Below, in pieces: positions 1-64,000 of a DNA stretch of 64,000 nt. Within the stretch, counting starts at the first letter, position 1, and each line of letters opens with the position of its first letter. The notes below the pieces were generated by a model that did no database searches, had not been told where the DNA came from, and was given only the letters and a program-made list of their open reading frames with translations. Source of the DNA: Stappia sp. ES.058 (GTDB taxonomy: Bacteria; Pseudomonadota; Alphaproteobacteria; Rhizobiales; Stappiaceae); contig NZ_LT629784.1 in the NCBI RefSeq assembly GCF_900105595.1, forward strand, positions 186,001 to 250,000. The letters are read 5' to 3'. The position numbers were made by a program, and so were the translations under genes.

Positions 1-719
1 CGCTGGTGCCGGAGCTTCTCGATAGCATGCGAGACTGTCTTGCGCGGGCCGCGCGTGCGGATGTGCATGCGCTTGTCCTGAACGCGAAGGGGCGGGCCTT
101 TTCCGCCGGCGGCGATGTCGCGGGTTTTGCCGAAAGGGGAGCGGACACCGACGCGCTTCTGGCCTATTCGGCAGACATCGTCGGCGGGCTCAACCGCACG
201 ATCCTGAATCTTCTGGTGTTTCCCGCGCCGGTCGTGGCCGCCGTCAACGGCGCGGTGACCGGCGGGTCGGCCGGCTTCCTGCTTGCTTCCGACATCGTGG
301 TGATGAGCGAGCGGGCGTTCCTGCAGCCCTACTACAGCGACATGGGCTTTGCCCCGGACGGCGGCTGGACGGCGCTCCTGCCCGAGCGCATCGGCGCGGC
401 GAAGGCGCTGGAAGTGCAATATCTCAACACGCGGCTCGACGCGCGCACTTGCCGCGAGCTGGGACTGGCAAGCCGGATTTGCGCGTCGGAGGATCTCGAA
501 ACGGAGGTCGCGGCCCTCGTGCAGGTGATTGCCGCCAAGGATCGGGAAAGCCTGAAGGCAAGCCGCGCCAACACCTGGTCGCCGCTGCGGCGGGGGCGGG
601 TCGCCGCGGCGCTCGAGCGCGAGCGCGCCGCCTTTCTGCGCCTGATCGCACGGCCCGAAACGGCAGCCCGCATGAGCGCCTTTCTGGCGCCGGCGGCCTC
701 GGTCGGGAAAGGGGGCTGA
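1..719 (+). CDS. Enoyl-CoA hydratase/isomerase (crotonase family), 5' end outside window
   Basis: The frame is open to the left edge, so the true start lies upstream; at least 238 codons are visible. The crotonase oxyanion-hole segment AFSAGGD is near visible residue 32 and the second, VNGAVTGGSAG, near residue 80. The first catalytic glutamate of true hydratases (GGxCE) is replaced here. The second position is an aspartate in GFAPDGGWTALLP, as in PaaG-type isomerases, so an isomerase or other crotonase reaction is as likely as hydration. It sits one base before an acyl-CoA ligase and probably opens or continues a beta-oxidation-like catabolic operon. Confidence 0.85.
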   Translation, partial: LVPELLDSMRDCLARAARADVHALVLNAKGRAFSAGGDVAGFAERGADTDALLAYSADIVGGLNRTILNLLVFPAPVVAAVNGAVTGGSAGFLLASDIVVMSERAFLQPYYSDMGFAPDGGWTALLPERIGAAKALEVQYLNTRLDARTCRELGLASRICASEDLETEVAALVQVIAAKDRESLKASRANTWSPLRRGRVAAALERERAAFLRLIARPETAARMSAFLAPAASVGKGG

Positions 720-720
720 C

Positions 721-2283
721 ATGGACTGGCTCACCGACATGGCGGCCAAGCGCGCGGAACTGACGCCGGACCGTCCGGCCTTTACCGATCATGCGAGCGG
801 CAAGACGCTCACCTTCGCCGAGGTGAATGCGCGCGCGGACAAGACAGCGCGGGCCCTGGCAGCGCTCCTGATCGGCGAGGGCGACCGCGTCGCGGTGCTG
901 TGCCACAATCATCCGGAGTTCTTCGTGCTGCTCTTCGCCGCGCAGAAATCGGGCGTGATCCTGCTTCCGCTCAACTGGCGGCAGCCGCCGGCGGAGCTTG
1001 CGCCGATCCTGGCGGAGGCCGGCGCCCGCATTCTGCTGCATGACGCGGCCACCCGCGATACCGCAGTGACCCTTTGCGAAACCGCAAACATGCGTCGTCT
1101 CGGCTTTGCGGATGCGTCCGGGGGCGCGGGAGAGGAAAGCCTGTGTGACGTGGCTGTCAGCGCGCGGGAGATCGCCGATCCGGCAGATGTTCGGCGCGTT
1201 CCCGCCGACGCGCCCTGGTATCTGCTTGCGACCTCCGGCACCACAGGCGTGCCCAAGCTGGTGATCCAGACGCCGACGATGGCCTGGGCCAATGCGGTGA
1301 ACTACACCCAGGCCACCGGGTTGTCCGGCGACGACACGGCGGCGAACTTCCTGCCGCTGTTCCACACCGCCGGCATCAACCTGATGACCCTGCCGCTTTA
1401 TCTCGCCGGCGGCCATTCCATTGTGTTGCGCAAATTCGACGCCGGGACCGTGCTGGACATGGTCAGGCGTGGCCGGATCACCGCCTTTTTCGGCGTTCCG
1501 GCGATCTATCAGGCGCTTGCGCTCGACCCGCGTTTCGAATGCGTCGATTTCTCGCCGCTGCGCTCGCTCGGTTGCGGCGGCGCGCCAATGCCCGCCCCCT
1601 TGCTGCGCACCTATCTGGCGCGCGGCGTGACCGTGTGCAACGGCATGGGCATGACCGAGACGGGGCCGACGGTGTTCCTGACCGATCCGGGCCGCGCGGC
1701 GGAAAAGATCGGCTCCGTCGGCAAGGCGCAGATCCTCGCCGAGGTGCGTCTGGTCGCGCCCGACGGCGCGGTGGTTTCGGGCGCCGGTGAAGGCGAACTG
1801 CAGATCCGCGGACCGGGTGTCACCCCCGGCTATTTCGGCAATCAACAGGCGACTTTGGAAGCGTTCACTGAGGGCGGGTGGCTGCGCTCCGGCGATGTCG
1901 CCCGACGGGACGAGGACGGCTATTACGCCATCGTCGACCGGATCAAGGACATGTACATCTCGGGCGGCGAGAACGTCTATCCGGCGGAAGTGGAAAAGGT
2001 GCTCGTCACCCATCCGGCGGTGCTTGATGCGGTGGTCCTCGGTGTTCCGGACGAAAAATGGGGCGAGGTTGGCGCCGCCTATCTGATTGCAAGGCCCGGC
2101 ATGCACATCGATCCGGCCGCCCTTGTCACATGGTGCCGGGAGCGGCTGGCCGGTTACAAGGTGCCCCGCCATGTCGGGATCGTCGAGGACCTGCCGCGCA
2201 CCGCAGCCGGCAAGGTCCAGAAGCACATTCTCAAGGCGCAACACGTCAAACATGATATCGCAAAGGAAGGGCAGGGCCGATGA
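721..2283 (+). CDS. AMP-dependent acyl-CoA synthetase/ligase
   Basis: A 520-residue class I adenylate-forming enzyme that would activate a carboxylic acid with ATP and CoA. The phosphate-binding segment TSGTTGVPK lies near residues 170-178, GMGMTETGPT near 308, the hinge SGDVARRDEDGYY near 390, GGENVYP near 414, and the acyl-adenylate lysine in RTAAGKVQKHIL near 498. The start is one base after the crotonase stop, behind a GGGGG-rich ribosome site. It overlaps the next gene by 4 bp (ATGA). The substrate, fatty or aromatic acid, cannot be read from the sequence. Confidence 0.9.
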   Translation: MDWLTDMAAKRAELTPDRPAFTDHASGKTLTFAEVNARADKTARALAALLIGEGDRVAVLCHNHPEFFVLLFAAQKSGVILLPLNWRQPPAELAPILAEAGARILLHDAATRDTAVTLCETANMRRLGFADASGGAGEESLCDVAVSAREIADPADVRRVPADAPWYLLATSGTTGVPKLVIQTPTMAWANAVNYTQATGLSGDDTAANFLPLFHTAGINLMTLPLYLAGGHSIVLRKFDAGTVLDMVRRGRITAFFGVPAIYQALALDPRFECVDFSPLRSLGCGGAPMPAPLLRTYLARGVTVCNGMGMTETGPTVFLTDPGRAAEKIGSVGKAQILAEVRLVAPDGAVVSGAGEGELQIRGPGVTPGYFGNQQATLEAFTEGGWLRSGDVARRDEDGYYAIVDRIKDMYISGGENVYPAEVEKVLVTHPAVLDAVVLGVPDEKWGEVGAAYLIARPGMHIDPAALVTWCRERLAGYKVPRHVGIVEDLPRTAAGKVQKHILKAQHVKHDIAKEGQGR

Positions 2284-2678
2284 CCGCGCCGCTTGCAGAC
2301 CCCGGCGATGGCTCCGCCGTCGTCCATCGCTGGACTCCGGCGCAAGCCGATTTCGACCGGTTCGCCGCGCTGTCGGGCGATGACAATCCGATCCATGTCG
2401 ATCCGGCGTTTTCCGCGCGGACGCGGTTCGGGCGAACCGTGTCGCACGGCATGCTGCTCTATTCCAGGCTCTGGGCGCTGATCCGCACACGCTGGCCCGG
2501 TCGCCGCCATGCCATGCAGGAGCTGATGTTCCCGAACCCCGCCTATGCGGATGAGGAACTGACGATCGCCATTGCACCGGTTGCATCGGATCCCGATGAA
2601 CTGTCGATCTCGATCCGGCGTGTAGGCGACGGTGCCGAGGTGCTGCGCGGACGGTGCCGTATGGAGGAGGCGCAATGA
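2280..2678 (+). CDS. MaoC family (R)-specific enoyl-CoA hydratase, active-site-intact subunit
   Basis: A 132-residue single hot-dog domain. It carries the hydratase-2 signature SGDDNPIHVD near residues 32-41, supplying the catalytic Asp34 and His39 expected for hydration of an enoyl-CoA, followed by TVSHGML. Start and stop overlap both neighbours by 4 bp, so it is translationally coupled with the ligase and with a second, degenerate hot-dog protein. It probably hydrates the enoyl-CoA made in this pathway and may need the next protein as partner. Confidence 0.85.
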   Translation: MTAPLADPGDGSAVVHRWTPAQADFDRFAALSGDDNPIHVDPAFSARTRFGRTVSHGMLLYSRLWALIRTRWPGRRHAMQELMFPNPAYADEELTIAIAPVASDPDELSISIRRVGDGAEVLRGRCRMEEAQ

Positions 2679-3070
2679 GGCAGGAAACCGAACGACGCCA
2701 CGGCGACGGGCTGGAGCTTGGACGCAGCGCTGAACTGGTGCGACTCTATCCGCGCGGGCAGGCCGCGGATTTCGCGGCACTTGCCGGCCTGGATGCCGTT
2801 CCCGACACGGTGCCTGAACCGCTGATCGGCGGGATGTTCTCCTATCTGCTGGGCGTGAAGCTTCCAGGCTTTGGAACCAACTACCTCAAGCAGGAAATGC
2901 GGTTTTGCGGCGCCGCCGCATTCGACGTGCCCCTGCGCGCGCGGGTCACGGTCACCCGTCTGCGCCCGGAAAAGCATCTCGTCGATCTGGAGACGGTGTG
3001 CGAGACGCTGGAGGGCGAGGTTATCTGCACAGGCCGCGCGCTGGTCTATGTGGAAGACGTCGATGCCTGA
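2675..3070 (+). CDS. MaoC-like hot-dog protein lacking the catalytic Asp/His
   Basis: 131 residues. ATG at 2675 is chosen because it overlaps the previous stop and follows GGAGGAGG; an in-frame start at 2654 would run further into the upstream gene. The fold signature is recognisable (PLIGGMFSYLLGVKLPG, then a beta-rich half ending in CTGRALVYV). The GDxNPxH motif is replaced by GLDAVPDTVPEP, so the chain should not be a hydratase alone. Tight coupling to an intact MaoC protein suggests a heterodimer in which this subunit shapes the acyl-binding tunnel; this is inference. Confidence 0.75.
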   Translation: MRQETERRHGDGLELGRSAELVRLYPRGQAADFAALAGLDAVPDTVPEPLIGGMFSYLLGVKLPGFGTNYLKQEMRFCGAAAFDVPLRARVTVTRLRPEKHLVDLETVCETLEGEVICTGRALVYVEDVDA

Positions 3071-3096
3071 TCGGCGTGGCGGGCGAGGGCGCAAAC

Positions 3097-3124
3097 AAAA
3101 ACACCGCCGGCAAGCCGGCGGTGT
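3097..3124 (-). terminator. Intrinsic terminator of the cold-shock gene
   Basis: Perfect inverted repeat ACACCGCCGG-CAAG-CCGGCGGTGT at 3101-3124. On the minus strand it is followed by TTTTT-rich sequence, 31 bp past the cold-shock gene stop. It may also end the plus-strand acyl-CoA operon, although there is no T run on that side. Confidence 0.85.
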
Positions 3125-3154
3125 TCTCGTCAGTTTCGACTGGCCGGAAAAGGC

Positions 3155-3367
3155 TCAGTCGAGCGCAAGCTGCGCGGCCTGGAGGCCACGGCCGCGACGA
3201 TCTTCTTCCGTCACGAAGGTCAGCGTGGTGCCTTCAGCCGGAACGGCCATGCCCGAACGTTCGAAAGCGGTGATGTGAACGAACACGTCCTTGCCGCCTT
3301 CGGCCGGGGTGACGAAGCCAAAACCACGATCATGGTTGAAGAACTTGAGGGTGCCTGTCTGGCGCAT
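3155..3367 (-). CDS. CspA-family cold-shock protein
   Basis: A 70-residue single cold-shock domain, the family's usual length. RNP1 is GFGFVTP near residues 15-21 and RNP2 is VFVHITA near 28-34; these aromatic residues stack on single-stranded RNA or DNA. The gene begins with ATG 8 bp after AGGAG. It is monocistronic, bounded by an intrinsic terminator on one side and a 268-bp gap on the other. It acts as an RNA chaperone; whether it is cold-inducible cannot be told from the sequence. Confidence 0.95.
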   Translation of the reverse strand: MRQTGTLKFFNHDRGFGFVTPAEGGKDVFVHITAFERSGMAVPAEGTTLTFVTEEDRRGRGLQAAQLALD

Positions 3368-3402
3368 GGGAAACTCCTGTCCCGAGTCTTAGTTTAAAGA
3401 GC

Positions 3403-3420
3403 GCAAGTAAGCGCACTTGC
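3403..3420 (-). promoter_or_regulatory. Small hairpin in the leader of the cold-shock gene
   Basis: Inverted repeat GCAAGT-N6-ACTTGC lies 36-53 bp upstream of the cold-shock start, inside a GCGCAAG-rich tract. It could fold in the leader RNA. Cold-shock genes often carry structured 5' leaders, but nothing here proves thermal control. The rest of 3368-3635 shows no convincing gene. Confidence 0.3.
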
Positions 3421-3635
3421 TTGCGCGAGCGTGGCATTCAGAAACGGGAAAGGCAGTTCTGTCCGACAGAACCGGTCTTCTGGACCGGGTAAGGCGCCGC
3501 ATACCGAAACTTTCTTAACCGGGGTTCGAATTATCAAGCCCGCTATTGTAGAACCGAAGTCCAACGTTGATATGGTAGTCGAAATGCGCCAATCCGGCAA
3601 GGGCAATGCGAATTGACGTAGGGTTTTCCGGCGTA

Positions 3636-4433
3636 TTATGCGGTCCTGCAAAGCTTTGAAAGAAGCGCGTTGAAGGCCTCGGGTTCCTCCAGATGGGGGG
3701 CATGGCCCGAGTGCGGGAAGGGGACGACGTGCCCCCGTTGCAGGCGTTCGAGCTGCCATTTCGCGGCGCCGCCGGCGTAGAGCTGGCTTTGGCCGCCGGG
3801 TGCAAGCGTGACGGGAATCTCGACCTTGGCGATCAGCGGGCGAAAGTCCTGCGCGGTCAGCGAGGCCCACATCGCGGCGAGCGCCGGACCTTTTGCCTTT
3901 CGCATTTCGGCTTCCGCAAAGCTGATAAGCTCTTCCTGTGCGCCCGGCGCGAAGCTGCGCCGCGCGGTCGCCCCGGCCAGACGCGGCCACTGGCTGGCGA
4001 CGGCGCGGGCAAAGCCTCGGCTGCGATCCGCGTCAAGTCCGGAACGCGTGCCATGCGGCCAGTCCGCATCATTCAGCACCTTCGGCGACATGTCCTCGAC
4101 GACGAGACGGGCGAGGCGACCTGTGCCGTGGCGCTCGATCATCGACCAGGCGACCAGCGCCCCCATCGACCAGCCGACCAGCACGACGTCGTCGAGGGCT
4201 TGGGCGGCGAGCATGCGGGCCACCGCATCCGCTGCGGCCACAATGGTCAGGTCGCCGGTTCGCGCGCTGTCGCCATGGCCGGGAAGGTCGGGGGCGATCA
4301 CGCGGGTCATCGGGCCGAGCGCCTCCATCTGGGGCCGGAAAAAGCCGCCATGGCACGACCAGCCGTGCAGCAGCACGAGCGGGCGCGCATCCGGCGTCCC
4401 GGTGCCGGCCGCGCGAAAGGCGAGCTCGATCAT
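3636..4433 (-). CDS. Alpha/beta hydrolase, BioH-like, last gene of a LIV transporter operon
   Basis: 265 residues from ATG 4433, which overlaps the livM stop by 4 bp (ATGA); longer in-frame starts run into livM. It has LLHGWSCHGG near residues 21-30 (oxyanion loop), nucleophile Ser89 in GWSMG, and the histidine motif PHSGHAPHLEEP close to the C-terminus, all resembling BioH. The usual acidic residue after the lid is not obvious; the equivalent stretch reads LAPGGQSQLY. Coupling to an importer suggests it hydrolyses an ester or CoA thioester of the imported compound, rather than serving biotin synthesis. That role is inference. Confidence 0.8.
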   Translation of the reverse strand: MIELAFRAAGTGTPDARPLVLLHGWSCHGGFFRPQMEALGPMTRVIAPDLPGHGDSARTGDLTIVAAADAVARMLAAQALDDVVLVGWSMGALVAWSMIERHGTGRLARLVVEDMSPKVLNDADWPHGTRSGLDADRSRGFARAVASQWPRLAGATARRSFAPGAQEELISFAEAEMRKAKGPALAAMWASLTAQDFRPLIAKVEIPVTLAPGGQSQLYAGGAAKWQLERLQRGHVVPFPHSGHAPHLEEPEAFNALLSKLCRTA

Positions 4434-5488
4434 CCGCGGCTCCGCAGCCGGCCCACAACGCCATCGGGGAAGAAATAGACGGAAACGATGAAGAGCACGC
4501 CCAGCCACATCAGCCAGCGTTCCGGAGCGACGAGATCCGGAATGAGCGGCAGCATGCCGGTGGCGTGTTCGGCCGCGCCCATCAGGCTTTGCAGGTAGGT
4601 CTGCGCCAGGATGAAGAGCGTTGCGCCGATCATCGCGCCATACATGGTGCCCATGCCGCCGATAACCACCATCAGCAGGATGTCGATCATGATCTCCATG
4701 GAAAGCGTCGTCGCCGGTCCGGTGTAGCGGATCCAGATCGCCAGAAGCGCGCCGGCAAGCGCGGCAACACAGGCCGACAGCACGGTGGCGGCGGTGCGGT
4801 ACCAGATTACCCGGTAGCCTATCGCCTCGGCGCGAAAGGCATTGTCGCGAACGGCCTTCAGCGTCCGGCCGAAGGGCGAGTTGACGATCCTGAGCAGCCC
4901 GAGGAAGAGCACCAGCGCGGACACGAAGACGAGATAATAGGCGAGCAGCCGGCCGTCGATACGCACGTCCATGATGCGCGTGTCGACGAGCTTGAAGGCC
5001 GGCGTCAGCACGCGTGGAATGCGGTAGGTGAGCCCGTCCTCGCCGCCCGTGATCGTGGAAAGCTGCGAGACAAGAACCGCGAAGGCGCTGGCCACGGCAA
5101 GCGTGACCATGGCGAAGAAGATCGCCTTCACCCTGAGCGAGAACAACCCGATGGCGAGTGCCAGCACACCGGCCATGGCGGTTCCGCCGAGAACGCCGAG
5201 GAGGATTGCGGTGAAGGAGGCGCCAAGCGCGGATAACGCAAGCGCCACGCCATAGGCGCCGATGCCGAAGAACATCGTATGCGCGAAGGAGACGATGCCG
5301 GTGTAGCCGAGCAGCAGGTCGTAGCTTGCCACCAGCACGATGAAGATGCAGATCCGAGCCGCCGTATCCAGCGATTTGGTGCCGGGAAACAGGAACGGCG
5401 CGAAGGCGAGCCCCAGCGCGATGACGATGAGAACGAGCGCCAGGGGACGCGAATTAGGCCGGTCGCCGGAAAGGAGCCTGTCGATCAT
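4430..5488 (-). CDS. livM: Branched-chain amino acid-type ABC transporter permease LivM
   Basis: A 352-residue integral inner-membrane protein of the LivM family with many hydrophobic helices. The family segment GGMGTMYGAMIGA lies near residue 280. It forms the channel with LivH. The ATG is 9 bp after the livH stop. Gene order livK-G-F-H-M-hydrolase on the minus strand, with short gaps or overlaps, indicates one transcript. LIV-type importers in alphaproteobacteria also carry aromatic acids, ureas and amides, so branched-chain amino acids should not be assumed. Confidence 0.92.
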   Translation of the reverse strand: MIDRLLSGDRPNSRPLALVLIVIALGLAFAPFLFPGTKSLDTAARICIFIVLVASYDLLLGYTGIVSFAHTMFFGIGAYGVALALSALGASFTAILLGVLGGTAMAGVLALAIGLFSLRVKAIFFAMVTLAVASAFAVLVSQLSTITGGEDGLTYRIPRVLTPAFKLVDTRIMDVRIDGRLLAYYLVFVSALVLFLGLLRIVNSPFGRTLKAVRDNAFRAEAIGYRVIWYRTAATVLSACVAALAGALLAIWIRYTGPATTLSMEIMIDILLMVVIGGMGTMYGAMIGATLFILAQTYLQSLMGAAEHATGMLPLIPDLVAPERWLMWLGVLFIVSVYFFPDGVVGRLRSRG

Positions 5489-5497
5489 GTCTGCGTC

Positions 5498-6526
5498 CTA
5501 TTTCGCCTTGACGACGGGATAAAGCCCCTCGGGCCGCCACATCAGCACGCCGACCATCAGCGCGATGGTGGAGACGAGAGCGACCTTGGGGGCGAGGAAT
5601 GTCATGTAGTTGGAAAGCAGTCCGACAAGCACCGCGCCGATGAAACAGCCCTCGATGGAACCGAGCCCGCCGATGATGACGACGATGAAGACCAGCACCA
5701 TCAGGTCCGATCCCATATGCGCGGTGATGGTCTCGTTGTAGAGACCCCACATCACACCGCCGAGGCCGGCCAGCGCGGAACCGGCCATGAACACGACCAG
5801 GAACAGCCGGCGGATGCGGTAGCCGAGCGCCTCGACCATCTCGCTGTTCTCCACGCCGGCGCGCACCAGCAGGCCGACCTTGGTGGATCTCAGAACGTGA
5901 CGCATGCCGAGAAACAGCACGAGGCCGATGGCAACGGCGAACAGCCGGTATTTTTCGATCACCGCGTCGAAGACGATGACCGAGCCGCGCAGCGTTTGCG
6001 GCCGGGCGACATGGATCGCATCCGGTCCCCACACAACGTGGATGAGTTGCTGGGCGACGATCAGCCCGCCCATGGTCACCAGGATCTGCTTCAGGTGATG
6101 GCCGTAGACAGGCGCGACGATCACCCGCTCGAAGGCGAGGCCGAGCACGCCGGTGACAGCCATGGAGGCGAGGATCGCCAGAAAGACGGCGGCGAGGTTC
6201 ATGATCACCGTGGGGTTCTCGGTCCAGCCGGCGAGCCAGGCGAGAACCGTGAAACCGACGAAGGCGCCGACCGAGACGAAGGCGCCATGGCCGAAGTTGA
6301 TCACGTCCATCAGTCCGAAGACGACCGTCAGCCCGGAGGCCATGATGAAGATCATCAGTCCCATGGCGAGGCCGGCCACCGTCAGCGTCAGCCAGATCGC
6401 CGGATCGCCCACGGCGATGAGCCCGACAAGCGCCATGACGGGCGCAAGCAGCAAGGGGGCGGCCTTGCGCAGCCGGTCGCCGGCGGAGGCGGCCACCAGC
6501 TTGGGTCGGATCGCGGTCTCGCTCAT
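5498..6526 (-). CDS. livH: Branched-chain amino acid-type ABC transporter permease LivH
   Basis: 342 residues. The family motif GLMDVINFGHGAFVSVGAF lies near residues 70-90 and GGLGSIEGCFIGA near 285, both typical of LivH permeases. There is an N-terminal extension of about 30 residues before the first helix. The ATG overlaps the livF stop by 4 bp, showing translational coupling. It pairs with LivM in the inner membrane. Confidence 0.93.
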   Translation of the reverse strand: MSETAIRPKLVAASAGDRLRKAAPLLLAPVMALVGLIAVGDPAIWLTLTVAGLAMGLMIFIMASGLTVVFGLMDVINFGHGAFVSVGAFVGFTVLAWLAGWTENPTVIMNLAAVFLAILASMAVTGVLGLAFERVIVAPVYGHHLKQILVTMGGLIVAQQLIHVVWGPDAIHVARPQTLRGSVIVFDAVIEKYRLFAVAIGLVLFLGMRHVLRSTKVGLLVRAGVENSEMVEALGYRIRRLFLVVFMAGSALAGLGGVMWGLYNETITAHMGSDLMVLVFIVVIIGGLGSIEGCFIGAVLVGLLSNYMTFLAPKVALVSTIALMVGVLMWRPEGLYPVVKAK

Positions 6527-7248
6527 TGGTGTACCTCCAGGCTCAGTCCCATAAGCCGTTCCTGCATTTCGGCGTTGCCGGCAAGCGCGGACATCGCACC
6601 GGCATGCACGACGCGGCCGTCGTCCATCACCGACACGGTGTCACCGAGCGCGGAGGCCATGGCGAAATTCTGTTCCACCAGCAGGATGGTCGTGTCGGTT
6701 TCCCTCAACTCCTCGAGCGCGCGCGTCATCGCTGTGACGATGGCGGGCGCAAGCCCCTTGCTCGGCTCGTCGATCAGGATCAGCCGGCGCGGCTCGATGA
6801 TGGCGCGCGCAACCGCGAGCATCTGCTTCTGCCCGCCTGACAGGGTGCCGGCGGGTTTTTCCCAAAAGGTTCCGATTGGCGGGAACAGCGCTTTGATCCA
6901 GGCAAGGCGGGTCGGCTCGAACGGACCTTGCGTTGCCGCAAGCTGCATGTTCTCCCCGACCGTCAGGTCGGAAAAGATCCCCATGTTCTCCGGCACATAG
7001 GCAATGCCGGCGCGCGAGATCGCAGGCGTCGGCGTTTCGCCGATCGCGCGCCCGTCAAAGCGGATCTCGCCGGCGCTCGGGCGCAGAAGCCCCATGATGG
7101 TGCGCAAGGTGGTGGACTTGCCGGCGCCATTGCGGCCCAGAAGCACGCTGACCCCGCCGCGCGGAACCACGAGGTCCACCCCTTGCAGGATGTGGTAGGG
7201 GCCGATGTGAGTGTGAACGCCGGACAGCGTCAGCAGCGGCTCAGCCAT
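6523..7248 (-). CDS. livF: ABC transporter ATP-binding protein LivF
   Basis: A 241-residue ATPase. Walker A LLGRNGAGKST is near residues 36-46, signature LSGGQKQML near 135, Walker B LILIDEP near 155, and the H-loop region contains LLVEQNF, as usual for LivF. It overlaps livG by 8 bp and livH by 4 bp. It works with LivG to power the LivHM channel. Confidence 0.93.
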   Translation of the reverse strand: MAEPLLTLSGVHTHIGPYHILQGVDLVVPRGGVSVLLGRNGAGKSTTLRTIMGLLRPSAGEIRFDGRAIGETPTPAISRAGIAYVPENMGIFSDLTVGENMQLAATQGPFEPTRLAWIKALFPPIGTFWEKPAGTLSGGQKQMLAVARAIIEPRRLILIDEPSKGLAPAIVTAMTRALEELRETDTTILLVEQNFAMASALGDTVSVMDDGRVVHAGAMSALAGNAEMQERLMGLSLEVHQ

Positions 7249-8068
7249 GGGCGCTCTCCCCCGCCTGTTTCGCTGCCGGTTCCGGTGCCTTGCCGAGATA
7301 GGCTTCCTGGACGATGGCCGAACGCATCACTTCGCCCGGCTCGCCGTCGGCGACCAGTTCGCCGTTGTGCAGCACGATGATGCGGTCGGCGAGCGAGCGG
7401 ATCACGTCCATCTTGTGCTCAACCAGCAGGATCGTGCGGTCATGATCGCGCTTGAGTTCGCGGATCAGGTCGAGGATGACGGGAACCTCGTCGACACTCA
7501 TACCCGCCGTCGGCTCGTCGAACATCAGCACCTGGGGCCCGAGCGCGATCATCAGCGCCACTTCCAGCTTACGCTGGTCGCCGTGCGGCAGGGCGGAGAC
7601 CGGAAGGTCGCGCTTTTGCAAAAGGTTCACCTCGGCCAGAACGTGATCGGCGCGTTCGGTGAGTTCGACATGGCTGTCGGCGCGCGAGATGAGGTCGAAG
7701 CCGCGATTGGCTCGCGCCTGCACGACGAGGCGGACGTTCTCGCGCACGCTCAAGGTGGGAAACAGGTTGGTGAGCTGAAAGGCGCGCCCGATGCCGCGCG
7801 TGCAACGTTCGGCGACACTCAGCCGGGTGATCGTTTCCCCGTTGAGGTGTACGTGGCCCACGCTCGCCTTGAGCTGTCCCGAGATCAGGTTGAAATAGGT
7901 GGTCTTGCCGGCGCCGTTCGGCCCGACGATGGCGGTCAGCGTGCCGCGCTGGAACGCGCAGGAGACATGATCGACCGCGACATGACCGCCGAAGCGGATC
8001 GTCAGGTCCTGCGTTTCGAGCACCGGCGGCTCGACGGGGTGCGCCCGCCCGGCTGGGTCTTCGCGCAT
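7241..8068 (-). CDS. livG: ABC transporter ATP-binding protein LivG
   Basis: A 275-residue ATPase. Walker A VGPNGAGKTT is near residue 50, the family's variant signature LPHGDQRKLEVA near 160, and Walker B VLMFDEPTAGMS near 180. The ATG at 8068 is preceded by an in-frame GTG at 8071; either could be used, with GGAG upstream. A 114-bp gap separates it from livK, so livK is the promoter-proximal gene. Confidence 0.93.
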   Translation of the reverse strand: MREDPAGRAHPVEPPVLETQDLTIRFGGHVAVDHVSCAFQRGTLTAIVGPNGAGKTTYFNLISGQLKASVGHVHLNGETITRLSVAERCTRGIGRAFQLTNLFPTLSVRENVRLVVQARANRGFDLISRADSHVELTERADHVLAEVNLLQKRDLPVSALPHGDQRKLEVALMIALGPQVLMFDEPTAGMSVDEVPVILDLIRELKRDHDRTILLVEHKMDVIRSLADRIIVLHNGELVADGEPGEVMRSAIVQEAYLGKAPEPAAKQAGESAHG

Positions 8069-8182
8069 CACGGCTGCATCTCCGGAAGAGGGCGGAGAAA
8101 CGGCGGCTCGGCCGCCGTCTCATCGTGCCAAAAGACGGGAAAGGGAGACGGCGCGCACGCCGCCTCCGCAAGCGGCGGGACG

Positions 8183-9364
8183 TCAGCGTCCGTTGCGCAC
8201 GGGGATCGACATGTCCTCGATCTTCAGTTCGCGCACGAGCTCTGGAATGCCCCATTCGACGTCCGGCTCGACCCGGATCTTGAAGTGGTACATAGACTGC
8301 AGTGCCTGGTGATCCTCGGCGCGGAACATCATTGTGCCCTTGGGCGTCTCGAAGGACATGCCTTCCATCGCCGCGATCAGCTCCTCGGTGTCCGTGGAGC
8401 CCGCCTTGCGGATGCCATCCACCACGGCGATCGCCGCCGTCATGCCGCCGGCGGTGAAGAAGTCCGGCGGCGACTGGAAGCGTTTCTCGTGCTCGGAGAC
8501 CAGCCAGTCGTTTGCCGGGTTTTTCGGGATCTCGTGATAATAGTAGGTCGCGCCTTCCATGCCGGGCAGGGCCTTGTAGGCCTTCATCGCCGCCAGGATG
8601 TTGCCGCCGGTGGCGATCTCGATGCCGAGCCGGTCCGGTTCCATCGCCTTGATCTTGCCGATGGGATTGTTGCCGCCGGCCCAGATGATGAAAAGGAACT
8701 TGCGGCCTTCGATGTCCTTCATCGCATCGAAGATGCGCTGGGCGCTCGCGGTGAAGTCCTGCGTGTCGGTGGGGGCGTATTCCTCGAAGGCGAGCGTCGC
8801 GCCGGTGCCGGCAAGCGCTTCCTTGAAGGCGGCGACGCCGTCGCGGCCGAAGGCGTAGTCCTGCGCCAGCGTCGCGATGGTCACACCGTCCTGGCCGAGC
8901 GCCACCGCATTGGCGATCGCGTCCTGCGAGGAATTGCGCGCCGTGCGGAAGATGTAGCGGTTCCAGTTCTCGCCGGTGATGCTGTCGGCGACCGCCGGCT
9001 CGACGATGAGAAGCTTGCCGTATTCCTCCGCGACCGGAAGCATGGCGAGCGCGACACCCGACGAGACGGGTCCGACGGCAATATCGACCTCGTCGTCGCC
9101 ATAGGCCTCGGCAAGGGCTGCACGCGCGATGTCCGGCTTGAGCTGGGTGTCTTTCTCGATCACGACGATCTTGCGGCCGTCGATCTCCATCGTGCCGTCG
9201 GTCGCATATTCCAGCCCCATCATGAAGCCGGTGTGGGACTGTTTGGCATAGGCCTCGAGTGCACCCGTCTTGCCGTAGACATGGGCGATCTTGATGTCGT
9301 CGGCCATGGCCGGCGCGCCCGCGAGCGCGGCCGCGACAAGCGCGGCGGCATATATCTGTCTCAT
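8183..9364 (-). CDS. livK: LIV-type ABC transporter periplasmic substrate-binding protein
   Basis: 393 residues from ATG 9364, directly behind GGGAGG. An upstream in-frame start would destroy the signal peptide, which is visible at residues 1-21 and cut after AMA. The body is a type I periplasmic binding fold, with VGPVSSGVALAMLPVAEEYG near residue 100 and FRTARNSSQDAI near 135. It is the first gene of the importer operon and sets its specificity. Neighbouring acyl-CoA genes and the terminal hydrolase argue for a carboxylic or aromatic compound rather than an amino acid, but this is not provable here. Confidence 0.9.
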   Translation of the reverse strand: MRQIYAAALVAAALAGAPAMADDIKIAHVYGKTGALEAYAKQSHTGFMMGLEYATDGTMEIDGRKIVVIEKDTQLKPDIARAALAEAYGDDEVDIAVGPVSSGVALAMLPVAEEYGKLLIVEPAVADSITGENWNRYIFRTARNSSQDAIANAVALGQDGVTIATLAQDYAFGRDGVAAFKEALAGTGATLAFEEYAPTDTQDFTASAQRIFDAMKDIEGRKFLFIIWAGGNNPIGKIKAMEPDRLGIEIATGGNILAAMKAYKALPGMEGATYYYHEIPKNPANDWLVSEHEKRFQSPPDFFTAGGMTAAIAVVDGIRKAGSTDTEELIAAMEGMSFETPKGTMMFRAEDHQALQSMYHFKIRVEPDVEWGIPELVRELKIEDMSIPVRNGR

Positions 9365-9428
9365 GATTTTTCCTCCCGTTCGACGTCCGGTCGGCGCTTT
9401 GCATGAGCGGATCGCGGCGTCTGACAAT

Positions 9429-9458
9429 ATATGACGCATGATTCATGTTTCATGTCAA
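9429..9458 (-). promoter_or_regulatory. livK promoter with embedded operator-like palindromes
   Basis: On the minus strand, TTGACA (9458-9453) is followed after 18 bp by TCATAT (9434-9429), about 65 bp before the livK start. The spacer holds two interlocked palindromes, CATGATTCATG (9437-9447) and CATGTTTCATG (9444-9454). A protein bound there would block RNA polymerase. No regulator gene lies next to the operon in this window. Confidence 0.6.
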
Positions 9459-9706
9459 TTCGGCTGCCCGGGCTTGCGGATCGCCTCGCGCTGTCGGTGC
9501 CCGGCGCGCGACCGTGCGAACCGGTCATGCGCTCGGATCATGTGACGGGTCATGTGGCGGGGAAAGTCGCGTCAGGTCACCCAATGCAGTGAAGCGTGAT
9601 GGCCGTCACATCGGATCTTGAGATTTGCTTCTATCTTCAAAGCATAGGCGGACGACAGAGCCGCAAGGGAAGTTCAAACGGAAGCTCTTACAGAGGGAAT
9701 GAAGTC

Positions 9707-10045
9707 ATGATGAAGAAAATCGCAGTCACCGGGTTCGCACTTGCCCTGACCGCCGGCGCCGTGCTGGCAACGGGATCGACCGAAGCCGAGGCGAAGAAGT
9801 GGCATCATCAGAACGGCTGGGCCGCCGCCGGCGGGTTTGTTGCCGGTGCCGTCATCGGATCCGCTTTGTCGCAGCCGCGCTATGTCGAGCCGGCCCCGCG
9901 CTATGTCCCGGCGCCGGTCTACCATGGCCGCCCGGCCCCCTGGACACCCGCGTGGTATCGCTACTGCTCGTCGAAGTATCGCAGCTTCAATCCGGACACC
10001 GGCTACTTCCTCAGCTACTCGGGTCGCTACAAGATGTGCCGCTGA
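9707..10045 (+). CDS. BA14K-family exported protein
   Basis: 112 residues from ATG 9707 behind AGAGGGA; a second ATG follows immediately. A signal peptide covers about residues 1-28 (cut near AEA). It is followed by a glycine/alanine hydrophobic stretch AAAGGFVAGAVIGSAL and a proline-rich segment. The C-terminal 30 residues WYRYCSSKYRSFNPDTGYFL...YKMC match the BA14K family, known from Brucella as an immunoreactive surface protein. The molecular role is unknown. It is monocistronic, with its own terminator. Confidence 0.85.
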   Translation: MMKKIAVTGFALALTAGAVLATGSTEAEAKKWHHQNGWAAAGGFVAGAVIGSALSQPRYVEPAPRYVPAPVYHGRPAPWTPAWYRYCSSKYRSFNPDTGYFLSYSGRYKMCR

Positions 10046-10069
10046 TCGTCGATCCGGCCGGACTGAACA

Positions 10070-10095
10070 AAGGGCCGGGCGCACCGGCCCTTTTT
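10070..10095 (+). terminator. Intrinsic terminator after the BA14K gene
   Basis: AGGGCCGG-GCGCA-CCGGCCCT (10071-10091) followed by TTTT, 25 bp past the stop codon. Confidence 0.9.
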
Positions 10096-10140
10096 CATGC
10101 CTGAACCGGCTCGAAGGCGATGTTGTCCCGATTGTGGCTG

Positions 10141-11535
10141 TTACTGGCCTGGAGTCCGGGAGGTTCCGCCGTGCGATGCGAAAACCGTCCGGTTCCGCCC
10201 TGTTTCCTTGGCCTGGTAAAGCAGTCGGTCGGCGCGGGAAAGGGCTGCATCCATCTTTTCGTGGGCATCGAATTCGGTAACACCCAGCGACAATGTCACC
10301 GCGATATCATGCCCGTTGACGGTGACCGGTGTCGCGCAAAGAGATTTGCGCATTTGCTCGGCGAGCGTGATGGAGACGGATATGGGCGTGTCCGGGAGGA
10401 CAATGAGAAACTCTTCGCCGCCAAGCCGCCCGAAGAAATCGGTTTCGCGCAATTGCTCCTTGATGCGGCGGCAGAATTCCTTCAGCGCCTCGTCGCCGGC
10501 AAAATGCCCATAGGCATCGTTGACGGCTTTGAAATTGTCGATGTCCAGGATCATCAGGCCGAGCGCCTGACCGCGTTCGCGTGCATCGTCCCCGCGATCG
10601 CGTGCGGCGGACAGGATCGCACGCCGCGACATGGTTCCGGTCAGTTCGTCGCGATGCGCGAGTTCATAGAGCTCGGCCTGTCGGTCCTTCAGTTCGGTGA
10701 TGTCGACGCGAAATCCGACCGTTCCACCGTTCGGCAGGCGCTTTTCCAGAACCCGGACCCAGCGTCCGTCCGGCAGAAGCTGTTCCACCGACCCGGTCGG
10801 ATTGGCGTGGGCGGTCAGGCGCTCCGCGATCCACGCGTCTTCCTGGCCGATGGCTTCGGGGTATTGCCCGCAGCGGACACCTTCCCGGATGATTTCCTCA
10901 AATGTCCGGCCGGGCTGGATGACATGGGCGGATTTCGGATAGGTTTCTCGATACTGTTCGTTGCAGATCGTCAAACGGTCGTGATGGTCGTAAAGAACGA
11001 AGCCGTCGGGAAGCGTTTCGATCGCTTCCACCATCACCTTCCAGGCATCGCGCGCGGCGTGCACGGCATGATCATGCTGGATTTCGCGGGCGGCCAGTTG
11101 CGCGGCATCCTTCAGGGCGTTCCGGTCGATTTCCGTGGCGCCGACGGGACCCCGGCTTGCCAGATACAATGCGCCAATGGCGGTGCCGGCGTCGTTGCGT
11201 AGCGCGATGCCGGCGAACAAGCCCAGTCCGAGCGCTGTCATGTCCACGGCAGGGTCGGTGATCGATCCGGCGGCACTCTCGCACAGAACCACCGGTTCCG
11301 CACTTGTCAGAACGGTTTCCGCGAGATCGTGGGCGGCGTGGCTCAGTCCCTCGCAGGGGCCTACGGAAATGAAAGTCGATCCGTCATGTGGAGCAACCAG
11401 TGTCACGAAGACGCAATCGACGGATAAAAGCCGCTTGAGAAGTCGGAGCACGGGCCGCAGCAATGCCTTTGTGTTGCCGGTGTTTGAAGCCGAGGGGCGT
11501 TCGGATGCAGCTGTGATGTCAATTGCGGAAGGCAT
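10141..11535 (-). CDS. GAF-PAS-GGDEF diguanylate cyclase
   Basis: 464 residues from ATG 11535; a GTG at 11583 is a possible longer start and neither has a strong ribosome site. A GAF-like domain covers about 25-160, PAS about 170-285 (LPDGFVLYDHHDRLTICNEQY), and GGDEF about 295-455. The active-site loop is GGEEF near 371 and the inhibitory I-site RETD lies exactly five residues before it, so product-inhibited c-di-GMP synthesis is expected. There is no transmembrane segment, so it should be cytosolic and respond to an internal signal. It is monocistronic. Confidence 0.9.
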   Translation of the reverse strand: MPSAIDITAASERPSASNTGNTKALLRPVLRLLKRLLSVDCVFVTLVAPHDGSTFISVGPCEGLSHAAHDLAETVLTSAEPVVLCESAAGSITDPAVDMTALGLGLFAGIALRNDAGTAIGALYLASRGPVGATEIDRNALKDAAQLAAREIQHDHAVHAARDAWKVMVEAIETLPDGFVLYDHHDRLTICNEQYRETYPKSAHVIQPGRTFEEIIREGVRCGQYPEAIGQEDAWIAERLTAHANPTGSVEQLLPDGRWVRVLEKRLPNGGTVGFRVDITELKDRQAELYELAHRDELTGTMSRRAILSAARDRGDDARERGQALGLMILDIDNFKAVNDAYGHFAGDEALKEFCRRIKEQLRETDFFGRLGGEEFLIVLPDTPISVSITLAEQMRKSLCATPVTVNGHDIAVTLSLGVTEFDAHEKMDAALSRADRLLYQAKETGRNRTVFASHGGTSRTPGQ

Positions 11536-11821
11536 CTTCTTGGGTGTGGTTTTGCTGATAACCAAGACGTTTGATCCCAACACGCAAAAACCGGGAATTC
11601 GGAAAAATACCCTCTCCGAACAGCTGTAGGGTGAGAAGGTAAATGTTCGATCAATCCGCGCGGTTACATTTGAAATTCATAAAATATATTTGCCCAAAAT
11701 ATGAATAAGCCGCCGTATTTTCATTCCCGGTGCAAGTTTTTCATTGTGAAATTGGGGCGCCTCTGCGTGATCCAAAGCGGATCCATGACCCGGCAGCCAG
11801 GCCTTTCGGTGTCACGCGTGG

Positions 11822-13045
11822 CTATCTCTCGCGGGCCAATCGGACTTGCAGTGCATTGGCCGCTGCACGCCCTGTCGCGAAACATCCCTGCAAGAGGTAG
11901 CCGCCTGTTGGCGCTTCCCAGTCGATCATCTCGCCGGCCACGAACACACCGGGTCTGTCCTTGAGCATGTAGCCATTGTCGATCCCCTCCCATGCGATCC
12001 CGCCGGCCGAAGAGATCGCTTGCTCCAGGCCCGTCATCCCGGCAACCGGAAGCGGCAGCGCCTTGATGCGGGCGGCCAGGGCTTCCGCGTCTTGCGGCCG
12101 CTCCCCCGCTTCGCGCAGCAGCGCAACCGCTGCCGGCGCGAGCCCGGTGCTCTTTCTTACATGATTTGAAACGGAGGCCTTGCCGCGGGGGCGCGAAAGC
12201 CGTGTGGCAAGCGCGTCTGCCGTTAGGTCAGGCCGCAGGTCGAGGGTGAGCGTCGCGGCGACGGTGGTGTCCGCCAGGGCGCGACGAATGTCGGGGCTGA
12301 GCGCGTAGATGCCGCCGCCTTCCAGGCCGTGCTCGGTAATCATCGCCTCGCCGCGGATCGTGTGATCGCCTGCGCTCAGGGCGATCCGCTTCAGCGGCGC
12401 CCCTTGAAAGCGGGTGGCGAATTGCGCCGACCAGGCGATTTCCACGCCGCAGTTGGACGGGGCAAACGGCGTGCGCGCGATGCCGGCGGCGTCTGTGGCC
12501 TTCGCCCAGAGACCGTCGCTTCCAAGCCTTGGCCAACTCGCGCCGCCAAGTGCAAGAAGCACAGCGTCCGGCGCGGGACAGTCTTTCGGCCCTTCGGGCG
12601 TGTCGAACAGCAACGCACCATCGTTTCCGAATCCCGTCCAGCACCATCTGGTGCGGATCGAAACTCCATTGGCATTCAGTCTCCCGAGCAGGGCCCTCAG
12701 CAGCGGCGAGGCCTTCATCTGGCGCGGAAACACCCGGCCGCTCGATCCGACGAAGGTCTCGATGCCGAGATCCGCGCACCAGGTCCTGAGTGCCTCCGGC
12801 GGAAACGCCTCGAAGGCGGCCCTCAGTCGCGGCTCCGCCTCCCGGTAGCGTGACAGAAAGACCTCCGCCGGTTCGCTATGGGTCAGGTTGAGTCCGCCGC
12901 GTCCGGCCATCAGGAATTTTCGCCCGACAGAGGGCATTCTTTCGTAGATCGTCACCCCGACGCCCCGGGCCGACAGGCTGTCGGCGGCGATCAGCCCGGC
13001 CGGCCCGCCTCCGATGATTGCGACATTTGGGGGAGAGGTGGTCAT
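11822..13045 (-). CDS. NAD(P)/FAD-dependent flavoprotein of the HI0933/YhiN type
   Basis: 407 residues. The FAD dinucleotide fold GGGPAGLIAADSL is at about residues 11-23 and the family motif GRGGLNLTHSE at about 48-58. The C-terminal FAD-binding segment contains GVFVAGEMIDWEAPTGGYLLQGCFATG, characteristic of the HI0933 group (TIGR03862-like). The enzymatic reaction of this family is not established. The start codon overlaps the glycosyltransferase stop by 4 bp, so the two are translated together although no functional link is evident. Confidence 0.85.
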   Translation of the reverse strand: MTTSPPNVAIIGGGPAGLIAADSLSARGVGVTIYERMPSVGRKFLMAGRGGLNLTHSEPAEVFLSRYREAEPRLRAAFEAFPPEALRTWCADLGIETFVGSSGRVFPRQMKASPLLRALLGRLNANGVSIRTRWCWTGFGNDGALLFDTPEGPKDCPAPDAVLLALGGASWPRLGSDGLWAKATDAAGIARTPFAPSNCGVEIAWSAQFATRFQGAPLKRIALSAGDHTIRGEAMITEHGLEGGGIYALSPDIRRALADTTVAATLTLDLRPDLTADALATRLSRPRGKASVSNHVRKSTGLAPAAVALLREAGERPQDAEALAARIKALPLPVAGMTGLEQAISSAGGIAWEGIDNGYMLKDRPGVFVAGEMIDWEAPTGGYLLQGCFATGRAAANALQVRLARER

Positions 13046-13842
13046 TCCGGCGGTTCCTGTCTCGCGCTTTTTGCCAGCAGCTCGGCTTCATAGGTCTTGG
13101 CCAGACGCAAAAAGCGCGTATAGGCGAAATTCGTCGAGATCACGAGGCCCCACCAGCCATAAAGCGCGTAACGACGCAGCACATAGGCTTTCAGAAAAGC
13201 GAGCGGAAACTCCGTCACGAGCCGCCAGCGGCCGATCCGCCGTCCGCGCGCGGCCATGTCGTCCGCCTGCATGGTGGAATAGCGGTTCATTTTCTCAACG
13301 TGGAAAGCAACGGAGCGAATCGAGCGATGCGCCATGGCACCCTCGAGCTGCGCGATGGCGGCGCCTTTCGGCGGACGCACGGTGTCATGCACGGGAGAGG
13401 CGGAAAAGCGCCCCTTGGTGCGGTCGTAGAGCCGGATCTGGTTGTAACCGTAGGCCCAGGCTGCGGGCCCTGATTCGTGAGCGAAAACATCGCGGATGCG
13501 AACCCTCCAGAACGGCGCTCTTTCAAGCGCGCCACACGCCGCGAGGGTCTTGATCTCCTCGGCAAGCGAAGTCGTCGCCGCTTCATCGGCATCCAGATTG
13601 AAAAGCCAGTCGTTGCGACACTGGTCCTCCGCAAAGCGCTTTTGCGCGCCGTAGCCCGGCCACGGATTGACGAGAACCCGCGCGCCACGCGATTCGGCCC
13701 TGCGCACCGTTTGGTCCGTTGAACCGCTGTCGACCACGATCACCTCGTCGGCGAATGATTCGACGCTGCGAATAGCCCGCGCGATCCGGTCTTCTTCATT
13801 ATGCGCTATTATAAAGACGGAGATCGGCGGTGCGGCGGTCAT
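13042..13842 (-). CDS. Family 2 glycosyltransferase (WaaE/KdtX-like)
   Basis: 266 residues from ATG 13842, with AAGGG about 10 bp upstream; an in-frame ATG at 13881 is possible. The GT-A fold starts with ISVFIIAHNEEDRIARAIRSV, then VDSGSTDQT near residue 40 and the DxD-type metal site LFNLDADE near 82. The C-terminal half (FHVEKMNRYSTMQADDMAARG) is typical of lipopolysaccharide core glucosyltransferases of the WaaE/KdtX group. It is expected at the inner face of the cytoplasmic membrane. Acceptor and donor sugars are not deducible. Confidence 0.85.
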   Translation of the reverse strand: MTAAPPISVFIIAHNEEDRIARAIRSVESFADEVIVVDSGSTDQTVRRAESRGARVLVNPWPGYGAQKRFAEDQCRNDWLFNLDADEAATTSLAEEIKTLAACGALERAPFWRVRIRDVFAHESGPAAWAYGYNQIRLYDRTKGRFSASPVHDTVRPPKGAAIAQLEGAMAHRSIRSVAFHVEKMNRYSTMQADDMAARGRRIGRWRLVTEFPLAFLKAYVLRRYALYGWWGLVISTNFAYTRFLRLAKTYEAELLAKSARQEPPE

Positions 13843-14214
13843 GTAGGTCAGCCCTTGTCGCGAAACCATCAGCCAAATCACGGCTGCGCGGGATCCTTAG
13901 CGGGTTCGCGGGGCCGGGTTCAAGCGATTGCGGGCCTGGATGCCGGCAAAGTGGCGTGTCGGTGCGAATTGATGCGGAAAACCGGTGTTTGGCGGAATTC
14001 AGGGCTTTCCACGCCGAAAGTGCTAACGGGGTCTTAACGAGGTGTCACCGCAAAGACACACTGTGTCCGTCCAGTGCCTTCTAGGGGCATTTGCCGGTTG
14101 CGAGGCGGACGCCCCGTCGCTTAAAACAAACTCGAGCTCGCGGGGAAGCTTGCTCAACTCTTCATCTCCTCTTGGCCAACGGGGCCTTGCAGGAAACAAC
14201 GACGAGGTCAGGAA
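13843..14214. promoter_or_regulatory. Porin upstream region with a perfect palindrome
   Basis: This 372-bp gap between divergent genes shows no credible coding frame. It holds GACACA-C-TGTGTC (14055-14067) and, just before it, two TAACG(G/A)GG repeats within 14022-14042. Either could be an operator or part of a structured leader for the abundant porin mRNA. No clear -35/-10 pair was found. Confidence 0.35.
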
Positions 14215-15459
14215 ATGAACATCAAGAGCATCCTGCTCGGCGCTTCCGCAGCTGCCCTGGCAGCCACGGGCGCACAGGCCGCCGACCTTCCGGTCGCACC
14301 GGAGCCGGTCGACTACGTTCGCGTTTGCGACGCTTTCGGCACGGGCTTCTTCTACATCCCGGGTACCGAGACCTGCCTGAAGATCGGTGGCGGTGTCCGC
14401 GCTGAATTCCGCATGTTCGACGTGCTCGACAACGGCGGTTCCGCTTGGGACGCACGTACCGACGACAGCACCGGCATGCGTGCTCGTGGCTACATGAACT
14501 TCGACAGCCGCACCAACACCGAGTATGGCCTGCTGCGCACCTACGTGGCTGCGTACATCACGGTCGACAACTCGGGCGCCGCTGGCCTGACGCTTGACGA
14601 AGCCTTCATCCAGCTCGGCGGTTTCGTCGCTGGTCGTACCGGTTCGTACTTCGACTTCTACACCGGCGACAACTGGGGTTCGGTCCTGAACCAGGGCTTC
14701 TCGGATAACGGCGACGTCAACCTGTTCGCCTACACCTTCCAGTTCGGCAACGGCTTCTCGGCTTCGGCCTCGGTGGAAGTTGGTTCGGACCGTCGCGCCA
14801 ACATCTTCGATCAGGGCGCTGCGCCTGTGGCTATTGCTCCGGCAGCTAGCGTGAACGGCTACGGCGGCGACAAGGTTCCGGATTTCGTCGCAAACCTGCG
14901 CGTCGATCAGGGCTGGGGTTCGGCTCAGATCATGGGTGCCCTGCACCACGTCTACGGCCGCAATCTGGCCGCTGCTGAGACCGTCGGCGGTGTATTCCTG
15001 CCGGGCAAGGGTAAGCTCGGCTACGCGATCGGCGCCGGTGCCACGTTCAACCTGCCGATGATCGCAGCTGGCGACAGCTTCTCGATCCAGGCAGCCTATG
15101 CGAACGGCGCAATCGGCTACGTGAACGCCAACTTCGCGTCTGCTTCGTTCTCCGACGCTTCCTACAACGCTGCTGGGTCGCTCAAGACCTCCAGCGCATG
15201 GGGCATCGGTGCAGGCTTCACGCACTTCTGGACCCCGGCGATCTCCACGTCGATCACCGCGAACTACTCGCGTCTCGACCAGGCTGCTGGCGGCCCGGAC
15301 TTCAACGAAATCAACGTTCAGGGTAACGTTGGCTGGCGTCCGGTTTCCGGCCTCTATGTCGGCGCCGAGCTTGAGTACCGCAACCGTGACTTCTCCACGG
15401 CTGGCGTTGCTTCCGACGACGCTCTGGTCGGTATCCTCCGCGTGCAGCGCACGTTCTAA
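14215..15459 (+). CDS. Major outer-membrane porin, rhizobial Omp2b-like family
   Basis: 414 residues. The signal peptide covers residues 1-23 (AQA cut before ADLP). The mature N-terminus DLPVAPEPVDYVRVCDAFG, with its later cysteine in GTETCLKIGG, is characteristic of the alphaproteobacterial porin_2 family. The chain ends in phenylalanine (VQRTF), the outer-membrane assembly signal. It should form a trimeric 16-strand barrel for small hydrophilic solutes. Codon use is more biased than in neighbours (repeated GGC, AAC, TTC), as expected of a highly expressed gene. It is monocistronic, with AGGA before the ATG. Confidence 0.93.
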   Translation: MNIKSILLGASAAALAATGAQAADLPVAPEPVDYVRVCDAFGTGFFYIPGTETCLKIGGGVRAEFRMFDVLDNGGSAWDARTDDSTGMRARGYMNFDSRTNTEYGLLRTYVAAYITVDNSGAAGLTLDEAFIQLGGFVAGRTGSYFDFYTGDNWGSVLNQGFSDNGDVNLFAYTFQFGNGFSASASVEVGSDRRANIFDQGAAPVAIAPAASVNGYGGDKVPDFVANLRVDQGWGSAQIMGALHHVYGRNLAAAETVGGVFLPGKGKLGYAIGAGATFNLPMIAAGDSFSIQAAYANGAIGYVNANFASASFSDASYNAAGSLKTSSAWGIGAGFTHFWTPAISTSITANYSRLDQAAGGPDFNEINVQGNVGWRPVSGLYVGAELEYRNRDFSTAGVASDDALVGILRVQRTF

Positions 15460-15481
15460 TTCAATCCTCACGGATTGGATG

Positions 15482-15512
15482 AAAGCCCGGCGGGAAACCG
15501 CCGGGCTTTTTC
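15482..15512 (+). terminator. Porin intrinsic terminator
   Basis: AAAGCCCGGCGG-GAAA-CCGCCGGGCTTT, a perfect 12-bp stem with tetraloop, then TT; 22 bp after the porin stop. Confidence 0.95.
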
Positions 15513-15544
15513 TTGTCTGGTGCAATCCGGACGCTGCATCATGA

Positions 15545-15575
15545 AAAGGGCCGCCCGGTATCCGGGCGGCCCTTT
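15545..15575. terminator. Second, bidirectional terminator-like hairpin
   Basis: AAAGGGCCGCCCGG-TAT-CCGGGCGGCCCTTT, a perfect 14-bp stem 33 bp beyond the first terminator. A-rich and T-rich flanks make it able to act in either direction. It insulates the thiolase gene from porin transcription. The remainder up to 15852 is AT-rich around 15660-15735 and probably carries the thiolase promoter, but no clean consensus was seen. Confidence 0.75.
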
Positions 15576-15852
15576 CCCGTTTCGGTCGCGTTTCAGCGGT
15601 TGGCGGGATCTGCCTGGTCGGGTGCAGGTGCGCACTCCAGAGTCCCGGGGTGCGATGATGAATTGGTGACAATCGTAATATATTGAAAATAATAAGATAA
15701 TTGATTTTGTTTGACGTATTGGTAAAAATAATTGCTTGCGCGTTTTGCGCCAAGGTGGAATCCTCGTCGCCGATCCGATTGTCTCTTTCCAATCTGCCGC
15801 CGGTGCCGAACCGGAGCGCGGTGCGGAAGCGCGACCAACTGGGAGTAAGCAG

Positions 15853-17019
15853 ATGACCGCTGCCATTGTGGGCTGGGCCCATACGCCGTTTGGAAAACAT
15901 ACCGAGGAAACCGTCGAAAGCCTGATCGTCAAGGTTGCGCGCGACGCTCTTTCGGATGCGGGACTCGATGCAGCCGATGTCGACGAGATCGTGCTTGGTC
16001 ACTTCAACGCAGGCTTTTCCGAACAGGACTTCACCGCCTCGCTGGTGCTTCAGGCCGATCCCGCCCTGCGTTTCAAGAAGGCGACACGGGTTGAAAACGC
16101 CTGTGCCACCGGATCGGCCGCCGTGCACCAGGGAGTGCGCGCGGTCACCTCCGGCGAGGCGCGCGTCGTGCTCGTGGTCGGTGTCGAGCAGATGACGACC
16201 ACCCCCGGGCCGGAGATCGGCCGCAATCTGCTGAAGGCGTCCTATCTTCCCGAGGACGGCGATACGCCGGCCGGCTTTGCGGGCGTGTTCGGCAAGATCG
16301 CACAAGGTTATTTCCAGAAATACGGCGACAAGTCCGATGCGCTTGCCGCCATTGCCGCAAAGAACCACAGAAACGGCGTGAACAATCCCTACGCGCAGAT
16401 GCGAAAGGACCTCGGCTTCGACTTCTGCCGCACCGAAAGCGAAAAGAACCCCTTTGTCGCCGGTCCGTTAAAGCGTACCGACTGCTCGCTGGTGTCCGAC
16501 GGCGCGGCGGCGCTCGTGCTCACCGATGTCGAAACGGCACTTGGCCGCGACAAGGCGGTGGCCTTCCGCAGCCTCGCGCATGCGCAGGACTTTCTGCCGA
16601 TGTCGAAGCGCGACATCCTGAGTTTCGAGGGCTGCGGCGCGGCCTGGACCCGGGCGCTCGACAAGGCCGGGCTTGGCATCGAAGACCTCTCCTTCGTCGA
16701 GACCCATGACTGCTTCACGATCGCGGAACTGATCGAATATGAGGCGATGGGGCTGACGAAGCCGGGCGAAGGCCATCGCGCGGTCCTTGAAGGCTGGACC
16801 GAGATGGGCGGAAAGCTGCCGGTCAATCCGTCCGGCGGGCTGAAATCCAAGGGCCATCCCATCGGCGCGACGGGCGTGTCGATGCATGTCCTGAGCGCGA
16901 TGCAGCTCACGGGCCGGGCGGGAGACATTCAGGTCAAGGGCGCGGAGCTTGGCGGCATCTTCAACATGGGTGGTGCAGCCGTCGCCAATTATGTGTCGGT
17001 GCTCCAGCCCCTGCGCTAG
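15853..17019 (+). CDS. Thiolase family acetyl-CoA acetyltransferase (SCP2-like type)
   Basis: 388 residues from ATG 15853 behind GGGAG; the frame extends 39 codons further upstream without a better start. Nucleophilic Cys84 lies in ENACATGSAAVH. The conserved histidine loop GGLKSKGHPIGATG lies near residue 335. The protein resembles the SCP2/lipid-transfer-type thiolases more than the short biosynthetic PhaA type. It is predicted to cleave or form 3-ketoacyl-CoA in the cytoplasm. It stands alone, so its pathway is unknown; the CoA-using enzymes at 1-3070 and 32949-34300 are separate units. Confidence 0.88.
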   Translation: MTAAIVGWAHTPFGKHTEETVESLIVKVARDALSDAGLDAADVDEIVLGHFNAGFSEQDFTASLVLQADPALRFKKATRVENACATGSAAVHQGVRAVTSGEARVVLVVGVEQMTTTPGPEIGRNLLKASYLPEDGDTPAGFAGVFGKIAQGYFQKYGDKSDALAAIAAKNHRNGVNNPYAQMRKDLGFDFCRTESEKNPFVAGPLKRTDCSLVSDGAAALVLTDVETALGRDKAVAFRSLAHAQDFLPMSKRDILSFEGCGAAWTRALDKAGLGIEDLSFVETHDCFTIAELIEYEAMGLTKPGEGHRAVLEGWTEMGGKLPVNPSGGLKSKGHPIGATGVSMHVLSAMQLTGRAGDIQVKGAELGGIFNMGGAAVANYVSVLQPLR

Positions 17020-17107
17020 GCGGTATTCACGGCCTGCGAGGGCCGAGACGGAAGGCGTGCTTTGCCGCGCCTTCCGGTCATCCGGTGACGATCGTTGGGT
17101 CCGCACC

Positions 17108-17830
17108 CTAGATCAGGCTTGCCTCCATCTGGCGTGCAAGATCGAGCAGGTCGAAGGCGATCACGTCCCAGGCATCGGCCGGGGCCAGATCGGACGTCTG
17201 GGCCTTGCCGAACTCCTTCGGTCTTGAGAAGAACGCTGTCTTCAGCCCGGCCGCGCGGGCAGGGTCGAGATCCCTGTTGTGGGCGGAAACCAGCATCGTC
17301 TCGCCAGGGGCCAGTCCGACCGCGGCCGCAGAGCGGGTGTAGACCGAACCTGCCGGCGGATACCTGCGCGCGATGTCGGCGCCAAGGATCAGGTCCCACG
17401 GCAGGCCGGCGCTCTTGGCAAGCCAGGTCATCATGGAGATCGAGGCCGGGTTGCACGGTGCGATCACATATTCGCGCCGCAGCGAGCGCAATCCGGGGAC
17501 GCTGTCCGGCCAGGGACGCAAATGTTCCCAGCTCTTCTCCAGTGCCGCTTTCTCCTTGCTCCCGACTCGGTGCGTGAGATCGGCGTCCGCGAGCACCTTT
17601 TCCAGCGCATCGCAATGGATGGCGTCGAGCCCCGTATATTCAGCACCGTCGGCAGTGTCGCCGGAGTTTTCGGCGAGCCGGGAGGCAATCTCCGCGCGCC
17701 AGGCGTCGGCAAGGTCCAAAGGCTTGATATCGGATCCGGATTTGGCGAAGGCCTGATCGAAGGCGTTTGCAATGCCACTTCTCCAGTCAACCACTGTCCC
17801 GAAAACGTCGAAGAAAATTGCTTTGACCAC
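17108..17830 (-). CDS. Haloacid dehalogenase type II-like protein with altered catalytic motifs
   Basis: 240 residues. The HAD nucleophile is present (FFDVFGTVVDW, Asp8), as is the C-terminal motif VSAHNRDLDPARAAGLKTAF. Two other motifs differ. The LSNGN-type motif reads APCNPAS, and the conserved lysine of RRYKPxPxVY is replaced by proline (RRYPPAGSVY). True L-2-haloacid dehalogenases need that serine and lysine. The protein may be a phosphatase-like relative with a different chemistry or a decaying enzyme. The frame itself is intact. Confidence 0.8.
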   Translation of the reverse strand: MVKAIFFDVFGTVVDWRSGIANAFDQAFAKSGSDIKPLDLADAWRAEIASRLAENSGDTADGAEYTGLDAIHCDALEKVLADADLTHRVGSKEKAALEKSWEHLRPWPDSVPGLRSLRREYVIAPCNPASISMMTWLAKSAGLPWDLILGADIARRYPPAGSVYTRSAAAVGLAPGETMLVSAHNRDLDPARAAGLKTAFFSRPKEFGKAQTSDLAPADAWDVIAFDLLDLARQMEASLI

Positions 17831-18333
17831 GGCATTTACTCATATCGGATTAAGGGATGACTCACGTCAGAATGCATGTCTGAGGTTGCTTTTTTCAATT
17901 AATCAACCTTGAGTCTATTTTAAGAGTAAAATAATAGCATCACAAAAATTGATTCGGTACGGAAAAGAACTACGCGATGCTTGAAAAATATTATAGACGA
18001 TGAGCGCTCTCAGTTGATGTTAATTATTTTTATCATCATGAAGCAGGTGTGAAATCTTTTATCTTTTGGTTGTGAGTGACAAAAAGATGCAAGCCCGACT
18101 TTGAGTATTTTATTCTCTCCATTGTATTGGAGTACGCGGATTCAAGCAAATCAAGATTGCAAGTATCGTGGCGCTCGACGTCTGTTGTCAGGAGTGCGTG
18201 CGCTTTGGTGACGTTGCCTGCGGCGGGATGATTTTTCTCTCTTCGCGGCTGTGATTGAAATGCCATGCCCAGCGCCCGGCGTGTGCAGGCCTTATGTGTT
18301 GGCGGTACCCGATGCAGCCGGAGCCTGCTTTTC
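17831..18333. promoter_or_regulatory. AT-rich intergenic region upstream of the sulfate-reduction operon
   Basis: A 503-bp stretch, strongly AT-rich between about 17880 and 18130, unlike the GC-rich neighbours. It contains TCAGA-N7-TCTGA (17867-17883) around ATGCAT. No open frame in it looks coding. It must hold the cysG promoter, but no convincing -35/-10 pair was identified. Confidence 0.45.
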
Positions 18334-19770
18334 ATGTCACGCCAGAACAGTCGAAAACTCGATGTGTTTCCAACCTTTCAAAAGGTCGCGGGCCGCCGCG
18401 CGGTCGTGGTCGGCGGCGGAGAGGAGGCAGCCGCGAAGCTCCGGCTGCTTTCGGAAACCTCGGCTGCGCTCGAGGTGATTTCGCCAACCGTTGACGCGGT
18501 GCTGACCGCTGCAATCGAGACGTCCGGTGCGACCTGGCATCGCACGTCGTTTCGCCCGGCCTTGCTGACGGGTGCGGCGCTCGTCTTTGCGGCAAGTGGC
18601 GACGAGGCGGCGGATACGGCGGTTGTCAATGCGGCGCGCGTCTTCGGGATTCCGGCAAATGCGGTCGATCGGCCGGAGCTTTGCGATTTTTACGTGGGAG
18701 CGCTCGTGAACCGGGCGCCGGTCGCGATCGCCATCACGTCTACAGGTGTCGGTCCGGTGCTGGCGCGCCACATCCGCTCCAGGATCGAGGCGATGCTGCC
18801 GTGCGAAACCGGGGATCTTGCCCGTCTTGCCGAAAGTTTCCGCGACACGGTTGCCCGGGTCATCGCGCCCGGCGCGGATCGTCGACGGTTCTGGGCGCGG
18901 TTCTTTTCGGGAAGTGTTGCCGCGAACCTCCAGGCCGGCCGCCCGGACATTGCGCGCACGGAGGCGCAGCGTCTCCTGAACACCCGCAACGAGGAACCCG
19001 GCTTCGTCTGGCTCGTCGGCGCCGGCCCGGGGGCGGAGGACCTGCTGACCCTGCGCGCCCAGCGCCTGCTCCAGGAGGCCGACGTGATCGTGCATGATGC
19101 GCTGGTCCCCGATGCCGTCGTGGCCATGGGCCGGCGCGACGCGGAGCGCATTGCCGTCGGCAAGCGCAAGGGCGCGCATTCCGTGCCGCAGAACGAGATC
19201 AACGCGATTCTCGTGCGCGAGGCCTCCGCCGGACGCCGGGTCGTTCGGCTGAAGAGCGGCGACCCGATGGTTTTCGGGCGCGCGGGCGAGGAGCTTGCCG
19301 CCCTCAAGGCGGCCGGCATCGGCTGCGACGTCGTGCCGGGCGTGACCGCGGCACTGGCGGCGGCGGCGAGTGCCCGCATTCCGCTGACCCTGCGCGGCGT
19401 CGCCTCGCAGCTTGTCTTTGCAACCGGTCACGACAGGGACGGCGACACGCTCCCCGCCTGGGCCGACTTGGCGCTGAACGGCGCGACTGTCGCCGTTTAC
19501 ATGGGTCGCACGGTCGCGGCTCGGGTTGCGGCGCGGCTGATCGGGGCGGGCCTGTCGGCGGGAACGCCCGTCGCCGTGATCGAGAATGCCGCGCAGCGCG
19601 ACGAGCGTCTGTTCGCGGGCTCGCTCGACGATCTCGGCGCGGTGGGCGCGCGCGATGATATCGACGGGCCCGTTCTGATCGTGGTGGGCGATGTCGTCGC
19701 CCACGCGGATCTCGCCGCCAGCCAGCCGCTGTGCCCTGCCGAACCGGCCCGGGCCACGGCGGCCGCGTGA
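18334..19770 (+). CDS. cysG: Siroheme synthase CysG (uroporphyrinogen-III methyltransferase / precorrin-2 dehydrogenase / ferrochelatase)
   Basis: 478 residues from ATG 18334, where homology begins (MSRQNSRKLDVFPTFQKVAGR); frames opening earlier add unrelated residues. The N-terminal domain has the NAD fold VVVGGGEEAAAKLRLL near residues 25-40 and would oxidise precorrin-2 and insert iron. The C-terminal SUMT domain starts with LVGAGPGAEDLLTLRAQ near 230 and has KSGDPMVFGRAGEE near 308. It makes siroheme for the sulfite reductase encoded 370 bp downstream and heads the operon. Confidence 0.93.
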   Translation: MSRQNSRKLDVFPTFQKVAGRRAVVVGGGEEAAAKLRLLSETSAALEVISPTVDAVLTAAIETSGATWHRTSFRPALLTGAALVFAASGDEAADTAVVNAARVFGIPANAVDRPELCDFYVGALVNRAPVAIAITSTGVGPVLARHIRSRIEAMLPCETGDLARLAESFRDTVARVIAPGADRRRFWARFFSGSVAANLQAGRPDIARTEAQRLLNTRNEEPGFVWLVGAGPGAEDLLTLRAQRLLQEADVIVHDALVPDAVVAMGRRDAERIAVGKRKGAHSVPQNEINAILVREASAGRRVVRLKSGDPMVFGRAGEELAALKAAGIGCDVVPGVTAALAAAASARIPLTLRGVASQLVFATGHDRDGDTLPAWADLALNGATVAVYMGRTVAARVAARLIGAGLSAGTPVAVIENAAQRDERLFAGSLDDLGAVGARDDIDGPVLIVVGDVVAHADLAASQPLCPAEPARATAAA

Positions 19771-19797
19771 CGAACTCACTTTGAAGGGATGCACCGC

Positions 19798-20103
19798 ATG
19801 AAGGCACTCACCGCAAACCGGCTGATCGATGGCGAGGTCGTCTGGCTCGGTCGCTCCGGCCGTTGGGTCGAGATGCTGCACTCCGCATGGGTTCTGGAAA
19901 CCGCCGAAGCGGAAGCTGAAGCGGTGGCCGCCGGCCAGCAGGCCGTGGCCGAGCGGCTGCTCGTGGACCCGTATCTGATCGACTTGCGCCGCAACGACGA
20001 CGGTATCGAGGCTGTCCGCTTTCGAGAGAGAATTCGTGCGCAGGGTCCAACGACGCGCCGCGATCTCGGCAAACAGGCGCGACGCGAAACCTCGGCCGCG
20101 TAA
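19798..20103 (+). CDS. DUF2849 protein of the sulfate-reduction operon
   Basis: 101 residues. ATG 19798 is preferred over 19789 because AAGGG sits 9 bp upstream of it. It begins MKALTANRLIDGEVVWLG, as in DUF2849, a small family found almost only between cysG and cysI in alphaproteobacteria. It is probably a cytosolic accessory protein; its function is unknown. It lies 27 bp after cysG and 37 bp before cysI. Confidence 0.85.
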   Translation: MKALTANRLIDGEVVWLGRSGRWVEMLHSAWVLETAEAEAEAVAAGQQAVAERLLVDPYLIDLRRNDDGIEAVRFRERIRAQGPTTRRDLGKQARRETSAA

Positions 20104-20140
20104 CGGCATTGCAGGGGCCCGAGCCCCGGGGAGATATCAC

Positions 20141-21796
20141 ATGTATCGCTACGACGAATTCGACACCGACTTCGTGTCCGCCCGCGTAGAGCAATTCACC
20201 GATCAGGTGCGCCGGCGTCTGGACGGCGATCTGGACGAGGACCAGTTCAAGCCGCTTCGGCTGATGAACGGCGTCTATCTGCAACTGCATGCCTACATGC
20301 TGCGGGTGGCGATCCCCTATGGCACGCTGAACGGCGCGCAGATGCGCAAGCTCGCCCATGTCGCGCGCACCTACGACCGGGGCTACGGGCACTTCACGAC
20401 GCGCCAGAACATCCAGTTCAACTGGCCGCGCCTGAAGGACATCCCGGCGATCCTCGAGGAGCTTGCCACAGTCGAGATGCATGCGATCCAGACATCCGGC
20501 AACTGCATCCGCAACGTCACCGCCGATCACTTTTCGGGTGCTGCCGCCGACGAGATCCTCGACCCGCGCCCCTATGCGGAAATCCTGCGCCAGTGGTCGT
20601 CCTTGCATCCGGAGTTTTCCTTCCTGCCGCGCAAGTTCAAGATCGCGGTGACCGGCGCAGCGCATGACCGCGCCGCCGTCCAGGTGCATGACATCGGTCT
20701 GCAGGCGAAGCGCGACGAACACGGAAATGTCGGCTTCACGGTATTCGTTGGCGGCGGGCTTGGCCGCACGCCGATGATCGCCCGCAAGGTGCGGGATTTC
20801 CTGCCGGAAGAAGACTTGCTGGCCTACTCGGAGGCGATCCTGCGTGTCTACAACCGCTACGGACGGCGCGACAACAAGTACAAGGCGCGCATCAAGATCC
20901 TCGTTCACGAAACCGGCGTCGACGTGCTCAGGGCCGATATCGAGCGCGAATTCGAGGAGATCCGCGGCGGCGTTCTGACCCTGCCGCAGGACGAGATCGA
21001 CCGGATTACCGCCTATTTCGCGCCGCCCGCCTTTGCCGCGCAGGACGATGCGGACGCACTGGAGTGCGCCATGCTGACCGACCCGGCGCTCGCCGCTTTC
21101 GTCGAGCGCAACGTGCATGCGCACAAGGCGGCGGGCTATGCCAGTGTCACCATCTCGTTGAAGCCGATCGGCAAGGCGCCGGGCGATGCAACGGCCGACC
21201 AGATGGACGCGGTGGCGGAACTCGCCGAGCGCCATGGCCACGACGAGATCCGTGTCAGCCACGAGCAGAACCTGGTATTGCCGCATGTGCGCAAGACCGA
21301 CATTCCCGCCATCTTCGCCGGATTGAAGGCGGCGGGGCTTGCGGAAGCCAATGCCGGGCTCGTCACCGATATCATCGCCTGTCCGGGGATGGATTTCTGT
21401 GCGCTTGCCACCGCGCGCTCGATCCCTGTAGCGCAGCGCATTTCCGAGCGGTTTGGAACGCCGGAGCGTCAGCGCGACATCGGCGATCTCAAGATCAAGA
21501 TCTCCGGCTGCATCAACGCCTGCGGGCATCACCACGTCGGCCATATCGGCATCCTCGGCGTGGAGAAGAAGGGCGAGGAATACTACCAGATCACGCTCGG
21601 CGGATCGGGCGACGAGAACAGCTCGATCGGCGAAATCATTGGCCGGGGCTTCTCCTACGAGGAGGTTGTCGATGCCGTCGAGACGGTGGTCGACACCTAC
21701 ATCGGCCTGCGTGCAGCGCCGGAGGAGGACTTCCTGGACGCCTACCGCAGGGTCGGCGATGCCCCGTTCAAGGAGGCGCTCTATGGGACGGCATGA
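20141..21796 (+). CDS. cysI: Assimilatory sulfite reductase hemoprotein CysI (nitrite/sulfite reductase)
   Basis: 551 residues from ATG 20141 behind GGGGAG. Two ferredoxin-like siroheme domains are repeated. The [4Fe-4S]/siroheme cysteines are in CPGMDFC (near residue 417) and in CINACGHHH (near 457). FTTRQNIQFNW near residue 86 and SHEQNLVLP near 375 are the paired siroheme-contact segments. It reduces sulfite to sulfide with six electrons. No CysJ flavoprotein is nearby; a ferredoxin-NADP reductase ends the operon and may be the electron source. Confidence 0.93.
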   Translation: MYRYDEFDTDFVSARVEQFTDQVRRRLDGDLDEDQFKPLRLMNGVYLQLHAYMLRVAIPYGTLNGAQMRKLAHVARTYDRGYGHFTTRQNIQFNWPRLKDIPAILEELATVEMHAIQTSGNCIRNVTADHFSGAAADEILDPRPYAEILRQWSSLHPEFSFLPRKFKIAVTGAAHDRAAVQVHDIGLQAKRDEHGNVGFTVFVGGGLGRTPMIARKVRDFLPEEDLLAYSEAILRVYNRYGRRDNKYKARIKILVHETGVDVLRADIEREFEEIRGGVLTLPQDEIDRITAYFAPPAFAAQDDADALECAMLTDPALAAFVERNVHAHKAAGYASVTISLKPIGKAPGDATADQMDAVAELAERHGHDEIRVSHEQNLVLPHVRKTDIPAIFAGLKAAGLAEANAGLVTDIIACPGMDFCALATARSIPVAQRISERFGTPERQRDIGDLKIKISGCINACGHHHVGHIGILGVEKKGEEYYQITLGGSGDENSSIGEIIGRGFSYEEVVDAVETVVDTYIGLRAAPEEDFLDAYRRVGDAPFKEALYGTA

Positions 21797-22529
21797 AGCC
21801 CTAGCGGCAATAGACGACCCGGGCGACCTTGCGACAAGGCTCGCTGCCCGCTTTGACGGCGCGCCGGCGGAAGAGGTGATCGCGGCGGCGCGGCGGCAGT
21901 TTGGAGCCGGTTTGGCGATGGTCTCTTCCTTCGGCGCGGAATCGGCGGTGCTGCTCCATCTCGCTTCCCGTGTCGATCCACGCCTGCCGGTGCTGTTCAT
22001 CGACACCGGCAAGCTCTTTCCCGCAACGCTGCGCTACCGGGACGCGCTGACCGAACGCTTCGGCCTCAAGGACGTGCGGGTTCTGAGGCCCTCAGTGGAG
22101 GATCTTCAGGCCGACGATCCGACAGGCGCGCTGTGGATGCGCGACACGGATGCCTGTTGCGACATCCGCAAGGTGCGTCCGCTGGCGCGCGCGGTCGCCG
22201 GCCTCGACGCCTGGATTTCCGGACGCAAGCGGTTCCAGGCCAGTTCGCGCTCCAACATCCCGCTGTTCGAGGCCGATGGTTCGCGCGTGAAGGTCAATCC
22301 GCTCGCGGACTGGGACCCGTCGGATCTGCGGGCGCACATGCAGGCCCACGACCTGCCGCCGCATCCGCTTGTGGCGGAGGGATACCCGTCGATCGGCTGC
22401 ATGCCCTGCACCAGTCCGGTAGCGGAAGGCGAGGACCCGCGCGCCGGGCGCTGGCGCGGCGGCGACAAGACCGAATGCGGCATCCATTTTCCGCTTCCGC
22501 AGGAAAACGAGAACGGAGCGGGGATCTGA
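21783..22529 (+). CDS. cysH: Phosphoadenylyl/adenylyl-sulfate reductase CysH, [4Fe-4S] type
   Basis: 248 residues from ATG 21783, overlapping the end of cysI by 14 bp. SFGAESAVLLH near residue 50 binds the nucleotide. The paired cysteines DACCDIRK (near 125) and GCMPC (near 207) ligate an iron-sulfur cluster, marking the APS-reductase-like form common in rhizobia and plants. The redox-active cysteine is in TECGIHFPL near the C-terminus. It converts APS (or PAPS) to sulfite using thioredoxin or glutaredoxin. Confidence 0.93.
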   Translation: MGRHEALAAIDDPGDLATRLAARFDGAPAEEVIAAARRQFGAGLAMVSSFGAESAVLLHLASRVDPRLPVLFIDTGKLFPATLRYRDALTERFGLKDVRVLRPSVEDLQADDPTGALWMRDTDACCDIRKVRPLARAVAGLDAWISGRKRFQASSRSNIPLFEADGSRVKVNPLADWDPSDLRAHMQAHDLPPHPLVAEGYPSIGCMPCTSPVAEGEDPRAGRWRGGDKTECGIHFPLPQENENGAGI

Positions 22530-22531
22530 CC

Positions 22532-23053
22532 ATGACGGCACAGCTTTACAGGAACGGCACCTTTGTCGCCGACCACTGGCGTCACCTCGGCGAAGACGAT
22601 CCGCTGCCGGACGGCGGTGCCGTCATTCTCCCGCTCGGGCGCTATCTGGAGAGCGTCGCGACGGCGCCGGCCTCGCTCAAGCTCGCGGTGTTGTTGCGTG
22701 CGGCGGATGATCCCGACACGCTTGTCCCGCATCTTTCGCGTCTTGAGATTGTCGCCGTCGACTTTGCGAAATTCTCCGACGGACGCGGCTATTCCACCGC
22801 GCGCCTGCTGCGCCAGCGGTTGGGCTTTGAAGGCGAGCTGCGGGCGGTGGGCGATGTGCTGCTCGACCAGATCCCGCTGATGCGCCGTTGCGGCTTTACC
22901 GCCTTTGAAATCGCGCACGCGCCAACGCGTCGCGCCCTTGAGGCTGGTCACAGTGTCGAGGTGCCGTTATATCTTCAACCTGTGGAGCACGCTGGCGAAC
23001 GCCCGGCCGGGGCCCGCGCCTGGGCCCGGCGCCCGGCGGCACCGCAGGGGTGA
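22532..23053 (+). CDS. DUF934 protein of the sulfate-reduction operon
   Basis: 173 residues starting 2 bp after the cysH stop. It contains LPLGRYLES near residue 35 and KFSDGRGYSTARLLRQRLGFEGELRAVGDVLLDQIPLM near 80-115, the signature of DUF934. The family follows cysH or cysI in many proteobacteria and is assumed to aid sulfite reduction; its biochemical role is not known. The C-terminal 20 residues are Ala/Arg/Pro-rich and probably disordered. Confidence 0.85.
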   Translation: MTAQLYRNGTFVADHWRHLGEDDPLPDGGAVILPLGRYLESVATAPASLKLAVLLRAADDPDTLVPHLSRLEIVAVDFAKFSDGRGYSTARLLRQRLGFEGELRAVGDVLLDQIPLMRRCGFTAFEIAHAPTRRALEAGHSVEVPLYLQPVEHAGERPAGARAWARRPAAPQG

Positions 23054-23156
23054 GACTGGCCGCAACGGTTCGTTCGGCACAGGCGGTGCGATGTGCAGCC
23101 CGTCTGGACCGGATTTCACCGGCCTGTCGTGAATTGCGAACGTAAGGATGCATGGC

Positions 23157-23969
23157 ATGAATGTGGTCGATCTTTCCGGTGCTGCGGCGGATGTCGTTCC
23201 TGCCGGCGCAACCGCCGAGACCGTGACCGAGGTCCAGCATTACACTGACGACCTGTTTCGCTTCCGCATGACACGGCCGGCGACCTTCCGGTTTCGATCC
23301 GGCGAATTCGTCATGATCGGACTGATGGTCGGGGAAAAGCCGATCTACCGGGCCTATTCGATCGCCTCGCCCTCCTGGGACGAAGAGCTCGAGTTCTTTT
23401 CGATCAAGGTGCCGAACGGCCCGCTGACCGAGCATCTCGCCAGGATCGAGGTCGGCGACAAGGTTTTGATGAAGAAGAAGCCGACCGGAACGCTGGTCAA
23501 CGACGCGCTGATCACCGGCAAGCGGCTTTACATGTTCTCCACCGGCACGGGCTTTGCGCCTTTCGCAAGCCTCATTCGCGATCCGGAGACCTACGACAAG
23601 TTCGACGAGGTCATCGTCACCCATTCCTGTCGCTTCAAGGCCGAGCTTGCCTATTCCATCGAGACGGTGGCGGCGGCGAAGGAAGATCCGCTGATCGGCG
23701 AGCTTGCCGCCGAGCGGCTGCGCCTTTTCACCTCCACCACGCGCGAGCCGTCGGAGCATGTCGGCCGCATCACGACGCTGATCGAAAGCGGCGAATTGTT
23801 CGAGGCGCTGGGTGTGCCGCCGATCGACCCGGAAACGGATCGCGGCATGATCTGTGGATCGATGGCCATGCTCAAGGACACCAAGGCGCTGCTGGAGGCC
23901 CGTGGGTTGACCGAGGGCGCCAACAACAAGCCGGCCGAATTCGTCATCGAGCGCGCCTTCGTCGGTTGA
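23157..23969 (+). CDS. fpr: Ferredoxin--NADP+ reductase
   Basis: 270 residues; ATG 23157 is preferred over 23148 because AAGGA lies 8 bp upstream. The FAD-binding segment YRAYSIASP is near residue 62, the NADP-binding STGTGFAPFASLIRDP near 125, and the C-terminus ends ERAFVG as in bacterial Fpr. It lies 103 bp after the DUF934 gene and could share its transcript. The likely role is to supply reduced ferredoxin to CysI; Fpr also acts in oxidative stress, so a separate role is possible. Confidence 0.9.
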   Translation: MNVVDLSGAAADVVPAGATAETVTEVQHYTDDLFRFRMTRPATFRFRSGEFVMIGLMVGEKPIYRAYSIASPSWDEELEFFSIKVPNGPLTEHLARIEVGDKVLMKKKPTGTLVNDALITGKRLYMFSTGTGFAPFASLIRDPETYDKFDEVIVTHSCRFKAELAYSIETVAAAKEDPLIGELAAERLRLFTSTTREPSEHVGRITTLIESGELFEALGVPPIDPETDRGMICGSMAMLKDTKALLEARGLTEGANNKPAEFVIERAFVG

Positions 23970-24035
23970 AGGCTCTCGTCGTTCGTGCCATCGCTCCGGA
24001 GAAAAGGGGCGGGTGAGAAACGACGGAGAGAGCAT

Positions 24036-24650
24036 GTGAGCGACAGGAAGACGTCGAAAGACGACGCGTGCGTGCGCATTCTCGACGAGCGCACGCTTTA
24101 CGAGGGCTTTGCCCGTTATCGGGAGCTGGATGTCGAGGAGCGCCGCGCCGACGGCACGACACATCGCCTGTCGCGCGAGTATCAGACGCGCGGCGATGTC
24201 GTCGCCGTCCTTCCCTTCGATCCGGAGCGAAAGGTCGCGCTGCTGGCCCGCCAGCTGCGCGTGCCGCTGCTTGCCCGCGGCGACGGCGAGGCGTTCCTGC
24301 TCGAGGCGCCTGCGGGCTATGTCGATGACGGCGAGGCGCCGGCCGACGCCGCCCGGCGCGAGGCGGCGGAAGAGGTCGGTATCGCCCTGACCGATCTCGA
24401 GCCGGTCGGTGAGGTCTATTCCTCTCCCGGCGCGATGACCGAACGGATTTCCCTCTTTCTGGCCGAATACACCCTGGCGGATCGCCGGAGCGCCGGCGGG
24501 GGACTTGCGCATGAAGGGGAGGAGATCGAGGTGCTGGAGTGCCCGCTTGCCCGGCTGGTTTGCGATCCGGGCGATGCAACCGGCCAGGACGCCAAGACGC
24601 TGCTGCTGCTGCAGGCGCTCATGTTGCGCCGCCCCGATCTTTTTGCGTAA
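24036..24650 (+). CDS. NUDIX hydrolase, ADP-sugar pyrophosphatase-like
   Basis: 204 residues from GTG 24036, chosen for the upstream GGAGAG; an ATG at 23985 in the same frame has no ribosome site. The Nudix box GYVDDGEAPADAARREAAEEVGI is near residues 95-117 and provides the metal-binding glutamates. The N-terminal layout (YRELDVEERRADG... LSREYQTRGDVVAVLPFD) resembles ADP-ribose or GDP-mannose pyrophosphatases. It would act as a cytosolic housecleaning enzyme; the substrate is uncertain. Confidence 0.85.
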   Translation: MSDRKTSKDDACVRILDERTLYEGFARYRELDVEERRADGTTHRLSREYQTRGDVVAVLPFDPERKVALLARQLRVPLLARGDGEAFLLEAPAGYVDDGEAPADAARREAAEEVGIALTDLEPVGEVYSSPGAMTERISLFLAEYTLADRRSAGGGLAHEGEEIEVLECPLARLVCDPGDATGQDAKTLLLLQALMLRRPDLFA

Positions 24651-24725
24651 CCTCGAGCCAACGCGCCGATGTGGCCGATGGGTCGCAACACGGCGATTTC
24701 TCCAGGAAAATTCAAGGATCCCGCC

Positions 24726-25730
24726 ATGTCGATGAACCGTACCGTACGTCTCGTCAAACGTCCTGCGCCCGGCCTTGTCAGTTCAGTCAGTTTCGAGATC
24801 CGCGATGAGCCGGTCGCCGAGCCGGGCGACGGCGAATTTCGTATGCGCGCCGAATATGTCTCGCTCGATCCGGCCATGCGCGGCTGGGTGAACGAGGGCA
24901 AATCCTATGTGCCGCCGGTCGCGCTCGGCGATGTGATGCGCGCCTTTTCCGCCGGCACGGTGGAGGCGTCCAACCACCCCGAGTTTCGCGTGGGCGACAA
25001 GGTGGTCGGCCTTTTCGGCGTGCAGACGCACGCGATCTCCGACGGCCGCGGCGTGCAGCGCGTCGACACGGATATCGCGCCGCTGCAAAGCTGGATCGGC
25101 GGTCTCGGCATGCCGGGGCTGACCGCCTATTTCGGCCTGTTGCGCGTCGGCGAGGCGAAGGCCGGCGACACGGTTGTCGTCTCCGCCGCCTCCGGCGCGG
25201 TCGGTTCGCTTGTCGGCCAGATCGCGAAGCTCAAGGGCTGCCGCGCGGTCGGTATCGCCGGCGGTCCGGAAAAATGCCGGGCGCTGATCGAGGTCGACGG
25301 CTTTGACGCGGCGGTCGACTACAAGGCGGGCGATCTTGGCGCGCAGCTCGACAAGGCCTGCCCGGACGGGATCGACGTCGATTTCGAAAACGTCGGTGGC
25401 GAGATCCTCGACACCATCCTGCCGCGCATGAACACCTTCGGGCGCATCGCGGTCTGCGGGCTGATCTCGGCCTATACGGCGACCTCGGTGCCGCCGGGAC
25501 CGGTGAACCTGCGCTATGTGCTCACCCAGCGGCTGAAGATGCAGGGCTTGATCGTCTTCGACTTCGCCCGCGACAATGCGGTTGCGCTCGCCGATCTCGG
25601 CGCCTGGGTGAAGGAGGGCAAGCTGAAGCTGCGCGAGGACGTGCGCGAGGGCGGCGTCGACGCCTTCGTCGAGACGCTCAATCTGCTTTATACCGGCGGC
25701 AACTTCGGCAAGCTCAGCCTCAAGGTCTGA
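24726..25730 (+). CDS. NADP-dependent MDR-family oxidoreductase (zinc-free, CurA/PTGR type)
   Basis: 334 residues from ATG 24726 behind AAGGA. It begins with RTVRLVKRPAPGLVSSVSFEI. The nucleotide-binding segment SAASGAVGSLVGQIAKLKG is near residue 155, and VDFENVGGEILDTILPRM near 220 is characteristic of the leukotriene B4 dehydrogenase / curcumin reductase group, which lacks structural zinc. It probably reduces alpha,beta-unsaturated carbonyls with NADPH. It is monocistronic or loosely linked to the NUDIX gene. Confidence 0.9.
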   Translation: MSMNRTVRLVKRPAPGLVSSVSFEIRDEPVAEPGDGEFRMRAEYVSLDPAMRGWVNEGKSYVPPVALGDVMRAFSAGTVEASNHPEFRVGDKVVGLFGVQTHAISDGRGVQRVDTDIAPLQSWIGGLGMPGLTAYFGLLRVGEAKAGDTVVVSAASGAVGSLVGQIAKLKGCRAVGIAGGPEKCRALIEVDGFDAAVDYKAGDLGAQLDKACPDGIDVDFENVGGEILDTILPRMNTFGRIAVCGLISAYTATSVPPGPVNLRYVLTQRLKMQGLIVFDFARDNAVALADLGAWVKEGKLKLREDVREGGVDAFVETLNLLYTGGNFGKLSLKV

Positions 25731-25811
25731 AAAAGCCCGCAACCGCGCCATTCTCCTGACACGATGTCGCGGCCATCATTGGCATCTGAAAGTGCGGTTG
25801 GGAGGATGGCG

Positions 25812-27026
25812 ATGCGGTTCGGGCGAACATGGAAAGCGGCGCGAGCCGGTCTTGCGCTGGCAACGCTTGCCGCCGGCACTGCGGGGCTTCAACCGTCTCC
25901 TGCGCAGGCCGCATCGCTCGACGCTTGCGTCGCCAATATCCGCGCGCAGGCGATCAAGGCCGGCGTCAGCCGCGCCACCGCCGACCGGGCGCTGTCGGAT
26001 GTTTCCTTTGACGAAAAAGCGGTGCGCTTCTCCCGCAGCCAGCCGGAATACAAGACCCCGATCTGGGACTATCTTGCCTTTCTGGTCGACGAGGAACGCA
26101 TCGCCGACGGCAAGAAGATGCTCGATCGCCATCGCAACACCCTGGCCCGGGTGGAAAAATCCTATGGTGTCGACGGTTACATCGTGCTGGCTGTCTGGGG
26201 CGTTGAAAGCGACTACGGGCAGTTTCGCGGCGATTTCCATGTGCCGCATGCGCTGGCCAATGTCGCCTGCAACGGCCGGCGTGCGAAGTATTTCCGCTCC
26301 GAGCTGGTCGAGATCCTGAAGATCGTCGACCGGGGCGACGTGAAGCTCAAGGACCTGCAAGGCTCCTGGGCCGGCGCCTTCGGCCAGACCCAGTTCATGC
26401 CCTCCACCTATCGCCGGCTGGCGGTCGATTTTGATGGCGACGGGCGCCGCGATCTCGTTAATTCCGTGCCGGATGCGCTTGCCTCCACGGCGAATTATCT
26501 CAAGAAGGCGGGCTGGGTCACCGGCATGCCCTGGGGCTACGAGGTGCGTCTGCCCAAGGGCTACAAGGGGCCGTCCGGGCGCAAGAATCGCGCGACCGTC
26601 ACCTCCTGGGGCAAGCGCGGCATCATCCATCTCGACGGCGGCAAGATCGACGGCGAGGCGCGTGCCGGGCTCCTGCTTCCGGCCGGGCGCGACGGCCCGG
26701 CGTTTCTGGTGTTCAAGAATTTCGACGCGATCTATTCCTACAATGTCGCGGAAAGCTATGCGCTGGCAATCTCGCATCTGGCAGATCGTCTGCGCGGCGC
26801 CGGGCCGTTCGCCACCCCGTGGCCGACGTCGGATACGGGCCTGTCGCGCGCCGAACGCCTCAGGCTTCAGGAACTTCTGCTGCGAGCGGGCTATGACATC
26901 GGCGAGGCGGACGGGCGTGTCGGCCCGGCAACGCGCGCCGGCATCAAGCAGGCCGAGGCGCGCTTCGGATTGCGCCAGACCGGCCGGCCGGGTCGCAAGA
27001 TCTATGAAAAGCTCGGAGGCCGCTGA
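25812..27026 (+). CDS. Lytic murein transglycosylase (MltB-like) with peptidoglycan-binding domain
   Basis: 404 residues; ATG 25812 has TGGGAGG at optimal spacing. Signal peptide about residues 1-33 (AQA cut). The SLT/MltB-type domain has the catalytic glutamate in VWGVESDYGQ near residue 134 and GAFGQTQFMPSTY near 190. A C-terminal PG_binding_1 domain covers roughly 340-404 (LQELLLRAGYDIGEADGRVGPATR). It would cleave glycan strands in the periplasm. There is no lipobox, so it should be soluble. Confidence 0.92.
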   Translation: MRFGRTWKAARAGLALATLAAGTAGLQPSPAQAASLDACVANIRAQAIKAGVSRATADRALSDVSFDEKAVRFSRSQPEYKTPIWDYLAFLVDEERIADGKKMLDRHRNTLARVEKSYGVDGYIVLAVWGVESDYGQFRGDFHVPHALANVACNGRRAKYFRSELVEILKIVDRGDVKLKDLQGSWAGAFGQTQFMPSTYRRLAVDFDGDGRRDLVNSVPDALASTANYLKKAGWVTGMPWGYEVRLPKGYKGPSGRKNRATVTSWGKRGIIHLDGGKIDGEARAGLLLPAGRDGPAFLVFKNFDAIYSYNVAESYALAISHLADRLRGAGPFATPWPTSDTGLSRAERLRLQELLLRAGYDIGEADGRVGPATRAGIKQAEARFGLRQTGRPGRKIYEKLGGR

Positions 27027-27035
27027 CCGCGCTCC

Positions 27036-27683
27036 TTATCCCTTGCCGGGGATGCCCTTGAAGGCCTCCTTGCCCCAGACCCGCTTGACGGTGTCGTCGC
27101 GGCCGCACGACCAGCGATAGTAAGTGTAGCGGGTGGGGCTCTTCTCGTAGAAATCCTGATGATAGTCCTCGGCCGGATAGAAGGTCGCGGCATCGAGGAT
27201 CGGCGTCGCGATCTTCGTGTCGAGGCTGACTGCGGCTTGCGCCTTTTCCCGCTCCGCGATCCGGCGCTGCTCAGCGTCCGTGGCGAAGATCGCCGTGCGA
27301 TAGGACGGACCCCGGTCGCAGAACTGGCCGCCTGCGTCGGTCGGATCGACGCTGCGAAACAGCGCCGCCACCAGGTCCGTGTAGCTCACCGTGTCCGCGT
27401 CGAAGGTGATGCGCACGGCTTCATAGTGCCCCGTGCCGCCCTGCGTCACCGCCTTGTAGGTCGGATCGTCCAGAGTGCCGCCAGTATAGCCCGAGACCGT
27501 TTCCAGGACGCCCGGGATCGTGTCGAAGTCCGATTCAACGCACCAGAAACAGCCCCCGGCAAAGATCGCCGTTTGCTCGTCCAGCGCAATCGCGGGACGC
27601 GGCGCGGCAAGCGAGACCGCCAGAACGGCGGCAAGGGCGCCGAGGAGGCGCGGGGACCTGGGCCGCTTGAATGTCGTATGCAT
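27036..27683 (-). CDS. msrA: Peptide methionine (S)-S-oxide reductase MsrA, exported
   Basis: 215 residues from ATG 27683 behind AAGGAG. An N-terminal signal-like segment (residues 1-33, Arg-rich then hydrophobic, cut near AIA) precedes the MsrA domain, so a periplasmic location is likely, unlike cytosolic MsrA. The catalytic cysteine is in GCFWCVE near residue 45. GTGHYEAV and the C-terminal YHQDFYEKSP are also conserved. It repairs oxidised methionines. It converges with the transglycosylase gene, leaving 9 bp between stops. Confidence 0.92.
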   Translation of the reverse strand: MHTTFKRPRSPRLLGALAAVLAVSLAAPRPAIALDEQTAIFAGGCFWCVESDFDTIPGVLETVSGYTGGTLDDPTYKAVTQGGTGHYEAVRITFDADTVSYTDLVAALFRSVDPTDAGGQFCDRGPSYRTAIFATDAEQRRIAEREKAQAAVSLDTKIATPILDAATFYPAEDYHQDFYEKSPTRYTYYRWSCGRDDTVKRVWGKEAFKGIPGKG

Positions 27684-27833
27684 GGGGAAATCTCCTTTGC
27701 CTGCTTCAGCACTTGGCGGTCGCAGCACCCGGGATCAAGTCAAAGCCGCATCACATCCTCGGGATGAGACCGGCCAAACGCGGATTGCGGGCGTGCCACC
27801 CATCGGCTACCGTCCGCCCGAGAGGCTATTCGT

Positions 27834-29309
27834 ATGACAAACGGGAGGACGGCTTTGTCCAGCGAAATCAGGCGTTTCCAGGCCGTGATCGACGGCGTCG
27901 CGGGAGAGGCGACCGGCGGACGCCGCATCGACGTGATCGCACCCAGTACGGGCGAGGTCTTTGCCAGCATTCCGCGCTGCGATGCGGGTGATGTCGGTCG
28001 CGCGGTGGTTGCCGCGCGCAGCGCCTTTGACGGCGATGACTGGGGCAGGATGCCGGCGGTGGAGCGCGGTCGCATCCTCTCGCGCCTGTCCGCGCTGGTG
28101 CTTAGCCATATCGACGAGCTGGCGGAGCTGGAATCGCGCGACACCGGCAAGCCGCTGCGCCAGGGCCGGGCCGATATCGTCAATGCCGCGCGCTACTTCG
28201 AGTTCTACGGCGGGGCAGCGGACAAGGTCACCGGCGACACGCTTCCCGCCCAGACCGGCTTCATGGCGATCACGCTGCGCGAGCCGCATGGCGTCGTCGG
28301 CTCCATCGTTCCGTGGAATTATCCGGCGCAGATCATGGCGCGGGTCGCAGGCGCCGCCCTTGCCATGGGCAATACGTTGGTGATGAAACCTGCGGAGGAT
28401 GCGTGTCTGTCCGTGCTGCGGATTGCCGAGCTTGCGCTTGAGGCGGGGCTTCCGGCGGGCGTCTGGAACGTGGTGCCGGGCTACGGCGAGGAGGCGGGCG
28501 CCTCCCTTTCCAATCATCCGGGCGTCGACTTCCTGACCTTCACCGGCTCTCCCGAGGTCGGCACGCTGATCCAGACGGCGGCGGCCAAGAACCATATCGG
28601 CTGCACGCTGGAGCTTGGCGGCAAGTCGCCGCAGATCCTCTTCGCCGACGCCGATCTGGAGGCCGCCCTTCCGGTCGTCCTGAACGCCGTCGTGCAGAAT
28701 TGCGGCCAGACCTGTTCGGCCGGCAGCCGTCTGCTGGTGGAGGCCGCGCATTTCGACAAGGTGGTCGAGGAGCTGCGGCATCGCTTTCGCGCGCTGGTCA
28801 GCGGCCCGCACGACAGCGATCTGGATCTCGGACCCTTGATCAACGAGGCGCAGGCGCGTCGCGTCGCGGGCTTTGCCGAAGAGGCGGAGGTGGAGGAAAT
28901 CCCGCTGATCGCGGAAGGATCCATCATGCCGGACAGCCCGGCGGGCGGGTTTTATCAGCCGGCCCGCGTTTATGGCCCTGTGCCCCGCGATGCGCGCCTT
29001 GCTCAGGAGGAGGTGTTCGGTCCCGTGCTTGCCGTCATTCCCTTTGCCGATGAAGCCGAGGCCATCGAGATCGCCAACGGCACCGACTACGGCCTGGTCG
29101 CCGGTGTGTGGACCGGCGATGGCGCGCGCGCGATGCGGGTGGCGCGCGCAGTCAGGGCCGGGCAGGTCTTCGTCAATGGCTATGGCGCAGGCGGCGGGGT
29201 CGAGTTGCCCTTCGGCGGCTTCAAGAAGTCCGGCCACGGGCGGGAAAAGGGCTTCGAGGCGCTCTACGAGTTCTCGGCCCTCAAGACCGTCGTGGTCAAT
29301 CACGGATAG
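27834..29309 (+). CDS. NAD(P)-dependent aldehyde dehydrogenase
   Basis: 491 residues. The general base glutamate is in CTLELGGKSPQ near residue 262, the nucleophilic cysteine in NCGQTCSAGSR near 296, and PWNYPAQIM near 162 lines the cofactor site. It resembles betaine-aldehyde and gamma-aminobutyraldehyde-type enzymes. The ATG at 27834 has a weak ribosome site, whereas a TTG seven codons later (27855) has GGGAGGA well placed and may be the real start. It is followed after 44 bp by an SDR gene, suggesting an alcohol/aldehyde oxidation pair. Confidence 0.9.
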   Translation: MTNGRTALSSEIRRFQAVIDGVAGEATGGRRIDVIAPSTGEVFASIPRCDAGDVGRAVVAARSAFDGDDWGRMPAVERGRILSRLSALVLSHIDELAELESRDTGKPLRQGRADIVNAARYFEFYGGAADKVTGDTLPAQTGFMAITLREPHGVVGSIVPWNYPAQIMARVAGAALAMGNTLVMKPAEDACLSVLRIAELALEAGLPAGVWNVVPGYGEEAGASLSNHPGVDFLTFTGSPEVGTLIQTAAAKNHIGCTLELGGKSPQILFADADLEAALPVVLNAVVQNCGQTCSAGSRLLVEAAHFDKVVEELRHRFRALVSGPHDSDLDLGPLINEAQARRVAGFAEEAEVEEIPLIAEGSIMPDSPAGGFYQPARVYGPVPRDARLAQEEVFGPVLAVIPFADEAEAIEIANGTDYGLVAGVWTGDGARAMRVARAVRAGQVFVNGYGAGGGVELPFGGFKKSGHGREKGFEALYEFSALKTVVVNHG

Positions 29310-29353
29310 AAAGCGCGCGCCTCAAGAGCGCGGCAGCAATCGGGAGGAAATGC

Positions 29354-30106
29354 ATGAGCGGACGTCTTGCGGGGAAGGTGGCGATTGTCACCGGCGCGGG
29401 GTCGGGCTTCGGCGAGGGCATCGCGAAGCTCTTTGCCGGGGAGGGGGCCTCGGTGATTGCCGCCGACATCAACGGCGAGGCGGCCCAACGGGTCGCTGGC
29501 GAGATCGGTCCCTCGGCCGCAGCGGTGACCGCGGATGTGGGCAAGCGGGCGGACGTTGAGGCAATGTGCCAGGCCGCACAGGAGCGCTTCGGCGGGCTGG
29601 ATATTCTCGTCAACAACGCCGGCTACACCCACCGCAACGGCTCTCTGATGGAGGTCGACGAGGACACCTTCGACAAGATCTTCGCTGTCAATGCCAAGGC
29701 CATCTATCTGGCGACCCAGGCGGCCGTGCCGATGCTGAATGCGCGCGGCGGCGGCGTGATCCTCAACACCGCCTCGACGGCGGGCCTGAGGCCGCGCCCG
29801 GGGCTGACCTGGTACAATGCGTCGAAGGGCTGGGCGATCACCGCGACCAAATCCATGGCGGTGGAGCTTGCGCCCGACAACATCCGTGTGAATGCGCTGT
29901 GCCCGGTTGCGGGCGAGACGGGCATGCTTTCGATGTTCATGGGAGAGGACACGCCGGAAAAGCGGGCGCAATTCGTCGCCAGCATTCCGCTGGGGCGTCT
30001 GTCGCAACCGCGCGATATCGCCAATGCCGCATTGTGGCTCGCCTCAAACGAAGCCGAATTCATCACCGGCGTGGCACTTGAGGTCGACGGCGGGCGGTGT
30101 ATCTGA
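29354..30106 (+). CDS. Short-chain dehydrogenase/reductase
   Basis: 250 residues from ATG 29354 behind GGGAGGA; frames opening further upstream overlap the aldehyde dehydrogenase. It has the cofactor motif TGAGSGFGEG near residues 13-22, NNAG near 88, catalytic Ser in LNTASTAG, and YNASK near 155. The aspartate after the second strand (IAADINGE) favours NAD. It is a classical SDR, substrate unknown. Probably co-transcribed with the upstream aldehyde dehydrogenase. Confidence 0.9.
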   Translation: MSGRLAGKVAIVTGAGSGFGEGIAKLFAGEGASVIAADINGEAAQRVAGEIGPSAAAVTADVGKRADVEAMCQAAQERFGGLDILVNNAGYTHRNGSLMEVDEDTFDKIFAVNAKAIYLATQAAVPMLNARGGGVILNTASTAGLRPRPGLTWYNASKGWAITATKSMAVELAPDNIRVNALCPVAGETGMLSMFMGEDTPEKRAQFVASIPLGRLSQPRDIANAALWLASNEAEFITGVALEVDGGRCI

Positions 30107-30154
30107 CCGCGAGAGCAAAGGGCAAGGCGCGCGAACGCGCCTCGCCCCGTCGTC

Positions 30155-31708
30155 TTATTTCTTGAACTTCTTGATCTCGCCGCTGGCAAGACGAGCGCTG
30201 TAGGAGGTCAGTTCCTTCCTGACGAGCCTCATCAGGAAGTAGAGCGCAAATATGTTCACTACCGCCATGGAGAAGATCGCCGCGTCGGAGAAGTCGATGA
30301 CGGGTCCAAGGCTCGCCGCCGCACCGATCACGATGAAGATGCAGAAGATGACCTTGAACACGAGTTCAGTCGTCTTGCCTTCGCCGAACAGATAGGTCCA
30401 GGCCTTCAGGCCATAGTAGGACCAGGAGATCATCGTGGAAAACGCAAAGAGCACCACCGCGATCGCCAGGACATAGGGGAACCACGAAATCGTCGAGCCG
30501 AAGGCGGCGGAGGTCAGGGCCACGCCCGACGTGTCGCCGATCGTCTTGATCGAGCCGCCGGCCTCGTTGAGGATGAACTGCCCCGTTGCCGGATCGGAGA
30601 TCAACTGGCCGGAAATCGTGATGACCAGGGCGGTCATCGTGCAGATCACCACCGTGTCGATCAGCGGCTCCAGCAGCGACACGAAGCCTTCCGTGATCGG
30701 CTCTTTGGTGCGAACGGCCGAGTGCGCGATCGCCGCCGAGCCGACACCGGCCTCGTTGGAGAAGGCGGCCCGTTTGAAGCCCTGGATCAGGGCGCCGACA
30801 AGCCCGCCGGCAACGCCGAGACCCGTGAAGGCGCCGGAGAAGATCTGACCAAAGGCCCAGCCGATCTTGTCGTAGTTCACCAGCAGGATGATCAGCGCCG
30901 CGCCGACGTAGAGGATGCCCATGAAGGGCACGACCTTTTCGGTGACACGGGCGATCGACTTGATGCCGCCGACGATCACGGCAAACACGATCGCCGCGAA
31001 TACGATCCCCGTGATCCAGCCCGGATAATCGCCGACGATCCCGGCGATCTGGGCATGTGCCTGGTTGGCCTGGAACATGTTGCCGCCGCCAAGCGCGCCG
31101 AGGATACAGAACACGGAAAACAGGACGGCGAGGATCTTGCCGCCCGGAAGGCCGAGCTCCGTGAACCCCTTCGACATGTAGTACATCGGACCGCCGGAGA
31201 CGGTGCCGTCGGGGTATTCGTTGCGGTATTTCACGCCGAGCGTGCACTCGGTGAATTTCGACGCCATCCCCATGAGGCCCGCGAGGATCATCCAGAAGGT
31301 CGCACCCGGACCGCCGATGCCCACGGCAACGGCAACGCCGGCGATGTTGCCGAGGCCCACGGTGCCCGACAAGGCGGTTGCCAGGGCCTGGAAGTGGCTG
31401 ACCTCGCCCGCGTCCTTGGGATCGGAATAGTCGCCCTTCACCAGCGCGATGGCATGGCCGAAGAAGCGGAACTGGACGAGCCCGAAATAGACGGTGAACA
31501 CCGATGCCGCGACGACAAGCCACAGCACGATCCAGGGAAAGGCGGTTCCGGGAAAGGGTGCGAAGATGAAATTGACGAAGGGCCCGGTGACGGCTGCGAA
31601 AGTCTGGTTGACCTGTTGGTCAAGCGTCATGGCCTCCTGGGCAAGGGCGGGAGCGGACAGGCCGAACGCGGCGGCCGGGGCGAGAAGGATCTTGCTGAAA
31701 TTTTTCAT
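30155..31708 (-). CDS. Alanine/glycine:cation symporter (AGCS family)
   Basis: 517 residues with an N-terminal hydrophobic signal-like segment (about 1-24) and some ten further hydrophobic helices. The family segment GTVGLGNIAGVAVAVGIGGPG lies near residue 115, and FKRAAFSNEAGVGSAAIAH near 315. It couples Na+ or H+ entry to uptake of small amino acids, mainly alanine. A universal stress protein lies 9 bp upstream on the same strand and an Lrp-type regulator diverges from it; that pairing suggests amino-acid-responsive control. Confidence 0.92.
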   Translation of the reverse strand: MKNFSKILLAPAAAFGLSAPALAQEAMTLDQQVNQTFAAVTGPFVNFIFAPFPGTAFPWIVLWLVVAASVFTVYFGLVQFRFFGHAIALVKGDYSDPKDAGEVSHFQALATALSGTVGLGNIAGVAVAVGIGGPGATFWMILAGLMGMASKFTECTLGVKYRNEYPDGTVSGGPMYYMSKGFTELGLPGGKILAVLFSVFCILGALGGGNMFQANQAHAQIAGIVGDYPGWITGIVFAAIVFAVIVGGIKSIARVTEKVVPFMGILYVGAALIILLVNYDKIGWAFGQIFSGAFTGLGVAGGLVGALIQGFKRAAFSNEAGVGSAAIAHSAVRTKEPITEGFVSLLEPLIDTVVICTMTALVITISGQLISDPATGQFILNEAGGSIKTIGDTSGVALTSAAFGSTISWFPYVLAIAVVLFAFSTMISWSYYGLKAWTYLFGEGKTTELVFKVIFCIFIVIGAAASLGPVIDFSDAAIFSMAVVNIFALYFLMRLVRKELTSYSARLASGEIKKFKK

Positions 31709-31717
31709 GGCTTCACC

Positions 31718-32155
31718 TCAGACCACGACGGTGACGGGTACGCTGGCGCTCATCACCAGGTTCGATGTGGCGCTTCCGAAGATGCGCTTGGTGAAGCCGC
31801 CCTCGGAGGACCGTCCGACGATGATCTGGTCGGCGCCCTGCTCCTCCGCGAGCGTGTTCAGCGTCTCCGCCACGTCTCCGTGCCGCACGATGCCGCTGGC
31901 TGAAAATCCGGCGTCGCGAAGGCTTTTCACGGCCGGATCGATGATCCGGTTCGTCGCCGTGGAGAGTTCCTCCTCGCGCCGCTTGTGGCGCTGGGCGTTT
32001 TCCTCCTGCGTCTGGAACGAGTAGGGCGACCACTCGATGACATAGGCGGCGACGAGCTCGCAGTCTCCGATCAGTTTCGCCAGCATCTGGGCATGCGCCA
32101 TGGCGCGCTCGCCCGATTTGTGGCCGTCCAGGCCGATCAACAGTTTCATTCCCAT
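31718..32155 (-). CDS. Universal stress protein (UspA family)
   Basis: 145 residues from ATG 32155 behind AGGAGG; the frame extends upstream without a ribosome site. It starts KLLIGLDGHKSGERAMAHA and has the ATP-binding signature IVGRSSEGGFTKRIFGSATSN near residues 115-135. It is a single-domain cytosolic UspA, here placed as first gene of a two-gene unit with the alanine symporter. USPs co-encoded with transporters often bind nucleotide and modulate the transporter; that is an analogy. Confidence 0.9.
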   Translation of the reverse strand: MGMKLLIGLDGHKSGERAMAHAQMLAKLIGDCELVAAYVIEWSPYSFQTQEENAQRHKRREEELSTATNRIIDPAVKSLRDAGFSASGIVRHGDVAETLNTLAEEQGADQIIVGRSSEGGFTKRIFGSATSNLVMSASVPVTVVV

Positions 32156-32250
32156 TTCTTCCTCCTGAATACAGGGTTCCCCGATGGTCAGTTCAAAGCA
32201 AAGGCATGGGCGCGGTTGGATTCCACGCCTCTTGCAACCTCGGCAACTCA

Positions 32251-32346
32251 TTATAGGTAAAAAGACTGGTTGATGTGCCTTTAGTTAGTCTGTATTGAGG
32301 AATTTGACCTATAAATCAGGAAAAAACAGGCAAAAAGACTGGATGA
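32251..32346. promoter_or_regulatory. Repeat-rich control region between usp and the Lrp-type regulator
   Basis: Two 19-bp direct repeats, AGGTAAAAAGACTGGTTGA (32255-32273) and AGGCAAAAAGACTGGATGA (32328-32346), match at 17 positions and lie 73 bp apart, about seven helical turns. An inverted pair TTATAGGT (32251-32258) / ACCTATAA (32307-32314) lies between and around them. The second direct repeat covers the regulator's ATG. This layout suits an Lrp-type multimer that wraps DNA and controls both directions. Confidence 0.6.
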
Positions 32347-32828
32347 CTAGGAATTTGGACGCTATCGACAGAAAGATCCTGGACGAACTTCAGCGCGACG
32401 GCCGGCTATCGATCGTCGAACTGGCCGACAGGGTGGGGCTCACGAAAACGCCTTGCGCCCAGCGGGTGCGGCGTCTCGAACGTTCGGGTGTGATCAGCGG
32501 CTACAGCGCCAAGCTCGATCCGGTCGAGGTCAACATGAACCACGTCACGATCGTCCAGGTGAACATGATGCAGACCGTCGACACCTCGCTGGAGGACTTC
32601 AACGAGGCGGTGAAGCGCATTCCCGAGATCCAGACCTGCATGATGATCGCCGGCTCGTTCGACTATCTGCTGCAGGTGCGCACGCGCGACATCGCCCATT
32701 TCCGGGCCTTGCTGGGCGACAAGATCAGCAAGTTGCCGAATGTCATGCAGACGCATTCCTTCGCCGTCCTGGAAACGGTGAAGGACAGCGATGTCATTGC
32801 CATGCAGCAGGAGGGGCGGCGGGGATAG
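32343..32828 (+). CDS. Lrp/AsnC family transcriptional regulator
   Basis: 161 residues from ATG 32343. The N-terminal winged helix starts LDAIDRKILDELQRDGRLSIVELADRVGLTKTPCAQRVRRLE. The C-terminal RAM domain (VNMNHVTIVQVNMMQ..., MMIAGSFDYLLQVRTRDIAHF) would bind an amino acid and drive multimerisation. It diverges from the usp-symporter unit with a 187-bp gap containing matched repeats, so it probably regulates that unit and itself. PutR-like family members show a similar start; the effector is not known. Confidence 0.92.
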   Translation: MTRNLDAIDRKILDELQRDGRLSIVELADRVGLTKTPCAQRVRRLERSGVISGYSAKLDPVEVNMNHVTIVQVNMMQTVDTSLEDFNEAVKRIPEIQTCMMIAGSFDYLLQVRTRDIAHFRALLGDKISKLPNVMQTHSFAVLETVKDSDVIAMQQEGRRG

Positions 32829-32885
32829 ACGCAAGGGCCGGGCCTTGAGCCCTCGATCGGAAGCGTGTTGCGCGGCAAGGCGCCG

Positions 32886-32918
32886 AAACGGCCGGGCGCG
32901 CGAGGCGTCCGGCCGTTT
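32886..32918. terminator. Bidirectional terminator between regulator and CoA-transferase genes
   Basis: AAACGGCCGG-N13-CCGGCCGTTT, a perfect 10-bp stem between the convergent lrp-type and scoB genes; the AAA and TTT ends allow action on both strands. Confidence 0.7.
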
Positions 32919-32948
32919 GTGATCGGGACAGAATTGTCGGTTCCAGTC

Positions 32949-33584
32949 TTATGCCGGAACCTTGACCTTCGCCTTGGTGTTGGCGAGCACGTCCTCGATG
33001 GTGACGTCGGGCGCCAGCTCCACCACTTCCAGCCCCTCGTCGGTGACGTCGAAGACACCGAAGTTGGTGATGATGCGGTTGACGCATTTCACGCCGGTCA
33101 GCGGCAGGGTGCACTCCGGAAGGAGCTTCGGGTCGCCCGCCTTGGAGGTGTGATCCATGATCACCACCACGCGCTTGACGCCGGCGACGAGGTCCATCGC
33201 CCCGCCCATGCCCTTGACCATCTTGCCGGGGATCATCCAGTTCGCCAGATCGCCGTCTTCCGACACTTCCATGGCGCCCAGGATGGCCATGTCGATGTGA
33301 CCGCCACGGATCATGGCGAAGCTTTCGGCGGACGAGAAGAAGCTTGTCTGCGGCAATTCGGTGATCGTCTGCTTGCCGGCGTTGATGAGGTCGGGATCGA
33401 TCTCGTCCTCGGTCGGGAACGGCCCCATGCCGAGCATGCCGTTTTCCGATTGGAGCGTCACGTGAACGCCTTCCGGGATGTAGTTGGACACCAGCGTCGG
33501 GATGCCGATGCCGAGGTTCACGTAGAACCCGTCTTCCAGCTCCTGCGCCGCGCGCCGAGCCATGTCATCGCGAGTCCAGGCCAT
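32949..33584 (-). CDS. scoB: Succinyl-CoA:3-ketoacid CoA-transferase subunit B
   Basis: 211 residues from ATG 33584 behind AAAGGAG. Family segments are [19 protein letters not shown] near residue 22 and the catalytic glutamate in [14 protein letters not shown] near 47-60. [27 protein letters not shown] is also typical. With subunit A it moves CoA from succinyl-CoA to acetoacetate, the entry step of ketone-body and PHB-derived acetoacetate use. It lies 20 bp after scoA. Confidence 0.93.
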
Positions 33585-33604
33585 GTCTGTTCTCCTTTGT
33601 CTTC

Positions 33605-34300
33605 TCAGGCTGCGCGGACGATGCGCTTCTCGATGCGCTTCTCGTGGGTGCCCACGATGATGCGGTCGACGTAGATCCCCGGCGTATCGATACGGTCGGG
33701 ATCGAGCTCGCCGATCTCGACGACCTCCTCGACCTCCACCAGCGTGATCCTGCCGGCCGTCGCCATCTCCGGGTTGAAGTTGCGGGCGGTCTTGCGGAAG
33801 ACGAGGTTGCCTTCCTTGTCCGCCTTCCAGGCCTTCACCAGCGACAGATCCGCGACCAGCCCGGTCTCCAGAATGTAGGTCTCGCCGTTGAAATCCTTGT
33901 GTTCCTTGCCCTCGGCAATGCGTGTGCCGACACCCGTCTTGGTGTAGAAACCGGGGATCCCCGCGCCGCCGGCGCGACAGCGCTCCGCCAGCGTGCCCTG
34001 CGGGTTGAACTCGAGCTCGAGTTCGCCGTTCAGGTACTGGCGCTCGAAGGTGGCGTTCTCTCCGACATAGGAAGAAATCATCTTCTTGATCTGACGGGTC
34101 TGCAGGAGAAGGCCGAGACCGAAGTCGTCGACGCCTGCATTGTTGGAGATCGCGGTGATCTCCTTGGCGCCATTGTCCCGCAGCGCGACAATCAGGTTCT
34201 CGGGAATGCCGCACAGGCCGAAACCGCCGGCCATGATCGTCATTCCGTCAAAGGTCACTCCCTCAATCGCGGCAGCCGCGTCGGGGTAAATCTTATTCAT
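33605..34300 (-). CDS. scoA: Succinyl-CoA:3-ketoacid CoA-transferase subunit A
   Basis: 231 residues from ATG 34300 behind AAGGAG; the frame runs on upstream without homology. Motifs are [15 protein letters not shown] near residues 22-36, [15 protein letters not shown] near 52-66, and [10 protein letters not shown] close to the C-terminus. It forms a heterotetramer with ScoB. Two phasins in the window imply PHB storage, and this enzyme would recover acetoacetate from it. Confidence 0.93.
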
Positions 34301-34512
34301 AGGGATCTCCTTGCATCGGATGAATGCCGGGCGTTCGTCCCAACATGAACCGCTCGTCAGGGGCTTGTGATAACGCCAGAGGCCGCGCACCTCAAGCGCC
34401 AAGCGCAGACAGGGCGTTCTCGGGCGCATTCGGGCGGCTTTCGCCTTGAACCGACAGGCGATAGCGCCTATTCCCGCACCATGGGGCTCGCGGCGCATTC
34501 GGCGTTCGCGCC

Positions 34513-34559
34513 CCGCCGACTCATTCGGATCAGGACCCGCCGACCCATTCGGATCAGGA
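34513..34559 (+). repeat. Tandem 23-bp duplication carrying the AsmA-gene ribosome site
   Basis: Two copies of CCGCCGAC(T/C)CATTCGGAT followed by CAGGA lie at 34513-34535 and 34537-34559, period 24, differing at one base. The second copy ends one base before the ATG at 34561, so its AGGA is the ribosome site; the first copy supplies an identical site 24 bp upstream. Confidence 0.8.
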
Positions 34560-34560
34560 T

Positions 34561-36315
34561 ATGAAACGCCTCATCGCGATACTCGCTGCGATCATTGTGA
34601 CCGGCGCGTTGCTTGTCAGCGCCCCGGCGCTGCTCGTTTCGAGCGATGCCGCGCGCGGGCGCATCGAGGCGCAGCTGTCGGTCTGGTTCGGCGCGCGGGT
34701 GCGCGTCGGTGCGCCGCCGCGCATTTCCGTCGTCCCGCGCCTGAGCCTCGTGCTTGAAGATGTGAGCCTTGAGGGCAACGGATGGAGCCTGAAAGACGCC
34801 GGAATGAGGGCGCGGCTCGATCTGTCCGCCCTCTTGAGCGGAACCACGCGTCTTGCCTCCCTTGCCATCGCAAACCCGCAGATCCGCATCTCCGCGCCAT
34901 TTCAGGGTCGCCCGGAAACCGCTGTCGTCGTCGGTCGGGCCGTGCAGCGGATCCTGCGCCATCCGCTGTCCGTCGCGAACGCCGATGTCTATCTGGATGA
35001 CGCGACGGAGCCGCTCTTGCGGGACATGGTTTTCCAACTTGCGCCCGGTGGCGAGGGCGCAACTCTTCGTGGCGGGTTCAAGGCCGCGGATCAACAGGTC
35101 GAGGCAACCGTGACGCTTGCCGATACCGCCGTCTTGACGGGCGAGGGCGCGGGCAATGTGACTGTGAGCCTGGCCTCGTCCCTTGCCACCTTGCGCATCG
35201 ACGGAATGGTGGGCGAGGGTGGCGCGCCGCGCCTGTCCGGAGACTTCGAGTTCTCCACCAGCGATCTGCGCGGACTTGCCGGGCGTCTGGGCGTTTCGCT
35301 GATCGGGGACACCGCTTTCGGGGTGGCGCGGCTCACGGGCATCGGGTCCGCGTCGGTCTCCGCCATCGAGTTGGATACGGCGCGCGTCGAACTTGACGGC
35401 AACATCGGCGAGGGACGTCTGGCGCTCTCCGACAGGGCGCTGCGTCCGCGCCTTGAAGGCACCCTGGCCTTCGAGCGTCTCGACTTGTCTGCCTATTTGC
35501 AGGAGTGGGGAGGTCTTCCCAAGGAGGATGTGCCGGGCCCGGACTGGGTTCGTGCGCCGCTCTTCCAGCTTCTGTCTGGCATCGATGTCGATCTGCGCCT
35601 GTCCGCCGCACGCCTTGTCGCCGCCGCGCTTGAAACCGGCCCGAGCGCGCTCTCGCTGCTCTTGCGGGACGGGGATCTGTCGATCAATTTGAGTGAAACG
35701 ACACTCGCCGGCGGGTCGGGAGCACTGACGGTTCGTGCCAGACCCGAGGCGGAAAGCGGTTATGTCGCGACGGCGATGCTCATCGGCGAGGATCTCGCGC
35801 TGGCGGAATTGGCCCTGTCCGCGCCCGACGACGGGCCGCGAATAGCGGCGGGCTACGTGAGCGGCCGGATGGATGTGAATGCCCGCGGCGCAACGCTGGC
35901 GCAGCTCGCCCGGAGCTACCGCGCAGTCGTTGCCGCTGATGCGAAGGACGTCGAGCTTCGTGGGGGCGACCTTGACGCGGTGATGGACGGCCTGCTGGCC
36001 GGCGACATGGAAAAAGACGCGAGCAGCGTGTCGCGGTTCGAGACAATTGCCGCGCGGCTCGAACTCGACGCCGATGCCCTACAGGTGAGCGAACTGGACG
36101 CCATGACGGCCCGGCACAGGCTTTCCCTCTCGGGCCGGGTCGCGCGCGCCAAAGGCGGGGTCTCGCTGCGCGGGGAGGTGGCGGAACGTCGCGCCGAACC
36201 GGTCGAAGCGGGTGCGCCGCCGGCAAAGGCGATGCCGGTGCTTGTGCGCGGCACGCTCACGGCGCCGCGTCTTCTGCCCGACATGACCGGCCTGAGCGGA
36301 TCGCCCACCCGGTAG
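34561..36315 (+). CDS. AsmA family protein
   Basis: 584 residues with an N-terminal signal anchor (residues 4-28), then [22 protein letters not shown] near 50-70, the usual AsmA start in which a repeated beta-groove follows. Long stretches of alternating hydrophobic residues continue to the C-terminus. AsmA-like proteins bridge the periplasm and are linked to phospholipid transport to the outer membrane. The length is in the family's lower range. The ribosome site is in an unusual tandem duplication just upstream. Confidence 0.85.
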
Positions 36316-36362
36316 CGGGTTTCTGTGAAACACGCTGCTTCGCGCGGCCTTCCGGCTGTTGT

Positions 36363-36644
36363 ATGAAAGAGCTGGAGGCTCAGGAGCCGGGGGCGGATTT
36401 CTTGCTGCGAATGCTGTCGACACTCTTGAAGATCGGGCTTGCCTCGCTCCTGACGGGCGCGGTTCTGGCCGAATTCGATGTGTCCGCCCAGGACCTTCTG
36501 GCGCAGGCCGGCCTCACCCCGCAGGACATCGCCGATTTCGCCGTGCGGACCTACCAGTGGGCACTGCCGAACATCATTCTCGGTGCGCTTATCGTCGTCC
36601 CGGTCTGGCTGGTGATCTACCTGTTTCGCCCACCGCGCGGGTAG
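36363..36644 (+). CDS. Small inner-membrane protein (DUF6460-like)
   Basis: 93 residues with two hydrophobic helices: MLSTLLKIGLASLLTGAVLAEF near residues 17-38 and LPNIILGALIVVPVWLVIYLF near 68-88. They are joined by a polar segment AQDLLAQAGLTPQDIADF. It resembles a short alphaproteobacterial family I know as DUF6460; function unknown. It lies 47 bp after the AsmA gene and may share its transcript. Confidence 0.7.
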   Translation: MKELEAQEPGADFLLRMLSTLLKIGLASLLTGAVLAEFDVSAQDLLAQAGLTPQDIADFAVRTYQWALPNIILGALIVVPVWLVIYLFRPPRG

Positions 36645-36677
36645 ATCCGCGCCGTTGCGTTGGCTCTCAGTTGGCCC

Positions 36678-37499
36678 TCAGGCCTGCGCCTCCGCGCGGC
36701 GCATGTCGCGCGCCTTCGCCACTTCCTGGCGCTTGGTGACAATGGAGGTCGTGACGACGATCAGTGTCACAAGACCGACCAGAATGGTGCACACGGCGTT
36801 GATCTCCGGCGTCACGCCAAGGCGCACCTGCGAGTAGATCTTCATCGGCAGTGTCGTGGCTTCCGGCCCGGTGGTGAAGCTTGCGATCACCAGATCGTCG
36901 AGCGACAGCGTGAAGGCCAGCATCCAGCCGGCGATGACGCCGGGCAGGATGATCGGCAGCGTCACCGAGAAGAACGTGCGCAGCGGCGGACAGCCAAGGT
37001 CCTGGGCGGCTTCCTCCAGCGCCCGGTCGAAACCGGCCAGGCGCGACTGGACCACGACCGCGACATAGCACATGGCGAACGTCGTATGCGCGATCATGAT
37101 GGTCCAGAACCCGCGCGTCTGGTCGATTGCCACGAACAGCAAAAGCAGTGAAAGGCCGAGGATGACCTCCGGCATCACCAGGGGCGCATAGACCATTCCG
37201 GAGAAAAGCGTGCGACCGGCGAAGCGTCCGGAGCGGACCAGAACGATGGCGGCGAGCGTGCCGAGTACGGTGGCGAGCGTTGCGGAAAAGAACGCGACGC
37301 GCACAGTGACCCATGCCGCGTCGAGAAGCTGCTGGTTGGAGAGCAGCTCGACGTACCACTTGGTCGAAAAGCCGCCCCAGACCGTGACAAGCCGCGATTC
37401 GTTGAAGGAATAGATCACCAGAAGGACGATCGGCAGGTACAGGAACGAAAATCCGAGCACCAGCGACGTCACGTTGAACCAGCTTGGTCCCTTGTGCAT
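36678..37499 (-). CDS. potI: Polyamine ABC transporter permease (PotC/PotI type)
   Basis: 273 residues, six hydrophobic helices. The cytoplasmic EAA-type loop reads FDRALEEAAQDLGCPPLRTFFSVTLP near residues 145-170, and the C-terminal region has LDDLVIASFTTGPEATTLP. It is the last gene of the potFGHI-type operon, 31 bp after potH. With PotH it forms the inner-membrane channel for putrescine or spermidine. Confidence 0.9.
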   Translation of the reverse strand: MHKGPSWFNVTSLVLGFSFLYLPIVLLVIYSFNESRLVTVWGGFSTKWYVELLSNQQLLDAAWVTVRVAFFSATLATVLGTLAAIVLVRSGRFAGRTLFSGMVYAPLVMPEVILGLSLLLLFVAIDQTRGFWTIMIAHTTFAMCYVAVVVQSRLAGFDRALEEAAQDLGCPPLRTFFSVTLPIILPGVIAGWMLAFTLSLDDLVIASFTTGPEATTLPMKIYSQVRLGVTPEINAVCTILVGLVTLIVVTTSIVTKRQEVAKARDMRRAEAQA

Positions 37500-37530
37500 C
37501 AGTTTCGTTCCTCTCGTCGACCGAGGCCGG

Positions 37531-38502
37531 TCATTGGCTCTTCTCCGCCGCCTTTTGCTGCTGGTTCTGGAACAGCACGATTGGCACGACCAGAATGAGC
37601 AGCAGGATCACGGCGACGGCGGAAGAGACCGGCCAGTCGCGGTTGTTGAAGAATTCCGTCCACAGCGTCTTGCCGATCATCAGCGTATCGGATCCGCCCA
37701 GAAGATCGGGGATCACGAACTCGCCGACCGCGGGAATGAAGACGAGGAAACACCCGGCGATGATGCCGGGCATCGAGAGCGGCACGGTGATTGTCCAGAA
37801 GGTGCGCCACGGCGGACAGCCGAGATCGCTCGCGGCCTCAAGCAGACTTACGTCCAGCTTCTCCAGACTGGCATAGAGCGGCAGCACCAGGAACGGCAGG
37901 TAGGAATAGACGATGCCGATGTAGACGGCGGCATTGGTGTTGAGTATCGTCAGCGGATCGTCGATCACGCCGATCCACAGCAGCACCTGGTTCAGCAGGC
38001 CCTCGTTCTTGAGAATGCCGATCCAGGCGTAGACGCGGATCAGGAAGCTTGTCCAGAACGGCAGGATCACGAGCATGAGAAGGGTTGCGCGCCATTCCCT
38101 GGGCGCGCGCGCCATGCCGTAGGCGATCGGATAGCCGACGATAAGGGTGATCAGCGTCGAGATCGCGGCGATCTCGACGCTCGACAGATAGGACTTCCAG
38201 TAGAGATCGTCCTGGGTCAGCCAGATGTAGTTTTCCAGCGAAAAGCGACCGATGGCGTCGACGACATCGGACAAGCCCTGCGACAGGTCGATGGTCGGCA
38301 GATAGGGCGGAATCGCGACGGCGATCTCCGAAAGCGAAATCTTGAAGACGATGAAGAAGGGCGCGAGAAAGAAGACAATCAGCCAGGCATAGGGAAGGGC
38401 GATCAGGAGCCATCCGCCGGCGCTGCGCCGCTGACGCGGAATGCGCGGAATGTCGCTGGCGACGGTGGTGGTCTCGGCTGCAGTCCTGTCGGCGCTCGTC
38501 AT
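37531..38502 (-). CDS. potH: Polyamine ABC transporter permease (PotB/PotH type)
   Basis: 323 residues from ATG 38502 behind GGAGG; the frame extends upstream into potG on paper, but without homology. After a hydrophilic N-terminus of about 30 residues come six helices, with the EAA-type loop LLEAASDLGCPPWRTFWTITVPLSMPG near residues 215-240. It is located between potG (49-bp gap) and potI. Confidence 0.9.
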   Translation of the reverse strand: MTSADRTAAETTTVASDIPRIPRQRRSAGGWLLIALPYAWLIVFFLAPFFIVFKISLSEIAVAIPPYLPTIDLSQGLSDVVDAIGRFSLENYIWLTQDDLYWKSYLSSVEIAAISTLITLIVGYPIAYGMARAPREWRATLLMLVILPFWTSFLIRVYAWIGILKNEGLLNQVLLWIGVIDDPLTILNTNAAVYIGIVYSYLPFLVLPLYASLEKLDVSLLEAASDLGCPPWRTFWTITVPLSMPGIIAGCFLVFIPAVGEFVIPDLLGGSDTLMIGKTLWTEFFNNRDWPVSSAVAVILLLILVVPIVLFQNQQQKAAEKSQ

Positions 38503-38551
38503 CTGCCGGTCCTCCAGCTCATGGGCGTCAGGCTCCTCCGCCTGTGCCGCG

Positions 38552-39706
38552 TCATTGGGCCAGCACCACGCCGGCGTCCCGGTCCCAGGAGAGCCAGACC
38601 TTGTCCTCCCAGCCGATCGGGCGTTCCACCTGGCGCGTCCGGTTGGCCACCGTGGCGCGCACCGTTTCCTCCTCGGCGATATGGGTGTGGTAGATCGACA
38701 CGTCGCCGAGATAACCGATGTCCCAGACCTCGCCGGTGAGCCGGTTTTCCGGCCCTTCCGGCTCCTCGAAGGAAATGCGCACCTTCTCCGGGCGGATCGC
38801 GAACCACACGGTCTCGCCAATGCCGGCCTCGACCGGTTGCGCCACTTCGATGGCGCAGTCGAACAACGGCGCATGCAGCCTCGTCATGTCGCCGTCACGC
38901 GTCATGACCTTGCATTCCATCAGGTTGATGTCGCCGATGAAGTCCGCAACAAAGCGCGAGTTCGGCACCTCGTAGATTTCGGCAGGCGTCGCGATCTGGA
39001 CGATGCGGCCCTTGTCCATCACCGCGATGCGGTCGGCCATGGTCATGGCCTCTTCCTGGTCGTGGGTGACGATCAGGAAGGTCATGCCGAGGTCCTGCTG
39101 CAGGTCGGTCAGTTCGAACTGCGTTTCCTCGCGCAGCTTGCGATCGAGTGCGCCGAGCGGTTCGTCGAGAAGCAGCACCTTCGGTTTCTTGGCAAGCGAG
39201 CGGGCGAGTGCCACGCGCTGGCGCTGGCCGCCGGAAAGCTGGTGCGGCTTGCGCTTGGCGAAGTCCTGCAGCTTGACGAGGGAGAGCATTTCCTCGACAC
39301 GGCCGGCGATTTCCGCCTTCGGCATCCCCTCCTGCCTGAGGCCGAAGGCGACGTTCGCCTCCACGCTCATATGGGGAAACAGCGCATAGGACTGGAACAT
39401 CATGTTGACGGGGCGGCGATGCGGCGGAACGCCGGCAAGGTTCTGCCCGTCGAGATAGATCTCGCCCGCATTCGGTGTTTCAAAGCCGGCGAGCATGCGC
39501 ATCATCGTGGTCTTGCCGCAGCCCGAGCCGCCAAGCAGGGCAAAGAACTCGCGTTCGTGGACCTTGAGGCTGAGGTTGTCGACGGCGATGAAGTCGCCGA
39601 ATTTCTTCGTGACGTTTCGAAATTCGATATAGGGCCGGGCCTGGGGATCGTCCCAGGGTGCGAAGTCGCGGCGGATCGGTCCGATCGGTTTCTTGGCCAA
39701 GCTCAA
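38552..39706 (-). CDS. potG: Polyamine ABC transporter ATP-binding protein (PotA/PotG type)
   Basis: 384 residues. Walker A GGSGCGKTT is near residue 59, signature LSGGQRQRVALARS near 157, and Walker B VLLLDEPLGALD near 178; a C-terminal TOBE domain follows (VWFAIRPEKVRISF). No ATG is available at the homologous start: TTG 39706 directly abuts GGGAGGGG, and TTG 39700 has better spacing. It energises PotHI. A 219-bp gap full of inverted repeats separates it from potF. Confidence 0.9.
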   Translation of the reverse strand: MSLAKKPIGPIRRDFAPWDDPQARPYIEFRNVTKKFGDFIAVDNLSLKVHEREFFALLGGSGCGKTTMMRMLAGFETPNAGEIYLDGQNLAGVPPHRRPVNMMFQSYALFPHMSVEANVAFGLRQEGMPKAEIAGRVEEMLSLVKLQDFAKRKPHQLSGGQRQRVALARSLAKKPKVLLLDEPLGALDRKLREETQFELTDLQQDLGMTFLIVTHDQEEAMTMADRIAVMDKGRIVQIATPAEIYEVPNSRFVADFIGDINLMECKVMTRDGDMTRLHAPLFDCAIEVAQPVEAGIGETVWFAIRPEKVRISFEEPEGPENRLTGEVWDIGYLGDVSIYHTHIAEEETVRATVANRTRQVERPIGWEDKVWLSWDRDAGVVLAQ

Positions 39707-39728
39707 CCCCTCCCTAGTGGAGCGAATC

Positions 39729-39773
39729 TGACATTTGAGTCCCGCTGGCGGCGACGCTCCCGCTCAAATGTCA
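39729..39773 (-). repeat. Inverted repeat 1 in the potF-potG gap
   Basis: TGACATTTGAG (39729-39739) and CTCAAATGTCA (39763-39773), perfect 11-bp arms around a 23-bp GC-rich spacer that itself holds two AGCGGGA copies on the minus strand. It lies 23 bp upstream of the potG start, so in mRNA it could hide or expose the potG ribosome site. Confidence 0.8.
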
Positions 39774-39825
39774 AATTCAACAGCTCCACCAAAACCATGT
39801 ATTTATCCAGTGGTTATTTGATTTC

Positions 39826-39865
39826 GACATTTGCTGCGAGGGCGTTGCACGGGGAGGCAAATGTC
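39826..39865 (-). repeat. Inverted repeat 2 in the potF-potG gap
   Basis: GACATTTGC (39826-39834) and GCAAATGTC (39857-39865), perfect 9-bp arms around 22 bp. The arms share the GACATTTG core with inverted repeat 1, placed 97 bp away, so the element is duplicated. It is not a simple terminator because no T-tract follows on the minus strand. Confidence 0.75.
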
Positions 39866-39891
39866 AGAAGCGAACCACTGGCGTTCGTTGC

Positions 39892-39918
39892 CGGAAGGCC
39901 CGCGAACCGGGCCTTCCG
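39892..39918 (-). other. Stable hairpin directly after potF
   Basis: CGGAAGGCCCG-CGAAC-CGGGCCTTCCG, an 11-bp stem 8 bp past the potF stop, with no T-tract. Such hairpins after the binding-protein gene usually protect its mRNA from 3' decay and set a higher ratio of binding protein to permease. Confidence 0.6.
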
Positions 39919-39925
39919 CACGCAC

Positions 39926-41017
39926 TCACTGACCGGTCTTGACCTTCGTCCACTCCCGGGTGCGGGACCGCATGGCGCGGGGCGACTTGGTGGTGGTGGA
40001 GAAGAGATTGTCGACCGTCTCCTCGCTCGGGTAGATCGCCGGATCCTCAAGCACTTCCTTTTCGACGAATTCCTGGCTCGCCTTGTTGCCGTTTGCGTAG
40101 AACACGTAGTTTGTCGCCTTGGCGACCACGTCGGGGCGCATGATGTAGTCGAGGAAGACATGCGCCTCCTCGGTGTGCGGCGCATCGGCTGGAATGGCCA
40201 TGTTGTCGAACCACATCATCGCCCCTTCCTTGGGAATGGCATAGCTGACGGTCACGCCGTTGTCGGCCTCCGCCGCGCGGTCGCGGGCCTGCAGCACGTC
40301 GCCGGACCAGCCGATCGCCAGGCAGATGTCGCCATTTGCGAGCGCGTTGATGTACTCCGAGGAATGGAACTTCTGGATGTAGGGACGCACCTTCAGCAGG
40401 AGCTCCGTGGCCTTCTTGAAGTCTTCCGGATTGTCGCTGTCGGGATCGAGACCGAGATAGTTGAGTGCGGCGGGAAAGATCTCGTCGGCGGTGTCGAGCA
40501 TATGCACGCCGCAATCGGCGAACTTCGAGACGACCTCGGGATCGAAGATCATGTCCCAGCTGTCGACCGGCGCGTCGGGCATGCGTTCCTTGATCTTCTC
40601 GACGTTGTAGCCGATGCCGGTGGTGCCCCACATGTAGTTGATAGCGTATTCATTGCCCGGATCGAACTTTTCGATGCGCTTCATGATCTGTGGCCAGAGA
40701 TTGTCGATGTTCTCCAGTTTCGACTTGTCCAGTTTCTGGAAAACGCCGGCCTGGATCTGGCGGCCGAGGAAGGTGCCCGTCGGCACGACGACATCATAAC
40801 CGGTGCCGCCGGCGAGCAGCTTCGTCTCCAGCATCTCGTTGCTGTCGAAGACGTCGTAGACCACCGAAATGCCGGTTTCCTTGGTGAAGTCCTCGAGAAT
40901 GGATTCGTCGATATAATCCGACCAGTTGAACACACGCACCGTGCGTTCCTGCGCCGAGGCCGCGCCGATCGCCAAGGCGCTAGCCAGCGCCACCCCTGTC
41001 AAAAACAGCTTTTTCAT
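39926..41017 (-). CDS. potF: Polyamine ABC transporter periplasmic binding protein (PotD/PotF family)
   Basis: 363 residues from ATG 41017 behind GGAGGTGA. The signal peptide covers residues 1-22 (ASA cut). The mature start RTVRVFNWSDYIDESILEDF is typical of PotF/SpuD proteins, and EYAINYMWGTTGIGYN near residue 125 supports this. The acidic polyamine-binding residues cannot be assigned with certainty. It is the first gene of the importer operon, 262 bp downstream of a gamma-glutamylpolyamine synthetase gene on the same strand. Confidence 0.92.
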   Translation of the reverse strand: MKKLFLTGVALASALAIGAASAQERTVRVFNWSDYIDESILEDFTKETGISVVYDVFDSNEMLETKLLAGGTGYDVVVPTGTFLGRQIQAGVFQKLDKSKLENIDNLWPQIMKRIEKFDPGNEYAINYMWGTTGIGYNVEKIKERMPDAPVDSWDMIFDPEVVSKFADCGVHMLDTADEIFPAALNYLGLDPDSDNPEDFKKATELLLKVRPYIQKFHSSEYINALANGDICLAIGWSGDVLQARDRAAEADNGVTVSYAIPKEGAMMWFDNMAIPADAPHTEEAHVFLDYIMRPDVVAKATNYVFYANGNKASQEFVEKEVLEDPAIYPSEETVDNLFSTTTKSPRAMRSRTREWTKVKTGQ

Positions 41018-41279
41018 CTCGTTCACCTCCATTTGGCCCCCAAGCCATGTCCCGGCCAGGGGCGTTCCGCTCTGTCGTGTCGTCCGCGCGCCGTTGGGTG
41101 CGGCCGTCTTGTTGTCTTTGCCGATCGCCCGTGGGCGGACTTGACCCTCGGGCAGCCTAGAAGCATTTCCCCCGCGGTCTCAAGGGGCGGTCGCGGGCAT
41201 GCCGCCAATTTGACCGTTTTGCCAACATCTTCTGCAAGGCGCATGTGCCGTCGTCGGTCTTGCCGGCGCCGGGGCGCGA

Positions 41280-42671
41280 TCACAGGTAGGTCTGGCGCTC
41301 CAGCGTCGATATCTCGCGCCCGAATGCGAAGAGCTCGTGACGCTTGATGTCGGTAAGGACCTTGTGCATCTCGGAGCCGACGGCCTCCTTCATGCGCTCC
41401 GACGCCTCGAAGGCATCGATCGCCTCGTCCATCCAGGGGGTGAGGCGCGGCGCGGTTGTCTCATAGGCGTTGCCGTCGACGGGCGGCGGCGGGGCCGTTT
41501 CGCCAAGCACGCCATCCATCATCCCCGACAAGACGCCGGTCAGCACCAGATACGGATTGGCGTCCGCCCCGGCGATCCGGTGTTCGATGCGCGCCGATTC
41601 CGGCGTGCCGGCGGGCACCCGCAGTGCCACGGAGCGGTTGTCGTGTCCCCAGCAGATCGATGTCGGCGCATAGGAACCTGGTTGCATGCGCCGGAAACCG
41701 TTGAAGGTGGAGACGAACAGGAGATGCGCCTCCGGCATGGTGTCAAGCAGGCCCTTGATGGCATGGCCGAGCCGTGCCTCGCCGGTGTCCGGATTGGCAA
41801 AGATGTTGCCGGTGCCATCCTCCAGCGAACAATGCACGTGCATGCCGTTTCCGGGCCATTCCACGAAGGGCTTGGCCATGAAGGAGGCCTTGAGATTGTG
41901 TTTGCGCGCGACGCCGGCCACGAGCCGGCGCAGCAGCACGGCGTCATCGGCGGCGCGCAGCGGGTCGCGGCGGTAGTGCAGGTTCAGTTCGAATTGCCCG
42001 GGCGCGGCCTCGGAAACGGCCGCATCGGCTGGAATGTCCTGCGCATCGGCCGAACGGCGGATCTCGTCGACCAGCGGCATGAAGGCTTCGAGATCGGAAA
42101 GCGCGTACATGTTCTGCCGCGCCGGGCCGAGATGGGTGGAAAACACCGGCTGGGGCGCGCCGCTCCAGTCGCCGTCGTCCTGGTCCTCGAAAAGGTAGAA
42201 CTCAAGCTCGAAGGCGGCGGTCGCGGTCAGCCCGTGCGTGGCGAGCCGGTCGGTCATGCGCGCCAGCACATGGCGCGGGTCGCAGAGAAAGGCGCCGCCA
42301 TCGCGGTCGTGCATCGACAAGAGCACCTGCGCGGTCGGCCGCGTGGCCCAGGGAACGGAGCGCAGCGTCCCCGGCACCGGCCAGCACACGCCGTCCTTGT
42401 CGCCGGTCTCGATATGCATCCCGGTTTCCTCGACCTCGCGGCCCCAGACATCGAGCCCGAAGAGCGAGAAAGGGAGCGCCACCCCGTTTTCGAACACCTT
42501 GCGCAACGCGCTTCCCGGCAGCCACTTTCCCCGCAACACGCCGTTGCTGTCCGGCAGGATCACTTCCAGCGTGTCCAGATCCGGGTGCTCGGCCTCGAAG
42601 CGCGCGAGTTCCTCCTGCCAGGCATCGCCGGCATCCGGACGTGCCCAGGCGGAACGGGACGTGTGAAGCAT
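41280..42671 (-). CDS. puuA: Glutamine synthetase family, gamma-glutamylpolyamine synthetase-like (PuuA/SpuI type)
   Basis: 463 residues from ATG 42671 behind GGAGGA. Catalytic-domain motifs include AAFELEFYLFED near residue 160, NGMHVHCSLEDGTGN near 280, and GHDNRSVALRVPAGTPESARIEHRIAGADANPYL near 355-388, as in PuuA relatives rather than nitrogen-assimilating GlnA. It would join glutamate to putrescine or another amine with ATP. A second paralogue lies at 43619-45016. The palindrome upstream (42728-42739) is shared with that gene. Confidence 0.88.
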   Translation of the reverse strand: MLHTSRSAWARPDAGDAWQEELARFEAEHPDLDTLEVILPDSNGVLRGKWLPGSALRKVFENGVALPFSLFGLDVWGREVEETGMHIETGDKDGVCWPVPGTLRSVPWATRPTAQVLLSMHDRDGGAFLCDPRHVLARMTDRLATHGLTATAAFELEFYLFEDQDDGDWSGAPQPVFSTHLGPARQNMYALSDLEAFMPLVDEIRRSADAQDIPADAAVSEAAPGQFELNLHYRRDPLRAADDAVLLRRLVAGVARKHNLKASFMAKPFVEWPGNGMHVHCSLEDGTGNIFANPDTGEARLGHAIKGLLDTMPEAHLLFVSTFNGFRRMQPGSYAPTSICWGHDNRSVALRVPAGTPESARIEHRIAGADANPYLVLTGVLSGMMDGVLGETAPPPPVDGNAYETTAPRLTPWMDEAIDAFEASERMKEAVGSEMHKVLTDIKRHELFAFGREISTLERQTYL

Positions 42672-42725
42672 GAAATCCTCCGAGACGCCGGGCCGGTGCG
42701 GCCGCGACAATTGCCGATTGGATAA

Positions 42726-42740
42726 AAATGTGATCACGTA
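42726..42740. promoter_or_regulatory. Operator 1 of the polyamine cluster
   Basis: AAATGTGATCACGTA, centred on the palindrome GTGATCAC (42730-42737). It lies about 60 bp upstream of the minus-strand ligase gene and 37 bp upstream of the gntR start, so it can control both. An almost identical site occurs at 43516-43530. Confidence 0.7.
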
Positions 42741-42776
42741 GCAGCGAGGCTGTCAAGCAAGCCCGTCAGGAGGTCC

Positions 42777-43505
42777 ATGACCGAGATGCCGGTTTCCCCT
42801 TTCAAGAGTACCGCCACGGTCACCGATGCACCGGCACCGCGCAAGTCCGTCCGTGACGCGGTGGAGCAGAGCGTGCGTGCGGCGCTCCTGTCGGGTCGCT
42901 TCGTTCCCGGACGCTCCGTCACCCTGCGCGGGCTGGCGCAGGAGCTTGGCGTCAGTCCCATGCCGGTTCGCGAGGCCGTGCGGGCGCTTTCGGCCGGAAA
43001 CGCTCTGGAGATCCGCAGCAATGGGCGCATTCAGGTGCCGCAGATGACGCAGTCACGCCTGTCGGAAATCCTCACGGCCCGTCTTCTGCTGGAGCCGGAG
43101 CTTGCTTTCGCGGCAGCCGCAAATCTCGATGCATCCGATGCGACGGCGCTGCGCAAGATCGATGACCGGGTCGACGAAAGCCTCTCCGGCGGCGATGCGG
43201 AGACTTACATGCAGGAAAACTTCGCCTTTCATTTCCATATTTACCGGGCGGCCAGGTCGCAGGTATTGATGCCGCTTGTGGAAAGTCTCTGGTTGCAGTT
43301 CGCACCCTTCATGCGCACGGTCTACGGTCGGGTCGGAACGGCGGCGCTCGACGATCACCACAAGGAGGCGATCGCGGCGGTGCACAGCCGGGACGCGGGT
43401 GCGCTACGCGAGGCTGTCGCCGCCGATATCCGCTGCGGCATGGATCTGCTCGATCGAAGTGCGGGCGATGGGCTTGCAGAAAGCCGAGGCAAGAGTCCGG
43501 ATTGA
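42777..43505 (+). CDS. GntR family transcriptional regulator, FCD (FadR-like) type
   Basis: 242 residues from ATG 42777 behind AGGAGG. The winged helix-turn-helix covers about 25-95 (LRGLAQELGVSPMPVREAVRALSAGNALEIRSNGRIQV). An all-helical FCD domain follows, with ENFAFHFHIYRAARSQVLMPLVESLWLQF near 155-182 and the metal-type histidines. It lies between two polyamine ligase genes, each preceded by the same TGTGATCAC site, and is the obvious candidate to bind it. The effector may be a polyamine or a gamma-glutamylated intermediate. Confidence 0.9.
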   Translation: MTEMPVSPFKSTATVTDAPAPRKSVRDAVEQSVRAALLSGRFVPGRSVTLRGLAQELGVSPMPVREAVRALSAGNALEIRSNGRIQVPQMTQSRLSEILTARLLLEPELAFAAAANLDASDATALRKIDDRVDESLSGGDAETYMQENFAFHFHIYRAARSQVLMPLVESLWLQFAPFMRTVYGRVGTAALDDHHKEAIAAVHSRDAGALREAVAADIRCGMDLLDRSAGDGLAESRGKSPD

Positions 43506-43515
43506 CAGTTCGGCC

Positions 43516-43530
43516 AAATGTGATCACAAA
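43516..43530 (+). promoter_or_regulatory. Operator 2 of the polyamine cluster
   Basis: AAATGTGATCACAAA with the perfect 10-bp palindrome TGTGATCACA (43519-43528). It lies just after the gntR stop and about 90 bp before the second ligase gene. It matches operator 1 in 13 of 15 bases. Confidence 0.7.
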
Positions 43531-43618
43531 TCGAGGTGCCCGGACACGCTGCGCAGTCGGCGGATCGGGCGTGCGGCGCGGGACAGTCGGACGCCGTGCG
43601 GAAAAAGCAGGTGAGACC

Positions 43619-45016
43619 GTGAGCAAGAAGAAGAAAACGCAGCCCAAGTTCGAGAGCCGTCGCGGCGTTGCCTCGCTGGAGGAGGCGAGCACTTGGCTGG
43701 TCGAGCGTGGCATCGAGGACATCGAGTGCATCGTGCCCGATCTGGCAGGCGTTGCCCGCGGCAAGATGATGCCGACGGAGAAGTTCTTCTCCGGACCGGT
43801 GATGACCATGCCCTCGTCGATCTTCGCGCAGACAATCTCCGGAGATTATCCGCCCGACGACGACCGCTTCCAGCACAATCCGACCGACGGAGACCTGTTC
43901 TTCCGGGCCGACTATTCGACCCTGACCACCGTGCCGTGGGAGAGCGATCCGACCGCCCAGCTCATTCACGATGCCTACACGCGCGAGGGCGTTCCGGTCG
44001 AGACGGCGCCGCGCAATGTTCTCAAGCGCGTCCTGAAGCTATACGAGGACGAGGGCTGGGCTCCGATGGTCGCGCCGGAGATGGAGTTCTATCTGGTCAA
44101 GCCGAACACCGACCCCGACTATCCGCTCGAGCCGCCCACCGGGCGCTCCGGACGTCCGGAGGTCGGTCGCCAGTCCTATTCGATCTCCGCCCTCAACGAG
44201 TTCGACGACCTGATCGACGACATCTATGACCTGTCGGAGGCGCAGGGGCTGGAGATCGACACCCTGATCCACGAGGAAGGCGCCGCGCAGATGGAAATCA
44301 ATCTGCGCCACGGTCATCCGCTGGAGCTTGCAGACCAGGTATTCCTGTTCAAGCGCACCATCCGGGAAGCCGCGCTGCGCCACGACATGTATGCCACCTT
44401 CATGGCCAAGCCGATGTCGAACCAGCCCGGTTCCTCGATGCATATCCACCAGTCGTTGGTGGACGTGGAAACCGGCAAGAACATCTTCTCGCGCGAGGAC
44501 GGCGAGGCGAGCCGGGAGTTTCTCTCCTTCATCGCCGGCCATCAGGCCTTTCTGCCCGCCGTGACCTGCATCATGGCGCCCTATGTGAATTCCTATCGCC
44601 GCTTCACGCGCGATTCGACCGCGCCGGTGAACGTCTTTTGGGGCTATGACAACCGCACGGTGGGCCTGCGCGTTCCCAACTCCAAGCCGAACGCACGGCG
44701 GCTGGAAAACCGTGTGCCCTCGTCGGATGCCAATCCCTATCTGGCGATCGCCGCCTCGCTTGCCTGCGGCTATCTCGGCATCAAGCAGAAGTTGACGCCG
44801 GATGAGCCGCGCACCGGCGATTCCAGCGACCGGATGCATGCGCTGCCGCGCGGACTGCTCGAGGCGGTCGCCATGTTCGGAGACTGCAAGGAATTGCAGG
44901 AGGTGTTCGGCGAGAAATTCGTCGCCACCTACCGGGCGATCAAGCAGGAGGAATTCGAGACCTTCATGTCGGTGATCAGCCCCTGGGAGCGCGAGTACCT
45001 GCTGCTCAACGTCTGA
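43619..45016 (+). CDS. Glutamine synthetase family, second gamma-glutamylpolyamine synthetase-like
   Basis: 465 residues from GTG 43619 behind AGGTGAG; the open frame upstream overlaps the operator and lacks homology. The N-terminus is lysine-rich (SKKKKTQPK). Motifs are VAPEMEFYLVKPN near residue 157, GSSMHIHQSLVDVETGKN near 279, and WGYDNRTVGLRVP near 341. It is clearly a paralogue of the ligase at 41280-42671 but not a recent duplicate. Paired ligases (SpuB and SpuI) occur in the Pseudomonas polyamine locus, where they use different amines. Confidence 0.88.
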   Translation: MSKKKKTQPKFESRRGVASLEEASTWLVERGIEDIECIVPDLAGVARGKMMPTEKFFSGPVMTMPSSIFAQTISGDYPPDDDRFQHNPTDGDLFFRADYSTLTTVPWESDPTAQLIHDAYTREGVPVETAPRNVLKRVLKLYEDEGWAPMVAPEMEFYLVKPNTDPDYPLEPPTGRSGRPEVGRQSYSISALNEFDDLIDDIYDLSEAQGLEIDTLIHEEGAAQMEINLRHGHPLELADQVFLFKRTIREAALRHDMYATFMAKPMSNQPGSSMHIHQSLVDVETGKNIFSREDGEASREFLSFIAGHQAFLPAVTCIMAPYVNSYRRFTRDSTAPVNVFWGYDNRTVGLRVPNSKPNARRLENRVPSSDANPYLAIAASLACGYLGIKQKLTPDEPRTGDSSDRMHALPRGLLEAVAMFGDCKELQEVFGEKFVATYRAIKQEEFETFMSVISPWEREYLLLNV

Positions 45017-45139
45017 GCGGGCGGAGCGCGTCCACCACACAACCTCTTTCACGCGCCTGTTTCGCTACGGGCAGGCGCATCGACACTCAATTCGCAGCGC
45101 CTCCGTGTGAAGCGCGCCACAACCGGGAGACATCACGCC

Positions 45140-46537
45140 ATGACCGGGGCCTCCAACCTCTATCCGACCCGCGAGTTGCAGGCGCGTGACGCTGCGCACC
45201 ACATCCATCCCTTCTCCGACACGAAGTCGCTGAACGCGGAGGGCGCGCGCATCATCACCTCCGCCAGCGGCGTCTGGCTGACGGACAGCGATGGCAACCG
45301 CTATCTCGACGGGATGGCAGGCCTGTGGTGCTGTCAGGTGGGCCACGGACGCGACGAGATTGCCGATGCGGTGAGCCAGCAGATGCGCGAACTCGACTAT
45401 TACAACACCTTTTTCAAGACCAGCCATCCGCCGGTGATCGCGCTGTCGGAAAAGCTCGCGGAGCTGTCGCCGCCGCAGTTCAACCGTGTGTTCTTCACTT
45501 CCTCCGGGTCGGAGGCCAATGACACGGTGTTTCGTATGGTCCGGACCTATTGGGACCGGATGGGCAAGCCGGACAAGAAGATCATCATCGGGCGCTGGAA
45601 CGGCTACCACGGCTCGACGCTCGCCGGCACCAGCCTGGGCGGGATGAAGGGCATGCACGAGCAGGGCGACCTGCCGGTGCCCGGCGTGCGCCACATCGCC
45701 CAACCTTATTGGTTCGGCGAAGGCGGGGACATGTCGGCGGAGGAATTCGGCCTGTGGGCCGCGCGCGAGCTGGAGCGCGAGATCGATGCCGCAGGTGCCG
45801 ACAAGATTGCCGCCTTCATCGCGGAGCCGATCCAGGGTGCGGGCGGTGTCATCATCCCGCCCGACACCTACTGGCCGGAGGTGGCGCGCATCTGCAAGGA
45901 GCGCGATATCCTGCTGGTTGCCGACGAGGTGATTTGCGGCTTCGGGCGCCTCGGCACCTGGTTCGGCTCGCAGTATTACGGCTTCGAGCCGGATCTCATG
46001 TCGATCGCCAAGGGCCTGTCGTCGGGCTATCTGCCGATCGGCGGCGTGATGGTCTCCGACCGCGTCGGCGAGGCTTTTGTCGGAAAGGACGGCGACTTCA
46101 ACCACGGCTACACCTACTCCGGTCATCCCGCCTGCTGCGCGGCGGCGCTTGCCAATCTCGAGATCATGCAGCGTGAAAAGCTGGTGGAGCGGGTCGCCGA
46201 CGACATCGGTCCCTATCTGCAGGCGCGCTGGAAGGCGCTCGGCGATCATCCGCTGGTGGGCGAGGCGCGCATGGTCGGTCTGATCGGCGCTCTGGAATTG
46301 GTGCCGGCCAAGGGCGACCGCAGCCGCACGTTCCCGGATGTCGGAACCGTTGGCAACCTGTGCCGCGACCTGTCGTTCGACAACGGTCTCGTGATGCGCG
46401 CGACCCGCGACAGCATGATCATCTCGCCGCCGCTGGTGCTCACCCATGAGGAGGCCGACGATCTCGTCGCCCGCGCGCACAAGACGCTTGACGACACCTA
46501 TGCTGCGCTGAAGCGCGACGGCCGCATCGCCGCCTGA
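45140..46537 (+). CDS. spuC: Class III aminotransferase, putrescine/polyamine--pyruvate type (SpuC-like)
   Basis: 465 residues from ATG 45140 behind GGGAGA. PLP sites are SSGSEANDTVFRMVR near residue 122, NGYHGSTLAGTSLGGM near 155, ADEVICGFGRLG near 260, and the Schiff-base lysine in SIAKGLSSGYLPIGG near 290. It moves an amino group from putrescine or a related omega-amine to pyruvate. It gives the cell a direct transamination route beside gamma-glutamylation. It is 123 bp after the second ligase gene and 14 bp before the oxidase gene. Confidence 0.9.
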   Translation: MTGASNLYPTRELQARDAAHHIHPFSDTKSLNAEGARIITSASGVWLTDSDGNRYLDGMAGLWCCQVGHGRDEIADAVSQQMRELDYYNTFFKTSHPPVIALSEKLAELSPPQFNRVFFTSSGSEANDTVFRMVRTYWDRMGKPDKKIIIGRWNGYHGSTLAGTSLGGMKGMHEQGDLPVPGVRHIAQPYWFGEGGDMSAEEFGLWAARELEREIDAAGADKIAAFIAEPIQGAGGVIIPPDTYWPEVARICKERDILLVADEVICGFGRLGTWFGSQYYGFEPDLMSIAKGLSSGYLPIGGVMVSDRVGEAFVGKDGDFNHGYTYSGHPACCAAALANLEIMQREKLVERVADDIGPYLQARWKALGDHPLVGEARMVGLIGALELVPAKGDRSRTFPDVGTVGNLCRDLSFDNGLVMRATRDSMIISPPLVLTHEEADDLVARAHKTLDDTYAALKRDGRIAA

Positions 46538-46551
46538 AAGACCTGCGCGCC

Positions 46552-47841
46552 ATGACCGACATCACCGAGGCCCATGCCCCGTCCTATTATGCCGCGACCG
46601 CGCCGGAACGCTCCGCGCGTCCGGCCTTGGCGGATCCGGTTCAGGCCGATGTCGCCGTCATCGGCGCCGGCTTCACCGGCCTCAATGCGGCCCTGACGTT
46701 GGCGGAAGCCGGCCGTTCGGTCGTCGTGCTGGAACAGAACCGGGTCGGCTGGGGGGCGAGCGGGCGCAACGGCGGCCAGCTTCACAGCGGCCAGCGGCGC
46801 GACCAGGAGCATCTGGAAAGCAGCTATGGTCTGGCGACGGCGCGTCGGCTCTGGGACATGGCGGAAGAGGCCAAGGCGCTTCTGCATGAGCGTGCGGCGC
46901 GTTACGACATCGACTGCGAGTGGATGTCCGGGCTGATCGAGGCGGCCCACAAGAAGGGCTTCGTCGGCGACGAGCGTGCCTATGCCGAGAAGCTTGCAAG
47001 AGACTACGGCTACGACAAGCTCTCGCTGCTGTCGCGCGAGGAACTGGCGGCGGCGATCGGAACGTCTTCCTATTTCGGCGGCGTGCGCGATGCGGGGGCG
47101 GGGCATCTGCACACGCTGAAACTGGCGCAGGGGCTGGCCGATGCGGTCGAGACCGCCGGCGGCGTGGTGCATGAGGCGACGAAAGTCACGCGCGTCACCC
47201 CGCGCGCCGGGCGGGTTTTCGTGGAAACGACCCACGGGTCGGTGGACGCCGGCTCCGTGCTGCTTGCCGGCAACGGCTATGTGTCGGGGCTCGACCGCGA
47301 GAGCGACGCCCGCATCATGCCGATCAACAATTACATCCTCACGACCGAGCCCTTGTCGCAGGCTGCGGCCGACGCGCTGATTCCGGGACGCGAGGCCGTC
47401 TCCGACAGCCGCTTCGTCGTTTACTACTGGCGGCTGACCCAGGACCGGCGCCTGCTCTTTGGCGGTGGCGAGACCTATCGGCGCGGCTTTCCGCCGGACG
47501 TTCAGGCGTTTGTTCGCAATCACCTGAGGAACGTCTATCCGCAACTTGCCGATGCGCCGGTGTCCCATGCCTGGGGCGGAACGCTGGGCGTCACCCAGAC
47601 GCGCATGCCCTGCCTGCAACGCACGCAGCCCGGGGTTTATGTCGCGGCCGGCTTTTCCGGCCATGGCGTCGCCATGGCGGGGTTCTGCGGTCATGTCACG
47701 GCGGAGGCGATGATCGGCGACAGCGCGCGCTTCGACGTGTTCTCCAGCCTTCCCACGCCGCGTTTTCCGGGTGGCCGGGCGTTTCGCTGGCCGATCCTGG
47801 TGCTGGCGATGAGCTGGTTCGCGCTGCGCGACAGGTTGTAG
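46552..47841 (+). CDS. puuB: FAD-dependent amine oxidoreductase, gamma-glutamylputrescine oxidase-like (PuuB)
   Basis: 429 residues. The FAD fold VAVIGAGFTGLNAALTLAEAG is near residues 33-53, and VGWGASGRNGGQLHSGQRRDQ near 65-85 is the DAO-family flavin loop characteristic of PuuB/OrdL relatives. The C-terminal GVYVAAGFSGHGVAMAGFCG closes the FAD site. It oxidises the gamma-glutamylated amine to an aldehyde with release of ammonia and peroxide. It is last gene of the plus-strand unit and converges with an iron permease gene. Confidence 0.9.
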   Translation: MTDITEAHAPSYYAATAPERSARPALADPVQADVAVIGAGFTGLNAALTLAEAGRSVVVLEQNRVGWGASGRNGGQLHSGQRRDQEHLESSYGLATARRLWDMAEEAKALLHERAARYDIDCEWMSGLIEAAHKKGFVGDERAYAEKLARDYGYDKLSLLSREELAAAIGTSSYFGGVRDAGAGHLHTLKLAQGLADAVETAGGVVHEATKVTRVTPRAGRVFVETTHGSVDAGSVLLAGNGYVSGLDRESDARIMPINNYILTTEPLSQAAADALIPGREAVSDSRFVVYYWRLTQDRRLLFGGGETYRRGFPPDVQAFVRNHLRNVYPQLADAPVSHAWGGTLGVTQTRMPCLQRTQPGVYVAAGFSGHGVAMAGFCGHVTAEAMIGDSARFDVFSSLPTPRFPGGRAFRWPILVLAMSWFALRDRL

Positions 47842-47867
47842 GGGCAAGGCGAGTATCAGGTACGCGC

Positions 47868-49577
47868 TCAGGTGCGCGCGGTGCTGTGGTCGCGGAAGCT
47901 CTTCGCCGAGGTGCGCGCCAGCAGGATCGACGGCAGCAGGCCGACAAGCACGATGGCGAGCGCCGCGAGCGCGCCTTCGCCCACCGCCTCGCGCGAGGCG
48001 GCATTGTAGACCGTGGTCGCCAGCGTCTCGAAATTGAACGGCCTCAGCAGGATCGTCGCCGGCAGCTCCTTCATGCAATCGACGAAGGCGAGGAGCAGCG
48101 CGGTCAGCAGCACCGGGCGGATCATCGGCAGATGCACCTCGAAGAGAATGCGCCCCGAGCTGCGGCCGAGCGTGCGCGCGGCCATGTCGAGATGCGGCGT
48201 CACCTTTCCGAATCCGCCTTCCACCTGTCCGTAGGCGACCGCCAGGAAGCGGACCATATAGGCATAGACAAGTGCTGCGCCTGATCCAACGAGCAGCAGC
48301 CCGGTCGAAAAGCCGAAGGTGGAACGGGCGATCCCGTCGACGAAATTGTCGAGAGTGGCAAGCGGGATCAGAATGCCGACGGCGAGCACCGTGCCCGGAA
48401 TGGCATAGCCGATCGACGCAATGCGCCCGAACAGCTGCGTCGCCGCGTTGGGGCGCACGCGCTGCGAGTAGGTCAGCACCACGCCGAGGACCACCGTCAG
48501 CAGAGCGGCGGCGATGGAGAGCGTCAGGCTGTTGCCGACGGCAGAAAGGAGTCTCGGATCCGAGAGCTCGTCGAGCCGGCGACTTGCGTAATCGACCAGA
48601 AGGCTTGCCGGAAAGACGAAGCCGAGCACGACCGGTGTGGCGCAGGCGAAAATCGCGGCCCCGGCGCGCCAGCCGGTGAGCCTGTAGCTTGGCAGCGCCA
48701 GATAGCGCGAGGTGGTGATGTGGAAGCGCTGCTTGCGCCGCGCGTGCCGCTCCACCCACAGCAGCGCGAAGACGAGCGCCAGCATGGCGACGGCGAGCTG
48801 AGCCGCGCCGCCCAGGCTCGAGCGGTTGATCCATGTGTCGTAGATCGAGAACGTCATCGTCTGCACGCCGAAGAAGGTCACCGCGCCGATGTCGTTCAGG
48901 CATTCCATCAGCGCAAGCGACAGGCCGACGACGATGGCGGGGCGGGCAAGCGGCAGCGCGACGCGAAAGAACAGCCGCAAGGGGCCGGCGCCAAGCGTGC
49001 GCGACACGTCGAGCGCGCAGGCCGACTGCAGCAGGAAGGACGCGCGCGTCGTCAGATAGACGTAAGGGTAGAGCACGAAGCTCATCACGAAGATCGCCCC
49101 GCCGAGCGAACGGATCTCGGGAAACCAGTAGTCGCGGGAGGTCTGGAAACCGAAAAGCGCCCGGAACGCCGACTGGACAGGGCCGGTGTAGTCGAGGATT
49201 TCGACGTAGGTATAGGCGATGATGTAGGTCGGCACCGCAAGCGGCACGAGCAGCGCCCAGTCGAACAGGGCGCGACCGGGAAAGCGGCACATGGTCACGA
49301 GCCACGCCGTGCCGACGCCGACGACGAGCGTGATCGCCCCCACGCCGACCATGAGGAGGAACGTGGTCCACAACGAACGCGGCAGCACCGTGGCGATCAG
49401 ATGGCTCCACACGTTGCCGCTCGATGGCAGCGCCAGCACAATGAGTGCGATCACCGGCATCAGCGTCAGGGCGGCTGCAACGAAGCCGGTGCCGACCCAG
49501 ATGCGGTCGGTGAGCGTTGCCGCCGATTTCGGCGGACGCGCCGCGGCCGGCGCTTCGGTGTGGGTTGCGTCGGTCAT
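47868..49577 (-). CDS. fbpB: Fe3+ ABC transporter permease (FbpB/SfuB type)
   Basis: 569 residues, a fused double permease with about twelve hydrophobic helices. The two EAA-type loops are near residues 180-205 (LDVSRTLGAGPLRLFFRVALP) and 460-480 (MAARTLGRSSGRILFEVHLP), as usual for iron permeases. It converges with puuB and follows fbpA by 106 bp. No ATPase gene of the FbpC type is next to it, so the ATPase must be encoded elsewhere. Confidence 0.9.
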   Translation of the reverse strand: MTDATHTEAPAAARPPKSAATLTDRIWVGTGFVAAALTLMPVIALIVLALPSSGNVWSHLIATVLPRSLWTTFLLMVGVGAITLVVGVGTAWLVTMCRFPGRALFDWALLVPLAVPTYIIAYTYVEILDYTGPVQSAFRALFGFQTSRDYWFPEIRSLGGAIFVMSFVLYPYVYLTTRASFLLQSACALDVSRTLGAGPLRLFFRVALPLARPAIVVGLSLALMECLNDIGAVTFFGVQTMTFSIYDTWINRSSLGGAAQLAVAMLALVFALLWVERHARRKQRFHITTSRYLALPSYRLTGWRAGAAIFACATPVVLGFVFPASLLVDYASRRLDELSDPRLLSAVGNSLTLSIAAALLTVVLGVVLTYSQRVRPNAATQLFGRIASIGYAIPGTVLAVGILIPLATLDNFVDGIARSTFGFSTGLLLVGSGAALVYAYMVRFLAVAYGQVEGGFGKVTPHLDMAARTLGRSSGRILFEVHLPMIRPVLLTALLLAFVDCMKELPATILLRPFNFETLATTVYNAASREAVGEGALAALAIVLVGLLPSILLARTSAKSFRDHSTART

Positions 49578-49628
49578 GCCCGGGTGCCCTGACGGCTCGG
49601 CGCGGCTGGCGGCAAGCGGAAACGGGAA

Positions 49629-49659
49629 ACGGCGCCCGGACGATGTGGCCGGGCGCCGT
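49629..49659 (-). terminator. Hairpin between fbpA and fbpB, possible partial terminator
   Basis: ACGGCGCCCGG-N9-CCGGGCGCCGT, 11-bp stem, followed on the minus strand by TTTCCCGTTT. It lies 25 bp after the fbpA stop. It probably reduces read-through into the permease gene or stabilises the fbpA mRNA. Confidence 0.6.
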
Positions 49660-49683
49660 CGGTCTGCAATTGAGCGGTCTGGA

Positions 49684-50736
49684 TCAGCTCGACGGTCCGT
49701 CGTTGAAGCCGACCTTGTCGACCAGCTCGCTGGCGGTCTTGCGGTTCTCGGCGATTTCCGAAAGCGGCAGGCTGTCCGGGTTCAACTCGCCCCAGGAGGC
49801 GACGAGATCGGACACGGCCACGCCCGGCTTGACCGGATATTCGAAGTTGGAGTCCGCGTAGATGCGCTGGGCGTCCTCGGAGGTGAGGAATTCGATCAGC
49901 TTCTTCGCGGCATCGGGGTGCGGCGCATGCTTCGCCATCACCACGCCGGCGATGTTCACATGGGTGCCGCGGCCGTCCGCGTTCGGGAACAGGATCTTGA
50001 CCGAGTTGGCCCAGTCCTTCTGCTCCGGCTCTTTCTCGTTGGTCAGCATCTTGCCCATGTAATAGGTGTTGCCCAGCGAGATGTCGCATTCCCCGGCGTA
50101 GATCGACTTGACCTGCGCGCGGTCATTGCCCGACGGCTTGTTGGCGAGATTGTCGCGCACGTCCGCAAGCCATTGCTCGGCCGCCTCGGCGCCCTCATGC
50201 GCCACGACGGAGGCGAACAGGCCGATGGAATATACGTGCTGGCCGGAGCGGGTGCAGATCCGGCCACGCCACTTCTCGTCGGCCAGTTCCTCGTAGGTGA
50301 TCGTGTCCTGCTCGACCCGGTCCTTCGACGCGTAAACGACGCGCGCGCGGGTCGTGAGGCCGATCCAGTGACCGTCCGGATCGCGGTATTCGGCCGGAAT
50401 GTTGGCCTCGATCACATCGGAGGTCACCGGCTGGGTGATGCCCATCTCCTTCGCGCCGTCAAGGCGACCGATGTCGACGGTCAAAAGCACGTCGGCGGGA
50501 GAATTCGCGCCTTCCGCCTGAATGCGTTCGCCAAGTCCCTTGGAGGCAAAGATCACATTGGTCTCGATGCCGGTTTCTTTGGTGAAGGCGTCGAGCAGCG
50601 GCTCGATCAGGAACGGCTGACGGTAGGAATAGATGTTCACTTCGCCCTCCGCGGCCGCCGGCATGGCGAAGCTGGCGGATGTCAGGAAAAGTGCTGCAAG
50701 CGTGCAGACGCGCACGCCCGTGGTCTTGTTGGTCAT
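49684..50736 (-). CDS. fbpA: Periplasmic Fe3+-binding protein (FbpA/FutA type)
   Basis: 350 residues from ATG 50736 behind GGAG. The signal peptide covers residues 1-29 (AAA cut). Mature start GEVNIYSYRQPFLIEPLLDAF is typical, and the adjacent tyrosines that bind ferric iron are in GNTYYMGKML near residue 225. It delivers iron to the FbpB permease. A strong promoter and an Irr-like palindrome lie upstream. Confidence 0.92.
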   Translation of the reverse strand: MTNKTTGVRVCTLAALFLTSASFAMPAAAEGEVNIYSYRQPFLIEPLLDAFTKETGIETNVIFASKGLGERIQAEGANSPADVLLTVDIGRLDGAKEMGITQPVTSDVIEANIPAEYRDPDGHWIGLTTRARVVYASKDRVEQDTITYEELADEKWRGRICTRSGQHVYSIGLFASVVAHEGAEAAEQWLADVRDNLANKPSGNDRAQVKSIYAGECDISLGNTYYMGKMLTNEKEPEQKDWANSVKILFPNADGRGTHVNIAGVVMAKHAPHPDAAKKLIEFLTSEDAQRIYADSNFEYPVKPGVAVSDLVASWGELNPDSLPLSEIAENRKTASELVDKVGFNDGPSS

Positions 50737-50829
50737 ATCGAACTCCAGACGATCAGGGGGCAAGGCCCTGCCGAAGAGGCGGATGTCATGGTCGCGCCGC
50801 CCTGTTCAGGGGACGCCGCGACTGGAGGC

Positions 50830-50857
50830 ATCATAAAAACAGGAGTTTCTGTGTCAA
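50830..50857 (-). promoter_or_regulatory. fbpA promoter
   Basis: On the minus strand TTGACA (50857-50852), 16-bp spacer, TATGAT (50835-50830). This is the best sigma-70 match seen in the window. The spacer holds ACAG-N6-CTGT. The leader is about 85 nt. Confidence 0.75.
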
Positions 50858-50883
50858 CAATAAAAGCGTGCAAAATCAATACC

Positions 50884-50898
50884 TTGGAATTATTCCAA
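50884..50898. promoter_or_regulatory. Iron-responsive operator candidate (Irr/Fur-like)
   Basis: TTGGAAT-T-ATTCCAA, a perfect 15-bp dyad 26 bp upstream of the fbpA -35. It keeps the GAAnnnTTC core of the Irr box (iron control element) of Rhizobiales. The location upstream of the promoter rather than over it could mean activation by Irr under low iron or a second promoter. Confidence 0.6.
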
Positions 50899-50981
50899 AC
50901 TAACATGAGCTCTGGCGTCCGGTTTCGCGGGGACTGGCCGAGCCGCATGTGCTGCAAGGCGCTCGCAAAAGCGAAGCCGGG

Positions 50982-51944
50982 TCAGGGAGTTGGCGTCTTG
51001 CCGCTCAGTACCTCCGCCATCCAGTGCGTATCGATGTTTTGTCCACACAGGATCACGCCGGGGGTCTCGCCACGTTTTTTGTCCGTCATCAGCGCGGCGA
51101 GGGGAGCCGCACCTGCGCCTTCCGCCACATTGTGGGTCGTGCGGTAGTAGAGGCGGATCGCCTCGGCTACCTGGTCGTCACTGACGCGCACGAGGTCCTC
51201 CGCGCCGGCGCGGATCATGGCGAACGCCTGTTCGTCGGGGCAACGCACGGCCATGCCGTCCGCGAAGGTGGCGGCACTGGCCGTTTCCGTCAGCTTGCCG
51301 CTTTCCAGCGAGCGGGCATAGGCATCCGCCTTGTCCGACACGACGCCGACGATCCTGGTCTTGAGGCCAAGCGCATCGCGGGCGGAAATCAGCGCGCAGA
51401 TGCCCGACCCCAGACCGATCGGGACATAGACGACGTCGAGGTCGGGCACCGCACGGAAGAACTCCAGCCCGTAGGTGGCGACGCCGCGCACGAGATCGGC
51501 ATGAAAGCTCGGGATCATGGTGAGGCCCTGTTCCTCGGCAAGGCGCATGGCCTCCGCCTTGGCGGCATCGAAGTCGGCCCCGTGCTCGACGAGATTTGCA
51601 CCGAAGGCCCGCATCGCCGCATTTTTCTCGGTGGAGTTTCCCTTCGGCACGACGATATGGCAGGCAAGTCCCAGCCGCCCGGCGGCAAAGGCAAGGCTTT
51701 GTCCGTGATTGCCGCGCGTGGCGGAGATGATACCCGTGCCGCGCGGCGCGTTTTCAGCCAGTCCCTGCAAGAGCACCAGGCCGCCACGCACCTTGAAGGC
51801 TCCGGTCGGCGTGTGGTTCTCGTGCTTCACCCAGACGGTGCGCCCGATGGCCTCGCCGAGCAGCGGCCAGGCATATTGCGGCGTCGGGCGCATGGCCCGA
51901 TAGACGATTTCGGCGGCGTCCTCGATGGCGGCGAGGGTCAGCAT
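50982..51944 (-). CDS. Threonine/serine dehydratase-like PLP enzyme
   Basis: 320 residues from ATG 51944 behind GGAGA. It is a fold-type II PLP enzyme: the Schiff-base lysine is in PTGAFKVRGGL near residue 50, SATRGNHGQSLAFAAGRLG near 76, and the phosphate-binding loop VPIGLGSGICALISA near 165. No regulatory ACT domain is present, so it is a short catabolic type. It deaminates threonine or serine, or a hydroxy-amino acid such as beta-hydroxyaspartate. It is monocistronic. Confidence 0.88.
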   Translation of the reverse strand: MLTLAAIEDAAEIVYRAMRPTPQYAWPLLGEAIGRTVWVKHENHTPTGAFKVRGGLVLLQGLAENAPRGTGIISATRGNHGQSLAFAAGRLGLACHIVVPKGNSTEKNAAMRAFGANLVEHGADFDAAKAEAMRLAEEQGLTMIPSFHADLVRGVATYGLEFFRAVPDLDVVYVPIGLGSGICALISARDALGLKTRIVGVVSDKADAYARSLESGKLTETASAATFADGMAVRCPDEQAFAMIRAGAEDLVRVSDDQVAEAIRLYYRTTHNVAEGAGAAPLAALMTDKKRGETPGVILCGQNIDTHWMAEVLSGKTPTP

Positions 51945-52094
51945 GGCAATCTCCGAAGGCGGCGCGGACTGCGCGGGCGGGATGAACGACGCCCGGGCCG
52001 GTCGTGACGCCGGGTGTCGATCATGGGCAGTTTCGCGTGCGTGAAAGGCTACGGTCAATCCCGCAAGCCGCACCGGAAGCGGTCCCGGGCGTGT

Positions 52095-55000
52095 CTATTC
52101 CGCGAGAACGCGCTGCGGCGGGAAGGTGACCTCGATCAAGGTGCCCTGATTGACCTCCGAATCGATGCGGAAGTTCGCCCGGTTCGCTTCCACCAGCGCC
52201 TTGGTGAGGGGCAGGCCGAGGCCCGTGCCGCCGCCATGGCGCGCGGTGTGCAACTGGCGGAACGGCTCCATCGCGGCTTCCAGATCCTTGTGGCTCATGC
52301 CCGTTCCGGTGTCGCGCACCCTGAGGATCACCTCGCCGCTGTCCTCCAGCGCAGACGACACGATCACCTGACCGCCCGGCTGGTTGAACTTGATCGCGTT
52401 GGACAGGAGATTGAGGATCACCTGTCGCACGGAGCGTCCGTCGGCGACGATGTTGGGCACCGAGCCCGGCAGGCTGGCGCGGATGATCACCCGTTCGCGG
52501 TTTGCCTGCGGCTGCATCAGCGCGACGCATTCCCGGATGATGTCGTTGGCCGAGACCGCCTCGAAGGTCAGCTCCAGCTTGCCCGCCTCGATCTTCGACA
52601 GGTCGAGCAGGTCGTTGATCAGGCTCATGATGTGCGAGCCGGAATTGTGGATGTCGCGCAGATAGCCCTTGTAGCGGTCGTTGCCGACCGGGCCGAAGCG
52701 CTCTTCCATCATCACTTCCGAAAAGCCGATAATCGCGTTCAGCGGCGTGCGGATCTCGTGGCTGATCTTGGCGAGGAAATCCGATTTCTGCGAACTGGCG
52801 TTTTCCGCCTGGCGCTTGGCGTCGGTGAGTTCTTCTTCCGCCGTCTTCCACTGGGTGATGTCGCGCAGCACGGTGCAGAAATGCGGGCCCTTTTCGTCCT
52901 GCCCGACGCGGCCGATCGTCATGAACAGCGGAATGAGACCACCCGAGCGGATCTGGCCGATGACCTCGCGCCCGTCGTTCAGCACGCTGGCGACACCGTT
53001 GCGCGCGAGCCCGTCAAGGTAGTCTGTTGCGTCGCGGCGGCTTTCCGGTGCCAGATAATCGACCAGCGCAACGCCGGCCATTTCCTCGCGGGTGGCGTTG
53101 AACAACGCTTCGGCGGAGCGGTTGACCTTCACGATCAGCCCGTCCTCGTCGAGGATGAGCACGCCGTCGGTCGCGGTCTCCAGAACCCCGTCCATCTCCG
53201 ACACGCGCGCCTCGGCAAGCGCCAGCGCGCTTTGCACCTCATGCAGCCGGTCGAGCGCGGCTTCCTGTCCCGGATCGTGACGGTCGAGAAGCGACATCAT
53301 CAGCGCGTTGCCGCCCTTCCACGGGACGGTGTGCAGCCGCGCCTTGACCGGGCGCGCACCGCCATCGGCCAGTTGCAGGCGCATGGTGCGCTCCGACATC
53401 TTGCCTGGAACCGTGGCGGGCCACTCCTCCGGCTCGGCGAAGAGCGCTTCCAGACCGCCGGCGGCACTCAGCGCCTGCGTGTCGGGATAGCCGAGAAGGT
53501 TGAGAAGCGTGGCATTGGCGTAGTCGACATCCGTGCCGTCGATGATCGCGACGCCGACCGGCAGCCGGTCGAGAAGGCTAGTGCGCTGGGCGCGGGTCGG
53601 CGGCGGGGTGTCGGCTCCGACCTCGGAAGTGTCAATTGCCGACTCGCTGTCTTCGACACCGGCGTCGTCGTCAGCATCTTCATCCCGCGTCAACGCGTCC
53701 TTGCTGCTTGCAAGGGTCAGATAGGGCCGGGCCGGAACCCGGGGAACCGGCTCCGCGTCGGTGTCGTCATACGCTATGCCCTCATCGTCGGCAGGCTCCG
53801 CATCCGCGTCCGCGGTGTGGTCGTCGGGATCGCTTTCATCCGCGGTTTCTTCGCCGTCCCCGCCGTCGAGGGCCGCCTCGCCGGCTTCGTCTTCGGCCGT
53901 GTCATCCAGCGCCGCAAGCCGGTCGCTGGCGTCGTTGTCGCTCTCTTCGTCGATGGACGCCGCCGCCGTGTCGGATTCGGAGTTTGCGCCGAGTGCCTCA
54001 GCGATCTTGCGGAAGGCCTCGCGTTCCGGCTTCGACAGGCGCGATGCCGCGAGGGCCGCGTCTTCCGCCGCCGCGTCGTCGCTGTCGTGCGATGTGCCGG
54101 CCGTCAGTGCAGCGGCCGCAGCGGCGCCGGCAAGCGCTGTCACTGTTAGATCGCTATCGGGATCCGTCTCCGGATCGTCGCCGTCGGTCTCGGCCTTCGT
54201 GTCTTCGCCCGCGTCCGTGCCCAAGTCCTCTTCCTCGGGCTCGGGGGGCGTGTCGTCGTCCTCGTCGTCGGACACGAATGCCGTGTCCGTGATCTCCGAA
54301 TGCGCCGCGTCATCGAAACCGGCCGGCTCGACCGGGAGAATGGTCTCCGGCGGATCCTCGGCGGGGCCGGTTTCCTCAAGCACGGCATCCTCCGACGCCG
54401 TTTCGTCTGCGGCGGAGAGAGGATCGTCGTCTGGTGCAGGATCGTCGGGCCGTGACACGTCAGGGAGGTCGTGTGCGTCGGCGGTGCTGTCCGCGTGCGC
54501 TGCGACGCCCAGAGCCTCGAGCGGCGGGCGCACGCGCAGATGCGTTCCTGTGGCGTCGGGATCGTTTGCGGCATCGCCCGTGCGGCAAACGCCGAACCCG
54601 CGAAATCCCTCGAAGGTACGGTTGCGGTCAAAGGCGGGCAGGGCGGCCATGTCGACGGGCACGCGCAGGGGCGCGCCGCTGACGGGCCAGTCGACCGAGC
54701 GTCCGCTCCAGGTGTCGCGGCGTTGAAGGGCTGCCGCCACGCGTCCGTCCTGGTCCACGCCGAAGCGTTCACAAACCTCGTCCCAGGTCAGGCCGACCAC
54801 ATCGGCGGCTTCGGGACCGAGCGCGTCCTCGAACTCCGTCGAGAGGAAGGTGAAACGCCGGTCGATGTCCATCTTCCAGGCAAAGCGCACCGGCCGCGCG
54901 CGCGCTTCGAAGACGAAATCGGAGAGCGCCGGCATGTCGTCCTTCATGGAGGGCGCATCGGCAACCGCTTCAGCCTGCTCGTCCGCGTCCGCCGAAGCGT

Positions 55001-56234
55001 CGTCTTGCATGTCCTCTGGCGCGAACCGGTCGAGCGAAAGCCCTTCATCCGCGGTGGCCTCGGCCAGCCGGTCTTCCGCGTTCTCATCGTCTTCAGCCTG
55101 GACATCGGCGTCGTCGGGGTGCGGCTCGGCGTTATCCGGTTCGCCTGCCTCGATCTCCTCGAACGGTTCACCTTCGCCGGTCATCATGTCGTGGGCCTCG
55201 GCGCCGTCGAACGTGTCGTCCATCACCCTCTCGTCGGGCGTGGACGCTTGTCCGGCAGCGGCCGTCTGCGCGCGTTCGGCATCGATGCGCGCATCGGCAT
55301 CCGCGCTGGACGTGCGCGAACCGGAAAGAAAGCGTGTGGCGCTTGCAAATCCGAAGAGACCGCCGCCGGCCATGCCCCATCTGCGGCGCTGCGGCGCCGG
55401 TGCGGGCTCTGGGGGCGTCTCTGCGTCGACGACATCCAGTGTCTCGGGAACGGTTTCAGTGTCCGCCGTGACGTCCGCCTCGGGCACGTCTCCCGCCGCG
55501 GGCATGTCGTCCGCGTCCGGTATGGTGTCAGACGTCCCGGGCTGGTCGCGCTCGCCGTCGTGCGACATCGCTGGATCCCGGCTTTCGACGGCGGCCTCCG
55601 GATCCGCCGCGATCACCGCGAGCGTATGTCCGCTGTCGAGCATCAGGAGCATGGCGGCATGGTCGCCGTCATCAAAGGCAAGATGTGCGCGCACCGGTGC
55701 GTGTTTGGCACTGCGCAATCGCGCGGAAACGGCGTCGAAGCCGGGCGCGTCGAGTGCGCCCGAGGCCGCCACGACCGTGCCTGCGGTGTCGTAGAGAACC
55801 GCCGTGCCGGCGTCCGCATCGGCCACGAGCGGCACGAGCGCGGACAGCGCCTCCTGGGGGGCGGGCGGGGCGTCATTGGCGACGATCAGTGCGGCGCTGC
55901 TCCCGTCTGCAAGCACCAGCCGGCGACAGGTGCACGTCAGCAGCATGACACGCAGGCCGCGGTAAAATCGCAATCGGTCGGTGGTGTCGCGGTCGTCGGG
56001 TCCGGAAGCCGCGATGCGCATGATGTGGGGGCGTGCCGGAGCGCGCGCCAGCCCGGTCAGGTCGGCGAGTTCGCGCAGCGAGCGCACGCCGAAAAAAGCC
56101 GCTCCGGCGGGATTTGCCCACAGGATCGTCTTGCCGTCCTCCGCCCAGATCCAGGCCGGACGCGGGTCCGTCAGATGAGAGTTGGCGGTCGCAAGACCAC
56201 TCAACGCCATGAAGGTGCTCAACTGGCTGTTCAT
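52095..56234 (-). CDS. Large PAS sensor histidine kinase of the PdhS/DivJ/PleC type with acidic linkers
   Basis: 1379 residues from ATG 56234 behind GGAG. PAS-like domains lie near 20-125, 450-560, 880-940 and 995-1115. The HisKA domain has SHEIRTPLNAIIGFSEVM (His near 1157) and RYKGYLRDIHNSGSHIMSLINDLLDLSKIEAGKLEL, the subtype that interacts with DivK. HATPase motifs are NLLSNAIKFNQPGG (near 1278), RDTGTGM and GGTGLGLPL. Regions about 245-450 and 565-875 are mostly Asp, Glu, Ala and Ser and look disordered. There is no transmembrane helix. Brucella PdhS, which is polar and cytosolic, is shorter, about 1000 residues. The exact orthologue is uncertain. Confidence 0.88.
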   Translation of the reverse strand: MNSQLSTFMALSGLATANSHLTDPRPAWIWAEDGKTILWANPAGAAFFGVRSLRELADLTGLARAPARPHIMRIAASGPDDRDTTDRLRFYRGLRVMLLTCTCRRLVLADGSSAALIVANDAPPAPQEALSALVPLVADADAGTAVLYDTAGTVVAASGALDAPGFDAVSARLRSAKHAPVRAHLAFDDGDHAAMLLMLDSGHTLAVIAADPEAAVESRDPAMSHDGERDQPGTSDTIPDADDMPAAGDVPEADVTADTETVPETLDVVDAETPPEPAPAPQRRRWGMAGGGLFGFASATRFLSGSRTSSADADARIDAERAQTAAAGQASTPDERVMDDTFDGAEAHDMMTGEGEPFEEIEAGEPDNAEPHPDDADVQAEDDENAEDRLAEATADEGLSLDRFAPEDMQDDASADADEQAEAVADAPSMKDDMPALSDFVFEARARPVRFAWKMDIDRRFTFLSTEFEDALGPEAADVVGLTWDEVCERFGVDQDGRVAAALQRRDTWSGRSVDWPVSGAPLRVPVDMAALPAFDRNRTFEGFRGFGVCRTGDAANDPDATGTHLRVRPPLEALGVAAHADSTADAHDLPDVSRPDDPAPDDDPLSAADETASEDAVLEETGPAEDPPETILPVEPAGFDDAAHSEITDTAFVSDDEDDDTPPEPEEEDLGTDAGEDTKAETDGDDPETDPDSDLTVTALAGAAAAAALTAGTSHDSDDAAAEDAALAASRLSKPEREAFRKIAEALGANSESDTAAASIDEESDNDASDRLAALDDTAEDEAGEAALDGGDGEETADESDPDDHTADADAEPADDEGIAYDDTDAEPVPRVPARPYLTLASSKDALTRDEDADDDAGVEDSESAIDTSEVGADTPPPTRAQRTSLLDRLPVGVAIIDGTDVDYANATLLNLLGYPDTQALSAAGGLEALFAEPEEWPATVPGKMSERTMRLQLADGGARPVKARLHTVPWKGGNALMMSLLDRHDPGQEAALDRLHEVQSALALAEARVSEMDGVLETATDGVLILDEDGLIVKVNRSAEALFNATREEMAGVALVDYLAPESRRDATDYLDGLARNGVASVLNDGREVIGQIRSGGLIPLFMTIGRVGQDEKGPHFCTVLRDITQWKTAEEELTDAKRQAENASSQKSDFLAKISHEIRTPLNAIIGFSEVMMEERFGPVGNDRYKGYLRDIHNSGSHIMSLINDLLDLSKIEAGKLELTFEAVSANDIIRECVALMQPQANRERVIIRASLPGSVPNIVADGRSVRQVILNLLSNAIKFNQPGGQVIVSSALEDSGEVILRVRDTGTGMSHKDLEAAMEPFRQLHTARHGGGTGLGLPLTKALVEANRANFRIDSEVNQGTLIEVTFPPQRVLAE

Positions 56235-56556
56235 GGGCACGCTTTCTCCGCCGTTGCAGCCCGTCTCAATCCTGTCCGCCAAGGCCGGGAACCATGTTCG
56301 GTAAACGCGTTTGCGGTAAACAAAGTGTAAATATCGTTTTCGGGACCTCTCGTCCACGCCGGCAACGCGATTCTGGCCTATTGTCTCGCATGCTGGTTAA
56401 CGACGGGATGCTCTTCATCGCGATTTCATCTAGGATTGCAAAGTCGTTTTTGCGATGTGGCGCCGGTATGCGATCCTGCGGGTGCGGCCGCGCCCGACGC
56501 TGCGGCAGCGCCAGCCAAACCAGGCACGGCGGAAACGCCAGGCAAAGGAGAACGAC
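56235..56556. promoter_or_regulatory. Divergent control region between the kinase and phasin 1
   Basis: A 322-bp gap without genes. It holds three GTAAA repeats (56301, 56316, 56327), with the palindrome AAACGCGTTT at 56303-56312. A CcrM methylation site GATTC lies at 56369-56373. A CtrA-like half site TTAACCA is on the minus strand at 56400-56394. These fit cell-cycle control of the kinase gene, but each motif is short and can occur by chance. Confidence 0.4.
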
Positions 56557-56937
56557 GTGACGAAGAGTAACAAGACCGGTTTCGAGATCCCCGATCAAAT
56601 GCGCGAGATGGCGGACCAGAGCGTCGATCAGGCGCGAAAGGCGTTTGACGATTACATGAGCGCCGCGCGAAAGACCGTCGGCAACGTCGAGACAACGGCC
56701 AGCACCGTGAGGGCCGGAGCCGACGATTTCGGACGCACCGCGATGGAGTATTCCGAGGAACATATCTCGGCAGCCTTCGATCTGGCGCAGAAAATGGTGC
56801 GGGCGTCCACGCCCCAGGAGATGATGCAGCTGCAAAGCGATTACCTGCGCAAGCAGATGGAGGCGCTGGGCGAGCAGGTCCGCGATCTGGGCGACAAGGC
56901 CACCAAGACCGCCAGGGACGCCTCCTCGCAGAAATAG
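56557..56937 (+). CDS. Phasin family protein 1
   Basis: 126 residues from GTG 56557 behind AAAGGAG. It is predicted all-helical and amphipathic, with no signal peptide. The segment ARKAFDDYMSAARKTVGNVE near residues 27-46 and the hallmark FDLAQKMVRASTPQEMMQLQSDYLRKQMEAL near 70-100 are typical of phasin_2 proteins that coat polyhydroxyalkanoate granules. It is paralogous to the next gene and about 45 residues shorter. Confidence 0.88.
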   Translation: MTKSNKTGFEIPDQMREMADQSVDQARKAFDDYMSAARKTVGNVETTASTVRAGADDFGRTAMEYSEEHISAAFDLAQKMVRASTPQEMMQLQSDYLRKQMEALGEQVRDLGDKATKTARDASSQK

Positions 56938-57067
56938 GATTGCAGTGCCGCACGCCGCTGCCACGGCATCGGCACGGGCTCCGGGCGGTGCGGGAAATTT
57001 TCGCCCGTGTCGCCCGCGAGGCCCGCTGCGGCAACCGCTGATTTCCGCGGTGTCGAGGCCCCGTCAT

Positions 57068-57117
57068 TTGTGCGTCGCAATATTTATGTTGCATTGCACA
57101 ATAAGTCTCCCTATATT
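57068..57117 (+). promoter_or_regulatory. Phasin 2 promoter with two matched operator candidates
   Basis: TTGTGCGTCGCAA (57068-57080) and, on the opposite strand, TTGTGCAATGCAA (57089-57101) match the pattern TTGTGCNNYGCAA and start 21 bp apart, two helical turns. The second overlaps the -35 of a promoter TTGCAT-N17-TATATT (57089-57117). The position suits the PHB-responsive repressor PhaR, which binds TGC/GCA-rich sites; its gene is not in the window. Confidence 0.55.
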
Positions 57118-57226
57118 GCGTCATGTAATCGGCGAGCACTGGTCCCATTGGCTGGTGGTCGCAAGGATCACTACCGGGCGCCTGCGGGCATTTCCGTAAA
57201 GGCCGCCCCGCCAAAGGAGCATACAC

Positions 57227-57742
57227 ATGACCGAGACCAAGACCGCAGCAACGGCCCCCAAGGCTGCACGCGCGAAAACCACCAAATCCACCGATTCGAC
57301 GGTGACCCCGTTCCCGAACTTCGAGGCCTTCTCCATGCCCCAGATGGAAATCCCCACCGCCACCCGTGAAATGGCCGAAAAGGGCATCGAGCAGGTGCGT
57401 GAATCCTACGCCAAGATGAAGACCGCCGCCGAAGAGGCGACGGACATGATGGAAGACGGTTTCGAGACGACCCGTCGCGGCGTTGTCGACTTCAACCACA
57501 AGGCCGTCGATGCGGCGAAGTCGAACAGCGACGCCACCTTCGAGTTCGTCAAGAACATGTTCGAGGTCAAGACCCTTGCGGAGATGTTCGAGCTGCAGAG
57601 CTCCTTCGCCCGCACCCAGTTCGAAGCCTTCACGGGTCAGGCCAAGGACATGCAGGAACTGTCGACCAAGCTGTCGGGCGAGATGACCGACTCGGTCAAG
57701 GGCGCCTACGAGAAGGCCAGCAAGGACTTCAAGGCAGCCTGA
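57227..57742 (+). CDS. Phasin family protein 2
   Basis: 171 residues behind AAAGGAG. The first 28 residues are rich in Ala, Lys and Thr (PHA-binding proteins often start so). A long amphipathic helix region follows, with EATDMMEDGFETTRRGVVDFN near 70-90 and FVKNMFEVKTLAEMFELQSSFARTQFEAF near 105-135. Codon use is strongly biased to C-ending codons, suggesting high expression. It is probably the major granule-surface protein, with its own promoter and terminator. Confidence 0.92.
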   Translation: MTETKTAATAPKAARAKTTKSTDSTVTPFPNFEAFSMPQMEIPTATREMAEKGIEQVRESYAKMKTAAEEATDMMEDGFETTRRGVVDFNHKAVDAAKSNSDATFEFVKNMFEVKTLAEMFELQSSFARTQFEAFTGQAKDMQELSTKLSGEMTDSVKGAYEKASKDFKAA

Positions 57743-57802
57743 TTGCCGCAGTGTCCGACGGGCCTTGCCCGAAATGACAAGCCCTTTCGAGGGTTCTGGA
57801 AG

Positions 57803-57828
57803 CCCGGCGCCATCGGCGCCGGGTTTTT
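57803..57828 (+). terminator. Intrinsic terminator after phasin 2
   Basis: CCCGGCGCC-ATC-GGCGCCGGG then TTTTT, 60 bp past the stop. Confidence 0.92.
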
Positions 57829-57973
57829 CATGTGCGCTCTCGCCGCGCATCCATGCGACCGGACACGCGGGTCGCGATCGGTGCGCAGACGTTTGAATGG
57901 CCCATATGCGGCCGCGTTCGCCGGGGCGTGACGGAAGCTGTGGAAGAGCGCGCATTCAGCCTCATTCGGCCTC

Positions 57974-58002
57974 TTGCATTCGCGGCGGTTTCAAACTAGC
58001 TT
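57974..58002 (+). promoter_or_regulatory. Possible tRNA-His promoter
   Basis: TTGCAT-N17-TAGCTT ends 18 bp before the tRNA. The match to consensus is modest, but spacing and position are right. Confidence 0.4.
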
Positions 58003-58020
58003 TCGCCTCCGAATTGACGT

Positions 58021-58097
58021 GCAGACGTAGCTCAGTAGGTTAGAGCGTCGGATTGTGGCTCCGAAGGTCGTTGGTTCAACTCCAACCGTCTGTACCA
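58021..58097 (+). tRNA. tRNA-His (anticodon GTG)
   Basis: A full cloverleaf. Acceptor stem GCAGACG/CGTCTGT, D-arm AGCTC...GAGC, anticodon stem TCGGA/TCCGA with loop TTGTGGC (anticodon 58055-58057), T-arm GTTGG-TTCAACT-CCAAC, discriminator A73 and encoded CCA. The base before the acceptor is T and pairs with nothing, so the universal G-1 is not encoded, and position 73 is A rather than C. This is the known alphaproteobacterial exception, matched by a divergent HisRS. T-rich sequence after CCA (58101-58112) may end transcription. Confidence 0.95.
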
Positions 58098-58255
58098 TTC
58101 GCCTTTTTCTCCCTTATTCGTCAGTAACTTATTGAAATGCAAGACACACTTGCGGCCCCTGCTACAGGCAACTGCTACAGTGGAGGCCTCAGGAAGGTGT
58201 TGGAACACACGCGTCTTTATCGCCGTGGAGCGCACGCCCGCGCGTCTCGCATGCC

Positions 58256-58603
58256 TTACGCAAAAACCCGGTCCCAGAGCGCAACGCCCCAGACCATCGC
58301 CGCAATCAGGATGGCCATCAGCACCGCCGCCGAGCCACAGTCTTTCGCGGCCTTGACCAGTTCGTCGTCCTGACGGGTCACGCGGTCGGCCAGTTTCTCG
58401 ATACCGGTGTTGAGCAGTTCGATGCTCAACAAAAGCAACAGCGATCCCCATAGGGCGACGAGCGTCCACGGATCGCGCGCGATGAGGGGCGCGACCGGCA
58501 GGGACGCGGCGATGAGGGTCATCTCCTCGCGCAGGGCGGCCTCGCGCAAGAGCCCGAATCGCAATCCGGCAAGTGAATTTCGAAACGCAGCGAGCTGACG
58601 CAA
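58256..58603 (-). CDS. dgkA: Diacylglycerol kinase DgkA
   Basis: 115 residues with three hydrophobic helices. Active-site residues match E. coli DgkA: Glu62 and Glu69 in IELLNTGIEKLADRV, and Lys87/Asp88 in AKDCGSAAV. The homologous start is a TTG at 58603 with GGAGG 7 bp upstream; no ATG or GTG fits. It phosphorylates diacylglycerol in the inner membrane, recycling lipid from periplasmic glucan or LPS modification. It is monocistronic and converges with tRNA-His. Confidence 0.9.
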   Translation of the reverse strand: MRQLAAFRNSLAGLRFGLLREAALREEMTLIAASLPVAPLIARDPWTLVALWGSLLLLLSIELLNTGIEKLADRVTRQDDELVKAAKDCGSAAVLMAILIAAMVWGVALWDRVFA

Positions 58604-59275
58604 GATGGAACCTCCGGGTGGAATTCAGCAGATTTTCACGGCCCCTGGTCAGGAGCCGCCGATCGGGTTTATGCAATATGAAAGTGACAAGACGTCACGA
58701 TGAAGGTCTGCAGGGCTGGCAGGTCGTCCGCTTTGACGCCCCGATTCCGCGGAGCAACGTCACTCTCTCATTTTTCGCGTTCGAAGACGCGCCGCGTGCG
58801 CGCGTTCCGCAAAGACGCGACCATGGGGCGTCTTCGACACTTTCACCATTGCGATAGCATGATGATCGCAGGGAGTTTAGGGGGTCACGGCGTGACGGTG
58901 ATCGAACAGGGTGGTGATTCCGGCAATCCGGGCATTCTGGTCCGGTTTTCCAAGGCCCACTGGGCCTTCAGCGCCCGCCGGGACATTGTGTTTGTGATCG
59001 GGTTCGCGATCATCGCGCTATCGATGCCTGTCGGGGGCACGGAAATGATCCTCGGCACGACAACATGGATCGCCTTTTCGTGATCTTCACGGCGGGATTT
59101 CAGATGCATCCCTCTCTGCTCGATCATTACATCTGGCATCCGGGCACGGATCGCAGGCTGCGCCAGGACCTGAGGATCGGGAAAGCGCAAGCGCGCGCCT
59201 GAAGGGCTTTTCGCCAACGAGGGTTACACTTCCTATATGCTCCGATACACTTGGATCCGTAAAATCGGAGGCGTG
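58604..59275. other. Gene-poor interval with one weak small-ORF candidate
   Basis: About 670 bp between dgkA and the first winged-helix gene. Apart from the small frame at 58892-59083 nothing coding was recognised on either strand. No clear promoter was found, but the dgkA promoter must lie at its left end and the winged-helix gene promoter at its right. Confidence 0.4.
58892..59083 (+). CDS. Possible small membrane protein (doubtful)
   Basis: 63 residues from GTG 58892, which has AGGGGG 8 bp upstream; an in-frame ATG at 58859 lacks a ribosome site. It contains one hydrophobic segment (DIVFVIGFAIIALSMPVGG near 33-51) and no recognisable family. Codon use is not clearly coding. Included because of the ribosome site and helix only. 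Confidence 0.25.
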   Translation: MTVIEQGGDSGNPGILVRFSKAHWAFSARRDIVFVIGFAIIALSMPVGGTEMILGTTTWIAFS

Positions 59276-59698
59276 ATGAGCATACCCATGGATGATGGCG
59301 CCGCCCCGACCGACTATCGCCTGAGACGTCTTCTCGAGGTCTATTACGATCTGACCCTCCAAATGCAGGAGCGTCTGGGGGCCTCGGACGCGAGCGATGT
59401 GTTGATGCTGGTCCTTGTCGCCATCGGCGACTTGCGCGGTGCGCCGATGGATGCCGAACTTCTCGCCGAAAAACTGGAAAGCTCCCGTTCGACCGTCGAG
59501 CGTGGTTTGAAACCCTATCTGGCCTCTGGCACGGTTCGAAAAGGTCGGCGCGGCAAATCCGTCGTCTATCTCTTCGATGCGGCCCGGGAGTTCCGCCGCG
59601 AGGACGGGACGCAAGCAGCTCCAGGTGCCGACGCAGACATGACCGTTGGCATGGTCCGGGTTCTCATGGCGACGGTTTTCGACATTGCAACAGATTGA
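59276..59698 (+). CDS. Winged-helix DNA-binding protein A (paralogue pair)
   Basis: 140 residues from ATG 59276 behind GGAGG; a longer frame from 59237 has no ribosome site. An N-terminal helical part (RRLLEVYYDLTLQMQERL near 15-32) precedes a helix-turn-helix with MDAELLAEKLESSRSTVERGLKPYLASGTVRKGRRGKSVVYLF near 57-99, a typical wing. I do not recognise a named family; it is MarR-like in size and layout. It is GC-rich like the genome. The next gene encodes a paralogue of exactly the same length. Confidence 0.75.
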   Translation: MSIPMDDGAAPTDYRLRRLLEVYYDLTLQMQERLGASDASDVLMLVLVAIGDLRGAPMDAELLAEKLESSRSTVERGLKPYLASGTVRKGRRGKSVVYLFDAAREFRREDGTQAAPGADADMTVGMVRVLMATVFDIATD

Positions 59699-59829
59699 CC
59701 GACGCAAGTGCAATCAGTGCGAAACATGTGGAAAACCATGATTTCCCACTGTTTTATAGTATGTAACCTAGCGGCAACGATACGCCTGCGCGTTGCAGGA
59801 GGTTGAAACACACTGAAAATCACTCAAAC

Positions 59830-59846
59830 TTCGTCAAATTGACGAA
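59830..59846. promoter_or_regulatory. Perfect dyad in front of winged-helix gene B
   Basis: TTCGTCAA-A-TTGACGAA, 8-bp perfect arms, lying 21 bp upstream of the GTG start and just before its GGGGGG ribosome site. It is a likely operator, possibly bound by the product itself or by paralogue A. No second copy was seen upstream of paralogue A. Confidence 0.6.
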
Positions 59847-59867
59847 ACAAACGAGGGGGGTGCGAGC

Positions 59868-60290
59868 GTGCCGACTCAGAACGAAGAGTTGCCGACACAG
59901 GCGCATCGTATTCTGCGCCTCTACGAAATGTTTTTCAGTCTCATGTTTCGTTTCATGGAAGAGTATGAAGTAGATGATCTTGGTCAGCTTATGATATTGA
60001 CCACAATAGCGATTGCAAATGCAAACAAGGTCGACCCGGATATCGAAACGATTTCTGAAGAAACAAACATTCCTTACTCTACGGCACGACGAAAGATCGA
60101 GAGAATGTGCTCCGAGGGTGTTTTGGATATGCGGAAAGAGAATCAGAAACTTCTGTTCTCGATATCGAATTCAATGAAGTTTGCACATCCTGATCAAATT
60201 GAAGAAAATATTAATAAAAGATTTCAGAATGAAGTAATGGATATTGTTGTTGGCTCGATAAATTCAATAATACTGGAAAGAAAGAAGTAA
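59868..60290 (+). CDS. Winged-helix DNA-binding protein B, AT-rich paralogue
   Basis: 140 residues from GTG 59868 behind GAGGGGGG. The plan is the same as protein A: RILRLYEMFFSLMFRFMEEY near residues 14-33, then TISEETNIPYSTARRKIERMCSEGVLDM near 62-89, and a C-terminal amphipathic helix. Its codons are AT-rich (AAT, ATA, GAA, AGA), unlike every neighbour, which suggests recent acquisition or a relaxed, weakly expressed gene. The likely role is a local transcription regulator. Confidence 0.75.
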   Translation: MPTQNEELPTQAHRILRLYEMFFSLMFRFMEEYEVDDLGQLMILTTIAIANANKVDPDIETISEETNIPYSTARRKIERMCSEGVLDMRKENQKLLFSISNSMKFAHPDQIEENINKRFQNEVMDIVVGSINSIILERKK

Positions 60291-60315
60291 TAATCAAAAT
60301 GAAAATGAATATCAA

Positions 60316-60345
60316 TTGACCCATTAATGATTTGTTCACTATAAA
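60316..60345 (+). promoter_or_regulatory. gcrA promoter with CtrA-like site in the spacer
   Basis: TTGACC (60316-60321), 18-bp spacer, TATAAA (60340-60345). The spacer contains TTAA-N7-TTCA (60324-60338), one base off the CtrA consensus TTAA-N7-TTAA. In Caulobacter CtrA represses gcrA, so this position makes sense. The leader would be about 200 nt. Confidence 0.5.
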
Positions 60346-60552
60346 TTAGCCATAGTCGATGGCGAGTTCATCGAAGGCAACGTAGCAATGCGGACAGGGT
60401 CCGCGCATCGTCGATCACCGCGATCTCAATCGCGAAATGTGCACAAACAACAGTCGGTAATCGCCGGAGGCGCTGCAAGACGTCTCGGCGAAACAAGATC
60501 CTCTGTATCTGCGTTCCGCGATCTGCCGACCCAAAAAGACCAGGGGCTACAC

Positions 60553-61098
60553 ATGGCTTGGACAACCGAACGCGAAGATCTTTTGAGGAAACTGTGGCTT
60601 CAGGGCCTGAGCGCCAGCCAGATCGCTTATGTCATGGCGGGTGTGACGCGCAATGCGGTCATCGGCAAGGCGCATCGCATGGGCCTTCCCAAACGGTCGC
60701 CGTCGACAAGCCATCGCCCCAAGCAGCGGGTCCAGCGTGGCCAGCCGTCACTTGCATGTGTCGGCGGCAAGCCGGCCGTTCGTGACAGCGCACCGGACGT
60801 CCGGTCCACCCCGCGCTACGACCTTGACCTCGAGGCCTCCGCCTTCGAGAGCGAGCACTCGAGTGTGTCCTCGGAAGACCGTGTCACGTTGATGACGCTG
60901 ACCAGCAAGACCTGCAAGTGGCCGATCGGCGATCCGGCAGACGCGGATTTCCACTTCTGCAGCCGCGATGCGGACAACAATCGTTCCTACTGCGAGTTTC
61001 ATCATCGTCTTGCCTATCAGGGCATTCGGCGCCGTCGCAGCGGTGCAACGCAGCCTGACGTCAAGCGGATTGCTCCGATGCGGGCCATTGCGGTCTAG
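60553..61098 (+). CDS. gcrA: GcrA cell-cycle regulator
   Basis: 181 residues from ATG 60553, where the conserved start MAWTTEREDLLRKLWLQGLSASQIA begins. The N-terminal helix-turn-helix (residues 1-45, ending GKAHRMGL) reads CcrM-methylated GANTC sites. The C-terminal module TCKWPIGDPADADFHFCSRDADNN...YCEFHHRLAYQ (near 136-170) binds the housekeeping sigma factor. It is a cytosolic activator of S-phase genes. It is followed directly by a terminator and an unusual repeat array. Confidence 0.95.
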   Translation: MAWTTEREDLLRKLWLQGLSASQIAYVMAGVTRNAVIGKAHRMGLPKRSPSTSHRPKQRVQRGQPSLACVGGKPAVRDSAPDVRSTPRYDLDLEASAFESEHSSVSSEDRVTLMTLTSKTCKWPIGDPADADFHFCSRDADNNRSYCEFHHRLAYQGIRRRRSGATQPDVKRIAPMRAIAV

Positions 61099-61156
61099 CG
61101 GCATGGTTCGGGTACGCGTCGTCTGATCTCCCTCCCAAGCAGCCGATGTTTGCCCC

Positions 61157-61188
61157 GGCGGGGCCGGTGTTCCGGCCCCGCCATTTTT
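61157..61188 (+). terminator. gcrA intrinsic terminator, head of a repeat array
   Basis: GGCGGGGCCGG-TGTT-CCGGCCCCGCC, a perfect 11-bp stem with tetraloop, then ATTTTT; 58 bp past the gcrA stop. It looks like the ancestor of the tandem units that follow. Confidence 0.92.
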
Positions 61189-61480
61189 GATCTGCGCCCG
61201 GCGGGGCGCGGGGCCGGTGTTCGGGCCGCGCCATTTTTGATCTGCGCCCGGCGGGGCGCGGGGCCGGTGTTCGGGCCGCGCCATTTTTGATCTGCGCCCG
61301 GCGGGGCGCGGGGCCGGTGTTCGGGCCGCGCCATTTTTGATCTGCGCCCGGCGGGGCGCGGGGCCGGTGTTCGGGCCGCGCCATTTTTGATCTGCGCCCG
61401 GCGGGGCGCGGGGCCGGTGTTCGGGCCGCGCCATTTTTGATCTGCGCCCGGCGGGGCGCGGGGCCGGTGTTCCGGCCGCG
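61181..61480 (+). repeat. Six tandem 50-bp units, each a terminator-like hairpin with a competing hairpin
   Basis: Units start at 61181, 61231, 61281, 61331, 61381 and 61431 with CCATTTTTGATCTGCGCCCG and are identical to each other except for the end of the last one. In each, GCGCCC-GGCG-GGGCGC (hairpin A) overlaps by five bases the left arm of hairpin B, GGCGCGG...CCGCGCC. In five cases hairpin B runs straight into the next unit's ATTTTT. The minus strand is open in all three frames only because the unit contains no stop codons. There are no unique spacers, so it is not a CRISPR array. Confidence 0.95.
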
Positions 61481-61576
61481 CAAAACCCATTCCGTTTGAT
61501 TTTGCTCATTGCCTTCAGACCCGCTTCGGGCAACCGTGTTGTTTCAGTATTTGCGAATGAAAGGAGCCGTGCGTTC

Positions 61577-61957
61577 ATGACCGCACATTTCGGCCTGAAG
61601 AAAATCCGTCTCAATCTCGCCCGCACCAAGGAGTTTCCGAACGGCTCCGCTCGTCACGGCTATGAGTTCATCGCGCCGCTCGATGCTGAGGATCACATCG
61701 ATCCCGCATCCTGGAAGGCGCACAAGGAGCATTGCCGCGTTCGCCGGTTCTGGGCCGACGAGGAAGAGGACATTGGCCATCTGCGCCATCGTCCGGGCGG
61801 TTCCTGGGGCTTTCACTACGATATCGAGGGCGACGAGGACGACGAAGCCGGCTACCGCTTCAACACGCATCCCTTCCGTCCCGGTGAATATGTCTCGATC
61901 AAGGATGATGATGGCGAGCTGCACACGTTTCAGGTCGTGACCGTTCAGGATCTTTGA
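61577..61957 (+). CDS. Conserved hypothetical protein
   Basis: 126 residues from ATG 61577 with AAAGGAG about 11 bp upstream. It starts MTAHFGLKKIRLNLARTKEFPNGSARHGYEFIAPLD. The C-terminal half carries acidic clusters (ADEEEDIGHL, EGDEDDEAG) and ends with HPFRPGEYVSIKDDDGELHTF. No signal peptide or membrane segment; probably a small cytosolic beta-rich protein. I recall similar short alphaproteobacterial hypothetical proteins but no function. It follows the repeat array by 96 bp. Confidence 0.8.
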   Translation: MTAHFGLKKIRLNLARTKEFPNGSARHGYEFIAPLDAEDHIDPASWKAHKEHCRVRRFWADEEEDIGHLRHRPGGSWGFHYDIEGDEDDEAGYRFNTHPFRPGEYVSIKDDDGELHTFQVVTVQDL

Positions 61958-62103
61958 GATCCTTCAATGGCCGGCCGCCGGGCACGCCGGTATTCCGGAT
62001 TGGAATAGGGTGCGGAGGGTCGCGCTTTTGCGTGGCCCCCGGTGGGCGGTGTATATCCCCGGATTGAGCAATGGCATAGCGACACATCGGGGACACACGC
62101 ATC

Positions 62104-63786
62104 ATGACAAGCGCTGACGGATCGGCCCCTTCTCCACAACAGGCAAGCGGCGGCGTCTTGCTCGTGCGTGCGCTTGAAGAGCTCGGCGCGGAACGGGTGT
62201 TTTGCGTGCCGGGCGAGAGCTATCTGCCCGTTCTCGATGCCCTGCATGACGCCAGCATTCCGGTGACCGTCTGCCGTCAGGAAGGCGGCGCGGCGATGAT
62301 GGCGGATGCCTGGGGCAAGATGACCGGTCGTCCGGGCATCTGCATGGTGACGCGTGGCCCGGGCGCAACCAATGCGGCCGCCGGCGTCCATGTCGCGCAG
62401 CAGGATTCCACGCCGATGATCCTGTTCGTCGGCCAGATCGAGACCGGCATGCGCGGTCGCGACGCCTTTCAGGAGGTCGACTACCGGCAGATGTTTGGCG
62501 GAATTGCCAAATGGGTGGCGGAGATCGAGGATCCCGCGCGTATTCCCGAAATGCTGTCGCGGGCCTATCACACCGCGACCTCCGGCCGGCCGGGGCCGGT
62601 GGTGCTGGCTCTGCCCGAGGACATGCTGGCGCGATGCGCAGCGCCGCAGGCGCTCGCACCCTTCACGCCGATCGAGACCCATCCCGGCCTGACGCAGATG
62701 GCCGATCTGCAAAAGCGTCTTTGGGCGGCAAAACGACCGCTCGCGATCCTCGGCGGCAGCCGGTGGAGCGAGACGGCGCGCGCAGCGTTTCAGCGCTTTG
62801 CCGAACGTTTCGGGATCCCGGTTGCCTGTTCTTTCCGCCGGCAGATGCTGTTCGACAACCTCCACCCCAACTACGCCGGAGATGTCGGGATCGGCGTCAA
62901 TCCGGCGCTGGCGAAACGCGTGCGCGAGGCGGACCTGCTGATGATCGTCGGCGGGCGGCTTTCGGAAATGCCGAGCCAGTCCTACGGGCTTCTCGATATC
63001 CCGGGTCCCGCCCAGGATCTGGTGCATGTCCATGCCGGCGCCGAGGAGCTGGGCCGGGTCTACCGCCCGGCACTTGCCGTCAACGCCTCGCCCAACGGCT
63101 TTTGCGCAGCACTTGAAGGCCTGCAACCGCCCAATGAAACGTCCTGGGCGGGGCTCGCCAGGACCGCGCATGATGAGTATCTCGCCTGGTCCTCGGCCCG
63201 CCCCAAGGTGCCGGGCGCGCTGCAGATGGCGGACGTCATGGAGTGGCTGGAGGACAACCTCCCCGCCGACGCAATCCTGACCAATGGCGCCGGCAACTAC
63301 GCCACGTGGGTGCACCGCTTCCATCGCTTCCGCGAGATGAACACACAGCTTGCGCCGACGAGCGGATCGATGGGCTACGGCCTGCCGGCATCGGTCGCGG
63401 CCAAACTGAAGTATCCCGAGCGCACCGTCGTGTGCTTCGCCGGCGACGGCTGCCTGCAAATGACGATGCAGGAGTTCGGCACGGCTGCCCAGGAGGGCGC
63501 GGCCATCGTCGTTGTCGCCGTCGACAACGGCATGTACGGCACGATCCGCATGCATCAGGAGCGCGATTTCCCGGGCCGCGTCTCGGCAACCACGCTGGTC
63601 AATCCGGATTTTGCGGCCTTTGCGCGCGCCTATGGCGCGCATGCCGAAACCGTGGAGACGGCGGAGCAGTTCGGCCCGGCATTCGAGCGCGCGACAGCCT
63701 CCGGCAAACCCGCGCTGCTGCATCTGAAGCTCGACCCGGAAGCAATCACGCCGGTGAAGTCGCTGAGCGAGATCCGTGCGGGATAG
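62104..63786 (+). CDS. Thiamine-diphosphate-dependent enzyme, acetolactate synthase-like
   Basis: 560 residues. The ThDP-activating glutamate is in TVCRQEGGAAMMADAWG near residue 60, the central domain follows GPVVLALPEDML near 165, and the metal/ThDP motif GDGCLQMTMQEFGTAAQEGAAIVVVAVDN is near 455-483. The GxGxxG-like FAD site of true acetolactate synthase is not obvious and no small regulatory subunit gene follows, so it is probably a catabolic decarboxylase or carboligase related to IlvB. The substrate is unknown. It is monocistronic. Confidence 0.85.
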   Translation: MTSADGSAPSPQQASGGVLLVRALEELGAERVFCVPGESYLPVLDALHDASIPVTVCRQEGGAAMMADAWGKMTGRPGICMVTRGPGATNAAAGVHVAQQDSTPMILFVGQIETGMRGRDAFQEVDYRQMFGGIAKWVAEIEDPARIPEMLSRAYHTATSGRPGPVVLALPEDMLARCAAPQALAPFTPIETHPGLTQMADLQKRLWAAKRPLAILGGSRWSETARAAFQRFAERFGIPVACSFRRQMLFDNLHPNYAGDVGIGVNPALAKRVREADLLMIVGGRLSEMPSQSYGLLDIPGPAQDLVHVHAGAEELGRVYRPALAVNASPNGFCAALEGLQPPNETSWAGLARTAHDEYLAWSSARPKVPGALQMADVMEWLEDNLPADAILTNGAGNYATWVHRFHRFREMNTQLAPTSGSMGYGLPASVAAKLKYPERTVVCFAGDGCLQMTMQEFGTAAQEGAAIVVVAVDNGMYGTIRMHQERDFPGRVSATTLVNPDFAAFARAYGAHAETVETAEQFGPAFERATASGKPALLHLKLDPEAITPVKSLSEIRAG

Positions 63787-63801
63787 CCGGCCGTGTCGTG
63801 A

Positions 63802-64000
63802 TCAGGGGCCTGCGGGCGCGGCATTGACCGGTAGCGTCACCTCCGCGATGGCATCGTCGTCAGGCGCGGAGCGCACGGAAAAGCCGAGGGCCTGGCACAT
63901 AGCCAGCATCGTGGTGTTTTCCTTCAGCACCTCGCCCTTGATGGTCTCGATGCCGTCGGCGGCGGCATAGTCGATGATCAGCTGCATCAAGGCCCAGCCG
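63802..64000 (-). CDS. C-terminal part of a GNAT acetyltransferase domain, 5' end outside window
   Basis: About 66 codons are visible and the frame is open to the right edge. GWALMQLIIDYAAADGIETIKGEVLKENTTMLAMCQALGFSV is the last helix-strand unit of a GNAT fold. The wording is closest to the GNAT module at the C-terminus of NDP-forming acyl-CoA synthetase/protein acetyltransferase (Pat-like) fusions. Whether the rest of that fusion exists is not visible here. It converges with the ThDP enzyme gene. Confidence 0.75.
   Translation of the reverse strand, partial: GWALMQLIIDYAAADGIETIKGEVLKENTTMLAMCQALGFSVRSAPDDDAIAEVTLPVNAAPAGP

Follow-up and report, generated by a model that had tools for sequence, protein, structure and literature searches.

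Why should a single bacterial gene be followed by what looks like a row of transcription terminators, copied one after another? The question is raised by a 64,000-nucleotide stretch of the genome of Stappia sp. ES.058, referred to here as the window, in which a gene of the gcrA family is followed by a tandem array of hairpins. TRF places this array at 61158-61481, with a period of 50, 6.5 copies, 98% matches and a score of 627; the runner-up tandem array within the window scores only 89. The array opens with an intrinsic terminator (61157..61188, plus strand) whose hairpin, at 61157-61182, has a perfect 11-bp stem of G-C pairs and a TGTT loop and is followed by ATTTTT up to 61188. The folding energy of 61150-61190, which contains this first hairpin, is -28.9 kcal/mol, a value equalled by one of 200 shuffles. 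Five identical 50-bp units come next (61189..61438, plus strand), each composed of a linker with a small hairpin A, a terminator hairpin B and ATTTTT. The last copy (61439..61481, plus strand) is decayed: it matches the unit at 98% over 43 bases and retains the hairpin, with the T-tract gone and CAAAA at its end. The features of an intrinsic terminator, a GC-rich stem-loop leading directly into a T/U tract, are present in six of the seven copies. A first-pass annotation, made from the letters alone, had described the same coordinates, perfect first hairpin, T-tracted units and T-less last copy. All of these hold when checked by TRF, on the sequence itself and by a hairpin scan, and the hairpin and T-tract units also support its reading of the array as terminator-like.

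The terminator-like sites of the array lie on the plus strand only, with none on the minus strand inside it. The internal units have weaker, mismatched stems (hairpin -19.7), and the fold energy of a single one compared with shuffles gives z -0.76 (61195-61240) or z -1.59 (61189-61238). For the whole array the value is z -3.21, with 0 of 100 shuffles as good. What marks the internal units is their T-tracts and their repetition, and not fold energy alone. Since arrays are found in 12 of 14 Stappia genomes, an assembly artefact is unlikely as their source; the copy number given for the window is the number as assembled.

The gene to which the array is attached (60553..61098, plus strand) encodes 181 aa and matches Pfam GcrA (PF07750) with 145.9 bits against a cutoff of 26.9. 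The first-pass annotation had taken it for a master cell-cycle gene. It does belong to the GcrA family, but as a divergent, long-branched paralogue, and the same genome carries a second GcrA gene (G000 C1:546393-546905). In a tree of 44 rows, for which only those of about 90 matches that had loci were included, 17 paralogue genes (from the 14 Stappia genomes and three of one neighbouring genus) are separated from the rest by a branch supported at 100/99; the window gene sits on the long branch with these counterparts. Two rows call for care in reading this tree, as L054 is misread at a contig edge and the long-branched L039, from another genus, stands next to the paralogue branch, possibly falsely. 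Its own long branch sets the window gene apart from a canonical gcrA orthologue. The gene also misses the NCBIfam GcrA equivalog cutoff of 280 bits (145.2), but this cutoff does not discriminate, because the second copy (180.6) and two copies of other genera (190.6 and 195.7) miss it too; it is the tree that separates the paralogue from other GcrA copies. Ten named records hold the nearest paralogue genes, nine of them labelled Stappia (S. stellulata, S. indica and S. taiwanensis among them) and one labelled as a Rhodobacteraceae MAG. The window gene could be a neofunctionalised regulator. Just upstream of it, two small proteins (59237-59698 and 59868-60290) have sub-cutoff Pfam matches (HVO_A0261_N; DUF4423 and TrmB). 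The next gene after the array (61577..61957, plus strand) encodes a small protein with a weak match to DUF7686 (20.9 bits, below the cutoff of 24). Between the array and this gene lies TTTGATTTTGCTCATTG (61495-61511), which looks like the next gene's own promoter; a similar element was seen by eye before the next gene in 12 of the 14 Stappia genomes and is absent from G005 and G007.

Is the array peculiar to one strain? The unit was sought in related genomes and its copy number compared, as the first-pass annotation had suggested, and one to six units were found at the same place, with at least two hairpin-T units in 12 of the 14 Stappia genomes (11 by rule and G006 by eye). The window has six T-tracted units, G002 and G003 have four, G004, G005 and G007 three, and G011 three with the last decayed. 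Two are present in G001, G006, G008, G009 and G012, the second of G006 having a T-tract of T3 only, and G010 and G013 carry a single terminator. Unit after unit, the hairpins are followed within four bases by T4-T7, and by eye several arrays end, as in the window, in a decayed copy without T-tract. The unit sequences themselves differ between species, with periods of 41-50 bp; the value of 0 computed for the first period of G005 and G007 is a script artefact. Copy number varies even among near relatives, G002 having four units and G006 two with the same linker and a gene that is 95.6% identical, while the farthest multi-copy species has a GcrA paralogue 70% identical to that of the window. In G005, a convergent gene now follows which, judged by eye from its translation, resembles an acyl-CoA dehydrogenase. 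The array appears to travel with the gcrA paralogue, since it was kept in G005 although the downstream gene had been exchanged.

The differences in spelling between species lead to the question of how the copies within a genome remain so similar. Units other than the first have a mean identity of 0.97 within genomes (20 pairs, lowest 0.86) and of 0.69 between genomes (256 pairs, highest 0.98), and for 18 of the 19 units in the seven genomes with several such units, the closest match is another unit of the same genome. This set comprises 24 units beyond the first, with a spurious fourth unit of G004 removed and the second unit of G006 added by hand. Each species or clade has linkers and loops of its own: one linker is common to G005 and G007, another to G002 and G006, and a TGTT core to five species. 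The first hairpin takes part in this as well. Its identity with the second hairpin is 0.933 in the same genome and 0.743 in other species, a contrast reached in 0 of 10,000 shuffles that ignore kinship and reported too low, as the second-hairpin core of the window was mis-extracted. The two hairpins have a common loop in 9 of the 12 genomes as extracted. Neither the identity contrast nor the shuffles model phylogenetic kinship, and close relatives share linkers.

The stem of the first hairpin changes in a compensatory manner. Across 14 species, 4 of its 11 pairs have changed on both sides, and 0 of 500 shuffles gave as many; the number of further pair types (4, compared with 4.8 in shuffles) is not elevated, and the innermost pair is not formed in 6 of the 14 sequences. 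In G001, G008 and G009, a paired stem change seen in the first copy is found again in the second. Because units are alike within genomes and less so between them, and because compensatory changes recur in both of the first copies, the array is best described as a putative tandem terminator under concerted evolution. Of the two processes that the first-pass annotation had offered for the near-identity of the units, recent expansion or active homogenisation, the identities support the second. In G008 (L022), the loops of adjoining copies, AACA and TGTT, are reverse complements of one another, possibly the trace of an inversion at the palindrome.

GC-rich palindromes between genes are also typical of REP/RPE-type repeats, which are scattered through genomes. 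In contrast, the array unit is confined to one locus: a search of the 4,626,154-base genome found no second one, and the 14 matches to the unit outside the array (up to E 10) are led by 18 bases with an E of 0.08. A dispersed repeat family of the REP type, with identical units scattered genome-wide, had been named at the outset as the finding that would count against a special role, and it is ruled out by this single locus in 4.63 Mb. Arrays of comparable build are also rare. By a hairpin-plus-T4 rule applied to 864 kb (the window and 40 pieces of 20 kb, about 19% of the genome), 503 terminator-like clusters were counted, of which 487 are single, 15 double and one sextuple, the last being the array after the gcrA paralogue. 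Three T5 runs at steps of 33-63 bases occur at nine places in the whole genome, this array included, and none of the other eight has a cluster of at least two hairpins.

We consider it probable that the array is a fail-safe, one-way stop for the mRNA of the gcrA paralogue, made of tandem intrinsic terminators. The hairpins would terminate transcription in vivo, and a polymerase escaping the strong first hairpin would meet five more hairpin-U-tract stops of moderate predicted strength, which would keep read-through into the next gene low. Because T-tracts follow the hairpins on the plus strand alone, the array should act in this direction only. With its hairpin-T units in a row, it is compatible with the transcription block that the first-pass annotation had listed among its options. 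The array may have arisen from a single-copy ancestor by tandem duplication of one terminator, with slippage or unequal exchange keeping the copies alike in concert, while the last copy would have escaped and decayed. Selection would then have favored the multiplicity of the stops.

This last point can be challenged. The first terminator alone looks strong (-28.9), and the five extra ones may be superfluous. Copy number may be under little selection or none, given the weaker internal stems, the decayed ends, the T3 of G006 and the two species with one terminator, and the intact T-tracts of later copies are not independent evidence of selection because the copies are homogenised. The main rival explanation, which is possible although we would not expect it to be correct, is that slippage at a GC-rich palindrome copied one working terminator and that the extras do little, staying terminator-like only through continual mutual overwriting. 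Such a neutral expansion fits the turnover of period, linker and copy number between species, the weaker internal stems in the window, the single copies of G010 and G013 and the inverted loop of G008 (AACA versus TGTT), a possible product of template switching at the palindrome. However, tandem repeats tend to be lost with ease, and yet 12 of 14 species have retained two copies or more, the most distant of these with a GcrA paralogue of 70% identity. Moreover, there is no comparable array in the 864 kb sampled or at the eight other T5-triples of the genome.

The fail-safe reading treats each unit as a stop, whereas the first-pass annotation had seen in it two structures that cannot form together, as in attenuators. 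Hairpin A would then compete with terminator B in every unit, and read-through to the next gene would be graded. The overlap on which this rests is present in the window, as hairpin A (61194-61199/61204-61209) and a 7-bp hairpin B (61205-61211/61226-61232) share five bases. The folding of one unit and of two adjacent ones, which had been proposed along with it, bears out the mutual exclusion only in part. The optimal structure of a single unit contains both A and a shortened, bulged B (-25.8, compared with -21.8 when the 7-bp B is forced), and for two adjacent units the predictions include pairs between copies. Kinetic competition would be compatible with such equilibrium folding. However, by eye the units of other species have an overlap of 0-3 bases between linker hairpin and terminator, or a linker without a hairpin, and G005 has a different downstream gene. 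In the window species, the terminator hairpin of the units has a right arm unlike that of the first hairpin, and with this arm a 7-bp stem would extend into hairpin A. The overlap is probably a local, derived state that would weaken termination if anything, and not a conserved switch. With the array located 3' of the gene, the large overlap confined to the window species and the structures coexisting, it does not match a transcription attenuator, which has conserved, mutually exclusive terminator and antiterminator hairpins in a leader, and we regard an attenuator-like design as very improbable. Hardly credible is a protein-binding array, as had also been suggested, or a coding repeat on the minus strand. 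Long minus-strand ORFs do traverse the array, but the 50-bp unit changes the frame with each copy, by which minus-strand coding is rejected, and the arrays of other species have other sequences and periods (41-50 bp), which speaks equally against a shared binding site.

A further reading looks upstream of the first terminator. The 3' UTR contains a C-rich element, CTCCCTCCCAAGC (61128..61140, plus strand), whose CCCTCCC is kept unchanged by all 14 Stappia genomes, always ahead of the first terminator and at a variable distance from the stop codon. It does not belong to a family of such elements, as the genome holds one other match to CYCCCTCCCRRGC. The conserved CUCCCUCCC and the first hairpin might be released as a 3'-UTR-derived sRNA that pairs with Shine-Dalgarno-like sequences, with the array trimming or stabilising its 3' end; in sRNAs of rhizobia, an anti-Shine-Dalgarno character has been ascribed to loops of CCUCCUCCC (PMC3927594). 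In 4 of 14 genomes, Rfam gives sub-threshold matches to sRNAs of alphaproteobacteria, namely SorX (in the window and in L021), SorY (L023) and ar7 and ar14 (L029). These are far below the gathering score, with E values of about 1 to 7 that correspond to chance, and those of L021 and L023 fall mainly on the terminators. A known Rfam sRNA family was accordingly rejected, and no conserved structure was found upstream of the terminator. An sRNA is compatible with the terminator reading and with neutral expansion alike. It would leave the copies unexplained, and we think it rather unlikely.

Back-up termination has known precedents. The E. coli rrnB T1-T2 is a double terminator in which the second of two unlike hairpins backs up the first; the Stappia array shares the back-up arrangement, and only it is a homogenised array of up to six. 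A further parallel is offered by hairpin clusters downstream of stop codons which act jointly as an intrinsic terminator (Gupta and Pal, 2021; PMC8355165). The same study cites the pair of tandem hairpins that follows M. smegmatis gyrA, which is reported to terminate more efficiently than single hairpins. In these clusters, the predicted hairpins are spaced by less than 15 nt and mostly number two in the cases matched by RNA-seq, with poly-U not required. In the portion of that paper considered here they are presented without a stated repeat relationship, whereas the Stappia units are near-identical, T-tracted and evolving in concert. The Pyrococcus histone gene has four consecutive oligo-dT terminators, a main stop and back-ups catching read-through (PMC2253867), although these are archaeal and hairpin-independent. 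An intrinsic and a Rho-dependent terminator stand in tandem behind E. coli galM (PMC9927376), and plasmids make use of tandem terminators too, pSM240 with its four being one example (PMC6958937). Homogenised natural arrays of three to six copies were not found in the open-licence literature searched by title and start of abstract, in part among the best 15 of 1,796 and the best 15 of 148.

Tentatively, and with more doubt than confidence, we propose that bacterial terminators can behave as a rapidly evolving family of tandem repeats, by in-place copying and concerted evolution, with copy number as an evolvable dial for read-through and with the conserved CUCCCUCCC element perhaps yielding an sRNA. 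If so, the gcrA-paralogue locus of Stappia would document the process well, and other genomes would hold independent instances of it beside unrelated genes. A genus with one to six units at one gene end, in clade-specific spelling, is a ready natural series that bears on whether copy number is selected or slippage tolerated, and on how strong-palindrome repeats homogenise.

Candidates for such cases were sought with a pattern of three T5 runs with GSC before the last two, which is restrictive, misses T4 and low-GC arrays and is no census. Among 249 genomes from the order it picked out 34, and the reversed pattern used as a control about 18; among 396 genomes from the phylum the corresponding figures are 69 and about 37. 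The two samples overlap, and both contain the genome of the window. Much of this prevalence is background, and by eye many matches look like coding repeats or AT-rich chance. Four of the order matches were scanned, and hairpin-T clusters were found in G212, G122 and G093 and none in G061. G212 (L247) has four hairpin-T units followed by a decayed copy, G122 has a tRNA-Leu just before three tandem units (L248:2066-2295), and G093 has three clear units. As in the gcrA-paralogue array, related hairpin-T units follow one another here, three or four at a time, whereas the sequences are unrelated to it and the neighbour genes are others. The phylum sample also contains possible further arrays in G328 (C98:105659-105834) and G618 (C19:32588-32737), where repeats of 55-57 bases stand in tandem, with T5/T6 and with inverted repeats recognised by eye.
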